Positions 1 through 64,000 of a DNA stretch of 64,000 nucleotides are shown piece after piece. The first letter of the stretch is position 1; each line of letters opens with the position of its first letter. Under the pieces are notes generated by a model. It ran no database searches. It had not been told where the DNA came from and was given only the letters and a program-made list of their open reading frames with translations. The position numbers and the translations under genes are program-made. Source of the stretch: Paucidesulfovibrio longus DSM 6739 (lineage in GTDB: Bacteria > Desulfobacterota > Desulfovibrionia > Desulfovibrionales > Desulfovibrionaceae); the NCBI RefSeq assembly GCF_000420485.1, contig NZ_ATVA01000015.1:310001-374000 (forward strand), in the 5' to 3' direction.

Positions 1-1395
1 GTCGAGGAAAAGGCAGATCCGCCTTTCCCGCTCCTCCTTGGGAACCTGCCGCTTCTGCGCCTCGAATATGGATTCGTCCAGCTTGTTGGGATTGGTGCAG
101 CGGACAGCGAGGCCCACGACGTCGTAGAAGCATTTTTCCAGCGTGACGACGGGCTTGCCGAACATGATGCCCTCCCAGCCCGCGGTTCCGTTGTCCGTGA
201 CGACCAGGGACGCGTTGGCGATGTAGGGATATTGCGAACCGAACGGATCGGCCAGGATGGTGCGTGGATAGCGCGAGACGGACTTGAGCCACCGGGTGAA
301 GCGCCTGCCGCCGTTGCCCTTGTGCTCGCGCACGAGCAGATCCAGTCCCAGAGGCAGCATGGAGCCCACGAACTTGATGCAATGCCGCTGGGTGTGCCAC
401 AGCGGAGCCCGGAAGTTCAACATCAGCTCCGGTTCCTTGTGCAGCGGAAGCAGGCAGTAGCTCATGCCCTTCAGCTCGTCCGGGCTGAAGGAACGGAAAT
501 ACTTGCGGTGGGCCATCTTGCACCAGAGGATGCGGTACATCTCCACGATCCGGGAAAAAACCGGAGCCAGGGGCGGGCCCTGAAACCCCTTCCGCACGTG
601 ACGGAGTTTCTCCCGAACTAGCTGCCAAGCCTGCGCCGGGGTGGAGGCAAGGCTCAGCCTGGCGAAATTCTTCCAGTTTTCGAGAATGTACGCGGAAGGC
701 GCTGGCGCGTTGAGAAAGGAATCAAGACGATTGCGGCCCGCGGTTCCGATCGCCTCGCCGGACTCCATTTTCTCTTCGTACCGTCTCTGCCCGCGCGTGT
801 TGTCCATGAGCAGATCGTCCGTCCAATAGATGCGCTTGGCTAGGCACTTGGAATTTCGGAGCGACAGGAACGGGATGCCCCGCAGCTCGCAGAGCAGGTA
901 CAGGGGGTGGATGGTGAAATCGCAGTTTGCCCGCCCCAGGACCACTTCCACGTCAAGAAGATCAAGCTGCTGCTCCCAGAAGGAAAAGCAACGCAGAACG
1001 ACCCGTTCGGCGTAGCTCGCATCCTTGCGGCAGAGTTGCTGCAACCGGGTATTGAACCAGTAGTATTCGTGCTCCGTCCAGGCACGGACCAGCTCGCGCT
1101 CGCCGGTCAGCAGAATGCGACCGAAGCTGCGGCCGCTCTTGCGTTCGCAATCCCTGACCAGCTCCCGCAGACGCTTTTCCTGCGCCGGGTCGGACTCCCA
1201 GGGCTGCGGCTGGAGAAAATCGAAATACGGAAGCTGCGAGGCTCCGGCCTTGAAGCAATGCCGATAATTGTATGCTTCGCTGTCGTGACAATACACCGTG
1301 ACTTTCGATCCGCGCTCCAGGGCGGCCCCGGCGATGGAGCGGAAATAGTATTGGTCGGGAATGGCGTTGAGGATGAGGACGTGGTCTGGCGTCAT
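1..1395 (-). CDS. Capsule-polysaccharide-synthesis-like protein, C-terminus cut by window edge
   Basis: The frame is open from an ATG at 1395 to the window edge (465 residues, no stop), so the C-terminus is missing. The N-terminus starts with a Rossmann-like strand (HVLILNAIPDQYYFRS). Near residues 400-420 is DNGTAGWEGIMFGKPVV, which resembles the sugar-nucleotide region of KpsS/LipB-type capsule synthesis proteins (GT-B fold): a 'TDNGTAGWE' turn followed by a hydrophobic strand. It is the last visible gene of a minus-strand run that builds pseudaminic acid, so a transferase or export-linked role for that sugar is a reasonable inference. The true substrate is unknown. There is a 67-bp gap to the gene upstream. 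Confidence 0.72.
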   Translation of the reverse strand, partial: MTPDHVLILNAIPDQYYFRSIAGAALERGSKVTVYCHDSEAYNYRHCFKAGASQLPYFDFLQPQPWESDPAQEKRLRELVRDCERKSGRSFGRILLTGERELVRAWTEHEYYWFNTRLQQLCRKDASYAERVVLRCFSFWEQQLDLLDVEVVLGRANCDFTIHPLYLLCELRGIPFLSLRNSKCLAKRIYWTDDLLMDNTRGQRRYEEKMESGEAIGTAGRNRLDSFLNAPAPSAYILENWKNFARLSLASTPAQAWQLVREKLRHVRKGFQGPPLAPVFSRIVEMYRILWCKMAHRKYFRSFSPDELKGMSYCLLPLHKEPELMLNFRAPLWHTQRHCIKFVGSMLPLGLDLLVREHKGNGGRRFTRWLKSVSRYPRTILADPFGSQYPYIANASLVVTDNGTAGWEGIMFGKPVVTLEKCFYDVVGLAVRCTNPNKLDESIFEAQKRQVPKEERERRICLFLD

Positions 1396-1462
1396 GTTGG
1401 ATTCCGTGAAAAGAGGTTATGCGAGGGCGAAACCGTGAGGCGCATCCGGCGCATGCGCTTTC

Positions 1463-3139
1463 TCAGTCAAGCAGATACCGTTTGAAGAACCGCGTGTCGT
1501 CGGCCAGCCGGACGCTCTCCTCGATGGCCGAACGCAGGGCGTCCCAATCCAGCTGCACACGGTTGTCCGGCGCCGCTCCCGCAGGGACGATGGGGCACCG
1601 GCCCTCCAAGAGGCTGCGGGCGGAGCCGACAAAGGAATCTTCGCCGAAATCGATGAATACCGCAGGCTTGTTCGAGCGCATGGTAATATTGAAGGTCGAT
1701 GTCCTCAAGCAGGAAAAGAGGATCACGTCCGCGCTCTCGACCACCTGCTCGAAGCGCCTGTTCTCGTTGTGAGCGCCGATCACGGATTCGAACTCCATCG
1801 GCGCGCGTGCCCGGCTTTCGGGATGCTCCTTGAAGATGGCTTCGTAGCCCCATTCGCGCAACCGGGCGAGCAGTCTCGCCTGGAAATCCACGGCCACCAC
1901 GTCGGATTGCAGGGGATAGACCCTGCTTTCCTCGCCGATGTAGAACACGCCGACCAGCATGACGCTGCGAACCTGCTCCCTCGGAGCAAAGGACGCAAAG
2001 GCGGCACCGGCGTCCTTGCCTTCGGGCCAGGGTACGGAAGCGATCCGGGGCGCATGCTTGGAGAAGCTCCGCCAAGCGTCGAGCTGCCCGGCGAGCAGGT
2101 CGCGCTGCCGCTTCGTGTAGGTCATGAACACGTCGCACTCGAAAAATTCGTTGAGGCAGAAGCACTCCTCCCACCGCAGATAGGAATCCCCCAGGGCGTG
2201 GTCGTGTCCCGTGACCTCTCCGCCGCTGCCGCGCACGGCCAGACGCAGCATCCGATCCCAGATGTTCCCGCCGCTTCCGGTCCAAAGTCGCGAGGGCAGT
2301 TCGTGGGGCCTGGCGTCGAGCCGCGCGAGGTGTGCACCCACGAGGCGGCAGCCACGCTCCATCTCCCCGCGCAAATAGTCCCGGAGATAGCCGGGCAGCG
2401 GCTCGCCGCAGTCCTGAAACGTTGCGGCAACGAGATCGCAGGCTTCCTCCAACAAGTCCCGGGAAACAGCGACGCTCGCGGGCACAGATCCCACGGAGGC
2501 GAACCAGTGCTTGTGTTCCAGGTAGCCGACGTTTCTATCGCTCCCGGCGGCGTGCATGGAGATGATGTCGCTGCGCTTGGTGGTCACGACGCCGTCCCGA
2601 AGCAGGGCGCGCGAGGGACGCGCCGAGGAGATGCGCGGGAGATCCTGCTTCGGCAGCGCGGAAAAACACACGGCGTCCGGCGCGCTCGCGGTCTGGCGCT
2701 TCTTTCCCGTTCTGAAGAGCTTGCGGAAAATGCGCAGCGGATTCTTGAAGCGCGGCGCATCCCCATTCTTCGTGTTCGCCAGCACGGAGAAAAGAGGCGG
2801 CCCGTCTGGAGCGCGCCCCTGGAAAACGGCATCCCAAAGACGGAATCCCGCTCCGTAAGCCGGAATCCGGCCGGAAGCGTCAAGCCGCCGGGACAGCAGC
2901 ACGGCCTGATACAGCCCCATGCACTCGCTCAGCCAGAAGATGCTCAAGAGCCGCAGTTCCCGCGCTCCGGGTACGCCCTCCGCCGCAGCGCCGTCCAGCA
3001 TGGGCAGCAGCCGATGCAGCAAGGCGTCGCGGAAGGCGACCATTTCCGCCCGGCTGACCGGCCAGAAAAACGGCTCGACGCCTTCCGCGCCCGGAACGAT
3101 GCGCTCGATGCTCAGCGGCGCGGTCTGCTCCTGGGCCAT
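1463..3139 (-). CDS. Surface-polysaccharide biosynthesis protein, capsule-synthesis-like
   Basis: The protein is 558 residues from the ATG at 3139, which lies 2 bases after the pseI stop and fits translational coupling. A much longer open frame extends upstream but lies antisense-frame inside pseI and is not used. The C-terminal half has a GT-B-like pattern: SVMLVGVFYIGEESRVYPLQ, then a hydrophobic strand ending EAIFKEHPES, then VVESADVILFSCLRTSTFN and a final Pro-Ala-Val-Phe-Ile-Asp strand. This is reminiscent of capsule/LPS glycan transferases that recognise CMP-linked ketosugars. No conserved catalytic residue can be assigned with certainty. Its position directly after the Pse synthase suggests it uses or handles CMP-pseudaminic acid (inference). 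Confidence 0.65.
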   Translation of the reverse strand: MAQEQTAPLSIERIVPGAEGVEPFFWPVSRAEMVAFRDALLHRLLPMLDGAAAEGVPGARELRLLSIFWLSECMGLYQAVLLSRRLDASGRIPAYGAGFRLWDAVFQGRAPDGPPLFSVLANTKNGDAPRFKNPLRIFRKLFRTGKKRQTASAPDAVCFSALPKQDLPRISSARPSRALLRDGVVTTKRSDIISMHAAGSDRNVGYLEHKHWFASVGSVPASVAVSRDLLEEACDLVAATFQDCGEPLPGYLRDYLRGEMERGCRLVGAHLARLDARPHELPSRLWTGSGGNIWDRMLRLAVRGSGGEVTGHDHALGDSYLRWEECFCLNEFFECDVFMTYTKRQRDLLAGQLDAWRSFSKHAPRIASVPWPEGKDAGAAFASFAPREQVRSVMLVGVFYIGEESRVYPLQSDVVAVDFQARLLARLREWGYEAIFKEHPESRARAPMEFESVIGAHNENRRFEQVVESADVILFSCLRTSTFNITMRSNKPAVFIDFGEDSFVGSARSLLEGRCPIVPAGAAPDNRVQLDWDALRSAIEESVRLADDTRFFKRYLLD

Positions 3140-3141
3140 GC

Positions 3142-4197
3142 TCACTCGCCCGCTGCCAGATGGTCCCAGGCCAGCGGCGTTCCCATTTTCAGGTCGCGGC
3201 TCGCCTTCCTGCCAAGAACGGCCTCGTAGTGCCGGGTGTGCAGCCCATCGGCGGGCCGGACGGACCGCACGTTGTCCCTCGTGAACGGCTCGCCTGCCTT
3301 GATGTCCGCGCTGACGAACAGGGAGCGCCGAAAGGCCACGCTGGCCCGCTGGTTGTCGGTAAGCTCGTAGCAGACGCGGCCCAGAGCCTTTTCCGTGACG
3401 CGGATCGCCTCGACCATGGACCGGAACTCCTCCGGCTCCAGCGAGAACGAGGCGTCGGAGCCGCCGTCCGCCCGGCAGAGGGTGAAATGCTTTTCGATGA
3501 TTTGCGCGCCGATGGCCACGGCGGCTATCGGGGCCACGGGGCCGAGCGAATGGTCGGAAAGACCGGCGATGCAATCGAAGGTCTCGGCCAGATGCGGGAT
3601 GGTCAGCAGGTTTGTTTCCTCCACGGGAGCCGGATAGGCGCTGACGCACTTGAGAAGGGCGATTTCCGGGGTTCCGTTCGCGCGCAGGGTCCGCACCGCC
3701 TCTTCGATCTCACCCAGGGAGGCCATGCCCGTGGACATGATCACCGGCTTTCCCGTGGCCGCGATTTTCTTCAGCAGGATCAGATCCACCAATTCGAAGG
3801 AGGCGACCTTGAAGCAGGGCACGTTCATCTGTTCGAGAAAATCCACGCCGCTTTCGTCGATGGGCGTGGAAAAGCAGTCCAGCCCGTAATCCCCGGCAAT
3901 GGCGGCCAGCTTTTCATGCCACTCCCAGGGCATGTAGCTCTTCTGGTAGAGGCCGTGCAGGGTCTCGCCGTTCCAGACCGTGCCCTTGATGCGGAAATAT
4001 TCGTTGTCCGCCGGGAGAGTGAGCTTGTCGGCCGTATAGGTCTGGAGCTTGATGGCGTCGGCCCCGGCCTTGGCCATTTCATGGACGATCCGCTCCGCCC
4101 GCTCATACGACTGGAGGTGGTTGGCCGACATCTCGGCGATGACATACGTGGACTTTGCGCAACGATCTTTAAGCATCGGCATCGAAAGCATCTCCAT
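3142..4197 (-). CDS. pseI: Pseudaminic acid synthase
   Basis: PseI condenses 6-deoxy-AltdiNAc with phosphoenolpyruvate to give pseudaminic acid in the cytoplasm. The N-terminal NeuB TIM barrel is clear: YVIAEMSANHLQSYERA near residue 18, then AGADAIKLQTYTADKLTLP, CFSTPIDESGVDFLEQ and MSTGMASLGEIEEAV. A C-terminal SAF (antifreeze-like) domain follows (SLFVSADIKAGEPFTRDNVR). The 'YTADKLT' and 'EWHEKL' forms favour PseI over sialic acid NeuB. The length (351 aa) is normal. The start is uncertain: in-frame ATGs lie at 4197, 4191, 4182 and 4176, and a GGAG motif 9 bases upstream of 4182 favours that one. The 5' end overlaps the 3' end of the WbqC gene, so the two are probably coupled. Confidence 0.92.
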   Translation of the reverse strand: MEMLSMPMLKDRCAKSTYVIAEMSANHLQSYERAERIVHEMAKAGADAIKLQTYTADKLTLPADNEYFRIKGTVWNGETLHGLYQKSYMPWEWHEKLAAIAGDYGLDCFSTPIDESGVDFLEQMNVPCFKVASFELVDLILLKKIAATGKPVIMSTGMASLGEIEEAVRTLRANGTPEIALLKCVSAYPAPVEETNLLTIPHLAETFDCIAGLSDHSLGPVAPIAAVAIGAQIIEKHFTLCRADGGSDASFSLEPEEFRSMVEAIRVTEKALGRVCYELTDNQRASVAFRRSLFVSADIKAGEPFTRDNVRSVRPADGLHTRHYEAVLGRKASRDLKMGTPLAWDHLAAGE

Positions 4198-4906
4198 TGA
4201 GACATTTCAGGGCCAGGGGTTCGTTGATGTGACGAACGGTTTCCTCGTACCCGACGTTGAAAAGCATATCCCAGAAGCACATCCAGGGAACGAACGCTTC
4301 GGCGTTGAACTGGGGATATGCGAGCGGTTCGTAATGGTGAAACAGCAGCATCTCTTCGGGAAAGACCGCGTCGATCCCGTAATGAATGCCGTTGGCGCCG
4401 GAAATGTAATGACTCGCCCCCACGGCCTCGGCAATGGAATAGAGATGGGCGGGTCCGGTCTCCTCGTGGTCGATGTCCAGCGTGCTCGACCGCACGAGAT
4501 TCGGCTTGAACCCGAAGAACCCGCAAAGGGCCGTCAGGTAATCGACGATGACGTCCGCGTAGGGAGCGCCGTCCGGGCCGATGTCCCGCAGGACCGAGAA
4601 CAGGGAATCGAGCCATTCCTGGTTGAAGCAGGGGGCGTTCTTGTAGTGGGAGGCGATGCTGTTGTAGTGGTCCGCGACCCAGGCGTTGCCGGATATTTCG
4701 GCGTCCTGGATCATGGCCTTGCGCGAAGAGGAGATGGGCACGCTCAGCCAGCGCGGCCCTTTGGCCGTCAGGATCTTGTTCCGGTTTTCCACTCCGAGAT
4801 ACTGGCGCTGCACGTCGTCGAGGATGACGAAAAGATCGCTGTGGAGCAAGCGGCTGAGATAGCACGGGACTGGCAGGTAGCGTGGCTGGCTGATGATGAT
4901 TCGCAT
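4169..4906 (-). CDS. WbqC family protein
   Basis: The 245-residue protein shows the WbqC family opening MRIIISQPRYLPVPCYLSRL, then LHSDLFVILDDVQ, NRNKIL and LSVPIS, and later 'GASHYISGANG' and a YPQF-containing C-terminus. WbqC proteins occur in O-antigen and glycan loci; biochemical roles are poorly defined, with acyl/aminoacyl transfer onto sugars proposed for relatives. Its position between a PIG-L deacetylase and pseI suggests a role in modifying pseudaminic acid or its precursor (inference). It overlaps pseI by up to 29 bases and follows the deacetylase after 49 bases. Confidence 0.85.
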   Translation of the reverse strand: MRIIISQPRYLPVPCYLSRLLHSDLFVILDDVQRQYLGVENRNKILTAKGPRWLSVPISSSRKAMIQDAEISGNAWVADHYNSIASHYKNAPCFNQEWLDSLFSVLRDIGPDGAPYADVIVDYLTALCGFFGFKPNLVRSSTLDIDHEETGPAHLYSIAEAVGASHYISGANGIHYGIDAVFPEEMLLFHHYEPLAYPQFNAEAFVPWMCFWDMLFNVGYEETVRHINEPLALKCLNGDAFDADA

Positions 4907-4955
4907 TCAATACTCGCAATGGTGATGGGGGTGGTCCGGGTGCCGGGAGGCCGGG

Positions 4956-5663
4956 CTAGCGATACGCGACTCCCCGCAGGAACATGAAGGCCTCGGCGGC
5001 GGCGCAGCCGCACTGCGCCCCGCGCAGCCTAGCCTGGGCGCGAACGGCCTCGTAGCTTCGCGGATGGGGAAACGGACGCATCTCGGAGTCGTAGCATTCA
5101 AGCAGAGCCTGCTTGTCTTCAAGTTCCTCGGCGATGTCCACATAGCAGTTGGGCTGGAAAACCGAATCTCCGGGGACTCCATACTCGGTGCTGGACATAA
5201 CCTCAAATGAGAATATCTGCGGGATGCGCAGCGTCGGCAACGGCCGGAAAACCGTCAGGACGGCCCGCTGGGTCAGGACATGGTCGTTGTTGAGGTCGCC
5301 GACGTGCTGCGTGAAGACCAGGTCCGGCTCGAAGGGCAGAGCCCGCGCCTCGATCCACTGCACGATGTCCAGCAGGGCCACGGAGTCGAAACGGTTGTCC
5401 GGAAAGCACGCGCACTCCAGCCCGACCTCGTGCCGGGAAAAGCCGCGCAGCTTCTCCAGGAGCGTGGTCCGGTCTTTTTCCGCCTGCTGCCGCCCGCTCT
5501 CGGCGGGCGTGTCCGTCCTGGCGGTCGGGCCTTCGCCCAGCAACAGGATGTTCGCCTGTGCGCCTTCCTTGAAGGCCCGGACCAGCGTTCCGCCGCAGCC
5601 CAGGATTTCATCATCCGGATGCGCCGCGACCACGAGAATCTTCTTGTTCCGAAAATCGATCAT
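4956..5663 (-). CDS. PIG-L / LmbE family zinc deacetylase
   Basis: The 235-residue protein begins with the diagnostic AHPDDEILGCGGTL motif (metal-binding H-P-D-D) at about residue 14, and has a downstream 'VFTQHVGDLNNDHVLTQRA' segment carrying the second metal-ligand His. PIG-L enzymes remove N-acyl groups, typically from N-acetylglucosamine-like sugars. The ATG overlaps the stop of the PseG-PseH fusion by 4 bases (ATGA), so the two are translationally linked. In this setting it plausibly de-N-acetylates a Pse intermediate or a CMP-Pse derivative so that another acyl group can be installed; that function is inferred from position only. Confidence 0.9.
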   Translation of the reverse strand: MIDFRNKKILVVAAHPDDEILGCGGTLVRAFKEGAQANILLLGEGPTARTDTPAESGRQQAEKDRTTLLEKLRGFSRHEVGLECACFPDNRFDSVALLDIVQWIEARALPFEPDLVFTQHVGDLNNDHVLTQRAVLTVFRPLPTLRIPQIFSFEVMSSTEYGVPGDSVFQPNCYVDIAEELEDKQALLECYDSEMRPFPHPRSYEAVRAQARLRGAQCGCAAAEAFMFLRGVAYR

Positions 5664-7147
5664 TGCTCCACCTGCTGCAATTCAAACGACCAGACGTCCG
5701 CGGAACGATGAACCAACCGTTTCTTCCTGCGGAAGCCGACACTCAGGAACAGATTTTGGGACGGAAGGTTCTCCGCCTTGACGTATGCCAGAAAGGGCAG
5801 TCCGGGGGCAATCCTCGCGGCCAGGGCGCACCCCTTGCGGAGCATGTCCTTGCCGATTCCGCCTCCGCGCGATTCCGCGCCGACCGCGATGGTGATCATC
5901 AATCCGCCCTCGGCATGTTCAAAGCGAACGTATCCGCACGGCTGGCCTCCGCGTTCGGCAATGAGAAAGATGTCGTCCGATTCTAGAAACCTCGCAAACC
6001 AAGCCTGGTGCGTCTCAAAGGAGATGCGGCCGGGAGTGAAGGCCGTTTCGCGCACCAAGGGATCGTTGACCAGCTCGAACACGAAATGGACGTCGTCTTT
6101 CGTTGCCCGGCGCAAGGTCGGCTCCGGCGCGTCCCACCCGCGCATGGCCCGGCACAGGCGCTCCGCTCCCCGGCCGTCCACAAGGGCGGTCATGCGCCGG
6201 ACATGCTCCGCGAATAGGGACATGTCCGCCAAGGCGCTGTTGATCGCGGCCGGATCCTTTGGAAAACAAATTTCGTTCTCTTCGAGAAACCGCACATTGT
6301 CGCGCTGGTTGTCGGCTATGGAAAAGACCGCGAACGGAATTCCGAGATAGCACAATTCCCAGCACGTCGAACCGCCAGCCGTAATGCAGAAATCCGTATC
6401 CAGAAGCAGCTCGGCCATGTTTTCAACGTGGTCGAGGATCTCCACTTCGCCCGCAACAGCTTGGGCGGCCCGCTTCAAGGCGGCCTTGTCGCTTTCCCCC
6501 GCGACGACGCGCAGCGTATACCCGGCAAGGTCGAGGGAGCGGAGCCAGGCGATGGAATCCTGGAAGAAGGCCCCTGTATCGCTGCCTCCGAAAGTCGCCA
6601 GGATCACGTCCGCCGAGGTTTTTCCGGGGCTGGCGTCCCGGAGGGGCTTTGCTTCGAGAAATTCCGGGCGGATCAGGACGTAGCGATGCCCCAGGCACTT
6701 CCGGCCTATGGCCCCGGCGTAGCGAAACGTCTCCGCCGCGGTGTTCTGGTTGAAGAGAATGTCGGCTTCGTACTCGGGCAGATGATTGTTGTCGTCCACG
6801 ACAAGGGAGCGCCGTCCGTTCGCGCGGGCAGCATGATGATGGGCCGGTGTGAAATGGTAGCCGTCAAGAACGACCCAGGTCCGTTCGCCGTCCGACGGGA
6901 ATCCGGCCTCGACGGTTTCCAGCCTGTCTGCGAATTCCTCAGGAGAGATGCGGCAATGGGACCTGGACTCTTCCGCGGCGGAAAACCCGCTCCGCAGGAT
7001 GCGCTCCCGAACCCAGGGAATCGAAAGCCGCCCCAGAAAGACGACCTGCCCCCCCAGCGCCTTCCAGGAATGCGCCAGGGCAATGCAGCGCATGACATGC
7101 CCGGCACCGATCTCAGGCGTGGCATCGGCACAAATGATCAGCAGCAT
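5660..7147 (-). CDS. pseG: Fused UDP-sugar hydrolase PseG and GNAT acetyltransferase PseH
   Basis: Residues 1-340 are PseG (GT-B-type nucleotide-sugar hydrolase): ADATPEIGAGHVMRCIALA at the start, a 'WVVLDGYHF' segment, GGSDTG, and 'ITAGGSTCWELCYLGIPF' near residue 255. PseG removes UDP from UDP-2,4-diacetamido-2,4,6-trideoxy-altrose. Residues 345-495 form a GNAT domain (LRRATKDDVHFVFELVNDP, 'GYVRFEH', 'GGGIGKDMLRKG', 'YVKAENLPSQNLFLSVGF'), matching PseH, which acetylates the 4-amino group just before PseG acts. The two consecutive activities are therefore on one chain of 495 residues. The stop overlaps the downstream PIG-L start. Each domain call is strong; the direct coupling of steps is inferred. 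Confidence 0.9.
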   Translation of the reverse strand: MLLIICADATPEIGAGHVMRCIALAHSWKALGGQVVFLGRLSIPWVRERILRSGFSAAEESRSHCRISPEEFADRLETVEAGFPSDGERTWVVLDGYHFTPAHHHAARANGRRSLVVDDNNHLPEYEADILFNQNTAAETFRYAGAIGRKCLGHRYVLIRPEFLEAKPLRDASPGKTSADVILATFGGSDTGAFFQDSIAWLRSLDLAGYTLRVVAGESDKAALKRAAQAVAGEVEILDHVENMAELLLDTDFCITAGGSTCWELCYLGIPFAVFSIADNQRDNVRFLEENEICFPKDPAAINSALADMSLFAEHVRRMTALVDGRGAERLCRAMRGWDAPEPTLRRATKDDVHFVFELVNDPLVRETAFTPGRISFETHQAWFARFLESDDIFLIAERGGQPCGYVRFEHAEGGLMITIAVGAESRGGGIGKDMLRKGCALAARIAPGLPFLAYVKAENLPSQNLFLSVGFRRKKRLVHRSADVWSFELQQVEQ

Positions 7148-7234
7148 GGCATCCCTTGCAATGGTTTAGCGGCGGTTCGGCAATTCTGCGGCCTTGGCCG
7201 CGCGGCGGGGCTTCTCCTGCTTTCCCGGTTCGGG

Positions 7235-8803
7235 TCAGCGGCTCTCCCCTCGCAGCTCCCGTTCCAGCCGATCCCGCTCCGGACCGTCCGGTAGCCGCCG
7301 ACCGTACGTCGCGAGCGCGGAAGACATCGAGCCTTCGTCCGGCACGTCCACAAGAATCCCGTCGATTCCGTCCAGCGCGTTCACATAGGCGGCGCACAGC
7401 GCATGGCCGCCGGCATGGCTCCATTCTCCGCAGCGCGCCTCCCACCAGGATTTCCGGCCAACCGCGCCTTCTTCCCCGGTTCTGCCGTCGTCCCCGGCCA
7501 GCCAGACGTCGCACGCATGCACCCGAAGCGGCCTTTTCCGGCCAGCCTCGCGCAGACGGTCCAGGGCGGCATGGAAAAATTGCACATCCGGCAGGAACGG
7601 CACCTGCACGACGGAAATGGCCGGCTCCGCAAGCACCCGCAGAAGCTGCTCCGGAGTGCGGACCACGGCTCCGAGCGTCTCCAAACGCCCCGCGCGCTGC
7701 TGCTCGCAGAGCCGCTCGAAGATTTTGCCGTCCTGGGCGTCCAGCCAATCCGCCTCCTCCAGCAGCACGGTGTCGACCATGTCCCGCCGCAGCAGCATGC
7801 AGAGCCGGTACAGCAGCGCGTCCACCATGGCGGGCGCGCAGCCGTTGTCCAGCGCCGGATCGGCCAGCGCCTCGCGCAGCCCCAGCGAAGAGATGACCCT
7901 GAAATTGTCGCAGGAGAGCTTGCCGATGGTCTTGGCCGCCTTTTCGCGCGCCGCAGGCTTCGCGTTCCCGATCTGGACCTGCTGGATGCCGTTTTCCACG
8001 ACACCGGAATAGTAGGATCTGGTCGCGCCCGCTCCCGCGTCGTCGCCGACATCCGCATCCACGGTCCGCACGATCAGCTTTGCCGCCGAGTCCTCGGTCG
8101 TGACGAAGGAGGACTTCTCCGCCAGCATGCGCATCAATTCCTTGCAGGTGATGCCCAGGGGATCCTGAACATCGGCAAACACCCGGCATACCCGGATGTA
8201 GTCGTCCAGGTAGTCGATGGTGCAGCGCAACATGCTGGTCTTGAAATGCGAATACCCCCGAAAATACGCTACCCTGTAGTTTCTTTCGATGTAGGGCATG
8301 ACGTGTTCGCGGTCGTAGTCGCTCGTGGTCGTCTCGTTGGAGAGCCGCAGCAGCCCCAGCGTGGTGACCTCCGCCGCGATGCCCAGGGGCACGCCGTTCC
8401 CCGGATACACGGTCGTCATGAAGTCGCAACCGGCAGCGAGAAATTCGTCGAGCACGTCCTGGATGAATTCGCCGTCGGGAAAGACATTGTCCGCCGTGAT
8501 CCGGACCACGATCGTATCCGGGGCGCAGCCCTCCAGGGCCGAGACAAAGCGTTCGAGCACATCGTCCAGGCTGCCGCGATGGCAATCGACCCCATGTTCC
8601 GCAGCCACCGAGGCGAGCTGGTCGTCGCTGGCCTGGGTGGAGGTGACCAGACGGACCCTCAATCCGGTGTTCGCCGCCCGCTTGGCCCCCAAAACCGCCA
8701 CGGGAATGCCCCGTATGGGCAGCAGCACCTTGCCCGGAAGCCGGGAGGAATTGGTCCGCGCCTGAAGCAGGACCACGACGTTGGAGGACGCTACGCTAGG
8801 CAC
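7235..8803 (-). CDS. SpsF-type cytidylyltransferase fused to aldo/keto-reductase-like domain (probable PseF role)
   Basis: Residues 1-240 are a CTP_transf_3 / SpsF domain: VVVLLQARTNSSRLPGKVLL contains the nucleotide-binding R-x-x-S-x-R-L-P-G-K signature, followed by 'VRITADNVFPDG', 'DFMTTVYPGNGVP' and 'CTIDYLDDY'. This domain most likely makes CMP-pseudaminic acid, since no other PseF is visible. Residues 270-520 look like the second half of an aldo/keto reductase barrel (VDTVLLEEADWL, LGAVVRTPEQLL, 'ISVVQVPF'), but the usual G-x-A-x-x-Y-G catalytic Tyr region is absent, so it may be non-catalytic. Translation starts at GTG, overlapping the pseC stop. Confidence 0.82.
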   Translation of the reverse strand: MPSVASSNVVVLLQARTNSSRLPGKVLLPIRGIPVAVLGAKRAANTGLRVRLVTSTQASDDQLASVAAEHGVDCHRGSLDDVLERFVSALEGCAPDTIVVRITADNVFPDGEFIQDVLDEFLAAGCDFMTTVYPGNGVPLGIAAEVTTLGLLRLSNETTTSDYDREHVMPYIERNYRVAYFRGYSHFKTSMLRCTIDYLDDYIRVCRVFADVQDPLGITCKELMRMLAEKSSFVTTEDSAAKLIVRTVDADVGDDAGAGATRSYYSGVVENGIQQVQIGNAKPAAREKAAKTIGKLSCDNFRVISSLGLREALADPALDNGCAPAMVDALLYRLCMLLRRDMVDTVLLEEADWLDAQDGKIFERLCEQQRAGRLETLGAVVRTPEQLLRVLAEPAISVVQVPFLPDVQFFHAALDRLREAGRKRPLRVHACDVWLAGDDGRTGEEGAVGRKSWWEARCGEWSHAGGHALCAAYVNALDGIDGILVDVPDEGSMSSALATYGRRLPDGPERDRLERELRGESR

Positions 8804-9908
8804 CGCACACCTTCTTCATCTCGGCACAGATGTACTCCATGTGCTCCTCGACCCCGCACCACATGGGCAGGCTGAGGATCTCCCGATACGCGGCCTCGGA
8901 AACGGGGCACATGCCGTCCTTGGTGCCCAGCCGCTCCCGGTAGTACGGGTGCAGGTGCACGGGAATGTAATGCACGTTGACACCGATTCCGGCCTGCCGC
9001 AGCGCGGAAAAGCTCTTGTCCCGCTCGCGGACGCGGACCACGAACAGGTGATAGGCGTGGAGCACGTCCTCGTCACGCGCCAGAGGCGCGATTCCCGTTC
9101 CCTGAAAGCTCTGCTCGTACTGCCGCGCCACGGCGTTGCGGACCTCCAGGGATCGGGGCATTTTGTTCAATTGGCTGATGCCGAGCGCGCACTGGATGTC
9201 CGTGATGCGGTAGTTGAATCCGAGCTCGGTCATTTCGTAGTACCAGCCCCCGGCCTTTTCCCGCTGGCGGGCGTCGGTGCTGATGCCGTGATTGCGGAAG
9301 CGGCGCATCTTCAAGGCAAGCCCGGCGTCGTCGGTGACGCACATGCCGCCTTCGCCCGTGGTCAGATGCTTGACCGGATGGAAGCTGAACACCGAGATGT
9401 CGGCCAGGGTGCCGACCTTGCGGCCATGATACTTGCCGCCCAAGGCGTGGCAGGCGTCCGCCACCAGGGCGAGGGAATGCTTGTCCGCAATGCGCCGCAG
9501 GGCGTCCCAGTCGCAGGGGTGCCCGGCATAGTCCACGCCGACCAAAGCCTTGGTCCGGGGGGTGATCAACGCTTCCGCCCGTTCGGGATCGATGAGCAGA
9601 TTGTCCGCCAGAACATCGCAGAACACGGGCGTCCCGCCGCAGTAGAGCACCGCGTTGGCCGTGGCCGCAAAGGTCATGGCGGGCACCACGACCTCGTCTC
9701 CGGGGCCTATGCCCAGGGCGTGAAACGCGGCGTGCAGGGCCGCCGTGCCGGAAGAGACGGCCACGCCGTGCTTCGCGTCCGTGAAGGCGCAGATCGCCTG
9801 CTCGAACTCGTCGACCTTGGGTCCGGTGGTCAGCCAGTCCGAACGCAGAACATCCAGGACCGCCTGCTCGTCGTCCGCGTCGATCCTTTGGTGACCGTAG
9901 GGAATCAT
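8796..9908 (-). CDS. pseC: UDP-4-amino-4,6-dideoxy-AltNAc transaminase
   Basis: PseC is a PLP aminotransferase of the DegT/DnrJ/EryC1 family that aminates C4 of the PseB product. It shows VSSGTAALHAAFHALGIGPG, PAMTFAATANAVLY, DACHALGGKYHGRKVG, and the lysine motif 'FSFHPVKHLTTGEGG' that carries the Schiff-base Lys. The start at 9908 (MIPYGHQRIDADD) is chosen because it overlaps the pseB stop as ATGA, and the first residues match the family. A longer start at 9950 adds 14 residues of poor quality. The length is 370 aa. Its order immediately behind pseB is the usual one for Pse loci. Confidence 0.93.
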   Translation of the reverse strand: MIPYGHQRIDADDEQAVLDVLRSDWLTTGPKVDEFEQAICAFTDAKHGVAVSSGTAALHAAFHALGIGPGDEVVVPAMTFAATANAVLYCGGTPVFCDVLADNLLIDPERAEALITPRTKALVGVDYAGHPCDWDALRRIADKHSLALVADACHALGGKYHGRKVGTLADISVFSFHPVKHLTTGEGGMCVTDDAGLALKMRRFRNHGISTDARQREKAGGWYYEMTELGFNYRITDIQCALGISQLNKMPRSLEVRNAVARQYEQSFQGTGIAPLARDEDVLHAYHLFVVRVRERDKSFSALRQAGIGVNVHYIPVHLHPYYRERLGTKDGMCPVSEAAYREILSLPMWCGVEEHMEYICAEMKKVCGA

Positions 9909-10891
9909 AAGTCCTCGATCATTTCTTGCAGTTTGGGGATGTCGAGCCACTGGGCGTTGTCCCTGGAATTGTACTCAAATCCTTCGGGAACGGGCGTGCA
10001 GCCCTCGTCGCTGTACTCGATGCCGGGCTGCCGATGCTCCGGCCGGATGACGTAGTACGAATCGTATTCGACGGTATGCCGCGCGTCGTCCTGGGTGATC
10101 ATGATCTCGTGCAGCTTTTCGCCGGGGCGGATGCCGACCACGTCGATCTCGCAATGCGGCGCAATGGCCTTGGCCAGGTCCAGGATGTTCATGGACGGCA
10201 GCTTGGGCACGTAAAGTTCTCCGCCGCTCATTCTTTCCAGCGAATCCAGCACGAATTGCACCCCGTTCTCAAGGGTGATCCAGAACCGGGTCATGCGCGG
10301 ATCGGTGATGGGCAGCTTATTGGCCCCGGACTCGGCGATCTTGCGGAAAAAGGGAATGACGCTGCCCCGGCTGCCGACCACGTTTCCGTACCGGACCACG
10401 CTGAAGCGCGTTTCCCTGGCGGAGCTGTAGGAATTGCCGGCGATGAAGAGTTTGTCCGAGCAGAGCTTGGTGGCGCCGTAAAGATTGGCCGGGCTGGCCG
10501 CCTTGTCCGTGGAGAGCGCGACCACCCGCCGCACGCCGGTGTCGATGGCCGCGTCGATGATGTTCTGGGCGCCGAGGATGTTGGTCTTGACCGCCTCGAA
10601 CGGGTTGTATTCGGCAGCGGGAACCTGCTTCATGGCGGCGGCGTGGATCACGATATCGACGCCGTGGAAGGCGCGATACAGGCGTTCCTTGTCGCGCACG
10701 TCGCCGATGAAGAAGCGCAGGTTGGGGTACTTGTCCTCAGGGAAGTCCTGGGCCATCTCGAACTGCTTCAGCTCGTCCCGGCTGAAGACGATCACCTTCT
10801 TGGGCTCATAGCTGTCGAGCAGCGTCCGCACGCACTTCTTGCCGAAGGAGCCGGTGCCTCCGGTGATCAGGATCGTTTTTCCGTTAAACAT
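9905..10891 (-). CDS. pseB: UDP-N-acetylglucosamine 4,6-dehydratase (inverting)
   Basis: PseB catalyses the first committed Pse step: C6 dehydration with C5 inversion of UDP-GlcNAc. It is a short-chain dehydrogenase/reductase (328 aa) with the NAD(P) motif TGGTGSFGKKC at residue 10, 'VIVFSRDELKQFEMAQDFP', 'HAAAMKQVPAAEYNPFEA' (the modified catalytic Tyr-to-Met-Lys form typical of PseB/FlaA1), 'STDKAASPANLYGATKLCSDK' and 'RYGNVVGSRGSVIPFF'. The gene heads the dehydratase-aminotransferase pair and lies 35 bp after the GT4 stop. Identification is strong. Confidence 0.95.
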   Translation of the reverse strand: MFNGKTILITGGTGSFGKKCVRTLLDSYEPKKVIVFSRDELKQFEMAQDFPEDKYPNLRFFIGDVRDKERLYRAFHGVDIVIHAAAMKQVPAAEYNPFEAVKTNILGAQNIIDAAIDTGVRRVVALSTDKAASPANLYGATKLCSDKLFIAGNSYSSARETRFSVVRYGNVVGSRGSVIPFFRKIAESGANKLPITDPRMTRFWITLENGVQFVLDSLERMSGGELYVPKLPSMNILDLAKAIAPHCEIDVVGIRPGEKLHEIMITQDDARHTVEYDSYYVIRPEHRQPGIEYSDEGCTPVPEGFEYNSRDNAQWLDIPKLQEMIEDL

Positions 10892-10926
10892 GTATCCTCC
10901 TGGTGAGGTCTGCCGGGTTTCTTGCC

Positions 10927-12141
10927 TTATGCGCCTTTCGCCCCGCCAGGGGCCTTGCCTTCCAGCAGCGCAAGCATCAGGTTCCGTATCTGGGCCACCT
11001 TGGCCTCGATGGAAAATTCATTGCGGACATCCTCGCCCGCGGCGCGGGCCAGGCGAGCAGCGAGGGCTGCGTCCCGCAGCACCCGCTCCAGCGCGTCCGC
11101 CAGCGCCGGAGCATCGCCGAACGGGACAAGCATGCCGTTCTCTGCATGCCGGATGATCTCCCGGATGCTGCCCACGTCCGTGGCCACGACCGGGGTGCCG
11201 ATCATCATGGCTTCGGGAACGGTGCGCCCGAAGGAGTCGAATTCCGAAGGCTGGACAAGAACGTCGCAAGCCGCCACGATTTCCTTGGCACGCAAATCCA
11301 TGCCCGTATAGACCACGCGCCCGGCAATTCCAAGCTCTTCGGTGCGCTTTTCCAGGTCCGCGCGGGAGCGGCCGTCCCCGACCACGAAAAGCAGGGCATC
11401 GCCGCCGCGGCGGGTGTATTCGGCATAGCCTTCCAGCAAAAAGGAATGCCCCTTTTCCGGAATCAGCCGGGAAACGCAGACGATCTTCTTGCTCGACGCC
11501 AAAACGCCGAATTCGGCTTCCAGATCGAGAGGTTCGATCCGGAAGACCGGCATGCCGTTGTAGATCAGAAAAGACTTTTGCGGATCCACGCCGCGCGCTT
11601 CCCAGTATTCCTTCACCACGCGGGCGTTCGGGATATACGCTCCAACGTGGCGGTTGGCAAATTCGGCCTTGGCCGGGGTGAAGGGTTCACCGTTCCTCGA
11701 CCGCAGGTGGCACATCAAGGGAATGCCCATGTCCTTGGCCACGCAGCAGCCGAAAATATCCCGGTCGATCTGGTCGTTGAGGTACAGCAGGTTCACGTTC
11801 CGCTCCCGGATGATCTGCCGCAGCTCCCGGATCAGCGGTCCATGCACCAGGCGAACCACGCTTTCGCCGAGGAACGGCATCCTCCGGAACACGCCCTCTT
11901 CGAGGTGCTCCAGCCGCTTTTGCAGGAACCAGGGCACGGTCTTGGTAAACACCCAGTCCCGCAGCAGGTGCGTTTCCACCCCTGCCTCAAGCATCAAATC
12001 ATAAAACCGCGTCCTGTTCACGAACACCACTATGGGCTCGAACAGTTCGCGGTCCAGGGCCTGCACCATCTGGTAGAGACTCTGGAACGATCCGCCGCCC
12101 TGCGTTCCGGTTTCGGTGAACAGTATTCTATATTTGGACAT
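10927..12141 (-). CDS. Glycosyltransferase family 4 (GT-B)
   Basis: This 404-residue GT-B protein has an N-terminal acceptor domain starting LFTETGTQGGGSFQSLYQM and a C-terminal GT4 donor domain: 'KKIVCVSRLIPEKGHSFLLEGY', 'LLFVVGDGRSRADLE', 'CDVLVQPSEFDSFGRTVPEAM' with the E-x7-E motif, and 'GTPVVATDVGSIREI'. GT4 enzymes are retaining, and donor and acceptor cannot be deduced. Its 5' end overlaps the 3' end of the asparagine synthase by 14 bases. It probably adds one residue of the glycan whose Pse units are made next door (inference). Confidence 0.9.
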   Translation of the reverse strand: MSKYRILFTETGTQGGGSFQSLYQMVQALDRELFEPIVVFVNRTRFYDLMLEAGVETHLLRDWVFTKTVPWFLQKRLEHLEEGVFRRMPFLGESVVRLVHGPLIRELRQIIRERNVNLLYLNDQIDRDIFGCCVAKDMGIPLMCHLRSRNGEPFTPAKAEFANRHVGAYIPNARVVKEYWEARGVDPQKSFLIYNGMPVFRIEPLDLEAEFGVLASSKKIVCVSRLIPEKGHSFLLEGYAEYTRRGGDALLFVVGDGRSRADLEKRTEELGIAGRVVYTGMDLRAKEIVAACDVLVQPSEFDSFGRTVPEAMMIGTPVVATDVGSIREIIRHAENGMLVPFGDAPALADALERVLRDAALAARLARAAGEDVRNEFSIEAKVAQIRNLMLALLEGKAPGGAKGA

Positions 12142-14053
12142 CCGGATAATGCTCCTCGAACAGGGCCAGGGCGTAGAGCTGCTGCGGCAGGCTCTTCAAC
12201 TTCCAGTGCTTTCTGGCCTCGTCCATTTCCCGGACCAGGGACGGCATGTCGAACAGCTCCCGAAGCAGCGCGCTTTCCAGCACGGCAGCCCGGAACCGCT
12301 TTTCGTTGCGCTCCAGAAAATTCGGCGGCATGAGGCCGAAACCCGCCTTGCCCTTGCGCCAGCGCACCGAGTCCGGAACGTTGTCCGGCAGGCTGGCGCG
12401 CAGATGATATTTATTGAATCCGTTCCGATACTTGTATTCCATGGGAAGATGCACGTACTTGGCAAGACGGTAGTCCAGCAGCGGCGAGCGCAGCTCTATG
12501 GAATGGGCCATGCTGTTGTGGTCGTTCATCCAGAGATAGGACGGCATCTGTCCGCGCAAAAGGTCGAAGATCTGATATTCCGTGGGATCGGCCAGCCTGT
12601 CGCGCGAGTATGCCTGCCGCACGATTTCGGCTGCGGCGTCCGCTCCGACCCTGTTGCAGTGGCGCAAAAGGAAGCCGGCCCGTTCCTCGGCCTTGGTCCG
12701 GAAGCCCCGCTTGGGAAACACGCTGCGCCGAAGGAACTTCCACCAGCTTCCCACCTGCTTGAACGCGCCTTCCGGGCCTTCGCGCTCATCGGTGAGCCGT
12801 TTCAGACGCATGGCCGGAAGCATCCGGCGACGGCGCATCAGTTCCTGCATGGCCAGGGTGAAATAGGGGGAATAGCCGCCCAGGACTTCATCCCCGCCCG
12901 TGCCGTCCAAGACCACTCGGTTGCCGTCCTCGGCGATCTTGCGGCAGACCAACCAGCCCGGCAACGCCACCAGCCCGAAACTGACCGGAGCCTCGTAGTG
13001 GCGCACGATGGCGTTGAAGGTCTCCGTGAACATGGCATCGTCCACCCGGGACGGCACCTCGATGAGCCGGATGCCGAGCGCGTCGGCCAGCTCCTTGGAA
13101 TACCGCAGGTCGTCCGGATCGTTCACGTCCAGGGTGTAGAAGGAGACGTTCTCCTTCGCGGCCTTGTTCCGGGCGATGCAGGCCGCGACCATGGTCGAGT
13201 CCACCCCGCCGGAGACCATCACGGCCACGGGAACGTCCGAGCGCAGGCGCAACTCCACTGCCGAGGCGATTTCCCCCTGGAGCGCTTCCGGATCCGGCGT
13301 CTCGGCCAGAAAGCTCTCGATGCCGTTGTTGCGCATGATTTCCGGCTCGTGCCGCTCCAGGTCGAAGCGCATGGCGCACCCCGCAGGCAGGCTGCGGATG
13401 CCTTCATAGAGGGAAGAGCCGTCCTCGAAGGTGGGAATGCGTTTGCCGGAAAGAAAACCGAAGAGGAATTCGGGATTGAGCTTCCGCCGGACGCCGAGGA
13501 TATGGAATATGGCTCGATATTCGGACGCGGCGATGAAATCGTTCTCGCCGTGGTAATAAAAAAGCGGCTTCTTGCCGTAACGGTCGCGGCCGAGCAGCAG
13601 CTCCCGCCTGTCCGGCCTGTGCAGGGCAAAGGCCCACATGCCGTTCATGCGGCGCAGGCACTCCGGCCCCTGCGCGAGCAGGTGGCGCAGGAGCACCTCC
13701 GTGTCCGAGCGCGTCCGCAGGCTGCCTTCGGCCAGCTCGGCCGCCAGCTCGATGTAGTTGTAGATCTCGCCGTTGAAGACGATGCCCGCGCCCGTGGCCG
13801 CGTCGGCCATGGGCTGGCTGCCGCCGTCCGTGAGGTCGATGATGGAAAGCCGGGCGTGGGCCAGCCCCACGTCGTATTCCGCGCCGGAACGCGGATTTTC
13901 GCGGCCCCAGTGCAGAGGGTTTCTGCCGCCGCGTTCCCAGAGGAACACGTTGCGGGCGTCCGGCCCGCGGTGCCGCAAAAGCTCGGCGGCCTCGGCCAGA
14001 CGGTTGCCGTCCACGCCGCCCCTGCGACGAACCCAGATGCAGATCCCGCACAT
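12128..14053 (-). CDS. asnB: Asparagine synthase-like glutamine amidotransferase
   Basis: The start at 14053 gives MCGICIW with Cys2 as the class-II glutaminase nucleophile, preceded by a GAGGAGCG ribosome site. The glutaminase domain continues with RHRGPDARNVFLW, 'LAHARLSIIDL' and 'NGEIYNYIEL'. The synthetase domain has the PP-loop VMVSGGVDSTMV near residue 280 and 'LDGTGGDEVLGGYSPYF'. The length is 641 aa. Enzymes of this family in glycan loci often amidate sugar carboxylates or other small substrates rather than aspartate, so the substrate is open. It is followed 15 bp upstream by a second, divergent homologue. Confidence 0.9.
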   Translation of the reverse strand: MCGICIWVRRRGGVDGNRLAEAAELLRHRGPDARNVFLWERGGRNPLHWGRENPRSGAEYDVGLAHARLSIIDLTDGGSQPMADAATGAGIVFNGEIYNYIELAAELAEGSLRTRSDTEVLLRHLLAQGPECLRRMNGMWAFALHRPDRRELLLGRDRYGKKPLFYYHGENDFIAASEYRAIFHILGVRRKLNPEFLFGFLSGKRIPTFEDGSSLYEGIRSLPAGCAMRFDLERHEPEIMRNNGIESFLAETPDPEALQGEIASAVELRLRSDVPVAVMVSGGVDSTMVAACIARNKAAKENVSFYTLDVNDPDDLRYSKELADALGIRLIEVPSRVDDAMFTETFNAIVRHYEAPVSFGLVALPGWLVCRKIAEDGNRVVLDGTGGDEVLGGYSPYFTLAMQELMRRRRMLPAMRLKRLTDEREGPEGAFKQVGSWWKFLRRSVFPKRGFRTKAEERAGFLLRHCNRVGADAAAEIVRQAYSRDRLADPTEYQIFDLLRGQMPSYLWMNDHNSMAHSIELRSPLLDYRLAKYVHLPMEYKYRNGFNKYHLRASLPDNVPDSVRWRKGKAGFGLMPPNFLERNEKRFRAAVLESALLRELFDMPSLVREMDEARKHWKLKSLPQQLYALALFEEHYPDVQI

Positions 14054-14067
14054 ATTTCCGCTCCTCG

Positions 14068-15780
14068 CTACAGGGCGTGGAGGTCCACGCCGTATTCCTC
14101 GCGCAGCACGTCCCGGAGCCAGAGCGAAAGCACGTGGCGCTTGTGCGGATGGTGGTAAACGTATTCCCGCCGTCCCACGACCTGCGGAAAGCCCAAGGCG
14201 TTGTATCGATAGTAGTGTCGGTGTTCGCGCACGCGCTTGCGGTAGCGCAGGGCCGCCCCCAGCAACGGCAGCGACTCCAGCAGCCGCTCGGCGCGCTTGC
14301 CGGACTTCGCCTGCCGGGCCTGGAAGCGTTCCAGCTCGGCACGGCGGTCGAAACGCTCCGGCACGACGTCCTGGAACACTCCCCAGGGGTCGTGGGCCGC
14401 GGCGTACTTGGCGTAGAAATAGCCGCGCAGCTTGAGAGGAATGGACAGGCGGCGGAAGAATTCCATGACTTCGCGATCCCAAAGCGGCATGGCCCAGTCC
14501 CGGCCGAAAAATTCAAAGACCCGCGCCCCGCCGATGACGTATTTGACCTGCCGCTCGCGGCATTCCCAATACTCGTACCGGGCGGCGTGCCCCGCGTCGC
14601 CGTCGGCGGGCAGGCTCCTGGCGTTCGCGTCCTCAAGCACCGCGCGGATTCGGCGCTTCAGAGCCTCGCGCACGCGGGAACGGCGAAGCAGGTCGCCCCA
14701 GAGCGAGTAATGCTTGTCGAGGATGGCCTGCTCCACCAGGGAAGGATCGGCGCAAAGCTCCGGGAAGAAAAGATAGCGCAGATGGCTGCCGTTGATGAAG
14801 TCGCCAGACTGGCCGGAGAGAAACACCGCGTCCTTGTCCAGGACGATATTGCCCCGCGTGGTCCGGAACGGGCCGGAATGTTCCGCCACCATCCGGATTG
14901 CGGGCCATTCCGTGATGCAGGGCAACGCCGTGCCGTCGTGGGCATAGGCCCAGAATTCGCGCATGGCCGCGCCGTGGTAGTCCTCGCGCAGCCCCTCCGG
15001 CGTGTAGGGAACCTCGAACCAGGGCAGATCCAGGGTCTCGGCCACTTCGCGGCTCTTGCGGGCCTCGTGGTTTCCGGCCAGGCCGTAGGCGAAGCAGACC
15101 ACGTTGTCATGGCCGAGCCGCTTCAGGGCAACGGCCAGGAGCCGGGAGTCCAGGCCCCCGCTCAGGGGCAGGGCCACCTGCCGCCCGTTGAAGCTTCGCA
15201 GAGCCCGGCGCATCGAGGCCAGCACGATCTCGTCGAAGGCGGCCAGGGCTTCCGGCCCCTCGTCGTCCATGTCGTAGGTGCAGAGATGCGCGTCGTAGGA
15301 CTCGCTCCGAGCCCCGCTGCGATCCAGGCGCACGCACTCGCCCGCCTGCACTCCGCAGACGCCCTCGTAAAGGGTGTTCTGCCCGGTCACGTATCCGGCC
15401 GTGGCGAATTCCGCCACGGAGTCCGCGACCAGGGGATGTTCCCTTCTGAGCAGCGTTTTGACGTCGTCCGAAGCCCAGGGCCGGACCGACTCGATCGCGC
15501 CCGCGTCCCGGCGGTAGAAAAGCGGTATGGAGCGGATCGCGTCCGCGCCGAGCCAGAGCGCGTCCCCGGCTTGATACGTGACCGCGAAGTGCCCGTTCAG
15601 GCCGTCCATGACCTTCGGAAACTCCACGCCCCGGCAGAGCCGCCCCAGGACGTGCTTCGCCAGCGCCTCGCCCGCAAGGTGCGTGCCGCCGTCAAAGGCC
15701 CAGCCGCTCGTGCGGCAGGCGCGTCCTTCCATTTCGGCACGCGCCCATTCGCGCTTGCGAAGATCCACCCGCTCCGTCAT
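14068..15780 (-). CDS. Asparagine-synthetase-like protein lacking the glutaminase Cys
   Basis: The C-terminal synthetase half is recognisable by the PP-loop QVALPLSGGLDSRLLAVALK near residue 210 and a downstream adenylation region. The N-terminal half has the fold of the glutaminase domain (DGLNGHFAVTY, 'AIRSIPLFYRRD') but no N-terminal Cys, so it cannot use glutamine in the normal way. Related proteins act as ligases with another amine source or as lasso/glycan-type cyclases. The start at 15780 is preferred to 15789 because a GAGGA site lies 8 bases upstream. The protein has 570 residues. It is paired with asnB, so the two may act on the same glycan. Confidence 0.82.
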   Translation of the reverse strand: MTERVDLRKREWARAEMEGRACRTSGWAFDGGTHLAGEALAKHVLGRLCRGVEFPKVMDGLNGHFAVTYQAGDALWLGADAIRSIPLFYRRDAGAIESVRPWASDDVKTLLRREHPLVADSVAEFATAGYVTGQNTLYEGVCGVQAGECVRLDRSGARSESYDAHLCTYDMDDEGPEALAAFDEIVLASMRRALRSFNGRQVALPLSGGLDSRLLAVALKRLGHDNVVCFAYGLAGNHEARKSREVAETLDLPWFEVPYTPEGLREDYHGAAMREFWAYAHDGTALPCITEWPAIRMVAEHSGPFRTTRGNIVLDKDAVFLSGQSGDFINGSHLRYLFFPELCADPSLVEQAILDKHYSLWGDLLRRSRVREALKRRIRAVLEDANARSLPADGDAGHAARYEYWECRERQVKYVIGGARVFEFFGRDWAMPLWDREVMEFFRRLSIPLKLRGYFYAKYAAAHDPWGVFQDVVPERFDRRAELERFQARQAKSGKRAERLLESLPLLGAALRYRKRVREHRHYYRYNALGFPQVVGRREYVYHHPHKRHVLSLWLRDVLREEYGVDLHAL

Positions 15781-15965
15781 GAAAGACATCCTCGGTCATC
15801 GCGCATCCGCGCAGGAAAACAAACGCGGGCCAAGCGTCATCCAGTCACGCAAGGAACCGCACGATCCTTCTCGAACCCATCATCCCCGGAGTGGACACGG
15901 CGCTCCGGCGGCAGAGGCGTCGGCGCGCGGGCCGGAACGGCATGTCCCCGCCCGGCGAACCGGGA

Positions 15966-17750
15966 CTACTCTTCGTTGAACTGCATCTCATACAGCTTGC
16001 GGTACAGCGGGCAGCTGTCCAGCAGCTTCCTGTGCCGCCCCTGGCCCACGACCTTGCCGTTCTCCATGACCACGATGAGGTGGGCGTTGAGGATCGTGGA
16101 GAGGCGGTGGGCGATGACCAGGCTGGTGCGGTCCTTCATGAGGTTGTCCAGGGCCTGCTGCACGATGCGCTCGGATTCGGTATCCAGGGCGCTGGTGGCC
16201 TCGTCCAGGATCATCAGCGGCGGGTTCTTGAGCAGGGCGCGGGCAATGGTGATGCGCTGCTTCTGCCCGCCGGAGAGCTTGGTTCCCCGCTCGCCCACAA
16301 CGGTGTCGTAGCCGTTCGGCAGTTCCAGGATGAAGTCGTGCGCGTAGGCCGCCTTGGCCGCGCGCTCGATGTCCTCCTGGGTGTGCTCGCCGCGCACGTA
16401 GCCGATGTTCTCGCGGATGGTCATGTTGAAGAGGAAGGCGTCCTGGGAGACGATGCCCATGTGCAGACGCAGGCTCTCCAGGGTATAATCGGAAAGGGGC
16501 AGGCCGTTGAGCAGGATGCGCCCCTCCTGCGGGTCGTAGAACCGGGGCAGGAGGTTGACCAGCGTGGTCTTGCCCGACCCGGACGGTCCCACGATGGCGA
16601 TGCGCTCGCCCTGCCGCACTTCGAGGCTGACGCCGTCCAGCGCGGGGGTGTTGTTCTGCGGATAGCTGAAGCGCACGTCCTCGATGCGCATTTCCTCGAA
16701 CGCCGATCCGAGGGTCTTGCTGCCGCCGTCCTCGACCACGATTTCCGGGGAGTCCAGCAGGTCGAAGGAGCGCTCCGCGCTGGCCAGGGCGCCTTGCAGA
16801 TCCTGATAGGAAGTGTTGATCTTCTTGATCGGGTCATAGAGCATGATGATGGCGGCCATGAACGAGAAAAACGTACCGGCCGTGGAGTGTCCCTCGATGA
16901 CCTTCAAGCCGCCGTACCAGATCACGAGGCCCGCGCCGAACGCGCCGATCAGCTCCATGAACCGGGAGGAGAGTTCCGAGGCGAGCACCCCGCGCAGGGC
17001 CACCGTGACGAGGTCGTGGCTGCGCTTGAAGAAGCGGTTGGTCTCCATCGCCTCGTTGGCGAAGGCCTTGACCACGCGCACGCCGCTGACGCTCTCCTGC
17101 ACCAGGGTGTTGATGGTCGAGGCCACCACGCGGCCCTCGCGCCCGATCCGGCGCAGCTTGTTGCCGAAATAGAAAAACGGATAGATCGCCAGGGGCATGA
17201 CCAGAAGCGCCCAGAACGCCAGGTAGGCGTCCTGCATCAGGACCACGCCGATGAGGCCGATGATGGTCAGCGTCTCCCGGCAGATCATCACGATGGACGG
17301 GATGATGCCGCCGACCCCGCCCACGTCGCCGAGCACGCGGGACATCAGGATGCCCACCTGGCTCTCCTCGAAGAAGCGCATGGGCAGGCGGATGAGCTTT
17401 TGGTAGGAGTCGTTGCGCATGGCCTCGGTCACGCGCAGCTTGGTGGTGTCCATCAGGTAGATCTGGAGAAAGCGGGTCAGGCCCTTGGCCAGCATGACCC
17501 CCACGAACATCAGCGGCACGAGCATGAGCGCGTCCACGTCCTTGTTCACGAAGATCTCGTCGATGGCGGGCTTGACCAGGTAGGCCACGGCGCCGTTGCT
17601 GGCCGAAACCACGGCCGCGCAGGCCGAGGCCAGGATGACCTTCCAGAGATGGGGCTTGAAATACCCCATGGACCGGCTGATCAAATGGCGGTTGCTGAAT
17701 TCGTGCAGCTTGATATCGCTTTCGAATTTGTCTTTTTTATGCTTTTTCAT
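15966..17750 (-). CDS. msbA: MsbA-type lipid/glycan flippase ABC transporter
   Basis: This is a half-size ABC exporter (594 aa) with a six-helix membrane domain in residues 35-330 and a nucleotide-binding domain from about 360. The ATPase motifs are intact: Walker A GPSGSGKTTL, Q-loop 'MGIVSQDAFLFNMTIRENI', signature KLSGGQKQR, Walker B PLMILDEATSALD and switch His in VIAHRLSTI. MsbA exports lipid A-core; relatives export lipid-linked glycans. Its position at the head of the glycan locus fits export of a lipid-linked product to the periplasm. There is no clear ribosome site before the ATG at 17750. About 275 bp separates it from the divergent GT9 gene. Confidence 0.9.
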   Translation of the reverse strand: MKKHKKDKFESDIKLHEFSNRHLISRSMGYFKPHLWKVILASACAAVVSASNGAVAYLVKPAIDEIFVNKDVDALMLVPLMFVGVMLAKGLTRFLQIYLMDTTKLRVTEAMRNDSYQKLIRLPMRFFEESQVGILMSRVLGDVGGVGGIIPSIVMICRETLTIIGLIGVVLMQDAYLAFWALLVMPLAIYPFFYFGNKLRRIGREGRVVASTINTLVQESVSGVRVVKAFANEAMETNRFFKRSHDLVTVALRGVLASELSSRFMELIGAFGAGLVIWYGGLKVIEGHSTAGTFFSFMAAIIMLYDPIKKINTSYQDLQGALASAERSFDLLDSPEIVVEDGGSKTLGSAFEEMRIEDVRFSYPQNNTPALDGVSLEVRQGERIAIVGPSGSGKTTLVNLLPRFYDPQEGRILLNGLPLSDYTLESLRLHMGIVSQDAFLFNMTIRENIGYVRGEHTQEDIERAAKAAYAHDFILELPNGYDTVVGERGTKLSGGQKQRITIARALLKNPPLMILDEATSALDTESERIVQQALDNLMKDRTSLVIAHRLSTILNAHLIVVMENGKVVGQGRHRKLLDSCPLYRKLYEMQFNEE

Positions 17751-18025
17751 TTGAGGGGGGGGTTGAATCGGCTCTGCCGGACGGCTTCCGGGCAGTTGCG
17801 AACAGGATTGAACGTGCTTCGCCGAAGAAGCAGAAACCTACCAGAACTTGCGAAAATGGCAAGGTCGGAGATGGCTGCCGCGGATCATCGACCATACTGA
17901 AATGATTATAGTTTGTGCGGGGGATGACATCCGTCTCCATTTGGCTTACTCCCAGGCCCAGGCGGATCGTGCGGGCTCCCGCACGGCGTCCCCGCCGACC
18001 ACTCCACGCATACCCGACGGCCAAG

Positions 18026-19132
18026 ATGACCAGAACAAACCTCGCCCTGCTGAAACCAAAGCGCATCCTCGTCTGCCAGCTCAAGCAGATCGGCGACGTG
18101 CTGCTGACCACGCCCTGCTTCGAGCTGCTCAAGAAACGCTGGCCCGACGCGGAACTGCACGTGCTGACCTTCGACTATTGCGCGCCCGTGCTGGAGAACA
18201 ACCCGCACGTCGCCAAGGTCTGGCCCCTGCCCGGCAACGCCGGTCTGCTCGGATCCCTGGGCTTTCTCTTCCGCGCCGCCCGCCAAAAATACGACCTGGC
18301 CGTGGATTTCCAGCAGCTGCCCCGCTGCCGGCAGGCCATGCTGCTCTGCGACGCACCCGTGCGACTGACCTTCACGCCGAAGCGGGGCCGCAGCCTTTTC
18401 TATACCCACTGGACGGAAAACACCGGCATCTACGCCACGGCCATGAAAAGTTCCATCCTCGCCCCCCTGGGGATCGAATGGAACCTCGAAAAGCCGCGCC
18501 TATATCTCTCGGAAGCGGAAACGGCCTGGGCCGGGGAATGGTACGCCGAACGCGGCGTATCCGAACGCGACCTGATCGTCACCGTGGACGCCTCCCACCG
18601 CCATGAGACGCACCGCTGGTTCCCGGAACGCTTCGCCGAGGTCATGCGCCTCGCCGCTGCCGAACGTCCGGACCTGAAATTCGTCCTGCTCTACGGACCG
18701 GGCGAAAAGCCCGTGGCCGACGAGGTCTCACGGCTGGCGGACCTGGCGGAACGCTGCCTGGTGCCGGAAAAGCAGACCACGCTGCGCGAACTGGCCGCGC
18801 TCATGTCGCGCGCGCGGGTGCATCTGGGCAACTGCTCGGCTCCGCGCCATTTCGCCGTGGCCCTGGACGTGCCCTCCCTGACCATCATCGGCGGCAACGG
18901 CACCACGGCCTGGCAATTTCCGAGCCTGGAACACCAGATCGCCCATCTCTACATCGACTGCCACAAATGCAACGAGAACGTCTGCCCCAATGGATCGCTG
19001 AAGTGCCTGCGGGATCTGCCCGTGAACATGGTCCTGGACAGGCTGCTGGCCATGCTCGACCATGATTTCAGAAAGGCCGCGGACGCCGCGCGCCCCTACC
19101 CGAACACCGGTTGGCGGGAACTGAAGTCCTGA
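18026..19132 (+). CDS. Glycosyltransferase family 9 (heptosyltransferase-like)
   Basis: This 368-residue GT9 protein starts at the ATG at 18026 (MTRTNLALLKPKRILVCQL); the longer open frame upstream does not match the family. Motifs are 'QIGDVLLTTPCFELLKKRWP' (N-terminal acceptor region), 'VDASHRHETHRWFPERFAEV', and the C-terminal 'SRARVHLGNCSAPRHFAVAL' donor region. GT9 enzymes transfer heptose or similar residues to the LPS inner core. Several cysteines near the end ('CHKCNENVCPNGSLKC') suggest a metal or disulfide cluster not usual in WaaC/WaaF. It is divergent from msbA and convergent with the next gene. Confidence 0.88.
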   Translation: MTRTNLALLKPKRILVCQLKQIGDVLLTTPCFELLKKRWPDAELHVLTFDYCAPVLENNPHVAKVWPLPGNAGLLGSLGFLFRAARQKYDLAVDFQQLPRCRQAMLLCDAPVRLTFTPKRGRSLFYTHWTENTGIYATAMKSSILAPLGIEWNLEKPRLYLSEAETAWAGEWYAERGVSERDLIVTVDASHRHETHRWFPERFAEVMRLAAAERPDLKFVLLYGPGEKPVADEVSRLADLAERCLVPEKQTTLRELAALMSRARVHLGNCSAPRHFAVALDVPSLTIIGGNGTTAWQFPSLEHQIAHLYIDCHKCNENVCPNGSLKCLRDLPVNMVLDRLLAMLDHDFRKAADAARPYPNTGWRELKS

Positions 19133-19162
19133 CCTGAGGGGCCGTCTTCGGAAAACCCTTCC

Positions 19163-20767
19163 CTACCCGTTGAGCCGCCTGCGCGCGGCGAAGCGGTCCG
19201 CATCGCCGTCCGACTCCCAGACAGGATCGGGCAAAAGCTCTTCCGCGCAGAAGCGCGCCGCGCTGGCCACGTGCCGCAGGCTGGCATGGGGGGCGGGTTT
19301 CCATTCCAACTCCCCGGCGCTCGCGCCCGACAGCGCGTCTTCCAGAATCCCCTCCCCCCTTGCGAGCCGCAGCCTGCGTTCGAAGCGCAGTCCGCAGCCG
19401 CCGCCGCGAAAGATCATCCGGCTTTTCAAGAAGGGGATCAGACGGTTGCCGAAACAAAAGCTGAACATGCGCAAGGCGGCGTGGCGCAGGGGCGTGCTGG
19501 CGAAAAATCCCCGCAGCGTCACCGGACCTTCCGTCAGCAGCACGGTCTCCCCGTCCTCCTGGAGCAGCGCGCATTCCCACTGGTCCGACTGCCAGTGCGT
19601 GGCCGCGATCTTCCCGGCCCTGGCCGCGCGCCAGCCGAAATCCGCGTCCAGCAGGCCGTCCGGCTCGAAGAGATAGCAGACGCCGCCCTTGCGCCCCGCG
19701 AAAAACAGGCTTTGCCCGGATGCGTGGCGCGCGTAGATGCCGCAATGGGCGAAAAACTCCTCGCCTCCGGCCTCGCAGGGCAGAGGCGAAGGCGCGCACA
19801 GGGCCGGAAGGTGCGCCAGGGCGCGAAAATGGGACTGGAACAGATAATGGCAGGCGTAGCGGTCGTCCGTGGCGTGCAGATAATGGTCCGGTTCCGCCGC
19901 TCTGGCGAGCATGGCCCGGACCACGGCCGAGGCGGCCGGATCCGTGGCGCCCAGCCGGACAAGCCCGTAGGGCGCGAGATAGTCGGTATTGCGCGAATTG
20001 GCCATCACGGGCAGGCGGCCTCCCGGCGCGAGCATCCAGGCCATGAAGCCCGCTGCCCGGCGCATGGCCGCGAGGGCGCGCTCGTCCGAGGTCACTTCCA
20101 GATAGTCCCAGAGGCAGTCCAGGGTCACGCAGAGATAGCCCAGGTCCGGACCGCCGTATTCCGGAAACCAGCCCTCCTCGCTCTGGGCCGCGAAAAACGC
20201 GCTCAGCCGTTCCTCCAGGCGCACCGCGTCCACGCGCACCCCCGGCAGCCGCGCGGCCAGGGCCAGTCCGGCCAGCCCCGCGGCCTCCTGGTTCAGCGCG
20301 TTCCGCTCCGGGTGGGCCAGCAGCCAGTCCACGCAGCCCTGCACGGCCCGCAGAACCGCGGGCTCCACCTTCCTGCCTCCCTGCTCCCGCAGGAGCAGGC
20401 CCACGGCGTAGAGGCTGAAGGCCGCGGGCGGGTAGCCGCTCTCGCGCGGATAATATTCGTCGAATCCGCCGCCGCGCAACTGGCGCGAAGCCCAGAAACG
20501 CAGCCCCGCGTCGATCCATTCCCGCACGCGGGGATTTCCGGCCAGAGGGTTTCCCAGCAGGGAGGAGCGGTGCAGCACCTGGAGCACGAGCAGCCCCTGT
20601 TGCAGAATCATGGAGGAAAAGTCCCGCATCTTGTAATGCCAGAAATCGCGGTCGAAGCAGCCCGTCCAGGGCGAGTCCGGATCGCGCTCCATCTGCGTGA
20701 GAATGCGCGGCGCATGCAGCCGCAAAACGTCCCAAAGTGCGCCTTGCAGCGCTTCAGCCTCGCTCAT
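19163..20767 (-). CDS. Conserved hypothetical protein, helical-toroid (heparinase-like) N-terminal region
   Basis: This 534-residue protein is not assigned to a known family. Residues 1-300 show repeated helical pairs with aromatic-rich turns (WHYKMRDFSSMILQQ, 'GGGFDEYYPRESGYPP', 'EGWFPEYGGPDLGYLCVTLD'), resembling the (alpha/alpha) toroid of polysaccharide lyases and prenyltransferase-like proteins. Residues 330-530 look like beta-rich sandwich sequence. No signal peptide is seen, so a cytoplasmic role is likely. It overlaps the YbhN-type gene upstream by 14 bases and ends a four-gene operon with a GT2 and an FrhB-like protein, so it probably acts on a glycan or lipid-linked sugar (inference). 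Confidence 0.7.
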   Translation of the reverse strand: MSEAEALQGALWDVLRLHAPRILTQMERDPDSPWTGCFDRDFWHYKMRDFSSMILQQGLLVLQVLHRSSLLGNPLAGNPRVREWIDAGLRFWASRQLRGGGFDEYYPRESGYPPAAFSLYAVGLLLREQGGRKVEPAVLRAVQGCVDWLLAHPERNALNQEAAGLAGLALAARLPGVRVDAVRLEERLSAFFAAQSEEGWFPEYGGPDLGYLCVTLDCLWDYLEVTSDERALAAMRRAAGFMAWMLAPGGRLPVMANSRNTDYLAPYGLVRLGATDPAASAVVRAMLARAAEPDHYLHATDDRYACHYLFQSHFRALAHLPALCAPSPLPCEAGGEEFFAHCGIYARHASGQSLFFAGRKGGVCYLFEPDGLLDADFGWRAARAGKIAATHWQSDQWECALLQEDGETVLLTEGPVTLRGFFASTPLRHAALRMFSFCFGNRLIPFLKSRMIFRGGGCGLRFERRLRLARGEGILEDALSGASAGELEWKPAPHASLRHVASAARFCAEELLPDPVWESDGDADRFAARRRLNG

Positions 20768-21719
20768 GCGGCCTTCTCCTCATCTCGTACCAGAAACACG
20801 GCAGACCCAGCGCGCCCGGCAAGAGCACGCGGGCCACGGACAGAATGCCCACGGAAAGCGCGGTTTCCATGCCCAGGGCCGGACCGAACCACCAGAGCAG
20901 GGCCGCGTCGCGCGAGCCCACGCCCGCGGTGGTCAGGGGCAGGATGCCCGCCAGCAGGGCCAGGGGCGCGCCCGCATACAGTTCGTCCAGGGGAGTCGTG
21001 ACCCCGAACACCTTGAACATGCACCAGAATTGCAGCACCTGCACGGCCCAGAGCAGCAGGGAAAGCACCGCCACCAGCACGAGGTCGGCCTTGCGCGCCC
21101 AGACCGCGTCCCAGGCGGGCTTGAGCCGCTGCTCGTCGCCCTTGAAGAGCAGCCGAACCGCGAGACGAAGCAGCAGGTCCATGCGGCCGAGCAGAAAAAT
21201 GCCCACTGCCCAGCAGGCGAGCAGGGGCAGAAGCAGGGCGAGCACGACGCTCCGGGGCTGGAATTGCGGCGCGTGCAGAATCAGGAGCAGCGCCAGGGTC
21301 AGGATGGCCAAGGTGGCCAGGAGGTCAAAGACCTTCTCCAGAACGACCAGGAAATACGGCAGAAATTTGCGGCCTTCCACGAACAGCCAGAGCCCCTTGA
21401 CCATTTCGCCCATCTTGCCGGGCACCACGAGGTTGGCGCTGTAGCCGCCGAGGGTTTGGCAGAAGGCCCGGCCTGGGGAGAGCCGCACCCCGCCGAAAGC
21501 CGAGGCGATGCGGCGCCAGCGCAGCCCGGCCAGCAGCAGTTGCGGCGCGAGCAGGCCGAGATACGCGGCCAGCCAGAGCGGATCGGCCCGGCGCAGGGTC
21601 CGGCCCAGCGCGGCCACGTCCACGAGGGAATAGAGCGCGGCCAGCACCGCGAGGCTGAACGCGGCGGTCAGGAGCAGCTTGATCCTGCCGGAGAAACGTC
21701 TCTTGGCAGGCCTAGACAA
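20754..21719 (-). CDS. YbhN / UPF0104-type lysylphosphatidylglycerol-synthase-like membrane protein
   Basis: The 321-residue polytopic protein has 7-8 hydrophobic segments and the family pattern: 'LAAYLGLLAPQLLLAGLRWRRI', then 'QTLGGYSANLVVPGKMGEMVK', and a C-terminal 'GILPLTTAGVGSRDAALLW' with a G-x-G-x-R-D motif. Members are the flippase-like half of MprF or predicted glycan/lipid exporters. Translation starts at a TTG at 21719, 4 bases after a GGAGGGG ribosome site inside the end of the FrhB-like gene. It is linked with the toroid-like gene downstream. Confidence 0.85.
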   Translation of the reverse strand: MSRPAKRRFSGRIKLLLTAAFSLAVLAALYSLVDVAALGRTLRRADPLWLAAYLGLLAPQLLLAGLRWRRIASAFGGVRLSPGRAFCQTLGGYSANLVVPGKMGEMVKGLWLFVEGRKFLPYFLVVLEKVFDLLATLAILTLALLLILHAPQFQPRSVVLALLLPLLACWAVGIFLLGRMDLLLRLAVRLLFKGDEQRLKPAWDAVWARKADLVLVAVLSLLLWAVQVLQFWCMFKVFGVTTPLDELYAGAPLALLAGILPLTTAGVGSRDAALLWWFGPALGMETALSVGILSVARVLLPGALGLPCFWYEMRRRPHERG

Positions 21720-22851
21720 GCGGCCCCTCCACCCGCTTCAGCTCGCCGACCCGCACGCCCACCTTCACGGAGCGGCGCAAACGCGAGAGCAGGGAAAGCA
21801 GCCGGAACGGGGCGAGCGGCTTGGGCAGCCGCCGATTGAAGAAATGCGTGACCGCGCCCATCAGCGGGCTCAGGCCATACTTCTTGTAGCGCAGGTTGGG
21901 CAGGTGCATGTGCAGCAGGGTGCGCTCCTCCAGCTCGAAAAGCTCCACGCCGCCCCTGGCCCGCGCGGCTTCGAGCAGCTTGAGCCCCTTGCGCGTGCGC
22001 GCCAGAACGGCCGTCAGATTGCGGTGCCCCTTCAGCCAGGCGTCCCCGCAGACGAGGTCGGCCCCCTCGCCCATGTAGAAGGTGCAGGCCGCGCAGCCGG
22101 GCCGCACGAACTGCATGTTCACCAATTCGTAGCTTTCCTTGCCGAAGCACACTTCGCGCCCGTCCCTGGCCGTGACCCCGAACCCGCCCGGATACGGGCC
22201 GCGGCGATACCCCAGCCTGCGCACGTCCTCCGGCAGGACTTTGGCCTTGCGCAGCAGATAATGCGTGGCTTCGTGGGACATGTTCCAGCCGCAGAAGAAG
22301 CTGAGCACCGCGCGCACGCCGAACTCGCCGCGCGCCTGCCAGCGCCGCGCCACAGGCACGAGGCAGGGCTGGCAGACCACGGCCAGCCGCGCGTATCCGG
22401 CCTTGGCCGCCTCCAGGACGGCGCGCCGAAGCTCCGAGGCGGGAATGAAGCTGTAGACCGACCCGGCCTGGGCCAGCACGGCCTGGGGCGAGGCGAGCAC
22501 GAGATAGCGCGGCGTGACGGGATCGTCCGGGGCAAAGCCCACGGCCAGAACGGCGTCCACCTTGTCCTGGGCGAACAGCGCGCAGAGCGCCGCAGTCAGC
22601 ACCCCGCCGGACGCCGCCGCGTCGCGCGCCACGGGATCGGCGGCCCGCCCCAGAAACATGCTCCGCACCGGTCCCAGGAGCCAGTCGCGGTCGTAGTCGC
22701 CGGAAGCGATTTCCCTGCGTCCGGGCGCGTTCTTCAGGCCGCGCTTGCCCTGATTGCGGCGCACGTCGATGCGCCGGGCGCGGATGACGTGTCCGGGGCG
22801 GGTCTGGGGGCCGTCGGCGGGTTCGGGCCTTCTGCCAGGTGCTTTGGACAT
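21712..22851 (-). CDS. Coenzyme F420 hydrogenase/dehydrogenase beta-subunit-like protein
   Basis: The 379-residue protein has the FrhB-like pattern: 'ASGGVLTAALCALFAQDKVDAV', 'GKRGLKNAPG', 'VVCQPCLVPVARRW', 'FVRPGCAACTFYMGEGADLVCGDAW', with clustered cysteines that could bind an iron-sulfur cluster and flavin. Members in polysaccharide loci are thought to act as redox enzymes on sugars or lipid-linked intermediates, but no activity is proven for them. A good ribosome site (GGAG) lies before the ATG at 22851. It overlaps the downstream TTG start by 8 bases. Confidence 0.8.
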   Translation of the reverse strand: MSKAPGRRPEPADGPQTRPGHVIRARRIDVRRNQGKRGLKNAPGRREIASGDYDRDWLLGPVRSMFLGRAADPVARDAAASGGVLTAALCALFAQDKVDAVLAVGFAPDDPVTPRYLVLASPQAVLAQAGSVYSFIPASELRRAVLEAAKAGYARLAVVCQPCLVPVARRWQARGEFGVRAVLSFFCGWNMSHEATHYLLRKAKVLPEDVRRLGYRRGPYPGGFGVTARDGREVCFGKESYELVNMQFVRPGCAACTFYMGEGADLVCGDAWLKGHRNLTAVLARTRKGLKLLEAARARGGVELFELEERTLLHMHLPNLRYKKYGLSPLMGAVTHFFNRRLPKPLAPFRLLSLLSRLRRSVKVGVRVGELKRVEGPLV

Positions 22852-22873
22852 GGTCGGCTCCGGTTGGCTGCGC

Positions 22874-23845
22874 TTACTCGCCGTCCCTGGCGCGGGGCTT
22901 GACCCCGTCCAGCTCGAGCCGCATGACCCGCTGGCGGACGTCTTCGAGCAGCTTGCGGTTCACGGCGGTCAGCTCGCCCAGCACGCCCATGGCCACGCAG
23001 ACGAAGCCGGAGAGCAGCAGGATCGCGGCGAGGATCAGGCTGGGCACGTGCGCCCTGTCCGTGCCCATGAGGTAGAGCACGAGCCAGCGCAGGCAGAGCA
23101 GCCCGCCCATTCCGAACAGCACGCCGCCCACGCCCATGAAGAACTTCACGGGCCGGTAGGTCACGAAGATGCGCAGCGTGGTGGAGAGCGACTTGCGCAG
23201 ATAGGAAAGCATGCTCTTCATCAGCCGCGACTCGCGCAGCTTCTCGTTGACCTCCACGGGCACCGAGATCACGGCCATGCGGGCCTGTCCGGCCTGGATG
23301 ATGGTTTCCAGGGTGTAGGTGTATTCGCTGAAGACGTTCAGGCGCATGGCCGCGCGGCGGGTGAAGGCCCGAAAGCCGCTCGGCGCGTCCTGCACGGGCG
23401 TGGAGCTGACCTTGCGGATGACCCACGATCCGATCTTCTGAAGCATCTTCTTCAGGGGCGAAAAGTGTTCGATTTCCGTGATGGGCCGCGCGCCCACGAC
23501 CATGTCCGCCTCCTGGCGCAGGATCGGGGCCACGAGGTCGGGAATGCAGTCCGCGCAGTACTGGTTGTCCGCGTCGGTGTTCACGATGATGTCCGCGCCC
23601 AGCTCCAGGCAGGCGTTCAGCCCGGTCATGAAGGCCTTGGCCAGTCCGAGGTTGCGGGTGTGGCGCACCACGTGGTCCACGCCGTGGGCCTTGGCCACCT
23701 CCACGGTGCGGTCCGTGCTCCCGTCGTCGATGATCAGCCAGCGGACTTCGTCCACGCCGGGAATCTCGCGCGGCAGCGCGGCCAGGGCCACGGGCAGGGA
23801 TTGCTCTTCGTTGTAGCAGGGAATCTGGATGAACAGGGTGGTCAT
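22874..23845 (-). CDS. Glycosyltransferase family 2 with C-terminal membrane anchor
   Basis: The 323-residue protein has a GT2 domain (IQIPCYNEEQSLPVALAAL, 'LIIDDGSTDRTVEVAKAHG', 'NTDADNQYC' with the D-x-D motif) in residues 1-235 and two C-terminal membrane helices at about 240-300. This is the architecture of DPM1/GtrB-type enzymes, which charge undecaprenyl phosphate with a sugar. It is the first gene of the four-gene operon ending at 19163. Divergent transcription from the GT-C-like gene suggests a paired module: GT2 makes a lipid-linked sugar and a membrane glycosyltransferase uses it (inference). Confidence 0.9.
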   Translation of the reverse strand: MTTLFIQIPCYNEEQSLPVALAALPREIPGVDEVRWLIIDDGSTDRTVEVAKAHGVDHVVRHTRNLGLAKAFMTGLNACLELGADIIVNTDADNQYCADCIPDLVAPILRQEADMVVGARPITEIEHFSPLKKMLQKIGSWVIRKVSSTPVQDAPSGFRAFTRRAAMRLNVFSEYTYTLETIIQAGQARMAVISVPVEVNEKLRESRLMKSMLSYLRKSLSTTLRIFVTYRPVKFFMGVGGVLFGMGGLLCLRWLVLYLMGTDRAHVPSLILAAILLLSGFVCVAMGVLGELTAVNRKLLEDVRQRVMRLELDGVKPRARDGE

Positions 23846-24016
23846 ATGCGGCCCCGGAGATAGGTTGAACGGCTTTGCTTTGGTCAGCCCCCGATCCTAG
23901 ACCATCAGCCGGGCCGGGGCAAGCGCGCCTCTCGACCGCGGGCCGGGTTTCGGCTATCCTGCGCGCGATTTGCCCGGCGCCCAAAGGCCTTGCCACATTT
24001 CCCAGGAGAAACCGCC

Positions 24017-25438
24017 ATGCCGTCCCTGTTCGACTCCCTGCCTCCCGCCCGCCGACACCTCGTGTTCTGCGTGCTCCTGGCCCTGGCCTTCTGCCTGCTG
24101 CACGGCGCCAAGGTCGACGACAGCGGCGTGGGCGGCGACGCCCGCGAATTCCTTTCCACGGCCTATCATCTCCAGCGGCACGGCGCCTTCTCCATGCAGC
24201 ACAGCCCGGAGCCGCCCACGAACCTGGACGCCTACCGGCCGCCGGTCTACCCGCTCTTTCTGGCCGCCATTTTCGAGGCCACGCCCGGCCTGCGCGCGGA
24301 CAGCTTCGGCTGGCTCTTCGACCCCGCCTCCTCCGGCCTGGAGGAGAACCACGGCCCGAAGATCCTGCGGGTGGTCAAGTATGCCCAGGTGCTGCTCTAT
24401 CTCGGAGCCGCGTTCATGGCCATGTGGATGGCCGCGCGCATCACCGGGGACCGCCGCTGGGGCTACGCCGCCTTCGTCCTGACCATGCTGCACCCGTTCC
24501 TGGGCAGCTACGTCAACCGCTATTATTCGGAACTGGTGGCTTCGGTGATTCTGGCCGGGTTCAGCCTGCTCTTCTACCAGGCGGTGCGCCTGCGCAGCAT
24601 CGGCTGGTTTCTCTCGGCGGGGCTCTGCCTGGGCGTGCTCGCGCTCACGCGGGCCCAGTGGTGGTATTGCGGCCCGGCCTGCGCGCTGTTCGCCGTGTTC
24701 GTGGCGATCATGCGCCGCAGGGAACGCGCCGCCTTCGGCAGGCTTCTGGTGGGGGCGCTGGCCATGTGCGTGGTCATGGCCGCCGTGGTCACGCCGTGGA
24801 AAATGCGCAACCAGGAACGCTTCGGCCGCAGCTTCATCACGGAGCGCGCGGGCATCGCCCTGGACCTGCGCTCGCGCTACGTAATGATGTCCGACACGGA
24901 AAACCTGGCCTCGTTCCTCTACTGGACGCGCATGAGCGAGCTGCGGGACGAGCTGCTGCCCAGCCTGATCCCTCCGGCGGAATACCGCAACCTCGTGCGC
25001 GAGGAAGGCTACTACGCGGCGGCCCTGCGCCGCAGCGGGGAATTGGAGGCAGAGTATCCGCGCGCCCAGGCCGACCAGATCCAGTTCCGGGAGGCTGCGG
25101 AACGCATTCTCGCCCACCCCTGGAACTACCTCAAGACCCTGCCCGCCATCACCTACCGGGGCATGATCGACGGCAATCTCTCGGTGCTCAACCTGCTGAT
25201 CTGGTTCGTCTGCTTCCGCGTGGTCTTCGGGCTTCTGCGGCGGGGGCAATGGGAAACCCTGGCCGTCTACGCCCCGCTCATGGCCATGTGGGGCTTCGAC
25301 TCGCTGGTGACGCACAACATCACCCGCTACAATTCGGTGGGTTCCGTGCTGCTCATGGTCGCCCTGGCCCACGGGCTCTGGCTGCGCCAGCAGAAGCGGG
25401 CCGGGCGCGGGGTCGGCGCGGGAAGCGCAGCGCCCTAG
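24017..25438 (+). CDS. Polytopic GT-C-like membrane protein (GT39/ArnT-like)
   Basis: The 473-residue membrane protein starts at the ATG at 24017 behind an AGGAGAAA ribosome site. The first helix (HLVFCVLLALAFCLLHGA) is followed by an acidic loop 'VDDSGVGGDAREFLSTAYHL' that matches the first periplasmic loop of GT-C enzymes, where Asp residues bind the lipid-linked sugar. 'YRPPVYPLFLAAIF' is typical for ArnT/dolichyl-mannosyltransferase-like proteins. About ten helices follow. The donor is unknown. It partners with the divergent GT2 22874-23845 by position. It overlaps the convergent GT4 stop by 4 bases. Confidence 0.82.
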   Translation: MPSLFDSLPPARRHLVFCVLLALAFCLLHGAKVDDSGVGGDAREFLSTAYHLQRHGAFSMQHSPEPPTNLDAYRPPVYPLFLAAIFEATPGLRADSFGWLFDPASSGLEENHGPKILRVVKYAQVLLYLGAAFMAMWMAARITGDRRWGYAAFVLTMLHPFLGSYVNRYYSELVASVILAGFSLLFYQAVRLRSIGWFLSAGLCLGVLALTRAQWWYCGPACALFAVFVAIMRRRERAAFGRLLVGALAMCVVMAAVVTPWKMRNQERFGRSFITERAGIALDLRSRYVMMSDTENLASFLYWTRMSELRDELLPSLIPPAEYRNLVREEGYYAAALRRSGELEAEYPRAQADQIQFREAAERILAHPWNYLKTLPAITYRGMIDGNLSVLNLLIWFVCFRVVFGLLRRGQWETLAVYAPLMAMWGFDSLVTHNITRYNSVGSVLLMVALAHGLWLRQQKRAGRGVGAGSAAP

Positions 25439-26556
25439 GAGCCTTCGCCGAGCAGGGTCCGGTAGATGTCCTTGAGCCGGGCCACGTACCGGGTCATGGT
25501 GTAGTTCTCGGCGAGGCGCTTCGCACTTACGGACATTTCCGTGCAGCGAGACGGGTTCGAAAGCAGTTCCACGAGCCGGGCCGCGATGCTTTCCGGCTCG
25601 GTGGTGCAGACGAGGGAACACTCGGACGCGATTTCGATGGACGGAACGTGCTCCGAGATGACCGCGGGCAGCCCGCAGAACATCGCCTCCACATGGGTCA
25701 CGGGCAGCCCCTCGTAGTCCGAGGGCATGGCCAGCAGCGAGGCCGCCCGCAAAAAGCGCGGCACCTCGGAGTTGGGCCGATACCCCGCGAGCACGGCCCT
25801 GCCGTCCAGGCCGAGCTGGCTCTTGAGCTGCTCCAGGTCGTTGCGCAGGGGACCATCGCCCAGGATGACCAGCCCGGCGTCCGGAATGTCCTTCAGGACC
25901 AGGGCGAAAGCCCGCAGCAGCTTGTCGAAATTCTTCTGCTCCACCAGCCGCCCCACGCCCAGGATCACGGGACCGTCCAGCCCGAAGAGCGCCTGGAGAT
26001 CGTGCGCGGGCACGTCGAGCTTGCTCGGATCCACAGCGTTGTAGAGCACCTGCATGGGCCTGCGGGCGAGGTTGTGTTCGCGCCGGATGGTTTCCAGGGC
26101 GGCCTTGGATACGGAAAGATAGAGGTCCGTGCGAAAGGAGAGCAGCTTGTTGATCAGGCGGCGGTGCAGCTTGCGCTCGCTTTTGACGTTTCGGATGTGG
26201 GTGATGACCGGGACGCCGAGGCCCCAGGCGGCCAGCCTGCCGAAATAGTCGCCGGAAAACTGGAGCGTGTGCACGATGTGGGGGCGGATGCGCACCAGTT
26301 CCTTGCGCACGTTGCTCGCCGTGGAGAGCCGCTGGGTCTTGAGAACCTTCTTGCTGTCCGCGGTGCAGACCACGTGCAGCCCGGCGTCGAAAAATTCCCG
26401 GGTCTTGCGGCCCGTTCCGGACACGTTGACGATGTGCGCCTCCACGTCCGGATCGTCCTGGAACGCGAGCCCCAGGTCGTAGAGCCAGTTTTCCACCCCG
26501 CCGAAGGGCAATCCGCCGATGACGTAGGCGACCCGGATTTTTTCAGGACTGGACAT
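25435..26556 (-). CDS. Glycosyltransferase family 4
   Basis: This 373-residue GT-B enzyme has N-terminal 'VAYVIGGLPFGGVENWLYDL' and a GT4 donor domain: 'GPVILGVGRLVEQKNFDKLL', 'GLVILGDGPLRNDLE', 'ASLLAMPSDYEGLPVTHVEAM' with the E-x7-E motif. No signal peptide is present. It stands alone on the minus strand between the GT-C-like gene and a divergent response regulator. Its donor and acceptor are unknown, and it probably belongs to the same glycan pathway as its neighbours. Confidence 0.9.
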   Translation of the reverse strand: MSSPEKIRVAYVIGGLPFGGVENWLYDLGLAFQDDPDVEAHIVNVSGTGRKTREFFDAGLHVVCTADSKKVLKTQRLSTASNVRKELVRIRPHIVHTLQFSGDYFGRLAAWGLGVPVITHIRNVKSERKLHRRLINKLLSFRTDLYLSVSKAALETIRREHNLARRPMQVLYNAVDPSKLDVPAHDLQALFGLDGPVILGVGRLVEQKNFDKLLRAFALVLKDIPDAGLVILGDGPLRNDLEQLKSQLGLDGRAVLAGYRPNSEVPRFLRAASLLAMPSDYEGLPVTHVEAMFCGLPAVISEHVPSIEIASECSLVCTTEPESIAARLVELLSNPSRCTEMSVSAKRLAENYTMTRYVARLKDIYRTLLGEGS

Positions 26557-26832
26557 GATGCGTTTTCCCCCTTCTTGCGCGCCGGGCGGCGCGGCGGGGC
26601 CACCCTAACAGAATGGGCATGGATTGCAACGCGGCCCCTCGCGCGCCCCGGCTGGAATATCCTGCGGGCGCATTTTCACGCCAGGGAGTGATTGACCTTT
26701 TTCCGGTCTTGGTCAACAATGTTCATGTATGAAATTCGTCCGCTCCACAGGGGCTCCACAGGGGCTTTCCGGAGCGGTTCCGCAGATGGAGCAGACAAAA
26801 TGCTGAGCATCGACGAGGTTTCCGGAGAGGCC

Positions 26833-27258
26833 ATGACCATCCTGCTTGTTGAAGACAACGACGCCCACGCCGAACTTGTGATTCGCGGCCTGCGGGAGCA
26901 GCAGATGCTCAACCGCATCTGCCACGTGCAGGACGGCGAGGAGGCGCTGGACTACCTCTTCCGCAGGGGGGACTACGAAGACCCGGAAAAGAGCCCGCGT
27001 CCGGGCCTGATCCTGCTGGACCTGCGCCTCCCCAAGATCGACGGGCTCGAAGTTCTCAAGACCATCAAGAACAACGAGGAAATGCGCTCCATCCCCGTGG
27101 TCATCCTGACCACCAGCGAGGCGGACAGCGACGTGCAGGACGCCTACAAGCGCTACGCCAACAGCTACCTCGTCAAGCCCGTGGACTTCTCCAACTTCAA
27201 CAGCCTGCTCTCGGACCTGGGCTTCTACTGGCTCGGCTGGAACCACCGGGCCAACTGA
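26833..27258 (+). CDS. Single-domain response regulator, Rcp1/CheY-like
   Basis: The 141-residue receiver domain alone: 'TILLVEDNDAHAELVIRGL' (acidic pocket), phospho-acceptor Asp63 in LILLDLRLPKIDG, 'VVILTTSEADSD' and 'SYLVKPVDFSNF' (conserved Lys). There is no output domain, so it probably signals by protein contact. The start at 26833 is chosen because GGAGAGG precedes it and the upstream 47 codons have no family match. It is followed by a strong hairpin terminator. No kinase is adjacent, so the partner is unknown; the Rcp1-like insert 'RGDYEDPEKSPRPGL' is typical of regulators paired with phytochrome-type or hybrid kinases. Confidence 0.9.
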   Translation: MTILLVEDNDAHAELVIRGLREQQMLNRICHVQDGEEALDYLFRRGDYEDPEKSPRPGLILLDLRLPKIDGLEVLKTIKNNEEMRSIPVVILTTSEADSDVQDAYKRYANSYLVKPVDFSNFNSLLSDLGFYWLGWNHRAN

Positions 27259-27290
27259 CCCCCCCGCGAGAGAAACGCGACACGAGCTTC

Positions 27291-27313
27291 AGCCCGCCCC
27301 AAGCGGGCTTTTT
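27291..27313 (+). terminator. Rho-independent terminator after the response regulator
   Basis: A 7-bp GC stem (AGCCCGC / GCGGGCT) with a CCCAA loop is followed directly by a run of five T on the + strand. Confidence 0.85.
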
Positions 27314-27399
27314 GCGTTTCGGCGCACTCGGGCCGCCGCGCCGAAGGCGCCGCCCTCCCCCTCCTTGCGGGCCTCGTCCGTCTGCGCTACTCTGCTGCA

Positions 27400-28521
27400 A
27401 TGCCATCCCCCCTGCCCCAAGAACGCATCGCCGAATTGACGGACAGCTTCGCCTCCTGGGTCGGCCTTTCGTCCCCCGGCCAGCAAATCCTGGCCGGAAT
27501 CCTGCTCGCTGCCGTCGCCCTGGTCCTCTTCCTCGGCCTTTCCCTCTGGCTGCTGCGCGTTTCCTGGCGCAGGACAGAAAGCTGGGCCGAGCGGCGCAGC
27601 GGAGGCATGGACCCGGAAATCATGTCCCACACGCGCAGCTGGCTGCGCAATCTCCTGCTGCTGACCTCCCTGCGCGCCGCGCTGCATTTCGTGCCCTTCG
27701 GGCCGGTATCGGAACGCTGGATCGGCCACATCTTCCTCGCGGCACTGACCGTGACCACCATCAGCCTGAGCTTTTCGGGCTTCCGCTTCTCGCTGGAACT
27801 CTATCTCCGGCGGCGCGGCTCCTCGCTTGCCGAACACAAGAGCCGCGTGCTCCTGCCCGTGGTCAAGGGCGTGGCCTACATCCTGGCCGCGGTCTTCCTG
27901 CTCGACAACTACGGGGTCGAGATCGGAACGATCATGGCGGGCCTGGGCGTGGCCGGCGTGGCCGTGGGCTTTGCGGCGCAGGCCGTGCTCGGCGATCTCT
28001 TCAGCTATTTCGCCATCCTTTTCGACCGCCCCTTCCAGATCGGGGACTTCATCCTGGTCAACGACCAGATCCGCGGCAACATCGAGCACATCGGGCTGAA
28101 GACCTCGCGCATCCGCAGCCTGGACGGCGAGCAGATCATCATCTCCAACACGGACCTGACCAGTTCCAGGGTCAAGAATTATCGGCGCATGACCCGGCGG
28201 CGGGCCGTGTTTTTCTTCGGCGTGGTCTATTCCACGCCCCACGACGTGCTCGCCGCCATTCCCGGCTGGGTCCGGGAAATCATCTCGGAGGTTCCCCGCT
28301 GCGAGTTCGACCGGGCGCACTTCTTCCGCTTCGGCGACTCCAGCCTGGACTTCGAGGTCGTCTATTTTTTGAACACTCCGGAATACCTCGACTACATGGA
28401 CGCGCAACAGGCCATCCATCTCGGCCTTGTCCGCCGCTTCGAGCAGGAAGGCGTGGACTTCGCCTTCCCGACGCGCACCGTACACCTGGCCGGGAACACC
28501 CCGCCGCCGCCCAGGAGCTGA
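27400..28521 (+). CDS. MscS-family mechanosensitive ion channel
   Basis: The 373-residue protein has four predicted helices and the pore helix 'IMAGLGVAGVAVGFAAQAVLGDLFSYF' (alternating Gly/Ala, the MscS TM3 signature) followed by the beta domain 'IGDFILVNDQIRGNIEHIGLKTSRI'. MscS channels open under membrane tension and release solutes in osmotic downshift. The stop lies 1 base before the corA start, so the two form a pair. The start at 27400 is supported by the upstream spacing from the terminator, but no strong ribosome site is seen. Confidence 0.9.
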   Translation: MPSPLPQERIAELTDSFASWVGLSSPGQQILAGILLAAVALVLFLGLSLWLLRVSWRRTESWAERRSGGMDPEIMSHTRSWLRNLLLLTSLRAALHFVPFGPVSERWIGHIFLAALTVTTISLSFSGFRFSLELYLRRRGSSLAEHKSRVLLPVVKGVAYILAAVFLLDNYGVEIGTIMAGLGVAGVAVGFAAQAVLGDLFSYFAILFDRPFQIGDFILVNDQIRGNIEHIGLKTSRIRSLDGEQIIISNTDLTSSRVKNYRRMTRRRAVFFFGVVYSTPHDVLAAIPGWVREIISEVPRCEFDRAHFFRFGDSSLDFEVVYFLNTPEYLDYMDAQQAIHLGLVRRFEQEGVDFAFPTRTVHLAGNTPPPPRS

Positions 28522-28522
28522 C

Positions 28523-29584
28523 ATGTTCGACTTTCTGAAATGGCGCGAGGTCAAGAGCCACCAGCCGCCCGGCACCCTGATCTACGCCGGGCGCGAACAC
28601 GGCTTCTCGCCCACGCTGCTGCACTTCGCCTACGACGAAAACGGCCTGGAAGAGACCTGCCTTGATCCGCAAGGGGAAAAGCCCGTCCTGGAAGACGGCA
28701 AGACCCGGTTTCTGCTGCTTTCCGGCGTGCACGACAGCGGCATCATGCTCCGGGTGGGCGAATGGTTCGGAATGCATTCCCTGCTGCTGGAAGACGTGAT
28801 GAACACCACGCAGCGGCCGCACATGGAGCTTCCGGAGGACGGCATCTTTCTGGTCCTGCGGGACGTGAGCTTCGACCCGGAGGAAATCAAGCTCCAGTCC
28901 CAGCAGCTCTGCCTGTTCCTGACGGGCAACACCGTGGTCGCCTTCCAGGAGGACGAATCGCCCCGCTGGGAAGGGGTGCTCGGCCGCCTGCGCAAGGGGC
29001 GCGGGCGCATGCGCGGGGCCGGGCCGGAATATCTGCTCATCGCCCTGCTCGACGCGGTCGTGGACCGCAAATACGTCACCCTGGGCAGCATGAGCGAGGC
29101 GGCCCAGGATCTGGAAGACCGGCTCGACGGCAAGCCCAGCGAGGAATGCCTGCTGGAGCTTTACCGCCTCAAGCGCGAGGTCATCCTGCTGCGCAACCTG
29201 ACTCTGCCCACGCGGGACATCCTGGACAAGCTCGGCGACCCGGACGAGGAGCTGCTCTCGCCCGACGTCCTGCCCTACCTGCACGACGTGCGCGGACACT
29301 CGGCCCAGGTCGCGGACGCGGTCCAGGCCCTGCACGAAATCCTGACCGGGATGCTCGACGTGCAGATCTCGCTCCAGGGCATGCGCATGAACAGCGTGAT
29401 GAAGCTGCTCACGCTCATCGCCACCATCTTCATCCCCCTGACCTTCCTGGCGGGCATCTACGGCATGAACTTCGAGTTCATGCCGGAGCTGCGCTGGCGT
29501 TTCGGGTATCCCGCCCTGCTGCTGCTCATGAGCGTGGTCGCGGGCAGCATGCTCCTGTACTTCAAGCGCAAGGATTGGCTCTGA
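28523..29584 (+). CDS. corA: CorA-type Mg2+/Co2+/Ni2+ channel
   Basis: The 353-residue protein has a cytoplasmic alpha/beta domain and two C-terminal helices with the ion-selective YGMNFEFMPEL sequence (the family GMN motif), preceded by 'LIATIFIPLTFLAGIYG'. It is a pentameric inner-membrane divalent cation channel. The start at 28523 follows an AGGAGCTGAC ribosome site that overlaps the mscS stop region. A longer upstream start would overlap mscS and is rejected. A bidirectional terminator follows. Confidence 0.92.
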   Translation: MFDFLKWREVKSHQPPGTLIYAGREHGFSPTLLHFAYDENGLEETCLDPQGEKPVLEDGKTRFLLLSGVHDSGIMLRVGEWFGMHSLLLEDVMNTTQRPHMELPEDGIFLVLRDVSFDPEEIKLQSQQLCLFLTGNTVVAFQEDESPRWEGVLGRLRKGRGRMRGAGPEYLLIALLDAVVDRKYVTLGSMSEAAQDLEDRLDGKPSEECLLELYRLKREVILLRNLTLPTRDILDKLGDPDEELLSPDVLPYLHDVRGHSAQVADAVQALHEILTGMLDVQISLQGMRMNSVMKLLTLIATIFIPLTFLAGIYGMNFEFMPELRWRFGYPALLLLMSVVAGSMLLYFKRKDWL

Positions 29585-29614
29585 CGCGCTGTCCCCGCGC
29601 CGAACCGAACGACC

Positions 29615-29646
29615 AAAAAAAAGCCCCGGAAACCGGGGCTTTTTTT
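29615..29646. terminator. Bidirectional terminator between corA and the DEAD-box gene
   Basis: Stem GCCCCGG/CCGGGGC with an AAA loop is flanked by eight A on the left and seven T on the right, so it can act on both converging genes. Confidence 0.9.
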
Positions 29647-29663
29647 AATCCGAATGAAGACGC

Positions 29664-31202
29664 TTACGCGTTGCGGCGCTGCGGGGCGCCCTGGGCGGCG
29701 TTCCGGGATTTTCCCCGGCCGCCGCGTCTGCCGCGGCGGGAACGTCCGGCTCCCTGATCTTCCTCGCCGTCGCGGCTGCGGGCGGGTCCGCTGCGGGCCG
29801 CGCCCGCGCGCTGCGGCTGCTCCAGGGGAGGCAGCGTACGCGCGTAGGGATTGTCCCGTGCGATGCGGTCGTCCGAAACGCTTCGAGCGGCGCGGCCTTC
29901 GGTGCCGCGCTCCTGTCCGGAAGCCTCCCGGGCCGCGCGGGGCTGCGCGGAGCTTCGACCTGCGCCGCGCCCGCCGCCCCGGCCGGCGTTCCGACCGTTA
30001 TCGCGGCCATTGTTGCGTCCGGCGTTGCGCGCGGGGCCTCTGGCCTCGTCGCGCGGATCCGGGCGCTGTCCGGCGGCGCTGTAGTCGAAGCCGTCCAGCT
30101 TGCGGCGCTCGATGCTGCTGCCCAGGATGCGCTCGATGGCGCGCACCTGGAGCTCGTCCTCGCCCGTGACCAGGGTCAGGGCTTCGCCGCTGCGCTCGGC
30201 CCGGCCGGTGCGGCCGATGCGGTGGGTATAGGTTTCCGCCGTGTCCGGCAGGTCGAAGTTGATCACGTGGGAGATCTTTTCGCAGTCGATGCCGCGCGCC
30301 GCGATGTCCGTGGCGACCATGATGCGGTAGCTGCCGCGCCGGAACCCTTCCAGGGCCTCCTGGCGGCGGTTCTGCGAGAGGTTGCCCTGGAGCGAAGTGG
30401 CGGCCCAGCCCCGGTTCTCAAGCTTGCGGGCCAGCGATTTGGCGCGGTGCTTGGTGCGGGTGAAGACGAGCACGCAGTCGTGCTCGGTCTTGCGCAGGAG
30501 CGCCTCCAGCAGATTGGGCTTGAGGTGCGAGGGCACGGGGTAGAGCGCGTGGCTGACGGTCTTGGCCGGCGCGTTGTTGTCCACCTGCACGGTCACCGGG
30601 TTGCGCAGGACGCCGTCGGCCAGCGAGCGGATCTCGCGCGGCATGGTGGCGGAGAAGAGCAGGTTCTGACGGTCGCGCGGGAGGCGGCCGAGAATCCGGC
30701 GCAGGTCCGGCAGAAAGCCCATGTCGAACATGCGGTCCGCTTCGTCGATGACCAGGGTTTCCACCTGGGAAAGATCGGCGTCGCCGCGATTGAGCAGGTC
30801 GAGAAGTCGGCCCGGGCAGGCCACGCAGACCGTGGAGCGGGAAAGCGCCTTGATCTGGGGAACCACGCCCACGCCGCCGAAAACGGCGGAGCTGCGGATG
30901 CCGGTCTGTTTGCCCAGGGCCACGAAGCTCTCATGGATCTGGAGCGCCAGCTCGCGGGTCGGCGCGAGCACGAGAACGCGCACCGGGCCTTGCTTGGGCG
31001 CGTCGGTATTCAGCAGACGTTGCAGGATGGGCAGCACGAAGGCCGCGGTCTTGCCGGTTCCGGTCTGGGCCAGGCCGAGAACGTCGTGACCGGCGAGGAC
31101 GTCCGGAATGGCGCGTCCCTGGATGGGGGTGGGGGAAACGTAACCGCAAGCGCGGATGCCCGAGCGGATGCGCTCGTCGAACGAAAAGGAATCAAAATTC
31201 AC
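29664..31202 (-). CDS. rhlE: DEAD-box RNA helicase, RhlE-like
   Basis: This is an ATP-dependent RNA helicase (512 aa from 31202). Motifs are Q motif 'GYVSPTPIQGRAIPDVL', I AQTGTGKTAAF, Ia PTRELALQI, II VIDEADRMFD, III SATMP, V 'VATDIAARGID' and VI HRIGRTGRAERSG. The last 150 residues are rich in Gly, Arg and Asn (RNA-binding tail), typical of RhlE/CsdA types. A GTG at 31202 behind CCAGG is the best start; another GTG at 31238 has no ribosome site. It is likely transcribed from a promoter at 31389-31416 with a long structured leader, which suggests cold-shock-type regulation (inference). Confidence 0.9.
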   Translation of the reverse strand: MNFDSFSFDERIRSGIRACGYVSPTPIQGRAIPDVLAGHDVLGLAQTGTGKTAAFVLPILQRLLNTDAPKQGPVRVLVLAPTRELALQIHESFVALGKQTGIRSSAVFGGVGVVPQIKALSRSTVCVACPGRLLDLLNRGDADLSQVETLVIDEADRMFDMGFLPDLRRILGRLPRDRQNLLFSATMPREIRSLADGVLRNPVTVQVDNNAPAKTVSHALYPVPSHLKPNLLEALLRKTEHDCVLVFTRTKHRAKSLARKLENRGWAATSLQGNLSQNRRQEALEGFRRGSYRIMVATDIAARGIDCEKISHVINFDLPDTAETYTHRIGRTGRAERSGEALTLVTGEDELQVRAIERILGSSIERRKLDGFDYSAAGQRPDPRDEARGPARNAGRNNGRDNGRNAGRGGGRGAGRSSAQPRAAREASGQERGTEGRAARSVSDDRIARDNPYARTLPPLEQPQRAGAARSGPARSRDGEEDQGAGRSRRGRRGGRGKSRNAAQGAPQRRNA

Positions 31203-31388
31203 AGTATATCCTGGAATAAAAGGAAACTCGGTCGCCACGCGTGACGGCGGCGACGCAGCCGAGGTTCTCGGCTTGAATCAGGCGAAGGCTCTGGGACGAG
31301 GCGGAGCTTGGTCCGGTGTGGGAACAAAGTCGGCGACCGCGAATTCGCGGCGGCTGGGGCGCATGTCCAGTCACGCTGAGTTCGTTCC

Positions 31389-31416
31389 TATATACACATC
31401 CTGAAAGGATTGTAAA
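31389..31416 (-). promoter_or_regulatory. Sigma-70-like promoter and structured leader for rhlE
   Basis: On the minus strand TTTACA (31416-31411), a 16-bp spacer and TATATA (31394-31389) are seen. The predicted transcript begins about 180 bases before the helicase GTG. It contains the perfect 14-bp palindrome CCGCGAATTCGCGG at 31337-31350. No experimental support is available. Confidence 0.5.
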
Positions 31417-31551
31417 CCCTCTTCTCTCTTCCCGGAAAATCAACTCAACGTAAGCGATTACATACTGACGCATAAAATATAACACACATAATCAGCCCGC
31501 CTTGCTACGCTCTGTCATCATCCGAGCCGCCACTTCTGTCCAAGGAGCGCC

Positions 31552-34500
31552 ATGCCGACCACTCTCGAACGTGAATTCGCCGCCACCGCGCGCAGCTTCC
31601 TGCTGACCTTCATCTGTCTCGGACTCGTCACCGCGGCGGGAGTCTATACCCTCTACCGCCAGGATGTCCGGGAAAAGCACACTCTCTTGCTCCGGGAGCA
31701 GACCACCGCTGTCAATGCGCTCTCCCGTTCCGTGATCCGGGAGATGCGCAGCGTCTACCACGACCTCCGCCTGCTCGCCAGCCACTACGAGCTGCACGAT
31801 TATTTGATGACGGGAAAAGCCGAGTCCAGCCACATGCTCGAATCCGAGATGATCGCCCTGGCCAGGATAACGGATTTCTACGACCAGATCCGGCTGCTCT
31901 CCCCCGACGGAATGGAACTGGTGCGCATCAATTACGACAACGGCTCGCCCAAGGCAGTGCCGCACGACCAATTGCAGAACAAGGCCAGCCGCTACTATTT
32001 CCAGGAAACCGCAAAGCTTCAACAGGGAGACATCTACGTCTCCCCCTTCGACCTGAACGTGGAGCACGGAAGGATCGAACAGCCCATCAAGCCCATGATC
32101 CGCGTGGGCATGAGCCTGCGCGACAAAAACGGCAAACTCCAGGCCGTACTGATCCTCAACTACCTGGGCCAGCGTCTGCGCGACGCCGTGCGCAGGACCG
32201 CGCTCCGCGCCAGCGCCGTGCCCATCATGCTCAACAAGGACGGCTATTACCTGCTCGGCCCCAGCCCCCAAGACGAATGGGCGTTCATGTACGAAGGCCG
32301 CGAGACGCGCTCCTTCGCGCACGCCCGGCCCCAGGCCTGGGAACGTATCAGCAACACCTTCAACGGGCAGCTGGAAGAACCCGAAGGACTCTATACCTAT
32401 TCCACGGTTTTCGCGGCTCCTCCCGCCGCAGGAGCGCGCCGCGGCCTGGACGCGCGGCAATGGAAGATCCTCAGCTTCGTTCCGGCCAAGGTGATGAACT
32501 TCCACAAGGAAAGGCAGGAAAAATACGCGACCCTTTTTCTCGGCGGCCTGCTCATATCCCTTTTCGCCGCGTCCATGCGCGCACGGCTGGTGCGCTCCAA
32601 CGTCCGCGCCCGCGCCCACCTGGAAACCGCCCGCCAGCTCGCCGTGGACGCCAACAGGGCCAAGAGCGAATTTCTGGCGCGCATGAGCCATGAAATCCGC
32701 ACGCCCATGAACGCGGTCATCGGCATGACCTATCTGGCCCTGCGCACGGAGCTGACCCCCAAGCAGCAGGACTATCTGCGCAAAATAGATCTCTCCGCCA
32801 AATCCCTGCTCGGCATCATCAACGAGGTTCTGGATTTCTCCAAGATCGAATCCGGCCAGCTCGTGCTCGAACACACCGAGTTCCAGCTCGACAACGTGGT
32901 CAACAACGCCGTGAGCATCGTGAGCCTGAACGCCGAGGAGAAAGGCCTCGAACTCGTGGTCATGGTCCGCAGCGAGGTGCCGAACAATCTCCTTGGCGAC
33001 CCGCACCGGCTCGGCCAGGTTCTGCTCAACCTCCTGGGCAACGCCGTCAAATTCACCGAGAAAGGCGAAGTCCTCCTGAGCGTGGACCTCATTGAGCGCC
33101 ACGGGGACACCGCACTGCTGGAATTCGCGGTGCGCGACACGGGCATCGGCATCACGCCGGAACAGGCCAAAAATCTCTTCCACCCCTTCAACCAGGCCGA
33201 CGGCTCCATCACCCGCAAGTTCGGGGGAACCGGCCTGGGCCTGACCATCAGCCAGCGCATCGTGGAGCTGATGGGCGGCGAGATAACCCTGGACAGCGCT
33301 CCCGGCAAGGGCAGCCGGTTTTCATTCCGCATTTCCGCTGCAATCCAGCCCGGAAAAACCAGGGACCAGTTTCTATCGCCCATTGAAATGCGCGGGATGC
33401 GCATCCTCGCCGTGGACGACAACAACATCTCCCGCGTGGTGCTGACCAAGATCCTGGAAACGTTCGGATTTCGTTGCGACGCTGCGGAAAGCGCGTTCAC
33501 GGCGCTTACGCTGCTCGAAAAGGCCCATACGGAAAACGATCCTTACCGCCTGGTCGTCACGGACTGGCGCATGCCCGGCATGGACGGACTCGACCTGGCC
33601 GCCAGGATAAAGAGCGACGAAAAGCTCTCCCCTCCTCCCAAGGTGATCATGCTCACCGCTCACGGCCAGGACGAAGCCATGCACCGGGCGGAGCAGCTCG
33701 CCCTGGACGGGTTCATGCTCAAGCCCTTCAACCGCTCGATCCTCTTCGACACCATCATGTCCCTGTTCATCAGCTCCAAAACGGAAGATACGGGGGTACC
33801 CCCGCGCGTTCCGCGCCACCAGAACGCCGCGGGCGTGCCCGACGCCATCCAGGGCGCGCATCTGCTGCTCGTGGAAGACAACGCCATCAACCAGCAGGTG
33901 GCGCTGGAGATTCTGGAAAGCGCGGGACTCAGCGCAGATGTGGCCGCAAATGGAGAAGAGGCCGTGCGCATGGTCTTCGAAAAGCATTACGACGCCCTGC
34001 TCATGGACATCCAGATGCCGGGAATGGACGGATATCAGGCCACGCGCATGATCCGCTCCTCGCCGGAATTCGACCGCCTTCCCATCATCGCCATGACGGC
34101 CCACGCCCTCAGCTCGGACATGAAGCGCTGCCATGCCGCGGGCATGAACGACTACGTGGCCAAGCCCATCGATCCGGACAAGCTCATGCTCACCCTCGGC
34201 CGCTGGGTGGATGTGAGCAGGCCGCAAGAAAACGTGCACCCGCGCCCCACGGAAGACGACGACATCTGCGAAGGGGAGCTCTGCGTCCAGGGCGTGGACG
34301 TCCACGGCGCCCTGACCCGCCTGCGGGGCAACAAGAACCTGCTCATCCGGCTCTTGCGCAACTTCGCCTCGGAATGCGGCGACATGCTCCAGGACATCGA
34401 GCGCATGCTCGGCAAGGGACAGCGGGCCGGAGCGCAGCGGCAGATACATGCGCTCAAGGGCGTGGCCGGAAACATCGGCGTGGTCGCCGTGGAAAAGGCG

Positions 34501-34743
34501 GCAACGCGGCTTGAAGGCCTGCTCAAGGATCCCGAAGCCGACCTCGGCTTTTCCCTGGCCGAATTGCAGGAAGCCATCGCGAGTTTCGTGCAGGCGATGC
34601 AACTCGCCCTTCCGGACGTGGCCTCCCCTGCTTCGCCCCAGAAAAGAAGGACTCCTCCGAACTTCGAGGAATTGCCGGACTTGCAGGGTCCGCTGGACGA
34701 GCTTCGAGAGCTCATCGAACTCGCGGACATCTCTACGGAATAA
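31552..34743 (+). CDS. Hybrid sensor histidine kinase with dCache-like, HisKA-HATPase, two REC and Hpt domains; C-terminus apparently frameshifted
   Basis: The 1063-residue phosphorelay kinase has a TM helix at about 15-37, a periplasmic dCache-like sensor to 325, a second TM near 330-345, then HisKA with His380 ([12 protein letters not shown]), HATPase ([22 protein letters not shown]), REC1 with Asp671 ([11 protein letters not shown]), REC2 with Asp819 ([10 protein letters not shown]) and Hpt with His966 (HALKGVAGN). The frame stops at 34743, but the alternate frame beginning at 34740 codes 47 more residues and stops at 34881-34883, overlapping the next ATG as ATGA. The encoded tail looks like the normal extension of such proteins, so a frameshift or sequencing error is likely. 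The ligand is unknown. Confidence 0.9.
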
Positions 34744-34879
34744 TCGACAATCTGCGCGCGGTGCATCCGGATCACACGGATCGGTTGGCGCAAAAACTTG
34801 CGGCCTTTGATTTTCCCGGTGCGCAAGAAGAGCTGGAATACATCATCGCCGAATATGAAAAACGGAGCGAAGCCAGACA

Positions 34880-36064
34880 ATGACTGAAAAGGCACGCATT
34901 CTCATCGTGGACGACCAGCCGTTCAACATCGAAGTGCTCAGCGAGCTGTTGCTCGTGGATTTCGATATCAGCGTCGCTGTCAACGGGCCCGACGCCCTGG
35001 AGCTGGTCTACGGAAAAACGCCGCCGGACCTGATCCTGCTCGACATCATGATGCCCGGATTGGACGGGTACTCCGTATGCCGTCTGCTCAAGTCGGACCC
35101 GCGCTCGCGCGACATTCCGGTGCTCTTCGTCACGGCCATGAGCGCCCCGGAGGACGAAGCCCACGGCCTGGAACTCGGAGCCGTGGACTACATCACCAAA
35201 CCCTTCAGCGCGCCCATCGTGCTTGCCCGCATCAAGACGCACCTGTCCATGGCCAGCGAAAAGAAAATGCTCGAGCTGGCGGTGCGCGAACACACACGGG
35301 AACTGCGCCAGGCCAAGGAGGCGGCGGAGCAGGCCAACAAGGCCAAGAGCGCCTTTCTCTGCAACATGAGCCACGAACTGCGCACGCCGCTCAACGGCAT
35401 CATCGGCATGACCCAGCTTCTGCTCGGCAACGACCCCACCACCGAGCAGGAAGCCTTCCTCATGGACGCGCTCGGAGCGGCCCAGCATCTGCTCGCCCTG
35501 GTGGAAGACCTGCTCCAGCTCTCCTCGCTGGAATCGGGCAACGTGCCGTTCAGGCCCGCCGAGGCCAGCCTCGAAGAATCGATCACTCCGCTTCTCGCCA
35601 TGTACGGCAAGCAGGCCATGGACAAGGGGCTGGAATTCTCCTGGGACATCGACCCCTCCGTTCCGGACCGGCTGTTCATGGACGCGCCCAAGGTGCGGCA
35701 GGTGCTCATCAACCTGCTCAACAACGCCCTGCGCTTCACCATGCACGGCGAGGTGGAGATGACCGTCTACGAGTGGGCCTGCGAAACAGCCCCGGACGGG
35801 AAAGGCCCCGCCGGGCTGGTGCTCTGCTTCCTCATCCGCGACACGGGCATCGGCATTCCCCCGGACAAGCTGCACGACATCTTCGAGGCCTTCAGCATCG
35901 GCGAGGACTTCATGACCAAGCGGCACAGCCGGGCCGGACTCGGACTGGCCATAGCCAACCAACTCGTCAAACGGATGGGCGGAACCATCTGGCTGGAAAG
36001 CGTCGTGGGACAGGGCTCGAACGTCTTCTTCACCGTGCCCTGCCGACCTTGCGGCGAGGAATGA
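34880..36064 (+). CDS. Receiver-histidine kinase hybrid (REC-HisKA-HATPase), cytoplasmic
   Basis: The 394-residue protein has an N-terminal REC domain ([20 protein letters not shown], phospho-acceptor Asp55 in [14 protein letters not shown], '[11 protein letters not shown]'), a linker helix ([19 protein letters not shown]), HisKA with His165 ([15 protein letters not shown]), and HATPase ([22 protein letters not shown]). It has no membrane segment. The start ATG overlaps the stop of the alternate frame of the upstream kinase. The pair is probably a relay: the upstream Hpt or REC communicates with this REC domain (inference). No DNA-binding regulator lies nearby. Confidence 0.9.
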
Positions 36065-36070
36065 AGCAAG

Positions 36071-36096
36071 CGGCCCGGCGCTTTCGCGCCGGGCCG
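36071..36096. terminator. Hairpin between the kinase and the small minus-strand gene
   Basis: An 11-bp stem (CGGCCCGGCGC / GCGCCGGGCCG) with a TTTC loop follows the kinase stop after 6 bases. It lacks a long T tract, so it may be a bidirectional or weak terminator. Confidence 0.6.
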
Positions 36097-36104
36097 CTCT
36101 CCCG

Positions 36105-36425
36105 TCAATCCACTTCGCGATAAACGCGCGTTTTCACGGAATCGGGCATGACCCCCTCCGTGAATTCCCCGAGAACGGCGTCCTCCAGCAGGGAGCTGCG
36201 CCGGTGCGCTTCCACGTCGTCCCATGTCTCCCAGACGGACTCGAAGAAGATGTTGATCCTGTCTTCCAGGTTCACGGAATAGCCCGCGCGGGAGGTGACG
36301 AACCCAATCTCGCCCGGAAGCAGGCTGCGCAGATAGCCGAGACTGCGCTCCAGCGAAGAGCCGACCTCAAGTTCCCTGGCCCTGTCCATGCCGATGTCGA
36401 AATGCAGATGGTAGATGAAGGCCAT
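36105..36425 (-). CDS. Small conserved hypothetical protein, possible dimeric alpha/beta-barrel
   Basis: The 106-residue protein opens with alternating hydrophobic strand sequence MAFIYHLHFDIGM, then 'LERSLGYLRSLLPGEIGF' and 'NIFFESVWETWDDVEAHRRS'. The pattern of strand-helix-strand with a central aromatic-acidic 'VWETWDD' resembles the dimeric alpha/beta-barrel (ABM-like) fold. No active-site residue can be named. It is encoded just 10 bp after the CcoP-like gene, so it may be the last gene of the cbb3 operon. Function unknown. Confidence 0.6.
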   Translation of the reverse strand: MAFIYHLHFDIGMDRARELEVGSSLERSLGYLRSLLPGEIGFVTSRAGYSVNLEDRINIFFESVWETWDDVEAHRRSSLLEDAVLGEFTEGVMPDSVKTRVYREVD

Positions 36426-36435
36426 GCGCTTCCCC

Positions 36436-36747
36436 CTATCTCGGCGACCAGTACGCGATGATGTAATAGACCCACCAGGCCAGCACGCCGATGATCGTCA
36501 GCTTGACGATGGGCGGCAATCCTCCGCCCGCCTCCTGGATGGTTCCGGCGAAGCTGTCGATGTAGCCGTCGGGCTTGATGGCGGCGGCGTCCTCCCCGGA
36601 GGGATCGGGCCGGTGGCCCTTGCTGCCCGGCAGTGTCTTGGCCCGGTGCGAGCGCAGGCCCAGCACCACGCCGAAAGCCAGCAGGACCAGGGCGCTGCCG
36701 ATGATCCAATACAATTCGGTCCAATATTGCAACACGTTGTTAGTCAC
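36436..36747 (-). CDS. CcoP N-terminal-domain-like membrane protein without heme
   Basis: The 103-residue protein has an N-terminal helix (YWIIGSALVLLAFGVVLGL), a charged loop and a second helix (IVKLTIIGVLAWWVYYIIAYW). The 'DGYIDSFAGTIQEAGGGLP' segment before the second helix resembles the N-terminal FixP_N domain of the cbb3 CcoP subunit. It has no CxxCH, unlike full CcoP. A GTG at 36747 is chosen because it lies 5 bases after GGAGGA and overlaps the ccoS stop; an ATG at 36765 is an alternative. It probably anchors the oxidase together with the multi-heme CcoO fusion (inference). Confidence 0.7.
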   Translation of the reverse strand: MTNNVLQYWTELYWIIGSALVLLAFGVVLGLRSHRAKTLPGSKGHRPDPSGEDAAAIKPDGYIDSFAGTIQEAGGGLPPIVKLTIIGVLAWWVYYIIAYWSPR

Positions 36748-36928
36748 GGTGTCCTCCAGGTTCATTCGTCGGCCAGGGGGCGGGGTCGCGGTCGTCGAGC
36801 ATCTCGAACTTGGCCTGCTCCACGTTGCGGAACTGGCCGCTGCGCAGGCCCCAGCCCAACAGGACCAGGCCCACGCTGATCACGAACGCGCTGAAACCAA
36901 GCAGCACCCACATTCCTTCAGGCATCAT
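36740..36928 (-). CDS. ccoS: CcoS-like cbb3 oxidase assembly protein
   Basis: The 62-residue one-helix protein has MWVLLGFSAFVISVGLVLLG followed by 'WGLRSGQFRNVEQAKFEMLDD', matching the CcoS pattern (helix, then R-S-G-Q-F-x-x-x-E... and a C-terminal D-D). CcoS is needed for heme or copper insertion in cbb3 oxidases. Its ATG-ATG start overlaps the ccoO stop (ATGA) and its stop overlaps the CcoP-like start, so all are one coupled operon. Confidence 0.75.
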   Translation of the reverse strand: MMPEGMWVLLGFSAFVISVGLVLLGWGLRSGQFRNVEQAKFEMLDDRDPAPWPTNEPGGHRD

Positions 36929-38934
36929 TCCCCCTTTTCCGAAGCGTTCAAGGACTTGGTCACGTAGGCCGCGGCGTCCCAGATGTCGCCGTCCGGCAGC
37001 AGCCAGCGGAACGGGGCCATGACCGTTTCGGGCACGCCCTCCATGGTCCGCCAGAAGACGTAGCCCATGCCCATCCCGGCGGGATAGGGCGCGGGCGCGG
37101 CAGCCATGCTCATGGCGGTTCCGGGGCCGCCGCCCTTGCCGTCGTCGCCGTGGCAGGTGGCGCAATAGACGCCGTAGACTTCCTTGCCGTGCTCCGTCGA
37201 TATCTCATGCCCTTCGCCGAGCCAGTTCTCCTCGCTCAGGGTCATGTAGTCCGCGGCCACCTTGCCCGTGGCGAAAACGCTGAGGGCCACCTTGCCCGTC
37301 TGCATCTCCCCGTTGCCGGACATGTCCATGGAACCGGACATATCGCCCATATCGCCCATGCCGCCCATGAACGTATCCATGAGGTACTTGATCAGATCCC
37401 AGCGTTCCCGCCAGGGCAGGAACTCGCCCCAGGCGGGCATGGCCGTGTCCTGGATGCCGTAGCTGATCTTGGCCATGTGCTCGCCCAAGGATTCCGGCCC
37501 CATCTTCTCGTCGCGCATCTCGCGGAAATCAGCGGGCTTTGGATCCAGAACCTGTCCGGCCCAGCCCTTTCCGTCTCCGGCGGGACCGTGGCAGCGGGAA
37601 CAGTTCACCAGGAAGGCTTTCTTGCCCCGCTCGTAGTTCACGCCCTGCGGGTATTTCTGCGACTTGAACACTTCGGGGAAAACGAAGTCCTCGCCTTCGG
37701 CCGGAGCCTTGGGAGCCTTCTCCGTCTGCGTGAACACCGTGCGCACGTAATGCACCACGTCCCAAATCTCCTTCTCGCCGTATTCCACCTTCCAGGCGGG
37801 CATGGCGCTCCAGGGCAAGCCCTCGCTGACGCGCCAGAAGTAGTCGTCGTCCTTGAAGTCGGGCTTGTCCACGGTGCCGTAGCTGCCGTCGCCGAAGTCC
37901 GGCGGCCTGGGCTGGAGGAAATCGGCGTAGGGGCCTTCTCCCCTGCCTGCCGGGCCGTGGCAGACCAGGCATTCGCGGGTGAAGATGTGCTTGCCGTTTT
38001 CAAGCGAGGCGATGCTCTGCGGCTCCGGGTTGGTCATGCCCGCATACGGAGCGGGCACGTCGCCCTCATCCGGGTCGCGCATCGCGGGACGCGAGAAGAT
38101 GCTGCGCACATAGCGGATGACGGCCCAGCGTTCATGCGGGGTCAGGCTTTCCTTCCACGGCGGCATGACCGTGCCCTGCACGCCTTCGGAAACATGCCAG
38201 TACCATTGCTCGGCGGGCATGTTCTTGAACGGCTCCTGCTTGAAGTCCGCCGGGGTGACCACCAGCGTGCCGCCGTAGGAACCCAGGCCGTTTCCGGAGC
38301 AGCCGTGGCAGGTCATGCAGCGGGAAACATACAGTTCCTTGCCTTCCTGCAATCCAGCCGCTTCCCAGGTGGGCCAGCCCGCGGCAACGCCTTCGGCCGG
38401 AACCGCCAGCGCCGGAGCCGGGTCAGGATCCGTTTCCCCCTCGTAGGGCGCGGGAGGCTCGATCATGCGTTCCATGGCCACACGGTCCCCATGATCGAAG
38501 AGATAATGCGAAACCGCTTCCAGATCCTCCTCCGAGAGGAAGGAGTAGCGCGGCATGATCGAAAGCGGGGAATACTTGCGCGGGTTCTTGAGGTGTTCGA
38601 TCTCCCAGGTGCGGCTGCGCTTGCGGCCCACGTAGGAAAGGTCCGGCCCGGTGCGTTCCGAGCCCAGGGTCAGAGGGCTGTCGAACACGAAATCGCCGCC
38701 GTTCGAAACCGGCCCCATGGCGTTGTCGCTCTCGCGGACATACTGCGTATGGCAGTAGTTGCAGCCGTTGGAATAATAGACCTTGTGCCCGCGCTCCTGC
38801 ACCGCGTCGTAGGGATGCGCGATGATGGACTGCTTCGGAGCCCACATCATGTCCGGCATGAACACGACCATGAGCACCATGATGCTGAAGACCACCATCC
38901 CGCCGAAAACAGTGAAGCGGAAAGTCATCTTCAT
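36925..38934 (-). CDS. ccoO: Cytochrome c oxidase cbb3 subunit II (CcoO) fused to four extra c-type cytochrome modules
   Basis: Residues 1-165 are CcoO/FixO: N-terminal TM helix, heme c site CNYCH at 58-62, and 'GPDLSYVGRKRS'. A normal CcoO is near 200 residues with one heme. Here the chain runs to 669 residues with four more sites: CMTCH 206-210, CLVCH 322-326, CSRCH 445-449 and CATCH 591-595, each followed by M-P-x-W-like axial Met regions (VMPPW, AMPAW). It faces the periplasm and feeds electrons to CcoN. It replaces the heme-bearing half of CcoP, since the separate CcoP-like protein has no heme (inference). It overlaps ccoN by 4 bases. Confidence 0.88.
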   Translation of the reverse strand: MKMTFRFTVFGGMVVFSIMVLMVVFMPDMMWAPKQSIIAHPYDAVQERGHKVYYSNGCNYCHTQYVRESDNAMGPVSNGGDFVFDSPLTLGSERTGPDLSYVGRKRSRTWEIEHLKNPRKYSPLSIMPRYSFLSEEDLEAVSHYLFDHGDRVAMERMIEPPAPYEGETDPDPAPALAVPAEGVAAGWPTWEAAGLQEGKELYVSRCMTCHGCSGNGLGSYGGTLVVTPADFKQEPFKNMPAEQWYWHVSEGVQGTVMPPWKESLTPHERWAVIRYVRSIFSRPAMRDPDEGDVPAPYAGMTNPEPQSIASLENGKHIFTRECLVCHGPAGRGEGPYADFLQPRPPDFGDGSYGTVDKPDFKDDDYFWRVSEGLPWSAMPAWKVEYGEKEIWDVVHYVRTVFTQTEKAPKAPAEGEDFVFPEVFKSQKYPQGVNYERGKKAFLVNCSRCHGPAGDGKGWAGQVLDPKPADFREMRDEKMGPESLGEHMAKISYGIQDTAMPAWGEFLPWRERWDLIKYLMDTFMGGMGDMGDMSGSMDMSGNGEMQTGKVALSVFATGKVAADYMTLSEENWLGEGHEISTEHGKEVYGVYCATCHGDDGKGGGPGTAMSMAAAPAPYPAGMGMGYVFWRTMEGVPETVMAPFRWLLPDGDIWDAAAYVTKSLNASEKGE

Positions 38935-40334
38935 GACGCCACCTCCTGTCCGGCGCCCGGCTCAGCCACAGGCAGGCCGGGTTCCACGATGGGCTTGCCC
39001 GCGAAGTAGGTCAGCAGCACGTTCCAGGAAAAGAGAATGAAGCTGATGACCACGAGCACGCCGCCGATGGCCCGCAGAGCCATGAACGGCCGCAGGCCGG
39101 GCAGCACGCTCCAGATGGGCAGGCCCTGGTGAATCCAGGCCGAACCCTGCACGATTCCGGTCAGGAAGAATCCGCCGAAGAAGAAAAGAAAGCCGATGAA
39201 ATAAACGCTGTACTGCACGTTGACCAGCGCGCGGCTGTAGAGTCCGCGTCCGAGTATGCGCGGCATGATGTAGAAGATGCCGCCCATGACCGTGGAGGCC
39301 GCGAAGAACATCAGCGCGAGGTGCGCGTGGCCGGGCACGTACTGCGTGAAGTGCGTGAGGTTGTTGATGGCCCGCAGGGACTGGTGCGACCCCTGGTAGG
39401 AGACGAGCACGTAGGCGGCCCAGCCCGTGACGGCGAAGCGCAGCGGAATGCTGGAGAAGAAGCGGTTCCAGTTGCCGCGCATGGTCAGGAAGATGTTCAT
39501 CATGATCGCCAGAACCGGGATGACCATGCCGATGCTCTCGGCCACGCCGAAGGTCTTCAGCCAATAGGGAATGGGCGACCAGAGCAGATGGTGCGCGCCC
39601 ACGCCCGTATAGAAGAAGATGATGCCCCAGAAGCCCACCAGGGACAGCACGTGGCTGTAGAGCGGGGTGCGCGTGTCCAGGGGGATGAGGTAGTAGATCA
39701 CCGGAAGCAGGCCCGTCGTGAACCAGAGGCCCAGGACATTGTGGCCGTAGAACCAGTTGTAGAAGGAATCGTTGATGCCGACCGACGCGCCCGCGGGCAC
39801 GTTCCACATCACGTTGCCGATGAAGTAGAGGATCGGCATCCAGATGACCGTGCCGGTGATATACCAGAGGCTGACGTAGAGCTTCTTTTCCACCCTGTGG
39901 GCGATGGTCATGTAGATATTCAAAAGATTCAGGAGCAAGACGATCATCACGCCCACGTCAACGATCCAGGGAAGTTCCGCATATTCGCGGCTCTGCGTGT
40001 TGCCGTTCAGTATGGACGCTATGCCGAGCAGCATGGCCGCGTTCCAAAGCAGCATGCAGACGTTGCCGAGCTTCTCGCTCCAGATTCTGCGTCCGGTGAG
40101 CTTCGGGACGATATAGTACCATGCGCCCATCATGCCCATGGAAAGCCAGGCGAACATCACCGTGTTGGTATGCGCCTGGCGCAATCTGCCGAAAACGAGC
40201 CAGGGCACGCCCTGGAACATGTCCGGAAATACGAATTCCAGCGCCAGGACAAGACCCATGAGGGTTCCCAGCACCACCCAGAGGCTTGCGGAGAGCATGA
40301 AATTCAGGCTCGCACTGTTTTGTTTGTCGAACAT
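38931..40334 (-). CDS. ccoN: cbb3-type cytochrome c oxidase catalytic subunit I
   Basis: This is a 467-residue polytopic heme-copper oxidase subunit with about 12 helices. His ligands are visible: 'RLRQAHTNTVMFAW' (low-spin heme), 'NWFYGHNVLGLWF' (CuB region), 'GAHHLLWSPIPYW' (CuB His-His), and 'YVPGHAHLALMFF' (heme). It reduces O2 in the inner membrane and pumps protons. It lacks nothing obvious. It is the first gene of the ccoN-ccoO-ccoS-ccoP-like operon. A high-affinity oxidase in this setting is consistent with oxygen detoxification or micro-oxic growth. Confidence 0.95.
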   Translation of the reverse strand: MFDKQNSASLNFMLSASLWVVLGTLMGLVLALEFVFPDMFQGVPWLVFGRLRQAHTNTVMFAWLSMGMMGAWYYIVPKLTGRRIWSEKLGNVCMLLWNAAMLLGIASILNGNTQSREYAELPWIVDVGVMIVLLLNLLNIYMTIAHRVEKKLYVSLWYITGTVIWMPILYFIGNVMWNVPAGASVGINDSFYNWFYGHNVLGLWFTTGLLPVIYYLIPLDTRTPLYSHVLSLVGFWGIIFFYTGVGAHHLLWSPIPYWLKTFGVAESIGMVIPVLAIMMNIFLTMRGNWNRFFSSIPLRFAVTGWAAYVLVSYQGSHQSLRAINNLTHFTQYVPGHAHLALMFFAASTVMGGIFYIMPRILGRGLYSRALVNVQYSVYFIGFLFFFGGFFLTGIVQGSAWIHQGLPIWSVLPGLRPFMALRAIGGVLVVISFILFSWNVLLTYFAGKPIVEPGLPVAEPGAGQEVAS

Positions 40335-40799
40335 GCAATACTCCAGACTATAGTTCGGTTCTCTAGAACATTTAAAATGACGACAAATGACTAATGTACA
40401 ATATTAATCCGAGAAATGACGGTCGCATTCAACGTTCAACGCCAATATGGACAACCACAATTTCTTCAAATAAGCGCACTCTAATCCACTGATTGCTTTT
40501 ATGTCAATTGAACCTGTTTTTTCGTGTTTATTTTTTTGTCACAAAACCCTTCACAGACAACGTATTGCAAACGAAAACAATGCATCTGCCTTGCGTCAAC
40601 AATTCTTCGGACAAAGCTGCCTCGCCGTCATCAGTCCCCTTTTGCGATCGAATCGGTTCGAAGGCCGCCATCCGGCCGGAACGCATTGAACTTGTTCATG
40701 CGCGGTGGTATCGGTCGATACAGGATGCATAATTTGTAGCTGCGGGACAGCCGGGCGCGAAACGCCGGGAGCATGACGGAAACAGCGAAAGGAGCAGGC
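40335..40799. other. AT-rich divergent intergenic region between ccoN and a secreted protein gene
   Basis: About 465 bp without a supported gene. It is markedly AT-rich in 40340-40640 compared with its flanks. It contains an inverted repeat GTATCG-GT-CGATAC at 40708-40721 and a repeated TTCAACG at about 40427-40442 near the ccoN side. It probably holds the promoters of both divergent units. I see no convincing sigma-70 or FNR site. Confidence 0.5.
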
Positions 40800-41294
40800 A
40801 TGAAGTCAGCCGGAAAAATCCATCTCGTCCTCTGCTGCATTGCGGCGCTGCTGCTGGCGGGCCTGCCCGCGCGTGCGGCCCAGCCTGGGCAGGGCGGAGC
40901 GGACCGCCCCCTGGAAATGGTCAAGGCCATCTACGCCCCCTACCTTGGCAAGGCTCCCATGACCGCCTCCTGGCTGGACCAGCTGGCTCCCATCGCCGCG
41001 CCCAGGCTCGCGGCCCTGCTGGAGCGCGAACGCTCCTGCCAGGCGCAGTACCTCAAGGCCTGCAAATATCTCTTCGACGTGATCGCCAACGGCGAAAAGC
41101 CCGACGTGCGCGGCCTGCAACTGCAACTGGCCGCGCCCAGCAAGGAAACCATGGAAATCGCCGCCATGTTTACGAACAACGGCGCGCCTGCGCGGCTGGT
41201 CTACCAATTCCGGAAGATGGGCGGCAAATGGCTGCTGGAAGATATCCGCTCCATGGAAGGCGAGACATGGAGCCTCGTGAAGCTGCTGCAATGA
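40800..41294 (+). CDS. Secreted small protein of unknown function (possibly DUF3828-like)
   Basis: This 164-residue protein starts at the ATG at 40800 behind AAAGGAGCAGGC. A signal peptide is clear (positive MKSAGK, hydrophobic stretch to about residue 25, then LPARAAQP), so it is periplasmic. The mature part is a small alpha/beta domain with 'WLDQLAPIAAPRLAALLERERSC' and 'GGKWLLEDIRS'. The C-terminal 'W-x-L-x-D-I' pattern and the size resemble DUF3828 / NTF2-like periplasmic proteins; confidence in that family is low. It is divergent from ccoN, so a link to the oxidase is possible only by position. Confidence 0.6.
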   Translation: MKSAGKIHLVLCCIAALLLAGLPARAAQPGQGGADRPLEMVKAIYAPYLGKAPMTASWLDQLAPIAAPRLAALLERERSCQAQYLKACKYLFDVIANGEKPDVRGLQLQLAAPSKETMEIAAMFTNNGAPARLVYQFRKMGGKWLLEDIRSMEGETWSLVKLLQ

Positions 41295-41361
41295 GGTGAG
41301 AACCGGACAAGCCGGGGACGGGACACCCGGCCAGGGCGGCCTACGGGCCGGCCCGAAAAGC

Positions 41362-41391
41362 GCCGGGCGGCGCGGGCAGGCGCCGCCCGGC
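41362..41391. terminator. GC-rich hairpin between convergent genes
   Basis: A 12-bp stem GCCGGGCGGCGC / GCGCCGCCCGGC with a 6-base loop. No T tract follows on the + strand, so it is a weak candidate terminator. Confidence 0.45.
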
Positions 41392-41420
41392 CAATAAACG
41401 GAGCAAAGCGGACGAAACAG

Positions 41421-42707
41421 CTATCTCCGGAAGCGGTTGCGCAGGGCAAAGCCGAAAAGCGCGGCCTGGAACGTTATCAGGAGCTGCCAGAAGAGCATCC
41501 AGAGGCGCGTCGCGCCCCAAAAGCCATCCGCCGCAGTGGGCTGCTCCCGGAGCAGCGGGATGTAATAGAGGTAGTGGCCGGGGAAGACCCAGGGCAGGAG
41601 CGGCAATAGAACGAAAAGCAGCAGCCAGCAGAGCGCCAGGACCGGCTTCTCTCCGAATCCGCTGAGCAGCTTGTAGGCCCGCAGGGCATGGCGGGTCATG
41701 CGCTCGGAAGCCGCGTCGAACGTGGGCAAGGCCCACTGCCCGGCGATTTTCCAAAGCACGCGCGCGGCACGCCGCGCCTTGCCTTGCCGAACCCTTCGCA
41801 CGGCCCGCTGCAATCGCGCCCGGCACTTGTTGGAAACCAGCCCGGCAAGCGCCTCTCTTCCGACCTCCCGCAAGGACCGGGTCCGTTGCGTCATGAGCTT
41901 GAGCTGCGCCTCCTTTTCCGCGATGTGCCAGCGCGAGGCCTCGTATTCGTTGTGCTCGTCCTTGTACTTGCGCTTCATGCGCTGGTAGAAGTCGCGCGTG
42001 GCCTGGAGCTGCCCCAGCTCATCCTCTACGGCCACCTTGATCCGGCCGTGCTCCTCCGGCCACTCGCAGTTAACGAAATGCAGGTTGGCGACATTGAGCA
42101 CGCCGTTGAAGTTCAGCTTCGCCTTTCGCAAGTCGGGACAATCCCGGAAATAGATCGGTTCCGGGCCGATGCTGGCGCGGACAAAGCACAATTCGATTTC
42201 AGGTTCAAGCTTGAGGTTTGCGAAAATGCATTGCTTTAGAAAACTCGCATCAGTGAACCACACGTGCCCCTTGAAGTTCGTAGAACCGAAACCCACTCCC
42301 CCCCCGAAGATCGCTTTCCAGAAATCCGCTTTCCCCTCGAAGCTCGCGATCGAGAAATTCGCTGCCCCCCCGAAGCTCGCTTCACGGAAATACGCTGCCC
42401 CCTCAAATCGAGCATGGTGAAAAGATATCGCAGGAAGGGGGCACGCCTTCTCGAAACAGATATCCCCCGGAAAGACCACCCCCCTCAAATCGCACCGCGC
42501 CCCCTCGTCCTCCAAATCCACGGTGGCCTGGATGCGCTCCGAGATCAGCGCGTTGAACTCGTCCACGGATAGCGGCCTGCCCGCCAAATCCAGCTTGAGA
42601 TGCTTGGGCGCATGGAACACGCAATACTCTTTCCCGCCCGCCGGATCGGTCCAGACCGGTTCCTGCGGGTCCGCCCATCTGAACTCGGCGCATTTGCAAC
42701 AGGCCAT
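41421..42707 (-). CDS. Pentapeptide-repeat membrane protein
   Basis: The 428-residue protein starts at the ATG at 42707 behind GGAGGAATC; a longer upstream frame is rejected. The first 60 residues are Cys-rich (MACCKCAEFRW), then pentapeptide-like A(D/N)LxF repeats from about 75-185 (FEGAAYFREASFGGAANF, 'FKGHVWFTDASF') forming a right-handed beta-helix. A long charged helical region follows, and two hydrophobic helices lie near the C-terminus (VLALCWLLLFVLLPLLPWVF and LWMLFWQLLITFQAALFGF). Such proteins are poorly understood, and the beta-helix may bind a partner or mimic DNA. It ends next to the island border. Confidence 0.8.
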   Translation of the reverse strand: MACCKCAEFRWADPQEPVWTDPAGGKEYCVFHAPKHLKLDLAGRPLSVDEFNALISERIQATVDLEDEGARCDLRGVVFPGDICFEKACPLPAISFHHARFEGAAYFREASFGGAANFSIASFEGKADFWKAIFGGGVGFGSTNFKGHVWFTDASFLKQCIFANLKLEPEIELCFVRASIGPEPIYFRDCPDLRKAKLNFNGVLNVANLHFVNCEWPEEHGRIKVAVEDELGQLQATRDFYQRMKRKYKDEHNEYEASRWHIAEKEAQLKLMTQRTRSLREVGREALAGLVSNKCRARLQRAVRRVRQGKARRAARVLWKIAGQWALPTFDAASERMTRHALRAYKLLSGFGEKPVLALCWLLLFVLLPLLPWVFPGHYLYYIPLLREQPTAADGFWGATRLWMLFWQLLITFQAALFGFALRNRFRR

Positions 42708-42894
42708 GATTCCTCCGCGATGTACGTTTCGGAAGAACAATATAGAATGCATCGCCCGGCAACAAGTGCGCGAACGGCGCAAAGCAGCCCGCAGTGCGAA
42801 CGGCGCAACCCGCCCGCAGAACACACCGAGCGACAGGAGCAGAGGACAAACGAAAAGGGCCGGATCATTGCTGATACGGCCCTTTGACATTCGG

Positions 42895-42923
42895 TGGTGG
42901 AGACGAAGAGATTTGAACTCTAA
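42895..42923 (-). repeat. Candidate attachment-site fragment: 3' end of a tRNA or tmRNA
   Basis: On the minus strand this reads as a T-arm half and acceptor 3' strand: GAGTTCAAATCTC then CGTCTCC, A and the encoded CCA. No D-arm, anticodon arm or 5' acceptor lies upstream, so it is only a 3' end. Such fragments are left when an integrase recombines in a tRNA or tmRNA gene. The integrase gene starts 150 bp away. Which RNA gene it comes from cannot be told from the window. Confidence 0.65.
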
Positions 42924-42981
42924 AGAAACGAGCCTTCACAGGTCCGCACAAGAGCGCACAGAAAGCATAAAAAGTCCTTTG

Positions 42982-43008
42982 TTGACAGCAATTAATGACG
43001 TGTATTAT
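42982..43008 (+). promoter_or_regulatory. Candidate promoter for the integrase gene
   Basis: A perfect TTGACA at 42982-42987 and TATTAT at 43003-43008 with a 15-base spacer (shorter than ideal), in AT-rich sequence 65 bp before the start codon. Confidence 0.45.
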
Positions 43009-43052
43009 GTTCACACAATCACACTGGAAAAACCTGAGTGTCACGCTAAAAA

Positions 43053-43072
43053 GTTGTACAGGGGTTGTACAG
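43053..43072 (+). repeat. Tandem GTTGTACAG pair overlapping the integrase start region
   Basis: Two copies of the 9-base GTTGTACAG at 43053-43061 and 43064-43072 (period 11, one helical turn) lie immediately before the ATG at 43074. This could be an arm-type or operator site for autoregulation. Function not shown. Confidence 0.45.
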
Positions 43073-43073
43073 A

Positions 43074-44336
43074 ATGGCTGCCTCCAGATTTTACAAGACC
43101 GAGTTCAAGGGTGTCCGCTACCGGAAGCACGCCACTAGAAAGCATGGCGTGCAGGCTGATCGGTATTATGTGCTGACGTACAAGATCGACGGCAAGACCA
43201 AGACCGAGGCGGTCGGGTGGGCCTCAGAGGGCGTAAAGCCGTCTGAAGCGTATGATCTTCATTGCCAGCTCCTCCAGAACCGCAAGAAGGGACAGGGGCC
43301 GAGGACCATAGCCGAGATGCGCGCCGAGGGCGATGAGGAACGAGCTGAGCGTGAGGCAGAGAACAGACGCCAGGCGCGTCTGAATATTTCGTTTAAAAAG
43401 TACTTCGAGAAGTACTATCTCCCGGAAGTGCTGCAAGCGAACCGACCTGAAACCGTGGATAAAACTAAAATCCAGGTGGATAAATGGATAGATCCGGTCG
43501 TTCAGGAACTTCCTATGCGTGAGATTACACTTGAGTATATCAAACGGATTCGGGCGAATCTGAACAAGAAGGAGCGCAGTCCTCGGACCATTCAGTATGT
43601 TTTCGTTTCCTTCAATGCCATTTGGAATATGGCCAGGGAGGACGGCTTCGTCGAGGGCGAAAGTCCGGCCAAGAAGCGGAGCTTCCGTAAGACTATGCCC
43701 ACGGTCGATAACCGGCGGGAGCGTTTTCTGACGAGAGACGAAGAGGACAAACTGCTCGCTGAGTTGGCTCGCCGGAGTCGGCAGTTACACGATATGGCTT
43801 TGCTTTCCATAGAGTGCGGTCTGAGGCGGGGCGAGATCTTCGCTCTGACATGGGATTGCGTGGATTTCGAGTCCGAAACCCTGCACCTGCGGCGCACTAA
43901 AAGCAACAAAAGTCGTTGGGTGCCTCTCACGCAACGAGCCAAGGCAATGTTGCTGATTATGGAGCCGGGCAGTGTCGGTGAGTTTGTATTCCTCGATCGA
44001 TTCGGCAATCAGCTCAAAGCGCTCTCCAATTCATTCGACAAGGCCGTGGATAAGGTCGGCTTGAATGATGGCATCACTGACCGGAAGATGAAAATAGTCT
44101 TTCACTCCCTACGGCATTCCTATGCCAGCAACTTCCTCAAGGCGGGCGGGAGTCTTTATGCTCTTTCCAAGCTGATGGGGCATGGCAGTATAAATGTGAC
44201 CGAGCGCTATGGTCATTTGGTCAATGACGATCTGGTTGCCGCCACCAAACAGATGGAGGCGAGTCGGACGAGCGAGAGGAGCGGTGGGAAGGTTGTTCCT
44301 CTGCATAAGGCACAAAGCTCCTCCAATAGCTTCTAA
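43074..44336 (+). CDS. Tyrosine recombinase (phage-type integrase)
   Basis: The 420-residue protein has an N-terminal arm-binding/SAM-like region and a C-terminal catalytic domain with Arg251 in GLRRGEIFALTW, His344 and Arg347 in HSLRHSYAS, His370 in GHGS, and Tyr379 in VTERYGHL. All catalytic residues of the family are visible. It integrates a mobile element at an att site. The ATG at 43074 is favoured over TTG at 43065. It is flanked on the left by a tRNA/tmRNA 3'-end fragment and on the right by a degenerate tRNA-Arg, so it probably owns one of these sites. GC and codon use are lower than in the core region. Confidence 0.92.
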   Translation: MAASRFYKTEFKGVRYRKHATRKHGVQADRYYVLTYKIDGKTKTEAVGWASEGVKPSEAYDLHCQLLQNRKKGQGPRTIAEMRAEGDEERAEREAENRRQARLNISFKKYFEKYYLPEVLQANRPETVDKTKIQVDKWIDPVVQELPMREITLEYIKRIRANLNKKERSPRTIQYVFVSFNAIWNMAREDGFVEGESPAKKRSFRKTMPTVDNRRERFLTRDEEDKLLAELARRSRQLHDMALLSIECGLRRGEIFALTWDCVDFESETLHLRRTKSNKSRWVPLTQRAKAMLLIMEPGSVGEFVFLDRFGNQLKALSNSFDKAVDKVGLNDGITDRKMKIVFHSLRHSYASNFLKAGGSLYALSKLMGHGSINVTERYGHLVNDDLVAATKQMEASRTSERSGGKVVPLHKAQSSSNSF

Positions 44337-44451
44337 CCGGAACGCTCTGTTTTTTGCGACCTTTTCAGCGAATACTGAGCTGTGTGCAGCTGAAGCACCC
44401 CACCTAGAACCGGAACCCATCCTGAGGTTGGCATATCCGGTTGGCAGTGCG

Positions 44452-44485
44452 AAAAGAAAGGGCTAGCCTCAAATCGAGACTAACC
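44452..44485 (-). terminator. Rho-independent terminator downstream of the tRNA-Arg-like gene
   Basis: On the minus strand a 10-bp stem with two G-U pairs (GGTTAGTCTC / GAGGCTAGCC) is followed by CTTTCTTTT. It lies 22 bases after the tRNA-like 3' end and supports a formerly transcribed tRNA gene. Confidence 0.75.
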
Positions 44486-44506
44486 ATTTATTATATTGAA
44501 AGAATA

Positions 44507-44580
44507 ATGCCCCGGCAAGATTCAAACTTGCGGCACATGGATTAGGAATCTCGTGCTCTATCCTACTGAGCTACGGGGCC
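44507..44580 (-). tRNA. Degenerate tRNA-Arg (anticodon CCT), possibly a pseudo-tRNA
   Basis: On the minus strand the folded layout is acceptor GGCCCCG, D-arm GCTC...GAGC, anticodon loop TTCCTAA (anticodon CCT), T-arm GCAAG-TTTGAAT-CTTGC and 3' acceptor CGGGGCA. The acceptor pairs in 6 of 7 positions. The anticodon stem (CGAGA against TCCAT) pairs in only two of five positions and no CCA is encoded. This suggests a chimera: recombination within the anticodon loop has replaced one half of the gene. It has its own terminator. A functional copy is probably elsewhere in the genome. Confidence 0.6.
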
Positions 44581-44669
44581 ACATAAAGACCAATGATTGT
44601 GGCATGTTAAAGAACAGTTTCGTTGGCAGAGCCATCCGCCGTTCACCCCGGAAAACCCCGATTTGACGC

Positions 44670-44686
44670 GCACAGGATTAGGAATC
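44670..44686 (+). repeat. Second copy of the tRNA-Arg anticodon-loop core (att-like)
   Basis: GCACAGGATTAGGAATC repeats the sequence GCACATGGATTAGGAATC at 44533-44550 inside the tRNA-Arg-like gene, with one base missing. The two direct copies are 137 bp apart, as expected for an att core left by insertion or excision. Confidence 0.55.
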
Positions 44687-44805
44687 CGAGCAATACATTT
44701 AATCCATTGAAATAATTGAAGAAAAATCCATAAAATGTCAGAGATAGCCTCGGAAAACTGGACCACTCGTCAAGGTGGACGTAAACAAGCCCAAGGAGGC
44801 TGTTG

Positions 44806-45201
44806 ATGTCCAAGCAGAGAAAAAAATTTACCGCCGAGCTCAAGACCCGTGTCGCCCTGGATGCTTTGTCCAACGAGCGCACGCTTTCCGTGATCGCCAG
44901 CAAGTATAGCGTACACCCCCAATCAGGTTGCCCAGTGGAAAAAGCAGGCCAAGGAAGGCATCACCGCTTCTTTCTCTGACAAGGTCCAGCAGACCCAGCA
45001 AAGCGATGAGACTCAGATCAAGAAGCTTCACGCCAAGATCATGCAATTCATCATGTAGAAGGATTTCTTCCAGCAAACCTTCGCCAAAATCTGAGCTGCG
45101 AGCGTAGGCGTGACATCTTCGACATGGGCAATCCAGTGCTCAGCGTCCGGCAGCAATGCCGATCTATCAGACAGGGCCTCAAAATCATAGCCTCTAGTTG
45201 A
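44806..45201 (+). mobile_element. IS3-family insertion sequence remnant (orfA pseudogene plus start of orfB)
   Basis: From the ATG at 44806 behind AAGGAGG the frame reads SKQRKKFTAELKTRVALDAL, an IS3 OrfA N-terminus with a helix-turn-helix. A surplus C in the run at about 44915-44920 shifts the frame; the next frame continues QVAQWKKQAKEGITASFSD and 'LHAKIMQF' to a stop in place of the usual leucine zipper, then more OrfA sequence to a stop at 45094. From 45100, 'DMGNPVLSVRQQC' is the start of OrfB, cut at 45201. No terminal inverted repeat is seen. It lies 86 bp before cas6 and suggests the cas locus arrived with or next to IS activity. Confidence 0.75.
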
Positions 45202-45226
45202 CGTAGTCAGATATGCAGGACAGCCG

Positions 45227-45255
45227 TTGCCAATACTTATAGATGATGGTAACAT
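45227..45255 (+). promoter_or_regulatory. Candidate promoter for the cas6-cas2 operon
   Basis: TTGCCA at 45227-45232, a 17-bp spacer and TAACAT at 45250-45255 sit 33 bases before the cas6 ATG. The region is AT-rich. No regulator site is evident. Confidence 0.4.
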
Positions 45256-45287
45256 TTCGATAAAATTTAGAATGATGGAGCCAATCT

Positions 45288-46313
45288 ATGCGCTTCGGAA
45301 GCTATTTTATCACGATCAACTTCGATGAAGATGTGCTACTACCAAGCTATCTTGGCTCCACACTGCGCGGAGCCTTTGGAGCTGCCCTGAAGACCTCTAT
45401 GTGTGGGAACCTGAATCGCGAGTGCGAGTCTTGCAGGATTGCTGAACGTTGCCTTTACGCCAAAACGTTCGAGCCCAAGTCGTTCACTGGCAAGATGAAT
45501 GTGCGAGGGGTGGAACCTCCTCCTTCATATGTAGTTGCCCCCCCCGACAGCCATACAACTTTCCTCGGCAAAGGGGAGACACTGGCCTTCACATTGCTTC
45601 TGTTTGGAGAGGCCAACTACTACCTTCCCTTTTTCCTTAACGCCGTTGAGATGATGGGACGGCGCGGGATCGGGCGGCGTCCGGATGGCCCAGGAGGAGC
45701 ACTGTTTTCATTATACAGTGTTGAACAGGACCAGGGGCACAACCTTTTCGACCCGGCAGATGGACGGCTGGTTGGAGAGCCAGCAGTGCAGTACATCCGG
45801 CTGGAGCCCCCACCTGCGGGCAACCCTGGGATCCTGACCGTAAAGCTTCTGACCCCACTTCGGTTAAAGTTCCAGGGCCACCTTCAAGATACACTCCCCT
45901 TCCATGTGCTCGTACGCGCGGCACTTCGTAGGGTGTCATCCGTCTTTGCCGCCCATGGTGACGGAGCTCCTGAGATCAAGTACGCCCAGCTTGTAGCTGA
46001 GGCGAGCGCAGTGAAGACGATCTCGAGCGATCTGCGATGGCTGGACTGGGAACGGTATTCCAACAGACAGAAACGGCGGATGCTCCTGGGCGGCATGGTC
46101 GGAACGATCAGTTTTGCCGAGGTCGCCGCCGCCTATCTACCGATCTTGGCAATCGCCAGTCTTCTGCATATTGGCAAACAGTCCACATTCGGACTGGGCA
46201 AGTTCTCTCTTGCTTGGCGGCCAGATCAGGAAAGAGGAGCAATGACAATGTCTTCCACCGCTAGCCCAGCCAAAGATGAAAGCATTTGCTCACCACAGCT
46301 TTCGTCAAAGTAG
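45288..46313 (+). CDS. cas6: Cas6 pre-crRNA endoribonuclease
   Basis: The 341-residue RAMP protein cuts pre-crRNA within each repeat to give crRNA with an 8-base 5' tag. The N-terminal half holds a Cys cluster (CGNLNRECESCRIAERC, residues near 39-55) common in this Cas6 subfamily (PF10040). The glycine-rich C-terminal 'LLHIGKQSTFGLGKF' matches the family RNA-binding loop. It is the first gene of the type III-A operon. The start is behind a GGAG site. Function fits the conserved repeats ending in ATTGCGAC. Confidence 0.87.
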   Translation: MRFGSYFITINFDEDVLLPSYLGSTLRGAFGAALKTSMCGNLNRECESCRIAERCLYAKTFEPKSFTGKMNVRGVEPPPSYVVAPPDSHTTFLGKGETLAFTLLLFGEANYYLPFFLNAVEMMGRRGIGRRPDGPGGALFSLYSVEQDQGHNLFDPADGRLVGEPAVQYIRLEPPPAGNPGILTVKLLTPLRLKFQGHLQDTLPFHVLVRAALRRVSSVFAAHGDGAPEIKYAQLVAEASAVKTISSDLRWLDWERYSNRQKRRMLLGGMVGTISFAEVAAAYLPILAIASLLHIGKQSTFGLGKFSLAWRPDQERGAMTMSSTASPAKDESICSPQLSSK

Positions 46314-46330
46314 ACATGGAGGAGGCCTGA

Positions 46331-48796
46331 ATGGATCAAATCGATATGGAAATATTGGCTCTTGCTTCTCTACTGCACGACATCGGCAAGTTTGCCCAGC
46401 GGGCGAAGCGGCCTAAAAGCGTCAACATGGAAGGCGAATATTGTCCGGCGTACAAAGGTAGGCCGAGCCATGCACACGTTCTCTACACCGACAACTTCAT
46501 TGAAAAAGACCTTCTGCTTCCGCCAGAGTTGGTCCCTTCTCGGTCTCGAATTGCACGTTTGGCCTCCGCTCACCATAAACCTGCGGGAAGCGACCTCTTG
46601 GAATTGGCTATTGCGCAGGCGGATCGGCTCTCCGCTGGGATGGACCGCGTGCCGCAGGAAGATGACGCTGGCGACTATATGAACGCTCGCTTGCTCTCAA
46701 GCTTTTCCCAGATCAAGCTTTCCGAGAGCGGCGACGAGACGCCTAGACAGTATTACCGCCTTAGATCGATCGAGGAAGACCCCTTCCCTGTAAATCTAGA
46801 AACAGCGCAAGCCAGCAGCTATGCGGAACTGTTCCGCGCCTTCATTACGGGGCTCGGTAATATCCCCCTGGACATGGGGGTGAGGCCCTACCTAGCATCA
46901 CTTGTTTCCCTTCTTGAAAGATACACGTGGTGCATCCCTTCCTCCACCTACCGAACGGAACCGGACATCTCGTTGTATGACCATGCGGTAACGACCGCCG
47001 CCATCGCCCAGGCCCTAGCGATGTACCACGAACAGCAAGGGGGGTTACCCGGCTCCGACGACCGGCGCCAACCAAAGTTTCTCCTCGTTGGGGGCGACCT
47101 CTCGGGGATCCAATCCTATATCTTCGACATTGAGAAATCACATGGCGCTGGCGTTGCCAAGTTGCTGCGTGCTCGGTCATTCCATCTGCAGGCCCTAACT
47201 CAATCGGTCATTCTCACCCTCCTGGAACGAACAAACCTCTTGCCCCAGGCCAAGATAATGGACGCGGGCGGACGTTTCGTGCTTCTTTTGCCTGCCGTGC
47301 CCAAGGTTGAAGAACTGCTGCCCCAGTTCGAGGCTGAGGTTCAGGAGTGGTTCCTTAAGGAGTTCAAGGGGCGCTTGTCACTCAACATGAGCCATTCAGT
47401 GCGAATGGATGAGACGGACTTCGCCCTTTCCGCTTTTCACAAGCGGCTTGATGAGTTCTTCGACTGCCTTGAGCTGCAGAAAATGCGAAAGTTTGCGAGC
47501 CTATTGGAGGGAGGACGCCCGCCCATTGCTGTGCTCGCTGGTGAAGACTTCACTGCAGGTGCCTGCGAGATATGTCGAACCAACCCGGTCTCGGAGAATG
47601 CTAGCGCCCGGTACGAAAACCAGACAGGCAAGTCCGCTAAGCTTTGCGAGCAATGCGAAGGGCAGATCGAACGGATAGGCAGGAGGCTACCACAGGCGGG
47701 TGCAAAATTCGCACTTTTCTCACGGATGGGCAACATGGATAGCATTCCGTTATTTGGGGGGATGGCGCTCCATTTTGCAGAGGTGGCGGACAAACGCCAC
47801 AAGGGTGCCTTGGACATTGTAAACCTGCGCACCCGAGGACAATTCTCGTACCATGCCATTGCAGGACACCTGCCCAGGTTTGCTTCCGGTGATGATGCCC
47901 GGTGGGAGACAGAGGGACGAAAGGCAAGCCTTGAGGAATTTGTCATTCCTGATACCCCGAAGACATTCAGTCAGATTGCTCAGGAGGCACGAATCCCGGA
48001 CGGCCAGGGCAGGCTGCGCGGTAAGGCCTTCCTGGGTGCGCTTAAGGCCGATCTGGACAATTTGGGGATGATCTTCAGCGTCGGGTTCGGCGACAAGCTT
48101 TCGCTTTCAAGATTTGCGGGCCTCTCCAGAATGCTGAACCACTTCTTCGCGGAGGTCATGCTTGACTTGATTGGCAAGAACCCTCTGTTCCATGACATCT
48201 ACGTGGTGTTTGCAGGCGGCGACGACCTCTTCCTCATCGGCCCCTGGCACCAGTTAATGACCTTTTCGGAAACCCTTGCAGGTGCCTTCCGGCGATATGT
48301 TGCAGGCAATCGGGATGTCACCCTCTCCGCTGGCATCTTCATCACCAAGCCTACCCTGCCCGCCAACACCGTAGCACGGAACGCCTCGGCCCTGCTGGAC
48401 GAGTCCAAAAAGTACCAACATTCCGGGGAAGAGGGCAAAACCAAAAATGCCGTCACCGTGCTGGGGGTGACGATTGGGTGGGAGGAATACTCGGCGCTCA
48501 TGCAGAGAGGGACGTGGCTCGAACGCCTTGTGTTGGAAGGGCATATTCCCTCGGGGCTGGCGATGCGGCTCATGCGCTACGCCGACGACTGTCTGGCCTT
48601 TCGCAGCGGGAAAGGCGGTCGCCGGAGCGGTATGTACCGGTCGCAGATGCGCTATGACTTTGCTAGGAACTTGAACAATAAGTCTCTCACACAAAGGGAC
48701 AAAGAAGAACTGGAAGCTCTGGGAACAGATCCTTTGACGCTGGAGCGAATGCGCCTGCCTATTTCGTATGCACTGTACAGAATGCGGACAGAGTGA
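46331..48796 (+). CDS. cas10: Cas10/Csm1, type III-A effector large subunit
   Basis: This 821-residue protein has an HD nuclease domain (LASLLHDIGKFAQR, His16-Asp17) for target-activated ssDNA cleavage, a zinc ribbon (CEICRTNPV and CEQCEGQ near residues 415-440), and two Palm domains; the second carries the cyclase motif GGDD at residues 629-632 (VFAGGDDLFLIG). Both nuclease and cyclic oligoadenylate synthase sites therefore look intact. It binds Csm4 and the crRNA 5' tag. It is 17 bp after cas6 and followed by csm2 after 9 bp. Confidence 0.95.
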   Translation: MDQIDMEILALASLLHDIGKFAQRAKRPKSVNMEGEYCPAYKGRPSHAHVLYTDNFIEKDLLLPPELVPSRSRIARLASAHHKPAGSDLLELAIAQADRLSAGMDRVPQEDDAGDYMNARLLSSFSQIKLSESGDETPRQYYRLRSIEEDPFPVNLETAQASSYAELFRAFITGLGNIPLDMGVRPYLASLVSLLERYTWCIPSSTYRTEPDISLYDHAVTTAAIAQALAMYHEQQGGLPGSDDRRQPKFLLVGGDLSGIQSYIFDIEKSHGAGVAKLLRARSFHLQALTQSVILTLLERTNLLPQAKIMDAGGRFVLLLPAVPKVEELLPQFEAEVQEWFLKEFKGRLSLNMSHSVRMDETDFALSAFHKRLDEFFDCLELQKMRKFASLLEGGRPPIAVLAGEDFTAGACEICRTNPVSENASARYENQTGKSAKLCEQCEGQIERIGRRLPQAGAKFALFSRMGNMDSIPLFGGMALHFAEVADKRHKGALDIVNLRTRGQFSYHAIAGHLPRFASGDDARWETEGRKASLEEFVIPDTPKTFSQIAQEARIPDGQGRLRGKAFLGALKADLDNLGMIFSVGFGDKLSLSRFAGLSRMLNHFFAEVMLDLIGKNPLFHDIYVVFAGGDDLFLIGPWHQLMTFSETLAGAFRRYVAGNRDVTLSAGIFITKPTLPANTVARNASALLDESKKYQHSGEEGKTKNAVTVLGVTIGWEEYSALMQRGTWLERLVLEGHIPSGLAMRLMRYADDCLAFRSGKGGRRSGMYRSQMRYDFARNLNNKSLTQRDKEELEALGTDPLTLERMRLPISYALYRMRTE

Positions 48797-48805
48797 GGAG
48801 GACCT

Positions 48806-49231
48806 ATGAGTATCTACTTTGATGATCAGGGCAACATACGCAAGGAACTGCTTGGGGAGGAGTCGGAAAATGTCGCCCAAACTTTTGTTGTCCTTAAGGA
48901 CAATAAGCTTGTTGCTCGAGAATCGGTGAACTCAGCACAATTACGCCGATTTTACGGGGAGTTGAAGAGCTTGGAGAAGAAGCTGGAATTTAAACGGCAA
49001 GGCGGGAGCAATTCCGATGCGTTCCTTTCGATTCTTCCCCTCGTGAAGATGGTCAAGTCCAAGGTTGCCTATGCCTCGAATCCGAAAAACCAAAAAGTCC
49101 CAATGGCCTTTGCAAACTGGCTAAAGAAAAACATAGATGCCATTGAGACTGCTGAGGACTTCGAGGCCTTTATGCTTCACTTCGAAGCCGTCGTCGGATT
49201 TTGTTATGGCCGGGGCATAAGCAATTCTTGA
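48806..49231 (+). CDS. csm2: Csm2, type III-A small subunit
   Basis: The 141-residue, helix-rich basic protein is the family size and lies between cas10 and csm3, as usual. The C-terminal half 'LVKMVKSKVAYASNPKNQK' and 'ANWLKKNIDAIETAEDFEAF' resembles Csm2. It lines the target-crRNA duplex within the Csm complex. The start follows GAGGACCT. The 3' end lies 17 bp before csm3. Confidence 0.85.
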   Translation: MSIYFDDQGNIRKELLGEESENVAQTFVVLKDNKLVARESVNSAQLRRFYGELKSLEKKLEFKRQGGSNSDAFLSILPLVKMVKSKVAYASNPKNQKVPMAFANWLKKNIDAIETAEDFEAFMLHFEAVVGFCYGRGISNS

Positions 49232-49248
49232 GCGAGAGGGAAAACTAC

Positions 49249-49929
49249 ATGAGATTGGAAAAAATCAAGCACATCAACGGCACGCTCCTTGTTGTCTCCG
49301 GCCTGCACATCGGTGCTGGCAGGGATGTCATTGAGATCGGTGGTATGGATCAACCCATAATTAAACACCCCATTACCAGAGCTCCCTACGTTCCAGGCTC
49401 GTCCATCAAGGGTAAAATGCGCTCTTTGCTTGAGGTCTACTATTTTATCAATAATGAGAAGACTCGAGAATTCGTTGTTCAGGGGAAGCCATGCGGGTGC
49501 GGAGAACGCAGCTGCCCGGCGTGTGTCATCTTTGGCGCCGCCAACGACAAAAAGGACATCACTATCGGCCCATCCCGTCTCATGATGCGTGATGCGATGC
49601 TCAGCAAGATCGATCAGGAGCGGTTCGAAAAGGGCGAACTGCCTATGGAGGTCAAGTACGAGAACATCATCCACAGAGTGAAGGGGGTTGCGGAGCATCC
49701 TCGCCCGCTCGAGCGCATTCCAGCCGGGGTGACGTTCGACTTCAATTTCTCCTTCAAAGTGTTCGAGGGGGACGAACCGGGCCTGCTCGACTACGTGTAC
49801 CGGGGGCTCCGGCTCATCGAACTGGATGCCTTGGGAGGTTGCGGCTCCAGGGGCTGCGGGCAAGTGCGCTTCGACAACTTGGCCTGCGACGGTCAGAAAA
49901 TTGATCTGACGAGCGTGAACCTCGACTAG
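49249..49929 (+). CDS. csm3: Csm3, type III-A backbone RNase
   Basis: The 226-residue RAMP protein repeats along the crRNA and cuts target RNA at 6-nt steps. It shows 'LLVVSGLHIGAGRDVIEIGG' and Asp34 in GGMDQPIIKHP, the likely catalytic Asp (D33 type), then 'VPGSSIKGKMRSLLE'. Cys-rich 'GCGERSCPAC' could bind zinc. The ATG at 49249 follows GAGAGGG and is preferred over the in-frame ATG 48 bases upstream, which lies within csm2. Confidence 0.92.
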   Translation: MRLEKIKHINGTLLVVSGLHIGAGRDVIEIGGMDQPIIKHPITRAPYVPGSSIKGKMRSLLEVYYFINNEKTREFVVQGKPCGCGERSCPACVIFGAANDKKDITIGPSRLMMRDAMLSKIDQERFEKGELPMEVKYENIIHRVKGVAEHPRPLERIPAGVTFDFNFSFKVFEGDEPGLLDYVYRGLRLIELDALGGCGSRGCGQVRFDNLACDGQKIDLTSVNLD

Positions 49930-49938
49930 GAGCGAGCC

Positions 49939-50943
49939 ATGCCACTCTATCGGTACATAATCACGCCTCGCGGAGCGTTCGGAACCCCTATGCGCAGCGA
50001 TACCCTGCACGGACAGCTGCTGTGCGCGGCTGCGGAACTTGATGGACAGGATGCGGTGACCGAACTCATCACCGCCTTCGAGTCGGACAAGCCTCCGTTC
50101 ATCTGCTCTTCCGCCCTGCCGGAGGGGATGCTCCCCATGCCCTGCCTGCCGCCGCTGCCCAGGGACGAGTTCCGGGCGCGCTTTTGTAAGCAGGACGGGC
50201 CATTTTGTGGCGATCGCGTGCGGGCCCTAAACTTCTACAAGGCGTTCCGGAAACTTGCCTATGTGCCGATCGGCGTATGGAGTGAATTGCGAAGTGGGCT
50301 GGACCAGGCGAGCCTCTTCAAACGATGGGTCCAGGACTGGCGGAATGACTGCAACGCATTTCACCCAAAGCAGGCCTCAGCCGAGGCTGTATGGCAAACT
50401 GCCCATGTGGAATCGCACAACAGCATTGATCGAGCTACTGGTGGGGTACTGCAGGATGGTGGGCTTTTTCTTTCAGAATCTACCTTCTTCGGGTCTGACG
50501 CCAGACTCGACCTGTATGTTCGCGCGGAGACACCCGAGGCATTCGAAAGGCTACTCGGACACGTGGCGGCGACCGGTTTTGGAAGGGACACGAGTACGGG
50601 CAAAGGGTGGTTCACTTTTGAACGTGACGATACCTTCGACCCCTCCAGACTGAAAGGGTTGGGGACGCACAGGATGACACTGTCCGTTCTCTCCGCCATG
50701 GACATGTCCGAGGCCAAAGGGTGGTACCGGGTCTTTGCTAAGTCTGGCCGCGTCTGGGGTGCGCTGGGGGAGGGCAACCCCTTCAAAAAGACCTTTCTCG
50801 CCATGGCGGAGGGCTCGGTATTCGAGAGCCTGCCCGACCGGGGCTATGTACTGCGGGGGCTGCACCCGAATCCGAAGGTGGTCCAGGTGACGTGGCCTGT
50901 GACCATCGCCTTCACACTCGCCACCCAGGAGGCCGCAGCATGA
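49939..50943 (+). CDS. csm4: Csm4, type III-A RAMP subunit
   Basis: The 334-residue RAMP protein binds Cas10 and the 5' tag of the crRNA. It opens with 'YIITPRGAFGTPMRSDTLHG' and has a glycine-rich RAMP loop 'GFGRDTSTGKGWF' in the second half. The order csm3-csm4-csm5 and a 4-base overlap (ATGA) with csm5 are as expected. Confidence 0.9.
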   Translation: MPLYRYIITPRGAFGTPMRSDTLHGQLLCAAAELDGQDAVTELITAFESDKPPFICSSALPEGMLPMPCLPPLPRDEFRARFCKQDGPFCGDRVRALNFYKAFRKLAYVPIGVWSELRSGLDQASLFKRWVQDWRNDCNAFHPKQASAEAVWQTAHVESHNSIDRATGGVLQDGGLFLSESTFFGSDARLDLYVRAETPEAFERLLGHVAATGFGRDTSTGKGWFTFERDDTFDPSRLKGLGTHRMTLSVLSAMDMSEAKGWYRVFAKSGRVWGALGEGNPFKKTFLAMAEGSVFESLPDRGYVLRGLHPNPKVVQVTWPVTIAFTLATQEAAA

Positions 50944-52487
50944 CGCGCCTTCACGAGCAGGTATCCTTCATTCGCCTGGAACCGCTCACGCCAATCCATA
51001 TAGGTGTTGGCGACAGCATGGATCCCCTGGACTACATCATGAAGGAGGAGCACGGACAGCCATTTCTCTACTCTGTAGATGTGCAGGCCTGGGTGGAGGC
51101 GCAGGCAAACCCGGTCGAACTGGCAGAACTGTTTTCCAGAAAGTCACTTACAGAAATCCGGTCCTACCTGACAAAGGAGATTTCCCCTAGTGTGGATGTG
51201 TTCGGCGGCGCGTCGGCCAGAATTGCCTCGCGAGAGGTCTACGACAAGTACACCCAGGAACTGCGTGTACAGAGCAGCCTCAACCAATTGCTCATTGATC
51301 CGGCCCTGAAAACCCCCCTGACAGGGGCCCTGCTCATCCCCGGCTCGTCCATCAAGGGAGCGATCCGCACGGCCGTCATCGATTGGCTGGACACCAACTG
51401 GAGCATAGGCCTGAAGACAGCTATGAATAAAGACCCCAAGCACGGATATACAAACGCCTTGGAGGGGCTTCTTGGCAAGATTTCGGATAATGACTTCCGC
51501 GACCTCAAGGTAGGCGACTTTCCAGCAGCGATTGGAGAATCAGTCATCGTATCGGCCAAGGAAGTTCGCAAGCGGTACAAGCCGGAAAAACAGGGTACCC
51601 CGAAGAATCCCTGCGAGGTGAGCTTCTCGCAGGTCATGTCCAGCAAGGGCTATGCCGTGTATGGCAAGATTGCTGTGGGCGCCCACGGAGCTAGTCGGCG
51701 CGATACAGCCCTGACAATCTCGCAGGGGGGGAGGACCAAGACATGGACGTTGCAGCAGTTGATGGAGTTGTGCAACGAGTTTTACAGTAAACGCTATCTA
51801 GACGAGAATGCCCGATTCTATTCTCAGCCGCATCTCTCCAGAACCGCTGAGGCCCTCGGTCCCATCGATCCTTTGTTCGCCAATCCTGATCCCAGCGCCA
51901 TGCTTTTACGGCTGGGCCACTACTCCCACGTGGAATGCATGACGGTTAGCAACAACCAACCCCAGACCCGCCGCATGAAGGATGGCACTTTCATGCCCTT
52001 TGGCACGACGCGGACCCTGGCTGACGGCGTTTACCCCTTCGGTTGGGCTCGCCTGACAATCATAAACGCCGAGAAGTATGCTCAGGCCTGCAGCCGGAGA
52101 GAGGAGGAGGATGCGGCCTTCCTGTCTGAGCGCACACGACGACGCATGGAAGCCAACCAGAGGCGAGAGGCGAAGGCGCGGCAGAAAGCGGAACAGGAGC
52201 GCATTGAGCAGGAGCGCCTGGCGGCAGAAGCAAGGCGCAAGGCCGCCCGTGAATCCATGACCCCAGAGGAGCGGCTTATCGACGATGTGAGGAGCGGACT
52301 CGGCAACGAGAACCAAGCCGTGGAACTTTACGGGAAGCTGGATGGGCTGCACGATGAGCTCCGTGTCTGCGCGGCTCGTTTGCTGAAGGCCTTCTGGGAG
52401 AAGGCCGGCAAGTGGGAGAAAAAGAAGTGTACGAACAAGCAGTGGGCAAAGGTCCAGAAAGTCCGGGACATCCTTGGAGACGAATAG
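50940..52487 (+). CDS. csm5: Csm5, type III-A RAMP subunit with long C-terminal extension
   Basis: Residues 1-380 are Csm5: 'IRLEPLTPIHIGVGDSMDP', 'LIPGSSIKGAIRTAVIDW' and the RAMP core. Csm5 caps the 3' end of the crRNA. The remaining 132 residues are unusual: residues 384-440 form a charged coiled coil rich in Arg, Glu and Lys (RREEEDAAFLSERTRRR, AEQERIEQERLAAEARRKA), followed by a short helical tail with LLKAFWEKAGKWEKKK. Typical Csm5 proteins are shorter. The tail could bind RNA or recruit a partner; this is inference. The start overlaps the csm4 stop. Confidence 0.87.
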   Translation: MTRLHEQVSFIRLEPLTPIHIGVGDSMDPLDYIMKEEHGQPFLYSVDVQAWVEAQANPVELAELFSRKSLTEIRSYLTKEISPSVDVFGGASARIASREVYDKYTQELRVQSSLNQLLIDPALKTPLTGALLIPGSSIKGAIRTAVIDWLDTNWSIGLKTAMNKDPKHGYTNALEGLLGKISDNDFRDLKVGDFPAAIGESVIVSAKEVRKRYKPEKQGTPKNPCEVSFSQVMSSKGYAVYGKIAVGAHGASRRDTALTISQGGRTKTWTLQQLMELCNEFYSKRYLDENARFYSQPHLSRTAEALGPIDPLFANPDPSAMLLRLGHYSHVECMTVSNNQPQTRRMKDGTFMPFGTTRTLADGVYPFGWARLTIINAEKYAQACSRREEEDAAFLSERTRRRMEANQRREAKARQKAEQERIEQERLAAEARRKAARESMTPEERLIDDVRSGLGNENQAVELYGKLDGLHDELRVCAARLLKAFWEKAGKWEKKKCTNKQWAKVQKVRDILGDE

Positions 52488-52502
52488 CCAGGGGAGCAGC
52501 CA

Positions 52503-53540
52503 ATGCCTGTGCTTTACGTGACGGAACCTGGGGCCACTGTTCGCTTGTCTGGTGAGAGCCTGCTGGTGACTGTTGAAGAGCACCATGAGGAAGCCCACGG
52601 GGCAGGTCGACGCAAGACGCTGCTGGAGGTCGAGTCCCACAGGCTAGAGTTAATCAGTATTGTTGGCGCGGGGCACATCACATCCACAGCGATGCAGCAC
52701 TGCCTGGAGCGAGGAATTTCTGTAGCCTGGCTGACGAGGAGCGGCGAATTCCTTGGGCGCACGATCGGGGCCATGCCCCGCTCTGCCGAAATCAGATTAC
52801 GGCAGTATGCTGCTACCTCGAATGTTGGGACGAGGCTGGAGCGGGCTGTGTCCGTTGTGAATGCAAAACTTCGAAACGCACATGCCGTCCTGCTGGACAT
52901 CCAGAGCAACGACTCAGGAAACGATACTCTGAGGCAGGCTCTGACAGAGGTGAAGCGAATCGCGGAACATACGGATTCATGCAAAGAGATCAAGAGCTTG
53001 CTCGGCAGTGAAGGAAGTGGAGCGCGTGCCTATTTCGCTGCTTTTGGCGCTGCCTTCAAATCGGAAATCCCCTTTCGGGGTCGCAAGCATCGACCAGCTC
53101 CTGACCCCGCCAATTCATTGCTTTCCTTCGGCTACGTTATCCTGGGCGCAAGGCTTGCCGGTCTTCTAGAGGCCCGAGGACTTGATCCCTACCTTGGGTT
53201 CTTCCATGAACTGCGGCCCGGTCGTCCGAGTCTCGCTCTTGATCTTCTTGAAGAACTCCGTCATCCTATCGTTGATCGATTTGTTCTTCGGAATTGCAAC
53301 TTGCGCGTTTTCCGTCCAGAACACTTCGACCCCCCTGACGAGGATGGGGCCGTGCGAATGAACCGGGAAGGGCTCCGGGTATTCTTCTCGCACTGGGAAA
53401 ATCATCTGCTCAAACCCTTGCGTGAGCATGGCCAGGAAGAACGCATCTCTCCTCATGATCTGATCAGGCGCCAAGTGGAACGGTTTGCCGCCTCGCTGGG
53501 GGGAGGAGAGTTGTATCGCCCCTTCCTTTACGGGAACTGA
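52503..53540 (+). CDS. cas1: Cas1 integrase
   Basis: The 345-residue protein has an N-terminal beta domain and an all-helical catalytic domain, with the metal-site region 'GFFHELRPGRPSLALDLLEEL' (His and Asp) and 'HRPAPDPANSLLSFGY' (TxxG-like, here N-S-L-L). It integrates new spacers with Cas2. It sits between csm5 and cas2, 15 bp after csm5, and only 2 bases before cas2. Its presence indicates the locus can in principle acquire spacers. Confidence 0.92.
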   Translation: MPVLYVTEPGATVRLSGESLLVTVEEHHEEAHGAGRRKTLLEVESHRLELISIVGAGHITSTAMQHCLERGISVAWLTRSGEFLGRTIGAMPRSAEIRLRQYAATSNVGTRLERAVSVVNAKLRNAHAVLLDIQSNDSGNDTLRQALTEVKRIAEHTDSCKEIKSLLGSEGSGARAYFAAFGAAFKSEIPFRGRKHRPAPDPANSLLSFGYVILGARLAGLLEARGLDPYLGFFHELRPGRPSLALDLLEELRHPIVDRFVLRNCNLRVFRPEHFDPPDEDGAVRMNREGLRVFFSHWENHLLKPLREHGQEERISPHDLIRRQVERFAASLGGGELYRPFLYGN

Positions 53541-53542
53541 GG

Positions 53543-53842
53543 ATGCATGGCAAAATGTTGCGGTACGTCATCTGCTATGACATTCCTGACGACAAGCGTC
53601 GGACAAAAGTGGCCAAATGCCTGGACGGCTACGGTGACCGCATCCAGTTCAGCGTTTTCGAGGCGCTGCTCACCCATACGCTCATTGAAAAACTCATAGG
53701 GAAACTTACGGACATGATCGACGAAAAGGAAGACAGCGTCCGCATCTACGCCTTGTGCGCTAATTGTGCGGGCAAGGTTCACAAGCTTGGGGTCACTGAC
53801 CCGGGGCCGGAGATAGGTGAGGAGACCGTCTTTATCGTTTGA
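53543..53842 (+). CDS. cas2: Cas2 adaptation protein
   Basis: The 99-residue protein starts at 53543 with MHGKMLRYVICYDIPDDK; the conserved Asp is in YDIPDD. The ferredoxin-like fold is evident in 'IQFSVFEALL' and the C-terminal strand. It forms the Cas1-Cas2 complex. The leader and array lie directly downstream, the usual layout for adaptation. Confidence 0.92.
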   Translation: MHGKMLRYVICYDIPDDKRRTKVAKCLDGYGDRIQFSVFEALLTHTLIEKLIGKLTDMIDEKEDSVRIYALCANCAGKVHKLGVTDPGPEIGEETVFIV

Positions 53843-54053
53843 AATGGATTCCAGTCGGCACCCTGTTTTCGTAACTGCAGAAACCCTCCCAAAGGAGGTC
53901 CGGTTACGGCATCTGGCATGTCAATAAATCTGAAGGGTTGTCGCCTTCACACTGCATTCCACCGAGCTTGTTCAATCGCGATGCCCTTTGCCTTGTGCCT
54001 ATTACGAAACCATAACCTCGTGCCTTTGGGAACAGCCATCTTCTGGAATAGGG
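53843..54053 (+). promoter_or_regulatory. CRISPR leader with a hairpin and an internal repeat-like element
   Basis: The 211-bp segment between cas2 and the first repeat has no gene. A nested hairpin at 53871-53907 (outer GTAAC/GTTAC, inner CCTCC/GGAGG) may end cas transcription. At 53946-53982 a 37-base stretch aligns ungapped to the CRISPR repeat: the 5' part TTCACACTGCAT matches 10 of 12 bases and the 3' part AATCGCGAT 6 of the last 8. The rest is unlike the repeat. Confidence 0.7.
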
Positions 54054-55240
54054 ATTACACTGCATGACCCGCTAGAAAGGGGATTGCGACTAGGCGTAGA
54101 TTTTGTTGTTGAATTTCTGGATTTGCTTATTACACTGCATGACCCGCTAGAAAGGGGATTGCGACTCGGCAACCTCGACCAGTCCCATCACGTCGTCCAA
54201 CGTATTACACTGCATGACCCGCTAGAAAGGGGATTGCGACTTTTGTTAAGCGAGTTAAGCACACTTGACGCGCTCACCAATGATTACACTGCATGACCCG
54301 CTAGAAAGGGGATTGCGACCGGCTTGCCCGCCTTGACCCCAAAAAGGCGCTGGTTAAGGATTACACTGCATGACCCGCTAGAAAGGGGATTGCGACCGTT
54401 GAGAGTCGGAGGTGTAGCCCCCTCGTCAACAAGCCCAATTACACTGCATGACCCGCTAGAAAGGGGATTGCGACGACTACGAAAAAATACGCGCCTGGTT
54501 CCCGATGGTGGAGATTACACTGCATGACCCGCTAGAAAGGGGATTGCGACCCAGCTTCTCGGTCTGCTTGCGAATCGCCGCGAGCGTATTACACTGCATG
54601 ACCCGCTAGAAAGGGGATTGCGACGCCGTGTGGTCATAGCTGACCTCGGCGGCAGTGGGCAGCTGATTACACTGCATGACCCGCTAGAAAGGGGATTGCG
54701 ACACGTGTGGCGGGCGGTAGCCGTAGGGGATTGCGCCGAATTACACTGCATGACCCGCTAGAAAGGGGATTGCGACGCGATATTGCGCGCTGCGGGCCGC
54801 ACGCTGGGCCTGGATTACACTGCATGACCCGCTAGAAAGGGGATTGCGACGCCTGAACATCGGCCTTGCTGGACTTGTTGAGGACAAAGGATTACACTGC
54901 ATGACCCGCTAGAAAGGGGATTGTGACGCCAGTACATGAGACGCACTTACCAACGCCTGAAATTCTCTGATTACACTGCATGACCCGCTAGAAAGGGGAT
55001 TGCGACGCTCCTTTTTGCGTTTTGTTGATGCTGGTTCTAGTATAAAACTAATTACACTGCATGACCCGCTAGAAAGGGGATTGCGACCTGGACCATCTCG
55101 AACCGCGCCCGCTTATCCGTTACGCCCATTACACTGCATGACCCGCTAGAAAGGGGATTGCGACGCTTGTTGAGCTTTTCCTTGATAGCCTTTTCGTCGA
55201 AAGTTTACACTGCATGACCCGCTAGAAAGGGGATTTCAGA
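54054..55240 (+). CRISPR. Type III CRISPR array, 16 repeats and 15 spacers
   Basis: Repeats of 37 bases start ATTACACTGCATGACC and end AAAGGGGATTGCGAC. Fourteen are identical; repeat 12 (54891-54927) has G-to-GT change TTGTGAC, and repeat 16 (55204-55240) is degenerate at both ends (TTTACAC..., ATTTCAGA). Spacers are 37-44 bases (38, 38, 42, 40, 41, 39, 37, 41, 37, 37, 40, 42, 44, 40, 39). The decayed last repeat and the ATTGCGAC tag place the leader on the cas2 side and transcription on the + strand. Spacers show no obvious repeats among themselves; targets are unknown. Confidence 0.97.
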
Positions 55241-55372
55241 CTTTTCCTGAACCTTATAAGAATGAGACAACCCTCTCGAACAGAACCGGGGAGCACGGTA
55301 CCATCGAATGTTAATTGCTCGGCAAGGACACCATGTAATGACCAGCCCAGCTCGCGCATAAAGGAGGCATGT

Positions 55373-56698
55373 ATGGCAAACGGTGGCAAGACGCTTTTTT
55401 TGACCGTGGGGACCGGCACTGCAGAGATCCTACGTGAATCAATGCTCGTCCCGCTCCGCAAGTCCATTCTCCACGGGACATGGGAGGAAGTGGTCCTGCT
55501 GCCATCGCAAAAGACCACCGACTCCGCCAAACTGCTCTGCGAAGAGCTGCAAGGCATACGGCTTGTTGTGTCCCCCCTGCCCAGGCCTGGACAGGAGGAC
55601 AACGCGGACCAGACCTATGCCCATTTCGAGTCCGTAATTGCCGAGCGGATTGCCTCCGGAGTGCCCCCAGGACAGATGGTCGCGGACTTCACACGTGGGA
55701 CAAAGGCCATGAGCGCTGCCTTGGTCCTCGCTGCTGCCCGCCACGGAATTCCCCGTCTGAGGTACATCATTGGCGAGCGAAACAGCAGTGGAAGCGTCAA
55801 GGCCGGCATGGAAGTCGTGCAGGAATTCTCCACGACAACGGCAAGCGGGCACCGGCTTCTGGACCAAGCTCTGTTGGTTATGACGAAGGGCAACTTCGCA
55901 GCCGTACAGGACATTCTGCCTGCCGTGGAGGATCCCTTGGAGGTGGTGTGGCCGGAGGCCGTCAGAGAATTGTTCTCCTTTGCGCGGGCAGCCGCCGCCT
56001 TCTATAGCGCTTGGGACCGGCTCGACTATGCCGAGGCCCTGAGACTGCTCAAAAGTGGGATCCCGGAATGCCCAGATAGAGCGTGGGCGCGGTTTACTCC
56101 AGGCAAGGACGTGGCCAAGCATGTGAAGGAGCTGGCAGCAGCCAGACCAAACACGAATAAGGAGTGCGCGGCCTGGGTTCGGATCAAGGCTGTAGACCTG
56201 CTCGCCAACGGAGAGCGCAGGATACGGGATCGGCAATTCGAGGATGCCTACCTGCGGGCCTACAGGGTCCTGGAACTCATCGGACAGGTGGGGCTCTTTG
56301 TTCACGGACTGGATTCTAGCGATATCCCGAAGGACAACCCGGCTGTGCAGGCACTGCAGGAAAAGCTGAAAAAGAAACACGAGAACGGATTTGGGATGAA
56401 CCGTCGCACAGGAAACTATACGGCGCCGCGAGAGTTGGCGGCCAGGTTGCTGAAGTTTATGGACGACCCGATGGGGGCCAAGCTCCTGGAAGTCGGCAAA
56501 GGCGGATTCACTCAGGCTCGGAATAACAGCCTGCTGATCCATGGCTTTACCGCCACCCAACAGGCCACTGATGAGTCGTTGCGTTCCATTTATGCCGATT
56601 TGGAACGCTTGCTGCGCGAGGAATTTCCATGCGAGGCCGAATCTACGCTCGAGGTGGCACGGAGCGCCGACTTCTGCCTGACGTCATGCCAGGAATAG
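55373..56698 (+). CDS. CARF-domain CRISPR ancillary protein, TIGR02710 type, with HEPN-like RNase motif
   Basis: The 441-residue protein has an N-terminal Rossmann/CARF domain (LFLTVGTGTAEIL and 'DFTRGTKAMSAALVLAAARHG', residues about 8-125) that should bind cyclic oligoadenylate. The C-terminal half is helical and ends with ARNNSLLIHGF: Arg383 and His390 make an R-N-x5-H motif like that of HEPN RNases in Csm6. The start at 55373 is behind AAGGAGG. It is encoded 132 bp after the array, downstream of an operon whose Cas10 has an intact GGDD, so it likely is the second-messenger-activated effector (inference). A terminator follows at 56861. Confidence 0.85.
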   Translation: MANGGKTLFLTVGTGTAEILRESMLVPLRKSILHGTWEEVVLLPSQKTTDSAKLLCEELQGIRLVVSPLPRPGQEDNADQTYAHFESVIAERIASGVPPGQMVADFTRGTKAMSAALVLAAARHGIPRLRYIIGERNSSGSVKAGMEVVQEFSTTTASGHRLLDQALLVMTKGNFAAVQDILPAVEDPLEVVWPEAVRELFSFARAAAAFYSAWDRLDYAEALRLLKSGIPECPDRAWARFTPGKDVAKHVKELAAARPNTNKECAAWVRIKAVDLLANGERRIRDRQFEDAYLRAYRVLELIGQVGLFVHGLDSSDIPKDNPAVQALQEKLKKKHENGFGMNRRTGNYTAPRELAARLLKFMDDPMGAKLLEVGKGGFTQARNNSLLIHGFTATQQATDESLRSIYADLERLLREEFPCEAESTLEVARSADFCLTSCQE

Positions 56699-56860
56699 TC
56701 TGGCCTAGGAGAACACGACTCTTAGCTAACACTGAAAATCCAGAGAGCTTATCAAAGAGGCGGGTCCATCCCATTACCTTGCTTTACCGCTACGAGGTCC
56801 GAAGAAGTGAACCCATTACTCACGTCAAGCAATACTTCAACTTGCTGACTGAGCGAAAGT

Positions 56861-56895
56861 GAGCCGCCAACATCCGCCAGCGGCTCTCTTTGTTT
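56861..56895 (+). terminator. Rho-independent terminator after the CARF effector
   Basis: Stem GAGCCGC/GCGGCTC with a 12-base loop is followed by TCTTTGTTT on the + strand. It ends the CRISPR locus before the divergent operon. The 160 bases between the stop of the effector and this hairpin hold nothing I recognise. Confidence 0.7.
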
Positions 56896-56898
56896 GCT

Positions 56899-57102
56899 CT
56901 ACCTGATGATCAGCCCTCCCCTGTCCTCGTGGTCGTGGGCTTCATTGCTTTCGCGCTCGCCCTCTTCAACCCCTTCCATGACCTCGAGAGCCACTTCGGG
57001 GTCGGAGAGACAACGACGTTTTTCCACAGTCACAGCGTTAACACCCGTGACGGCCAAGATGCCGACAACAACGCTGCCGAGGAATGTCATGATGCCTCTC
57101 AT
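56899..57102 (-). CDS. Small membrane/secreted peptide, last gene of the ERF operon
   Basis: The 67-residue open frame starts at 57102 behind a strong AAGGAGAAAATC ribosome site, so translation is likely. The N-terminus MTFLGSVVVGILAVTGVNAV is a membrane or signal segment, and the rest is acidic and His-rich (ESNEAHDHEDRGG). No family is recognised. It lies 16 bp after the zinc-ribbon gene in the same direction. It could be a small accessory or toxin-like peptide, but no evidence supports that beyond size. Confidence 0.5.
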   Translation of the reverse strand: MRGIMTFLGSVVVGILAVTGVNAVTVEKRRCLSDPEVALEVMEGVEEGERESNEAHDHEDRGGLIIR

Positions 57103-57118
57103 GATTTTCTCCTTTATT

Positions 57119-57451
57119 CTAGATTTCAAACTGATAGCCGCAACGGTTGCAGCGGTAGTGGCCAATGACGTTTCTGTCCACATGTTCGCCGATCTGGTTG
57201 CCCACGGCGGCCCCGGCAAGAAAGCCTGCCAGGGCTCCAGCAAGCCCACCGGCCAGGACACCGATCCCGGTTCCCACCACCGGAACCACGGACCCGATGG
57301 CCCCGCCGAGCACGGCCCCGCCTTCAGCCCCCAGGTAGCCTGTTGCGGCCCCGGCCACGCCGCCCACCGCAGTGCCCATCCGCTGGACCACATTGACCAG
57401 CACGACATGGTCCGGACTATTGCAGACCGGACATTTCTGATTCTCCTTCAT
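57119..57451 (-). CDS. Zinc-ribbon / glycine-zipper small protein
   Basis: The 110-residue protein has Cys pairs at both ends (CPVCNSPDH near residue 7 and CNRCGYQFEI at the C-terminus) that can form a zinc ribbon. In between is a long Gly/Ala-rich hydrophobic run (GGVAGAATGYLGAEGGAVLG and GVLAGGLAGALAGFLAGAAVG) with a glycine-zipper pattern, typical of membrane-inserting or oligomerising segments. It is 11 bp after the vWA gene. A dual zinc-ribbon and glycine-zipper layout is uncommon. Role unknown. Confidence 0.7.
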   Translation of the reverse strand: MKENQKCPVCNSPDHVVLVNVVQRMGTAVGGVAGAATGYLGAEGGAVLGGAIGSVVPVVGTGIGVLAGGLAGALAGFLAGAAVGNQIGEHVDRNVIGHYRCNRCGYQFEI

Positions 57452-57462
57452 CTGAGACCTCC

Positions 57463-58983
57463 CTACGATTTGGTTGAATGGAAAAGCGCTTGGCCAAAGA
57501 ACTGGAACACGGCCGGAGCCAGTTCCTGGATGGCCTGGATATTGATGCTGCGCCTCGGCATGAGGCTCGTGATGCCTGGGGAGTCAATGCCAAGACCGAA
57601 GACCTCGATCTCCGCCAGCAGCGCCGCAGACAGGGCCTGCGTCGCAGTCTCGTGGTTGTCGGGATCTCCGTCCGTGACGAGCAGCAGAATCTTGCGCTGC
57701 TCCCGCAAGGGGACCATCTCCAGGATCGCCCACCAGAGCGCCTCCCCCATGGGCGTCTTTCCGCTGGCCGCGAGACTGAACCGCGTATGCACGGGTTGGC
57801 CGTGCCGAACCAGCGGAGCCACCGTTTGCAGGTCCCCCTCCCCGTGTCCCGCCGGGAACGCTGTGACCGCCACGTTGATGCCCATGAGCTCCATGGTCCT
57901 GGCAAGCACATGGCAAACCTGCCCGGCCATAGCGATCCGCCTGCGCATGGAGCCGGAACAGTCCAGCAGGAGATGCACGGCGGTGTTCATGGCTGTGCGT
58001 TGTCCCTGTCGCAGGAAGACCTTCGCGTCCCGCGCCGCGAGCCGGTGCAGCCGAGTGGGTGCGACCCTGCCGCGCGACGACGGGACATTGTGACAGGCCA
58101 GCTGCGCCTGGAGCTTTCCCTGGAGCCGCGTGCGCAAAGCCAGGGTGATCCGCCGCGCGGCTTCCAATTGCTCCGCCATGAGCGGGCGCATGCTCTTTCC
58201 GGCAATGGTGGCCACCTGAACACGCGCCCCGGCACGTTCGTCCTTCCCTTGAACGCCCAGCTCCAGGGACTTGCCCAGGATCGCGCCGAGTTCGTCCGGC
58301 AGTTCCTTTTCCGTGGCTCTGAGCAACCGCTCCACGCTCGCGGCCTGCGGCTCGGCAGCCGGAAGCGCCTTCGCTTTGTGGCCAATCTCCCGGACAACCG
58401 CCCTGGCGGCGTCCAGGCAGGCCTGGGAATCCGGACAGGAACGCCTGACCTGCTCCAGGATGATTTCGACCCGAACCAGCAGGTCCGGCCAGAAGCGGTC
58501 CAGGATATCCCTGGTTTTCCGGACACGCACCCCCAGTTCCGGCACATCCCAGCCGCGCACGCTCAAGAGCAGCCAGTTCAGCAGCAGAAGGGCCGGATTT
58601 TGCTCGTCCGGCTCCGGGCTTCGCTCCAGGAACAGATGCCGGATCAGCCAGGTGAAATTCCGGCGGCAGCCCGGATACTGGGCCGCCAATCGGTTTTCCA
58701 CGCGCCAATCCTCGAAGATGTTCCAGATGTGCTTCTCCAGGGCGGTGAGATCACGCAGGCAGTCAAAGTCCGTGTGTCGCAGATGCGCGGCCTCGTGATC
58801 GACATAGCCGCGCACCAGCCCCAGGAAGGTGCGGTCCGCTTCCGTTGGCAGGCTCGGCAGATGGATCACCCGACCGTCCGTCCAGGCCCTGTTGCCGCCG
58901 ATATGCACCTGAATGCCGTAGGAACGCCCGAGAGCACTGGCCAGCAGGGGCAAACTGTGCAGGAGGGGATTCGTCCTCGCCAT
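57463..58983 (-). CDS. CobT-like protein with HExxH motif and von Willebrand A domain
   Basis: The 506-residue protein has an N-terminal VDHEAAHLRH sequence (His63-Glu64...His67, gluzincin-like) with a nearby 'NIFEDWRVEN' acidic segment, and a C-terminal vWA domain with an intact MIDAS: DCSGSM at 341-346, Thr410 and Asp438 (TDGDPD). This is the layout of CobT-type chelatase subunits and of plasmid-borne vWA partners of MoxR/CobS ATPases. No cobalamin gene is present, so a chelatase in B12 synthesis is unlikely. GGGGAGG precedes the ATG. It is 12 bp after the DUF3150 gene. Confidence 0.8.
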   Translation of the reverse strand: MARTNPLLHSLPLLASALGRSYGIQVHIGGNRAWTDGRVIHLPSLPTEADRTFLGLVRGYVDHEAAHLRHTDFDCLRDLTALEKHIWNIFEDWRVENRLAAQYPGCRRNFTWLIRHLFLERSPEPDEQNPALLLLNWLLLSVRGWDVPELGVRVRKTRDILDRFWPDLLVRVEIILEQVRRSCPDSQACLDAARAVVREIGHKAKALPAAEPQAASVERLLRATEKELPDELGAILGKSLELGVQGKDERAGARVQVATIAGKSMRPLMAEQLEAARRITLALRTRLQGKLQAQLACHNVPSSRGRVAPTRLHRLAARDAKVFLRQGQRTAMNTAVHLLLDCSGSMRRRIAMAGQVCHVLARTMELMGINVAVTAFPAGHGEGDLQTVAPLVRHGQPVHTRFSLAASGKTPMGEALWWAILEMVPLREQRKILLLVTDGDPDNHETATQALSAALLAEIEVFGLGIDSPGITSLMPRRSINIQAIQELAPAVFQFFGQALFHSTKS

Positions 58984-58995
58984 GACGCACCTCCC

Positions 58996-60051
58996 CTACC
59001 AAAGCCCCAGGCTGTCGAGATGGACCACAGGAGATGCCACGGGAGCATGCGCGGGGCTGAACGGCGCTCGCCCCAGGGGAAGCTCGGGAGCGAATTCCTC
59101 ATCATTCTCCAGTCGCGAATCCAGACCCGAATCCATATCAGAGACCGGAACGGCGGCATCCAGGGCAGGCAGACGCGGAGCCTTGAGCAGACCCTGGAGA
59201 ATCGCGTCCGGACTCCTGCCGTCCATGACCTTCTTGCCATGCTCCACAAGCAGGTCGGGATTGCCGAGCAAACAGACCAGCCCCTGAAGCATGACCAGTT
59301 CCGCGCCGTCGATCCTGCCGGACTCCGGAACCCTGGCCAGGGCCGTCTCGATCAACTCCGCCACGGGAGCCACCCGAGGCTCCACAAAACTCAGGCCGCA
59401 GAGCTTGCGCTGGAGGGTGCGCAGCGGCGAAAGCGCCTTGCGGGTGATCTCGGTTCTGCCCGCATAGCTCTTGTGCCAAGCATCCCTTGCGGCCTTGGCC
59501 ACCTCACCGAAGAGCCGCGTGCCCAGCCCGCTCACCTCCTCATGCAGTCCCACCTGCGCCTCGGCATTCCGATCCTTGCGCGGAGGCGCGACCCGGAAGA
59601 GTTGCCAGCTGAAGCCTAGGCGACTGCGCACATGGTCCGCACTGACCAGTGAACTCGCGATGATTGACTCCCAACCAGGATTGTCCAGAATCCATCCGTG
59701 CACCGCATCGTCATAGCGGTGCAGGAAGGCCTCCTTGGCAGACTGGTAATCGTCCGCAATGGCCTGGAGTCCGGCCTGGACCTTTTGTACCGACGCTTCC
59801 GGGATGGCCCAGCCTCCCAGGAAACGCACGCCGATCCGGTCCAGCATGGTCACGGCCTTGGCCTTGAGCGAGCCGAAAATGCGCAGTTCCGCAGGATCGC
59901 AGATGCGCTTGCTGCCAAGCGAAGCCAGTTTTTCCGGCGGCAGGTCCGCCGTGCCGAAATCCGAGGGCGTGAGCTTCTTGCGGGCCGACCAGATGTTCAC
60001 GTCCAGACGAACCGCCACCAATTCCTTGAGCACCTTGATATCCGTGGACAT
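58996..60051 (-). CDS. DUF3150 family protein
   Basis: The 351-residue protein starts at 60051 behind AAAGGAGGACGCC. The opening 'KELVAVRLDVNIWSARKKLTPSDFG' and 'PEKLASLGSKRICDP' are typical of DUF3150 proteins found on plasmids and integrative elements next to CobS-like ATPases. The rest is mostly helical with no catalytic motif seen. A Pro/Ala-rich C-terminal tail ends in 'VHLDSLGLW'. Function unknown; position between the AAA+ ATPase and the vWA protein suggests it bridges them (inference). Confidence 0.75.
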   Translation of the reverse strand: MSTDIKVLKELVAVRLDVNIWSARKKLTPSDFGTADLPPEKLASLGSKRICDPAELRIFGSLKAKAVTMLDRIGVRFLGGWAIPEASVQKVQAGLQAIADDYQSAKEAFLHRYDDAVHGWILDNPGWESIIASSLVSADHVRSRLGFSWQLFRVAPPRKDRNAEAQVGLHEEVSGLGTRLFGEVAKAARDAWHKSYAGRTEITRKALSPLRTLQRKLCGLSFVEPRVAPVAELIETALARVPESGRIDGAELVMLQGLVCLLGNPDLLVEHGKKVMDGRSPDAILQGLLKAPRLPALDAAVPVSDMDSGLDSRLENDEEFAPELPLGRAPFSPAHAPVASPVVHLDSLGLW

Positions 60052-60136
60052 GGCGTCCTCCTTTGTATTGCTTTCATGTTCAAACCGCCCGGCATGGGCG
60101 CAGAAAAGAAGAGGGGGAACCGGAACCGGCTCCCCC

Positions 60137-61147
60137 TCAGGACACGTCTTGGTTTTGCGCCCCTGTGGGGGCGTCCGCCGATGGGAACATGCGCTGGGCC
60201 AGCTCATGCAGCATGGAGCGCGTTTCCCGTGTGGCCCGAAAGCCCAGCGCCCGGTCCAGGGCGTAGCTCACGGGCTGCACCCCTTGATGCGCCAGGGGCT
60301 GAAAGCGCAGGGTCAGGTCTGCCCAGCGCAGAAGCGTCCGTGTGGAAAACGTGACCTCAATGCTCTCGCCGAGCGGGGTCTGCGTGTCTCCGAAGCCGCG
60401 AAAAAGCCTGCGCACCTCGCCCGCGAACTCCACCATGGTCTCCCGGACCGCCTCGGGAAGCAGGGAAGCGGTTCTGGCAAGCAGGCGCAACTCCGCCTCC
60501 TTTGCCGGGTAATCCACCTCGCAGAGCCAAAACCGGTCCATGAACGCCAGGTTCTGCCGCAGCGTGCCCTGGTAGAGTCCGGTTTCGTCCGAACCGCCGT
60601 TGGTGTTGGCCGTGGCCACGAAGCGGAACATGGGATGCGGCTTGATGACCTCCCCGCCGTTTTCCGGAATGCAGAGCGGATCGCCATCCAGAATGCCGTT
60701 CAGGCCGGAAAGCGTGGCCGGGTCCAGCAGATCCAATTCGTTGAGCAGAAACAGCCCGCCGAACTTCAAGGCCAGGGCCAATGGACCATACTGGAAGGTC
60801 ATCCGGCCCTCTTCCAGGCTCAGATGCCCGACCAGGTCGGTGAACTCCAGCCGCGCATGGCCGGTCACGTCCAGGACCGGGTAGTTCAGTTTGGCCGCCA
60901 ACTGCCGGATCAGGCTGGTCTTGCCGCTACCCGTGGGGCCGAAGACATAGAGCGGATCAGCCTGTTGCATGAACCAGACGATGATCTCCCGCATGGTCTC
61001 GTGGAACTGGTAGTCCGGATCGGGATCCGGCGTGTACGCACACGGAGCGGCAAAGCCCTGGATCATGCGCCCCGAGGGTTGGCCGCTGAACACCGTGCCC
61101 GCGTCCATTTCCACGACCTGAAGATTCTCAAGCTCCAGATGCGACAT
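60137..61147 (-). CDS. CobS/MoxR-like AAA+ ATPase
   Basis: The 336-residue ATPase has Walker A FGPTGSGKTS (70-78), Walker B-like GGLFLLNELDLL (130-141, with Asn-Glu instead of Asp-Glu), sensor-1 'FRFVATANTNGGSDETG', and an Arg-finger region 'LRQNLAFMDRFW'. It is of the MoxR/CobS type that works with a vWA partner as a remodelling pair. The start at 61147 follows CAGGAGAAC and overlaps the nuclease gene by 20 bases. In mobile elements such ATPases have been seen next to recombination genes; their role there is not established. Confidence 0.85.
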   Translation of the reverse strand: MSHLELENLQVVEMDAGTVFSGQPSGRMIQGFAAPCAYTPDPDPDYQFHETMREIIVWFMQQADPLYVFGPTGSGKTSLIRQLAAKLNYPVLDVTGHARLEFTDLVGHLSLEEGRMTFQYGPLALALKFGGLFLLNELDLLDPATLSGLNGILDGDPLCIPENGGEVIKPHPMFRFVATANTNGGSDETGLYQGTLRQNLAFMDRFWLCEVDYPAKEAELRLLARTASLLPEAVRETMVEFAGEVRRLFRGFGDTQTPLGESIEVTFSTRTLLRWADLTLRFQPLAHQGVQPVSYALDRALGFRATRETRSMLHELAQRMFPSADAPTGAQNQDVS

Positions 61148-62405
61148 GATTGTTCTCCTGTTGTGTTTTGGTTGCGGCTTGCGGATGACGCCCCACGAAC
61201 AGACGCTCATAGGGGTTGCCCATGTCCGTGCTGCGGGTCAGAATCCGCTCGCAGACCTCTCCCCCCACCATACTGGTCAGTTCCGCCTGTAACCTGCCAC
61301 GGTTCAGCGTGGTCCGGCCTGGCATGTTCGACACCTTGAACCGGTACTTGCCCGTGCTCAGCCAGCCGCCAGCTGCATCCCACCTCGCGTACTGTCGGCA
61401 AATCCTTTCCTCCATAGCCCGGATCTCCTGCTCCAGGCTCTTGCGGTTCGCCTTCAGCTCCTCAAGCTGACGGAGCGCGGCGTCCCCCTCCGGGCTATCC
61501 ACCTGCCCGGAGCTGAACTTCGGGCAGGTCGCCGCATGGTCGCACCAGTCGCAGAGCGGGTGAAACCCCTTGGCGTATTCCAGATCACCCAGCCGGATCA
61601 GGCCGTTCGCATACTTCCGGTGATTGTCCCACAAATCGCCCGCTAGCCGCAGGGCCAGGGAATGCATGGCCTCATCCGGAAGATACGGCCCAAAAGGCTT
61701 TGCTTCGGACATGGAAAGGCAGAGCACCCAGCCTTCGATATCAACCTGTTCCGGGGATTCCGGGAGCCGGGCGCGGAAAAGACGTGCCGCAAGCTCAGGG
61801 AACGTCAGGCCGGAGAAGAGCACATGGCCATCTTCCGCCCGTAGGTTGAAACAAGGCTGGTTCCAGCAGGACGCGAGCAGACCAAGCTGGCCATAAATCT
61901 GCATCTCGTAGGCCGGGTTCAGGGTTTTGGGCAAATGCCCGGTGCTCTTGAGCTCCAGAATGCGCACCGCAGGTTGCGCGCCTCCGCGAACCAGGGTGAA
62001 ATCGAGATGCGCACGGAGCGGAATCGAGCTTTCACCCTGCTGAAGGGTGGTTTCAATCTCCAGTTGCGCAATGAACTGCGAACCGTTGGCGCTGAGCGCC
62101 TTGCTAATGCCGGTTTCCAGCCAGTGTCCTCGTTGCAGGATCAATTGGCGTCCCAGGACGCTTTGAACCCGTTGGTCGTCACCGTCCCCAAACCACTCCG
62201 CCACCTCCTCCGGGGAGACTCCCGAGCCGGAAGTGGACTTGTCCGCCACCGCAGCCCGCATGCACTGCATGGCCCTGCCCAGGTCGGACATGCCCACATA
62301 GCTTGCGCGTTCTCCCAATTGCGCCTTGGTATTGCGTTGGGCATGTGCCAGAAGCCCCCGCGCCATCTGTGCGAGAAGCGCCTGGGCCTTGTGTTTGTTT
62401 TGCAT
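61128..62405 (-). CDS. PD-(D/E)XK nuclease (RecB/Cas4/YqaJ-like)
   Basis: The 425-residue protein has the nuclease core: RGHWLE (92-97), Asp135 in AHLDFTLV, Glu151-Leu-Lys153 in ILELKS, and Gln169 in YEMQIYGQLG, matching motifs I-III of RecB-type exonucleases. A C-terminal CDWCDHAATC (Cys285, Cys288, Cys294) resembles the iron-sulfur Cys cluster of Cas4/AddB, with a fourth Cys perhaps N-terminal. The last 80 residues are an extra domain. It follows the ERF gene, so it may resect DNA for annealing (inference). GGAGGACACG precedes the ATG at 62405. Confidence 0.82.
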   Translation of the reverse strand: MQNKHKAQALLAQMARGLLAHAQRNTKAQLGERASYVGMSDLGRAMQCMRAAVADKSTSGSGVSPEEVAEWFGDGDDQRVQSVLGRQLILQRGHWLETGISKALSANGSQFIAQLEIETTLQQGESSIPLRAHLDFTLVRGGAQPAVRILELKSTGHLPKTLNPAYEMQIYGQLGLLASCWNQPCFNLRAEDGHVLFSGLTFPELAARLFRARLPESPEQVDIEGWVLCLSMSEAKPFGPYLPDEAMHSLALRLAGDLWDNHRKYANGLIRLGDLEYAKGFHPLCDWCDHAATCPKFSSGQVDSPEGDAALRQLEELKANRKSLEQEIRAMEERICRQYARWDAAGGWLSTGKYRFKVSNMPGRTTLNRGRLQAELTSMVGGEVCERILTRSTDMGNPYERLFVGRHPQAATKTQQENNHVASGA

Positions 62406-62490
62406 CGTGTCCTCCAAAACGCGGAAGGCCCCTGGATTTCTCCAGGAGCCTTCCGCTGGCGATGATGGTCGAATGAATGTCCGGAAACGG

Positions 62491-63108
62491 TCAGGCCGCG
62501 TTAGTCGCATACCGCCACCAGACCTTGCGTTCCGGATCCCAGCGGAAGCCCGCCTGTTTGAGCATTTCGCGCTTGTTGCGGGTGTCGCCCGTGGCCGTGA
62601 TGCACTCCCGCCCGTCCTGGGCCGCAACGCTCTGGTACTGGACGCCGTCGAGTCGCGGCAGGGCCTGCAACGGTGCGGCTGGCTTGGACTGCGGTTTTGG
62701 GGGCATGGCCCCCTGCGCGTCGTCGTCCTGCTCCGTCACCAGCCCCACCAGGGTCGAAAGCGCATAGCGCCTCGCATAGGTCAGAGCGGAGCCGTAGCCT
62801 TGCGGATCGGCCTTGGGCAGCGGCATGACCATCATGGACGACTGCCATTCACCAGACTCCGCATGGACCAGCTTGGTCACGAGACCGAGATGCCCGGTCT
62901 CCGCCGGAACAGGGTATTGCGCCACCCACACGCCCTGCACAAGCAGCGCCTCGCGGCAGGTGTCCATCACGGAATTCAGGGTCGCGTAGCGGCTTTTGGT
63001 GAACGGATTCTCCCGGTCCTTCTGCGCATGCGGAAGTGCTTGCTGGACCTGAAGCATGGCCTTGGCCAGATTGGTGATCTCTGGGGAATGGAAACTTTGC
63101 ACCTGCAT
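62491..63108 (-). CDS. ERF-family single-strand annealing protein
   Basis: The 205-residue protein has the ERF core: 'EITNLAKAMLQVQQALP', 'NPFTKSRYATLNSVMDTCR', 'GLVTKLVHAESGEWQSS' and 'PQGYGSALTYARRYALSTLVG'. ERF proteins anneal complementary single strands in phage-type recombination. A C-terminal extension ends in 'GFRWDPERKVWWRYA', a short Trp-rich motif found as an add-on in other mobile-element proteins. It is the first gene of a seven-gene operon and has a strong CAAGGAGGGAG ribosome site. Upstream 63109-63236 is AT-rich and probably holds the promoter. Confidence 0.88.
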   Translation of the reverse strand: MQVQSFHSPEITNLAKAMLQVQQALPHAQKDRENPFTKSRYATLNSVMDTCREALLVQGVWVAQYPVPAETGHLGLVTKLVHAESGEWQSSMMVMPLPKADPQGYGSALTYARRYALSTLVGLVTEQDDDAQGAMPPKPQSKPAAPLQALPRLDGVQYQSVAAQDGRECITATGDTRNKREMLKQAGFRWDPERKVWWRYATNAA

Positions 63109-63236
63109 ACTCCCTCCTTGAATAGTGATTGGCTGAGCGCTGACAACACGCGCCAGCTTAGAAAAAGCCTGTGATTCAAGGAGATAATATATAGGTGAAA
63201 TGGGTTGAAATGCGTTTTTAGTTTACAAAGCCAATA

Positions 63237-63298
63237 GGCTAGAGCACCAAATTCCTAACCTCGGTGTCGCAGGTTCGAATCCTGCCAGTGAAGTAGCC
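63237..63298 (+). tRNA. tRNA-Arg(CCT)-like remnant, probable att site or pseudo-tRNA
   Basis: The + strand contains AGAGCACC (end of a D-arm), the anticodon-loop sequence ATTCCTAA (63251-63258), and a perfect T-arm GCAGG-TTCGAAT-CCTGC (63269-63285). The anticodon stem does not pair, the 5' acceptor and D-arm start are absent, and GGCTA and TAGCC at the ends are complementary. It is a decayed tRNA or an attachment site. It closes the accessory region opposite the tRNA-Arg-like gene at 44507, but in inverted orientation. Confidence 0.55.
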
Positions 63299-63328
63299 CC
63301 CATTTCGACCGGACAGCAATGTTTTCTC

Positions 63329-63805
63329 TCAAGCATTCAACCGCCAGATACTGAAACTCAAAGCACACGCAAAACTGACCCAGATCAAGTATGGAACCAA
63401 AAGTACGGCTGCGAGACGGGAAATTCGGAAGAATAAGACAACCGCGAGCGTGAGCAATGGCAACAAAAGAGCCACCACCAGGAAACCAAGCAAGGTATTT
63501 TTCAAACCAAAAAACAACGGGCTGAACGAGTAGTTGACCACCAGTTGTGAAAAATAGAGCAGCAACGCCAAGCCCTTTTTTTCAACCGAAGCGCGCAACA
63601 CGAGCCACAGCGCGCCCCCCATAGCCGCATACAACAGGGGCCAGACTGTTGGAAAAATCCAGGCCGGAGGGTAAAACGCTGGTTTGGCCAAAGTTCCTAT
63701 CCACTCCCCCGGCGGAAATAGAACCCCAATCACGCTGCCGCCCAAAACATGGGCACCGATGAGCAGCAATGCGTGGCCTTTAGATTGAAACCGTGTAGAC
63801 TTCAT
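63329..63805 (-). CDS. tspO: TspO/MBR family membrane protein
   Basis: The 158-residue protein has five helices and the TspO signature KPAFYPPAWIFPTVWPLLYA, followed by 'NYSFSPLFFGLKNTLLG' (the N-x-x-x-P-L-F-F element). TspO proteins bind porphyrins and act in tetrapyrrole or stress regulation; the native ligand here is unknown. It is just outside the island on the minus strand. Confidence 0.92.
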   Translation of the reverse strand: MKSTRFQSKGHALLLIGAHVLGGSVIGVLFPPGEWIGTLAKPAFYPPAWIFPTVWPLLYAAMGGALWLVLRASVEKKGLALLLYFSQLVVNYSFSPLFFGLKNTLLGFLVVALLLPLLTLAVVLFFRISRLAAVLLVPYLIWVSFACALSFSIWRLNA

Positions 63806-64000
63806 TTCGGGTAAAAGTCCTGGTTAGCGTTACGCATTGACAGCTGCCATGATCTCATGCCCCAGCGCCTACGAGGGGCGATTGCCTGTCGACACGAAAA
63901 AAGACGAGAAAACGTGTTTTATCCTTTTGCTCAAGCTCCTTAGGATAGCAGCGTCGACAAAGGGAGTATAGCAACTCGGTGTCCTGTTCTTCTCTGAGCA
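63806..64000. other. Non-coding sequence to the window end
   Basis: I see no supported gene, tRNA or strong hairpin here. The tspO promoter should lie in the first part, but no clear -35/-10 pair stands out. Confidence 0.4.

Follow-up and report, generated by a model that had tools for sequence, protein, structure and literature searches.

Organization of the hybrid kinase locus

The window analysed here is a stretch of 64,000 nucleotides from Paucidesulfovibrio longus DSM 6739. It contains a hybrid sensor kinase gene followed on the same strand by a second signalling gene, and the features at their junction are the following:

31552–34743, forward strand: hybrid sensor kinase open reading frame, 1063 residues, assigned from Pfam matches, its translation and alignment to full-length orthologues
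34726–34770, forward strand: stretch to which alignments assign a net loss of 16 bases, the exact breakpoints not being fixable from one genome
34740–34883, forward strand: tail remnant in the −1 frame, 47 residues, ending at a TGA codon (34881–34883)
34880–36064, forward strand: next gene, encoding a protein with receiver, HisKA and HATPase_c domains (Pfam)

The kinase translation comprises a sensor domain (PF21623), HisKA, HATPase_c, two receivers and an HPt domain (residues 933–1010), followed by the start of a tail. HisKA, HATPase_c, the receivers and HPt were all matched by Pfam, and the HPt histidine motif HALKG is present. The frame closes at a TAA codon (34741–34743). The −1 frame runs on to a TGA that overlaps the ATG of the next gene (ATGA, 34880–34883). 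An earlier note, made from the sequence alone, had described the kinase stop, the 47 codons of the −1 frame from 34740 and the ATGA overlap, and we found all three as described.

The kinase frame runs through the tail in related genomes

We compared three genomes of the genus, namely the source genome (G000, a 19-contig draft), G001 and G002. In both of the other genomes one uninterrupted kinase frame spans the tail (1111 codons in G001 and 1128 in G002, counted from stop to stop). The G001 protein ends in ...HDELHELLSNYPTSQGANQ and the G002 protein in ...KREVEALLDENARDQGVGQ; both genes finish with the same AATGAC overlap and are followed by the same REC-kinase gene. The earlier note had called for such a comparison, its reading being at risk if homologues stopped at the equivalent of 34743 and had no tail. 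Neither orthologue does so, but three of the 29 homologue matches that we read to their stop codons (L019, L029 and L031) do stop shortly past the HPt domain. The other 26 extend well past it and were aligned as tails, 25 of them being matched by the tail profile described below (A1). The tail is thus usual but not universal.

The −1 frame encodes the ancestral C-terminus of the kinase

Profile A1 was built from 17 tails, all taken from other genomes. The 47 residues of the −1 frame scored 29.9 bits against it, compared with a maximum of 4.5 bits for shuffled versions (2000 shuffles, 1481 of which were scored), and they matched profile positions 38–78, or about 34–80 by extension. When the whole genome was searched with the profile, the −1 tail of the kinase was the best match (E = 1.6e-5), ahead of a paralogous kinase (G000:C3:64107–64319, E = 0.00125) and of a weak third match (E = 0.49). 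The openness of the frame was rejected as evidence for a remnant, since an open frame of 47 codons was also found in 437 of 2000 dinucleotide-preserving shuffles.

One-to-one comparison gave weaker results because the tails diverge fast. With the 47 residues alone against 119 relatives, the G002 tail was matched at E = 0.32, and G001 had none at E ≤ 1. Taken by itself, the upstream half of the tail, which is still in frame, scored only 3.4 bits against a 26-row tail profile, and its placing relies on a gap-free alignment to the two orthologues. On these sequence comparisons, we take the −1-frame residues to be the ancestral C-terminus of the kinase.

Sixteen bases are missing at the junction

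Relative to the orthologues, the kinase frame stays aligned as far as the motif ADISTE, and further on the alignment resumes in the −1 frame. The segment before the break is collinear, without gaps, with LEALLELLAQADISAK in G001 and LQKLLELLEVSDFSAK in G002. The segment past the break, RLAQKLAAFDFPGAQEELEYII, was aligned by eye, also without gaps, with RMEKHMEIFDLAAAHDELHELL and RIGEHLAAFAFNAAKREVEALL, and the profile alignment agrees. To quantify the difference we used two landmarks (profile nodes 24 and 58), the D of 'AD' and the second F of 'FDF' or the corresponding residue. In G001 and G002 these are separated by exactly 35 residues, that is 105 bases each, whereas here they are separated by 30 residues encoded in 89 bases, one base being common to both frames. 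The net shortage with respect to both orthologues is therefore 16 bases (five residues plus one base), a number not divisible by three. It could also represent an in-frame change of 15 bases combined with a separate one-base change. A one-base indel as the sole cause was rejected, as the landmark spacing is five residues short.

The same difference is seen with Desulfovibrio sp. isolate STF2_139, whose orthologous hybrid kinase (JAQVYA010000029.1, L103) we take as the G002 copy (G002:C141). This orthologue shares 64% identity with our kinase over the last 694 in-frame residues and 52% over the N-terminal 328, and it has the same next REC-kinase gene and ATGA overlap; its tail, however, is complete and in frame, with 35 residues between the landmarks instead of 30.

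We then surveyed the spacing more widely. The 182 loci collected, minus six from the source genome, gave 125 tail-profile alignments, 122 of which span both landmarks. The spacing was 35 residues in 56 copies, 36 in another 56, 37 in eight, 39 in one and 44 in one. These HPt-ended kinases, from several phyla by record title, have an HPt domain, a linker and a helical tail as here, but, in contrast to the 30 residues found here, the landmarks are never closer than 35 in the 122 measured copies (95 of them distinct, the safer count since some loci overlap), in a profile search that favours well-preserved domains and may under-sample very short tail variants.

Given the 16 missing bases, no shift of frame yields a normal tail. 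The proposal of the earlier note that the alternate frame is the real C-terminus thus holds for the ancestral gene, as seen from the two in-frame orthologues with the same ATGA, but not for the present one, in which changing frame gives no normal tail.

The DNA around the junction was inspected for sequences prone to slippage. Homopolymers of at least four bases are absent from 34700–34780, and we found neither direct nor inverted repeats of at least eight bases at 34680–34800. The only XXXYYYZ sequence in 34512–34750 is TTTCCCT at 34550, which is out of phase, in agreement with the earlier remark that no slippery heptamer was evident; none thus precedes the stop in the right phase.

The tail is a helical module that follows the HPt domain of many hybrid kinases

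The tail belongs to a helical module of about 65–80 residues found after the HPt domain and a linker in many hybrid kinases (34690–34883 here; loci L003–L030, L064–L093 and L103–L182). Of 348 genomes searched in the order, 166 had a tail match at E ≤ 0.01 and, going by record titles, the module also occurs in other phyla. A receiver-type gene starts within −10 to +80 bases of the tail end for 47 of 94 distinct tails. In 16 of these 47 pairs the two codons overlap, the start beginning one base ahead of the stop (15 ATGA and one GTGA). Together these counts suggest that the kinase/receiver gene pair is conserved. Two loci, L016 and L023, apparently carry two tandem tail modules after a single HPt domain; both copies in L016 were matched by the profile.

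We could not name the module from domain databases. The 47 residues had no Pfam match at E ≤ 0.1, and the 17 tail sequences gave only scattered, weak, single-member matches in Pfam (best E 0.0029) and NCBIfam (best E 0.0054), so that naming the tail by either database was rejected for lack of a convincing match. An AlphaFold2 model of the HPt domain and tail of the G002 orthologue (L103; mean pLDDT 88.7, pTM 0.57) places tail helices at model positions 131–145, 151–156, 159–165, 167–178 and 182–200, after the HPt domain. A Foldseek search of the PDB with this model returned 121 matches at E ≤ 10, none of them at E ≤ 0.001; among the best 50 of the 121, most of the top-ranking ones are HPt structures of about the length of the HPt part, and two are designed repeat proteins. 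According to the model, the residues missing here would correspond approximately to positions 153–157, that is, most of helix 151–156, and a −1 shift would thus not restore a normal tail.

A small out-of-frame deletion probably truncated the kinase

Small out-of-frame deletions, as at the ends of recent pseudogenes, have three ordinary hallmarks: a loss not divisible by three, an early stop and a remnant recognizable in another frame. All three are also seen in this kinase; the difference from the ordinary case is that here only the last small domain is gone and the catalytic parts stay. In kind, the break would be nothing out of the ordinary, an out-of-frame deletion close to the end of a gene. 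We consider it probable that such a deletion, small, recent and real in the strain, broke the kinase tail, although the lack of a direct repeat of at least eight bases at 34680–34800 counts against it, as one would have supported slipped-strand deletion. A search of the literature turned up no account of an event of this kind for the gene.

Formerly, the kinase gene would have ended at 34883, its stop codon sharing the ATGA with the start of the next gene. The comparison shows a net shortage of 16 bases around 34726–34770, which we interpret as a deletion; this would have removed five residues from a tail helix and shifted the remainder of the tail into another frame, leading to the stop at 34743. 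The product would be devoid of the small helical tail after HPt and, as read from the sequence, would retain the sensing and autokinase domains, both receivers and HPt. The phosphorelay probably still works, since its domains precede the break. Conversely, tight translational coupling with the downstream gene is probably weakened, because 136 bases now separate the kinase stop from the next start codon.

The main alternative is that the strain's gene is intact and that about 16 bases were dropped in assembly, for instance where a short tandem repeat collapsed. The −1 frame, with its recognizable tail, ancestral overlap and lack of any further stop, is what an intact gene would be expected to leave, and G000 is a 19-contig draft, the one draft genome for the species. 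Against this, a loss of 16 bases away from any homopolymer does not resemble a typical one-base miscall, and the neighbouring syntenic frames are unbroken. Greedy placement on the window gave 11 largely non-overlapping G002 frames (stop-to-stop frames, not curated genes); two are the kinase, whose G002 copy lies across two sequence pieces, and the nine others align, with no frame change, along nine tenths or more of the G002 frame, a sign that errors are not widespread in this part of the assembly. The GC3 of the tail remnant (34740–34880) is 0.53, lower than in any 47-codon window along the kinase (n = 1016, minimum 0.68), and could reflect early decay; we gave this argument little weight because the G002 tail dips too (0.60, compared with 0.71 for its gene). 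We therefore regard an assembly fault as unlikely, and a deletion in the sequenced strain as the more likely of the two.

The other explanations fare much worse. The last 40 residues or so might form a separate small protein, made by re-initiation (e.g. at GTG 34761) and packing onto the kinase. An open reading frame does exist from this GTG to 34883, but judging from the orthologue model the piece would not include the first tail helices. Moreover, an HPt-type motif precedes the match by at most 230 residues, in frame with it, in 88 of 97 distinct profile-matched stretches (the remaining nine include one locus cut mid-gene and one HPt itself), and such a split gene is very improbable. Even less probable is a strain-level switch, in which a short stretch of the tail would be lost and regained, so that the population would switch the tail domain on and off and thereby retune the phosphorelay output. 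Programmed −1 frameshifting or transcriptional slippage, yielding a fraction of longer kinase, is the least credible and was rejected: the −1 frame is indeed open as far as the ancestral stop, but near the kinase stop there is neither an in-phase XXXYYYZ sequence nor a homopolymer, both orthologues are in frame and need no shift, and the shifted product would not be of normal, conserved length, its tail remaining five residues below the shortest of the 122 measured copies.

With an out-of-frame deletion as the favoured explanation, the kinase gene should be flagged in the annotation as truncated by such a deletion, neither as recoded nor as ending normally. If the deletion is true, the strain offers a natural test of the role of the unnamed module that follows HPt.

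A possible multi-haem oxidase-like protein in the same window

Further along the window, on the reverse strand (36925–38934), lies a gene whose translation, of 669 residues, holds five CxxCH haem motifs within a single chain. We take this protein to be cbb3-oxidase-like, of the CcoO type, and the adjoining gene (38931–40334, reverse strand) is presumably CcoN-like. The 669-residue protein is possibly a multi-haem fusion.
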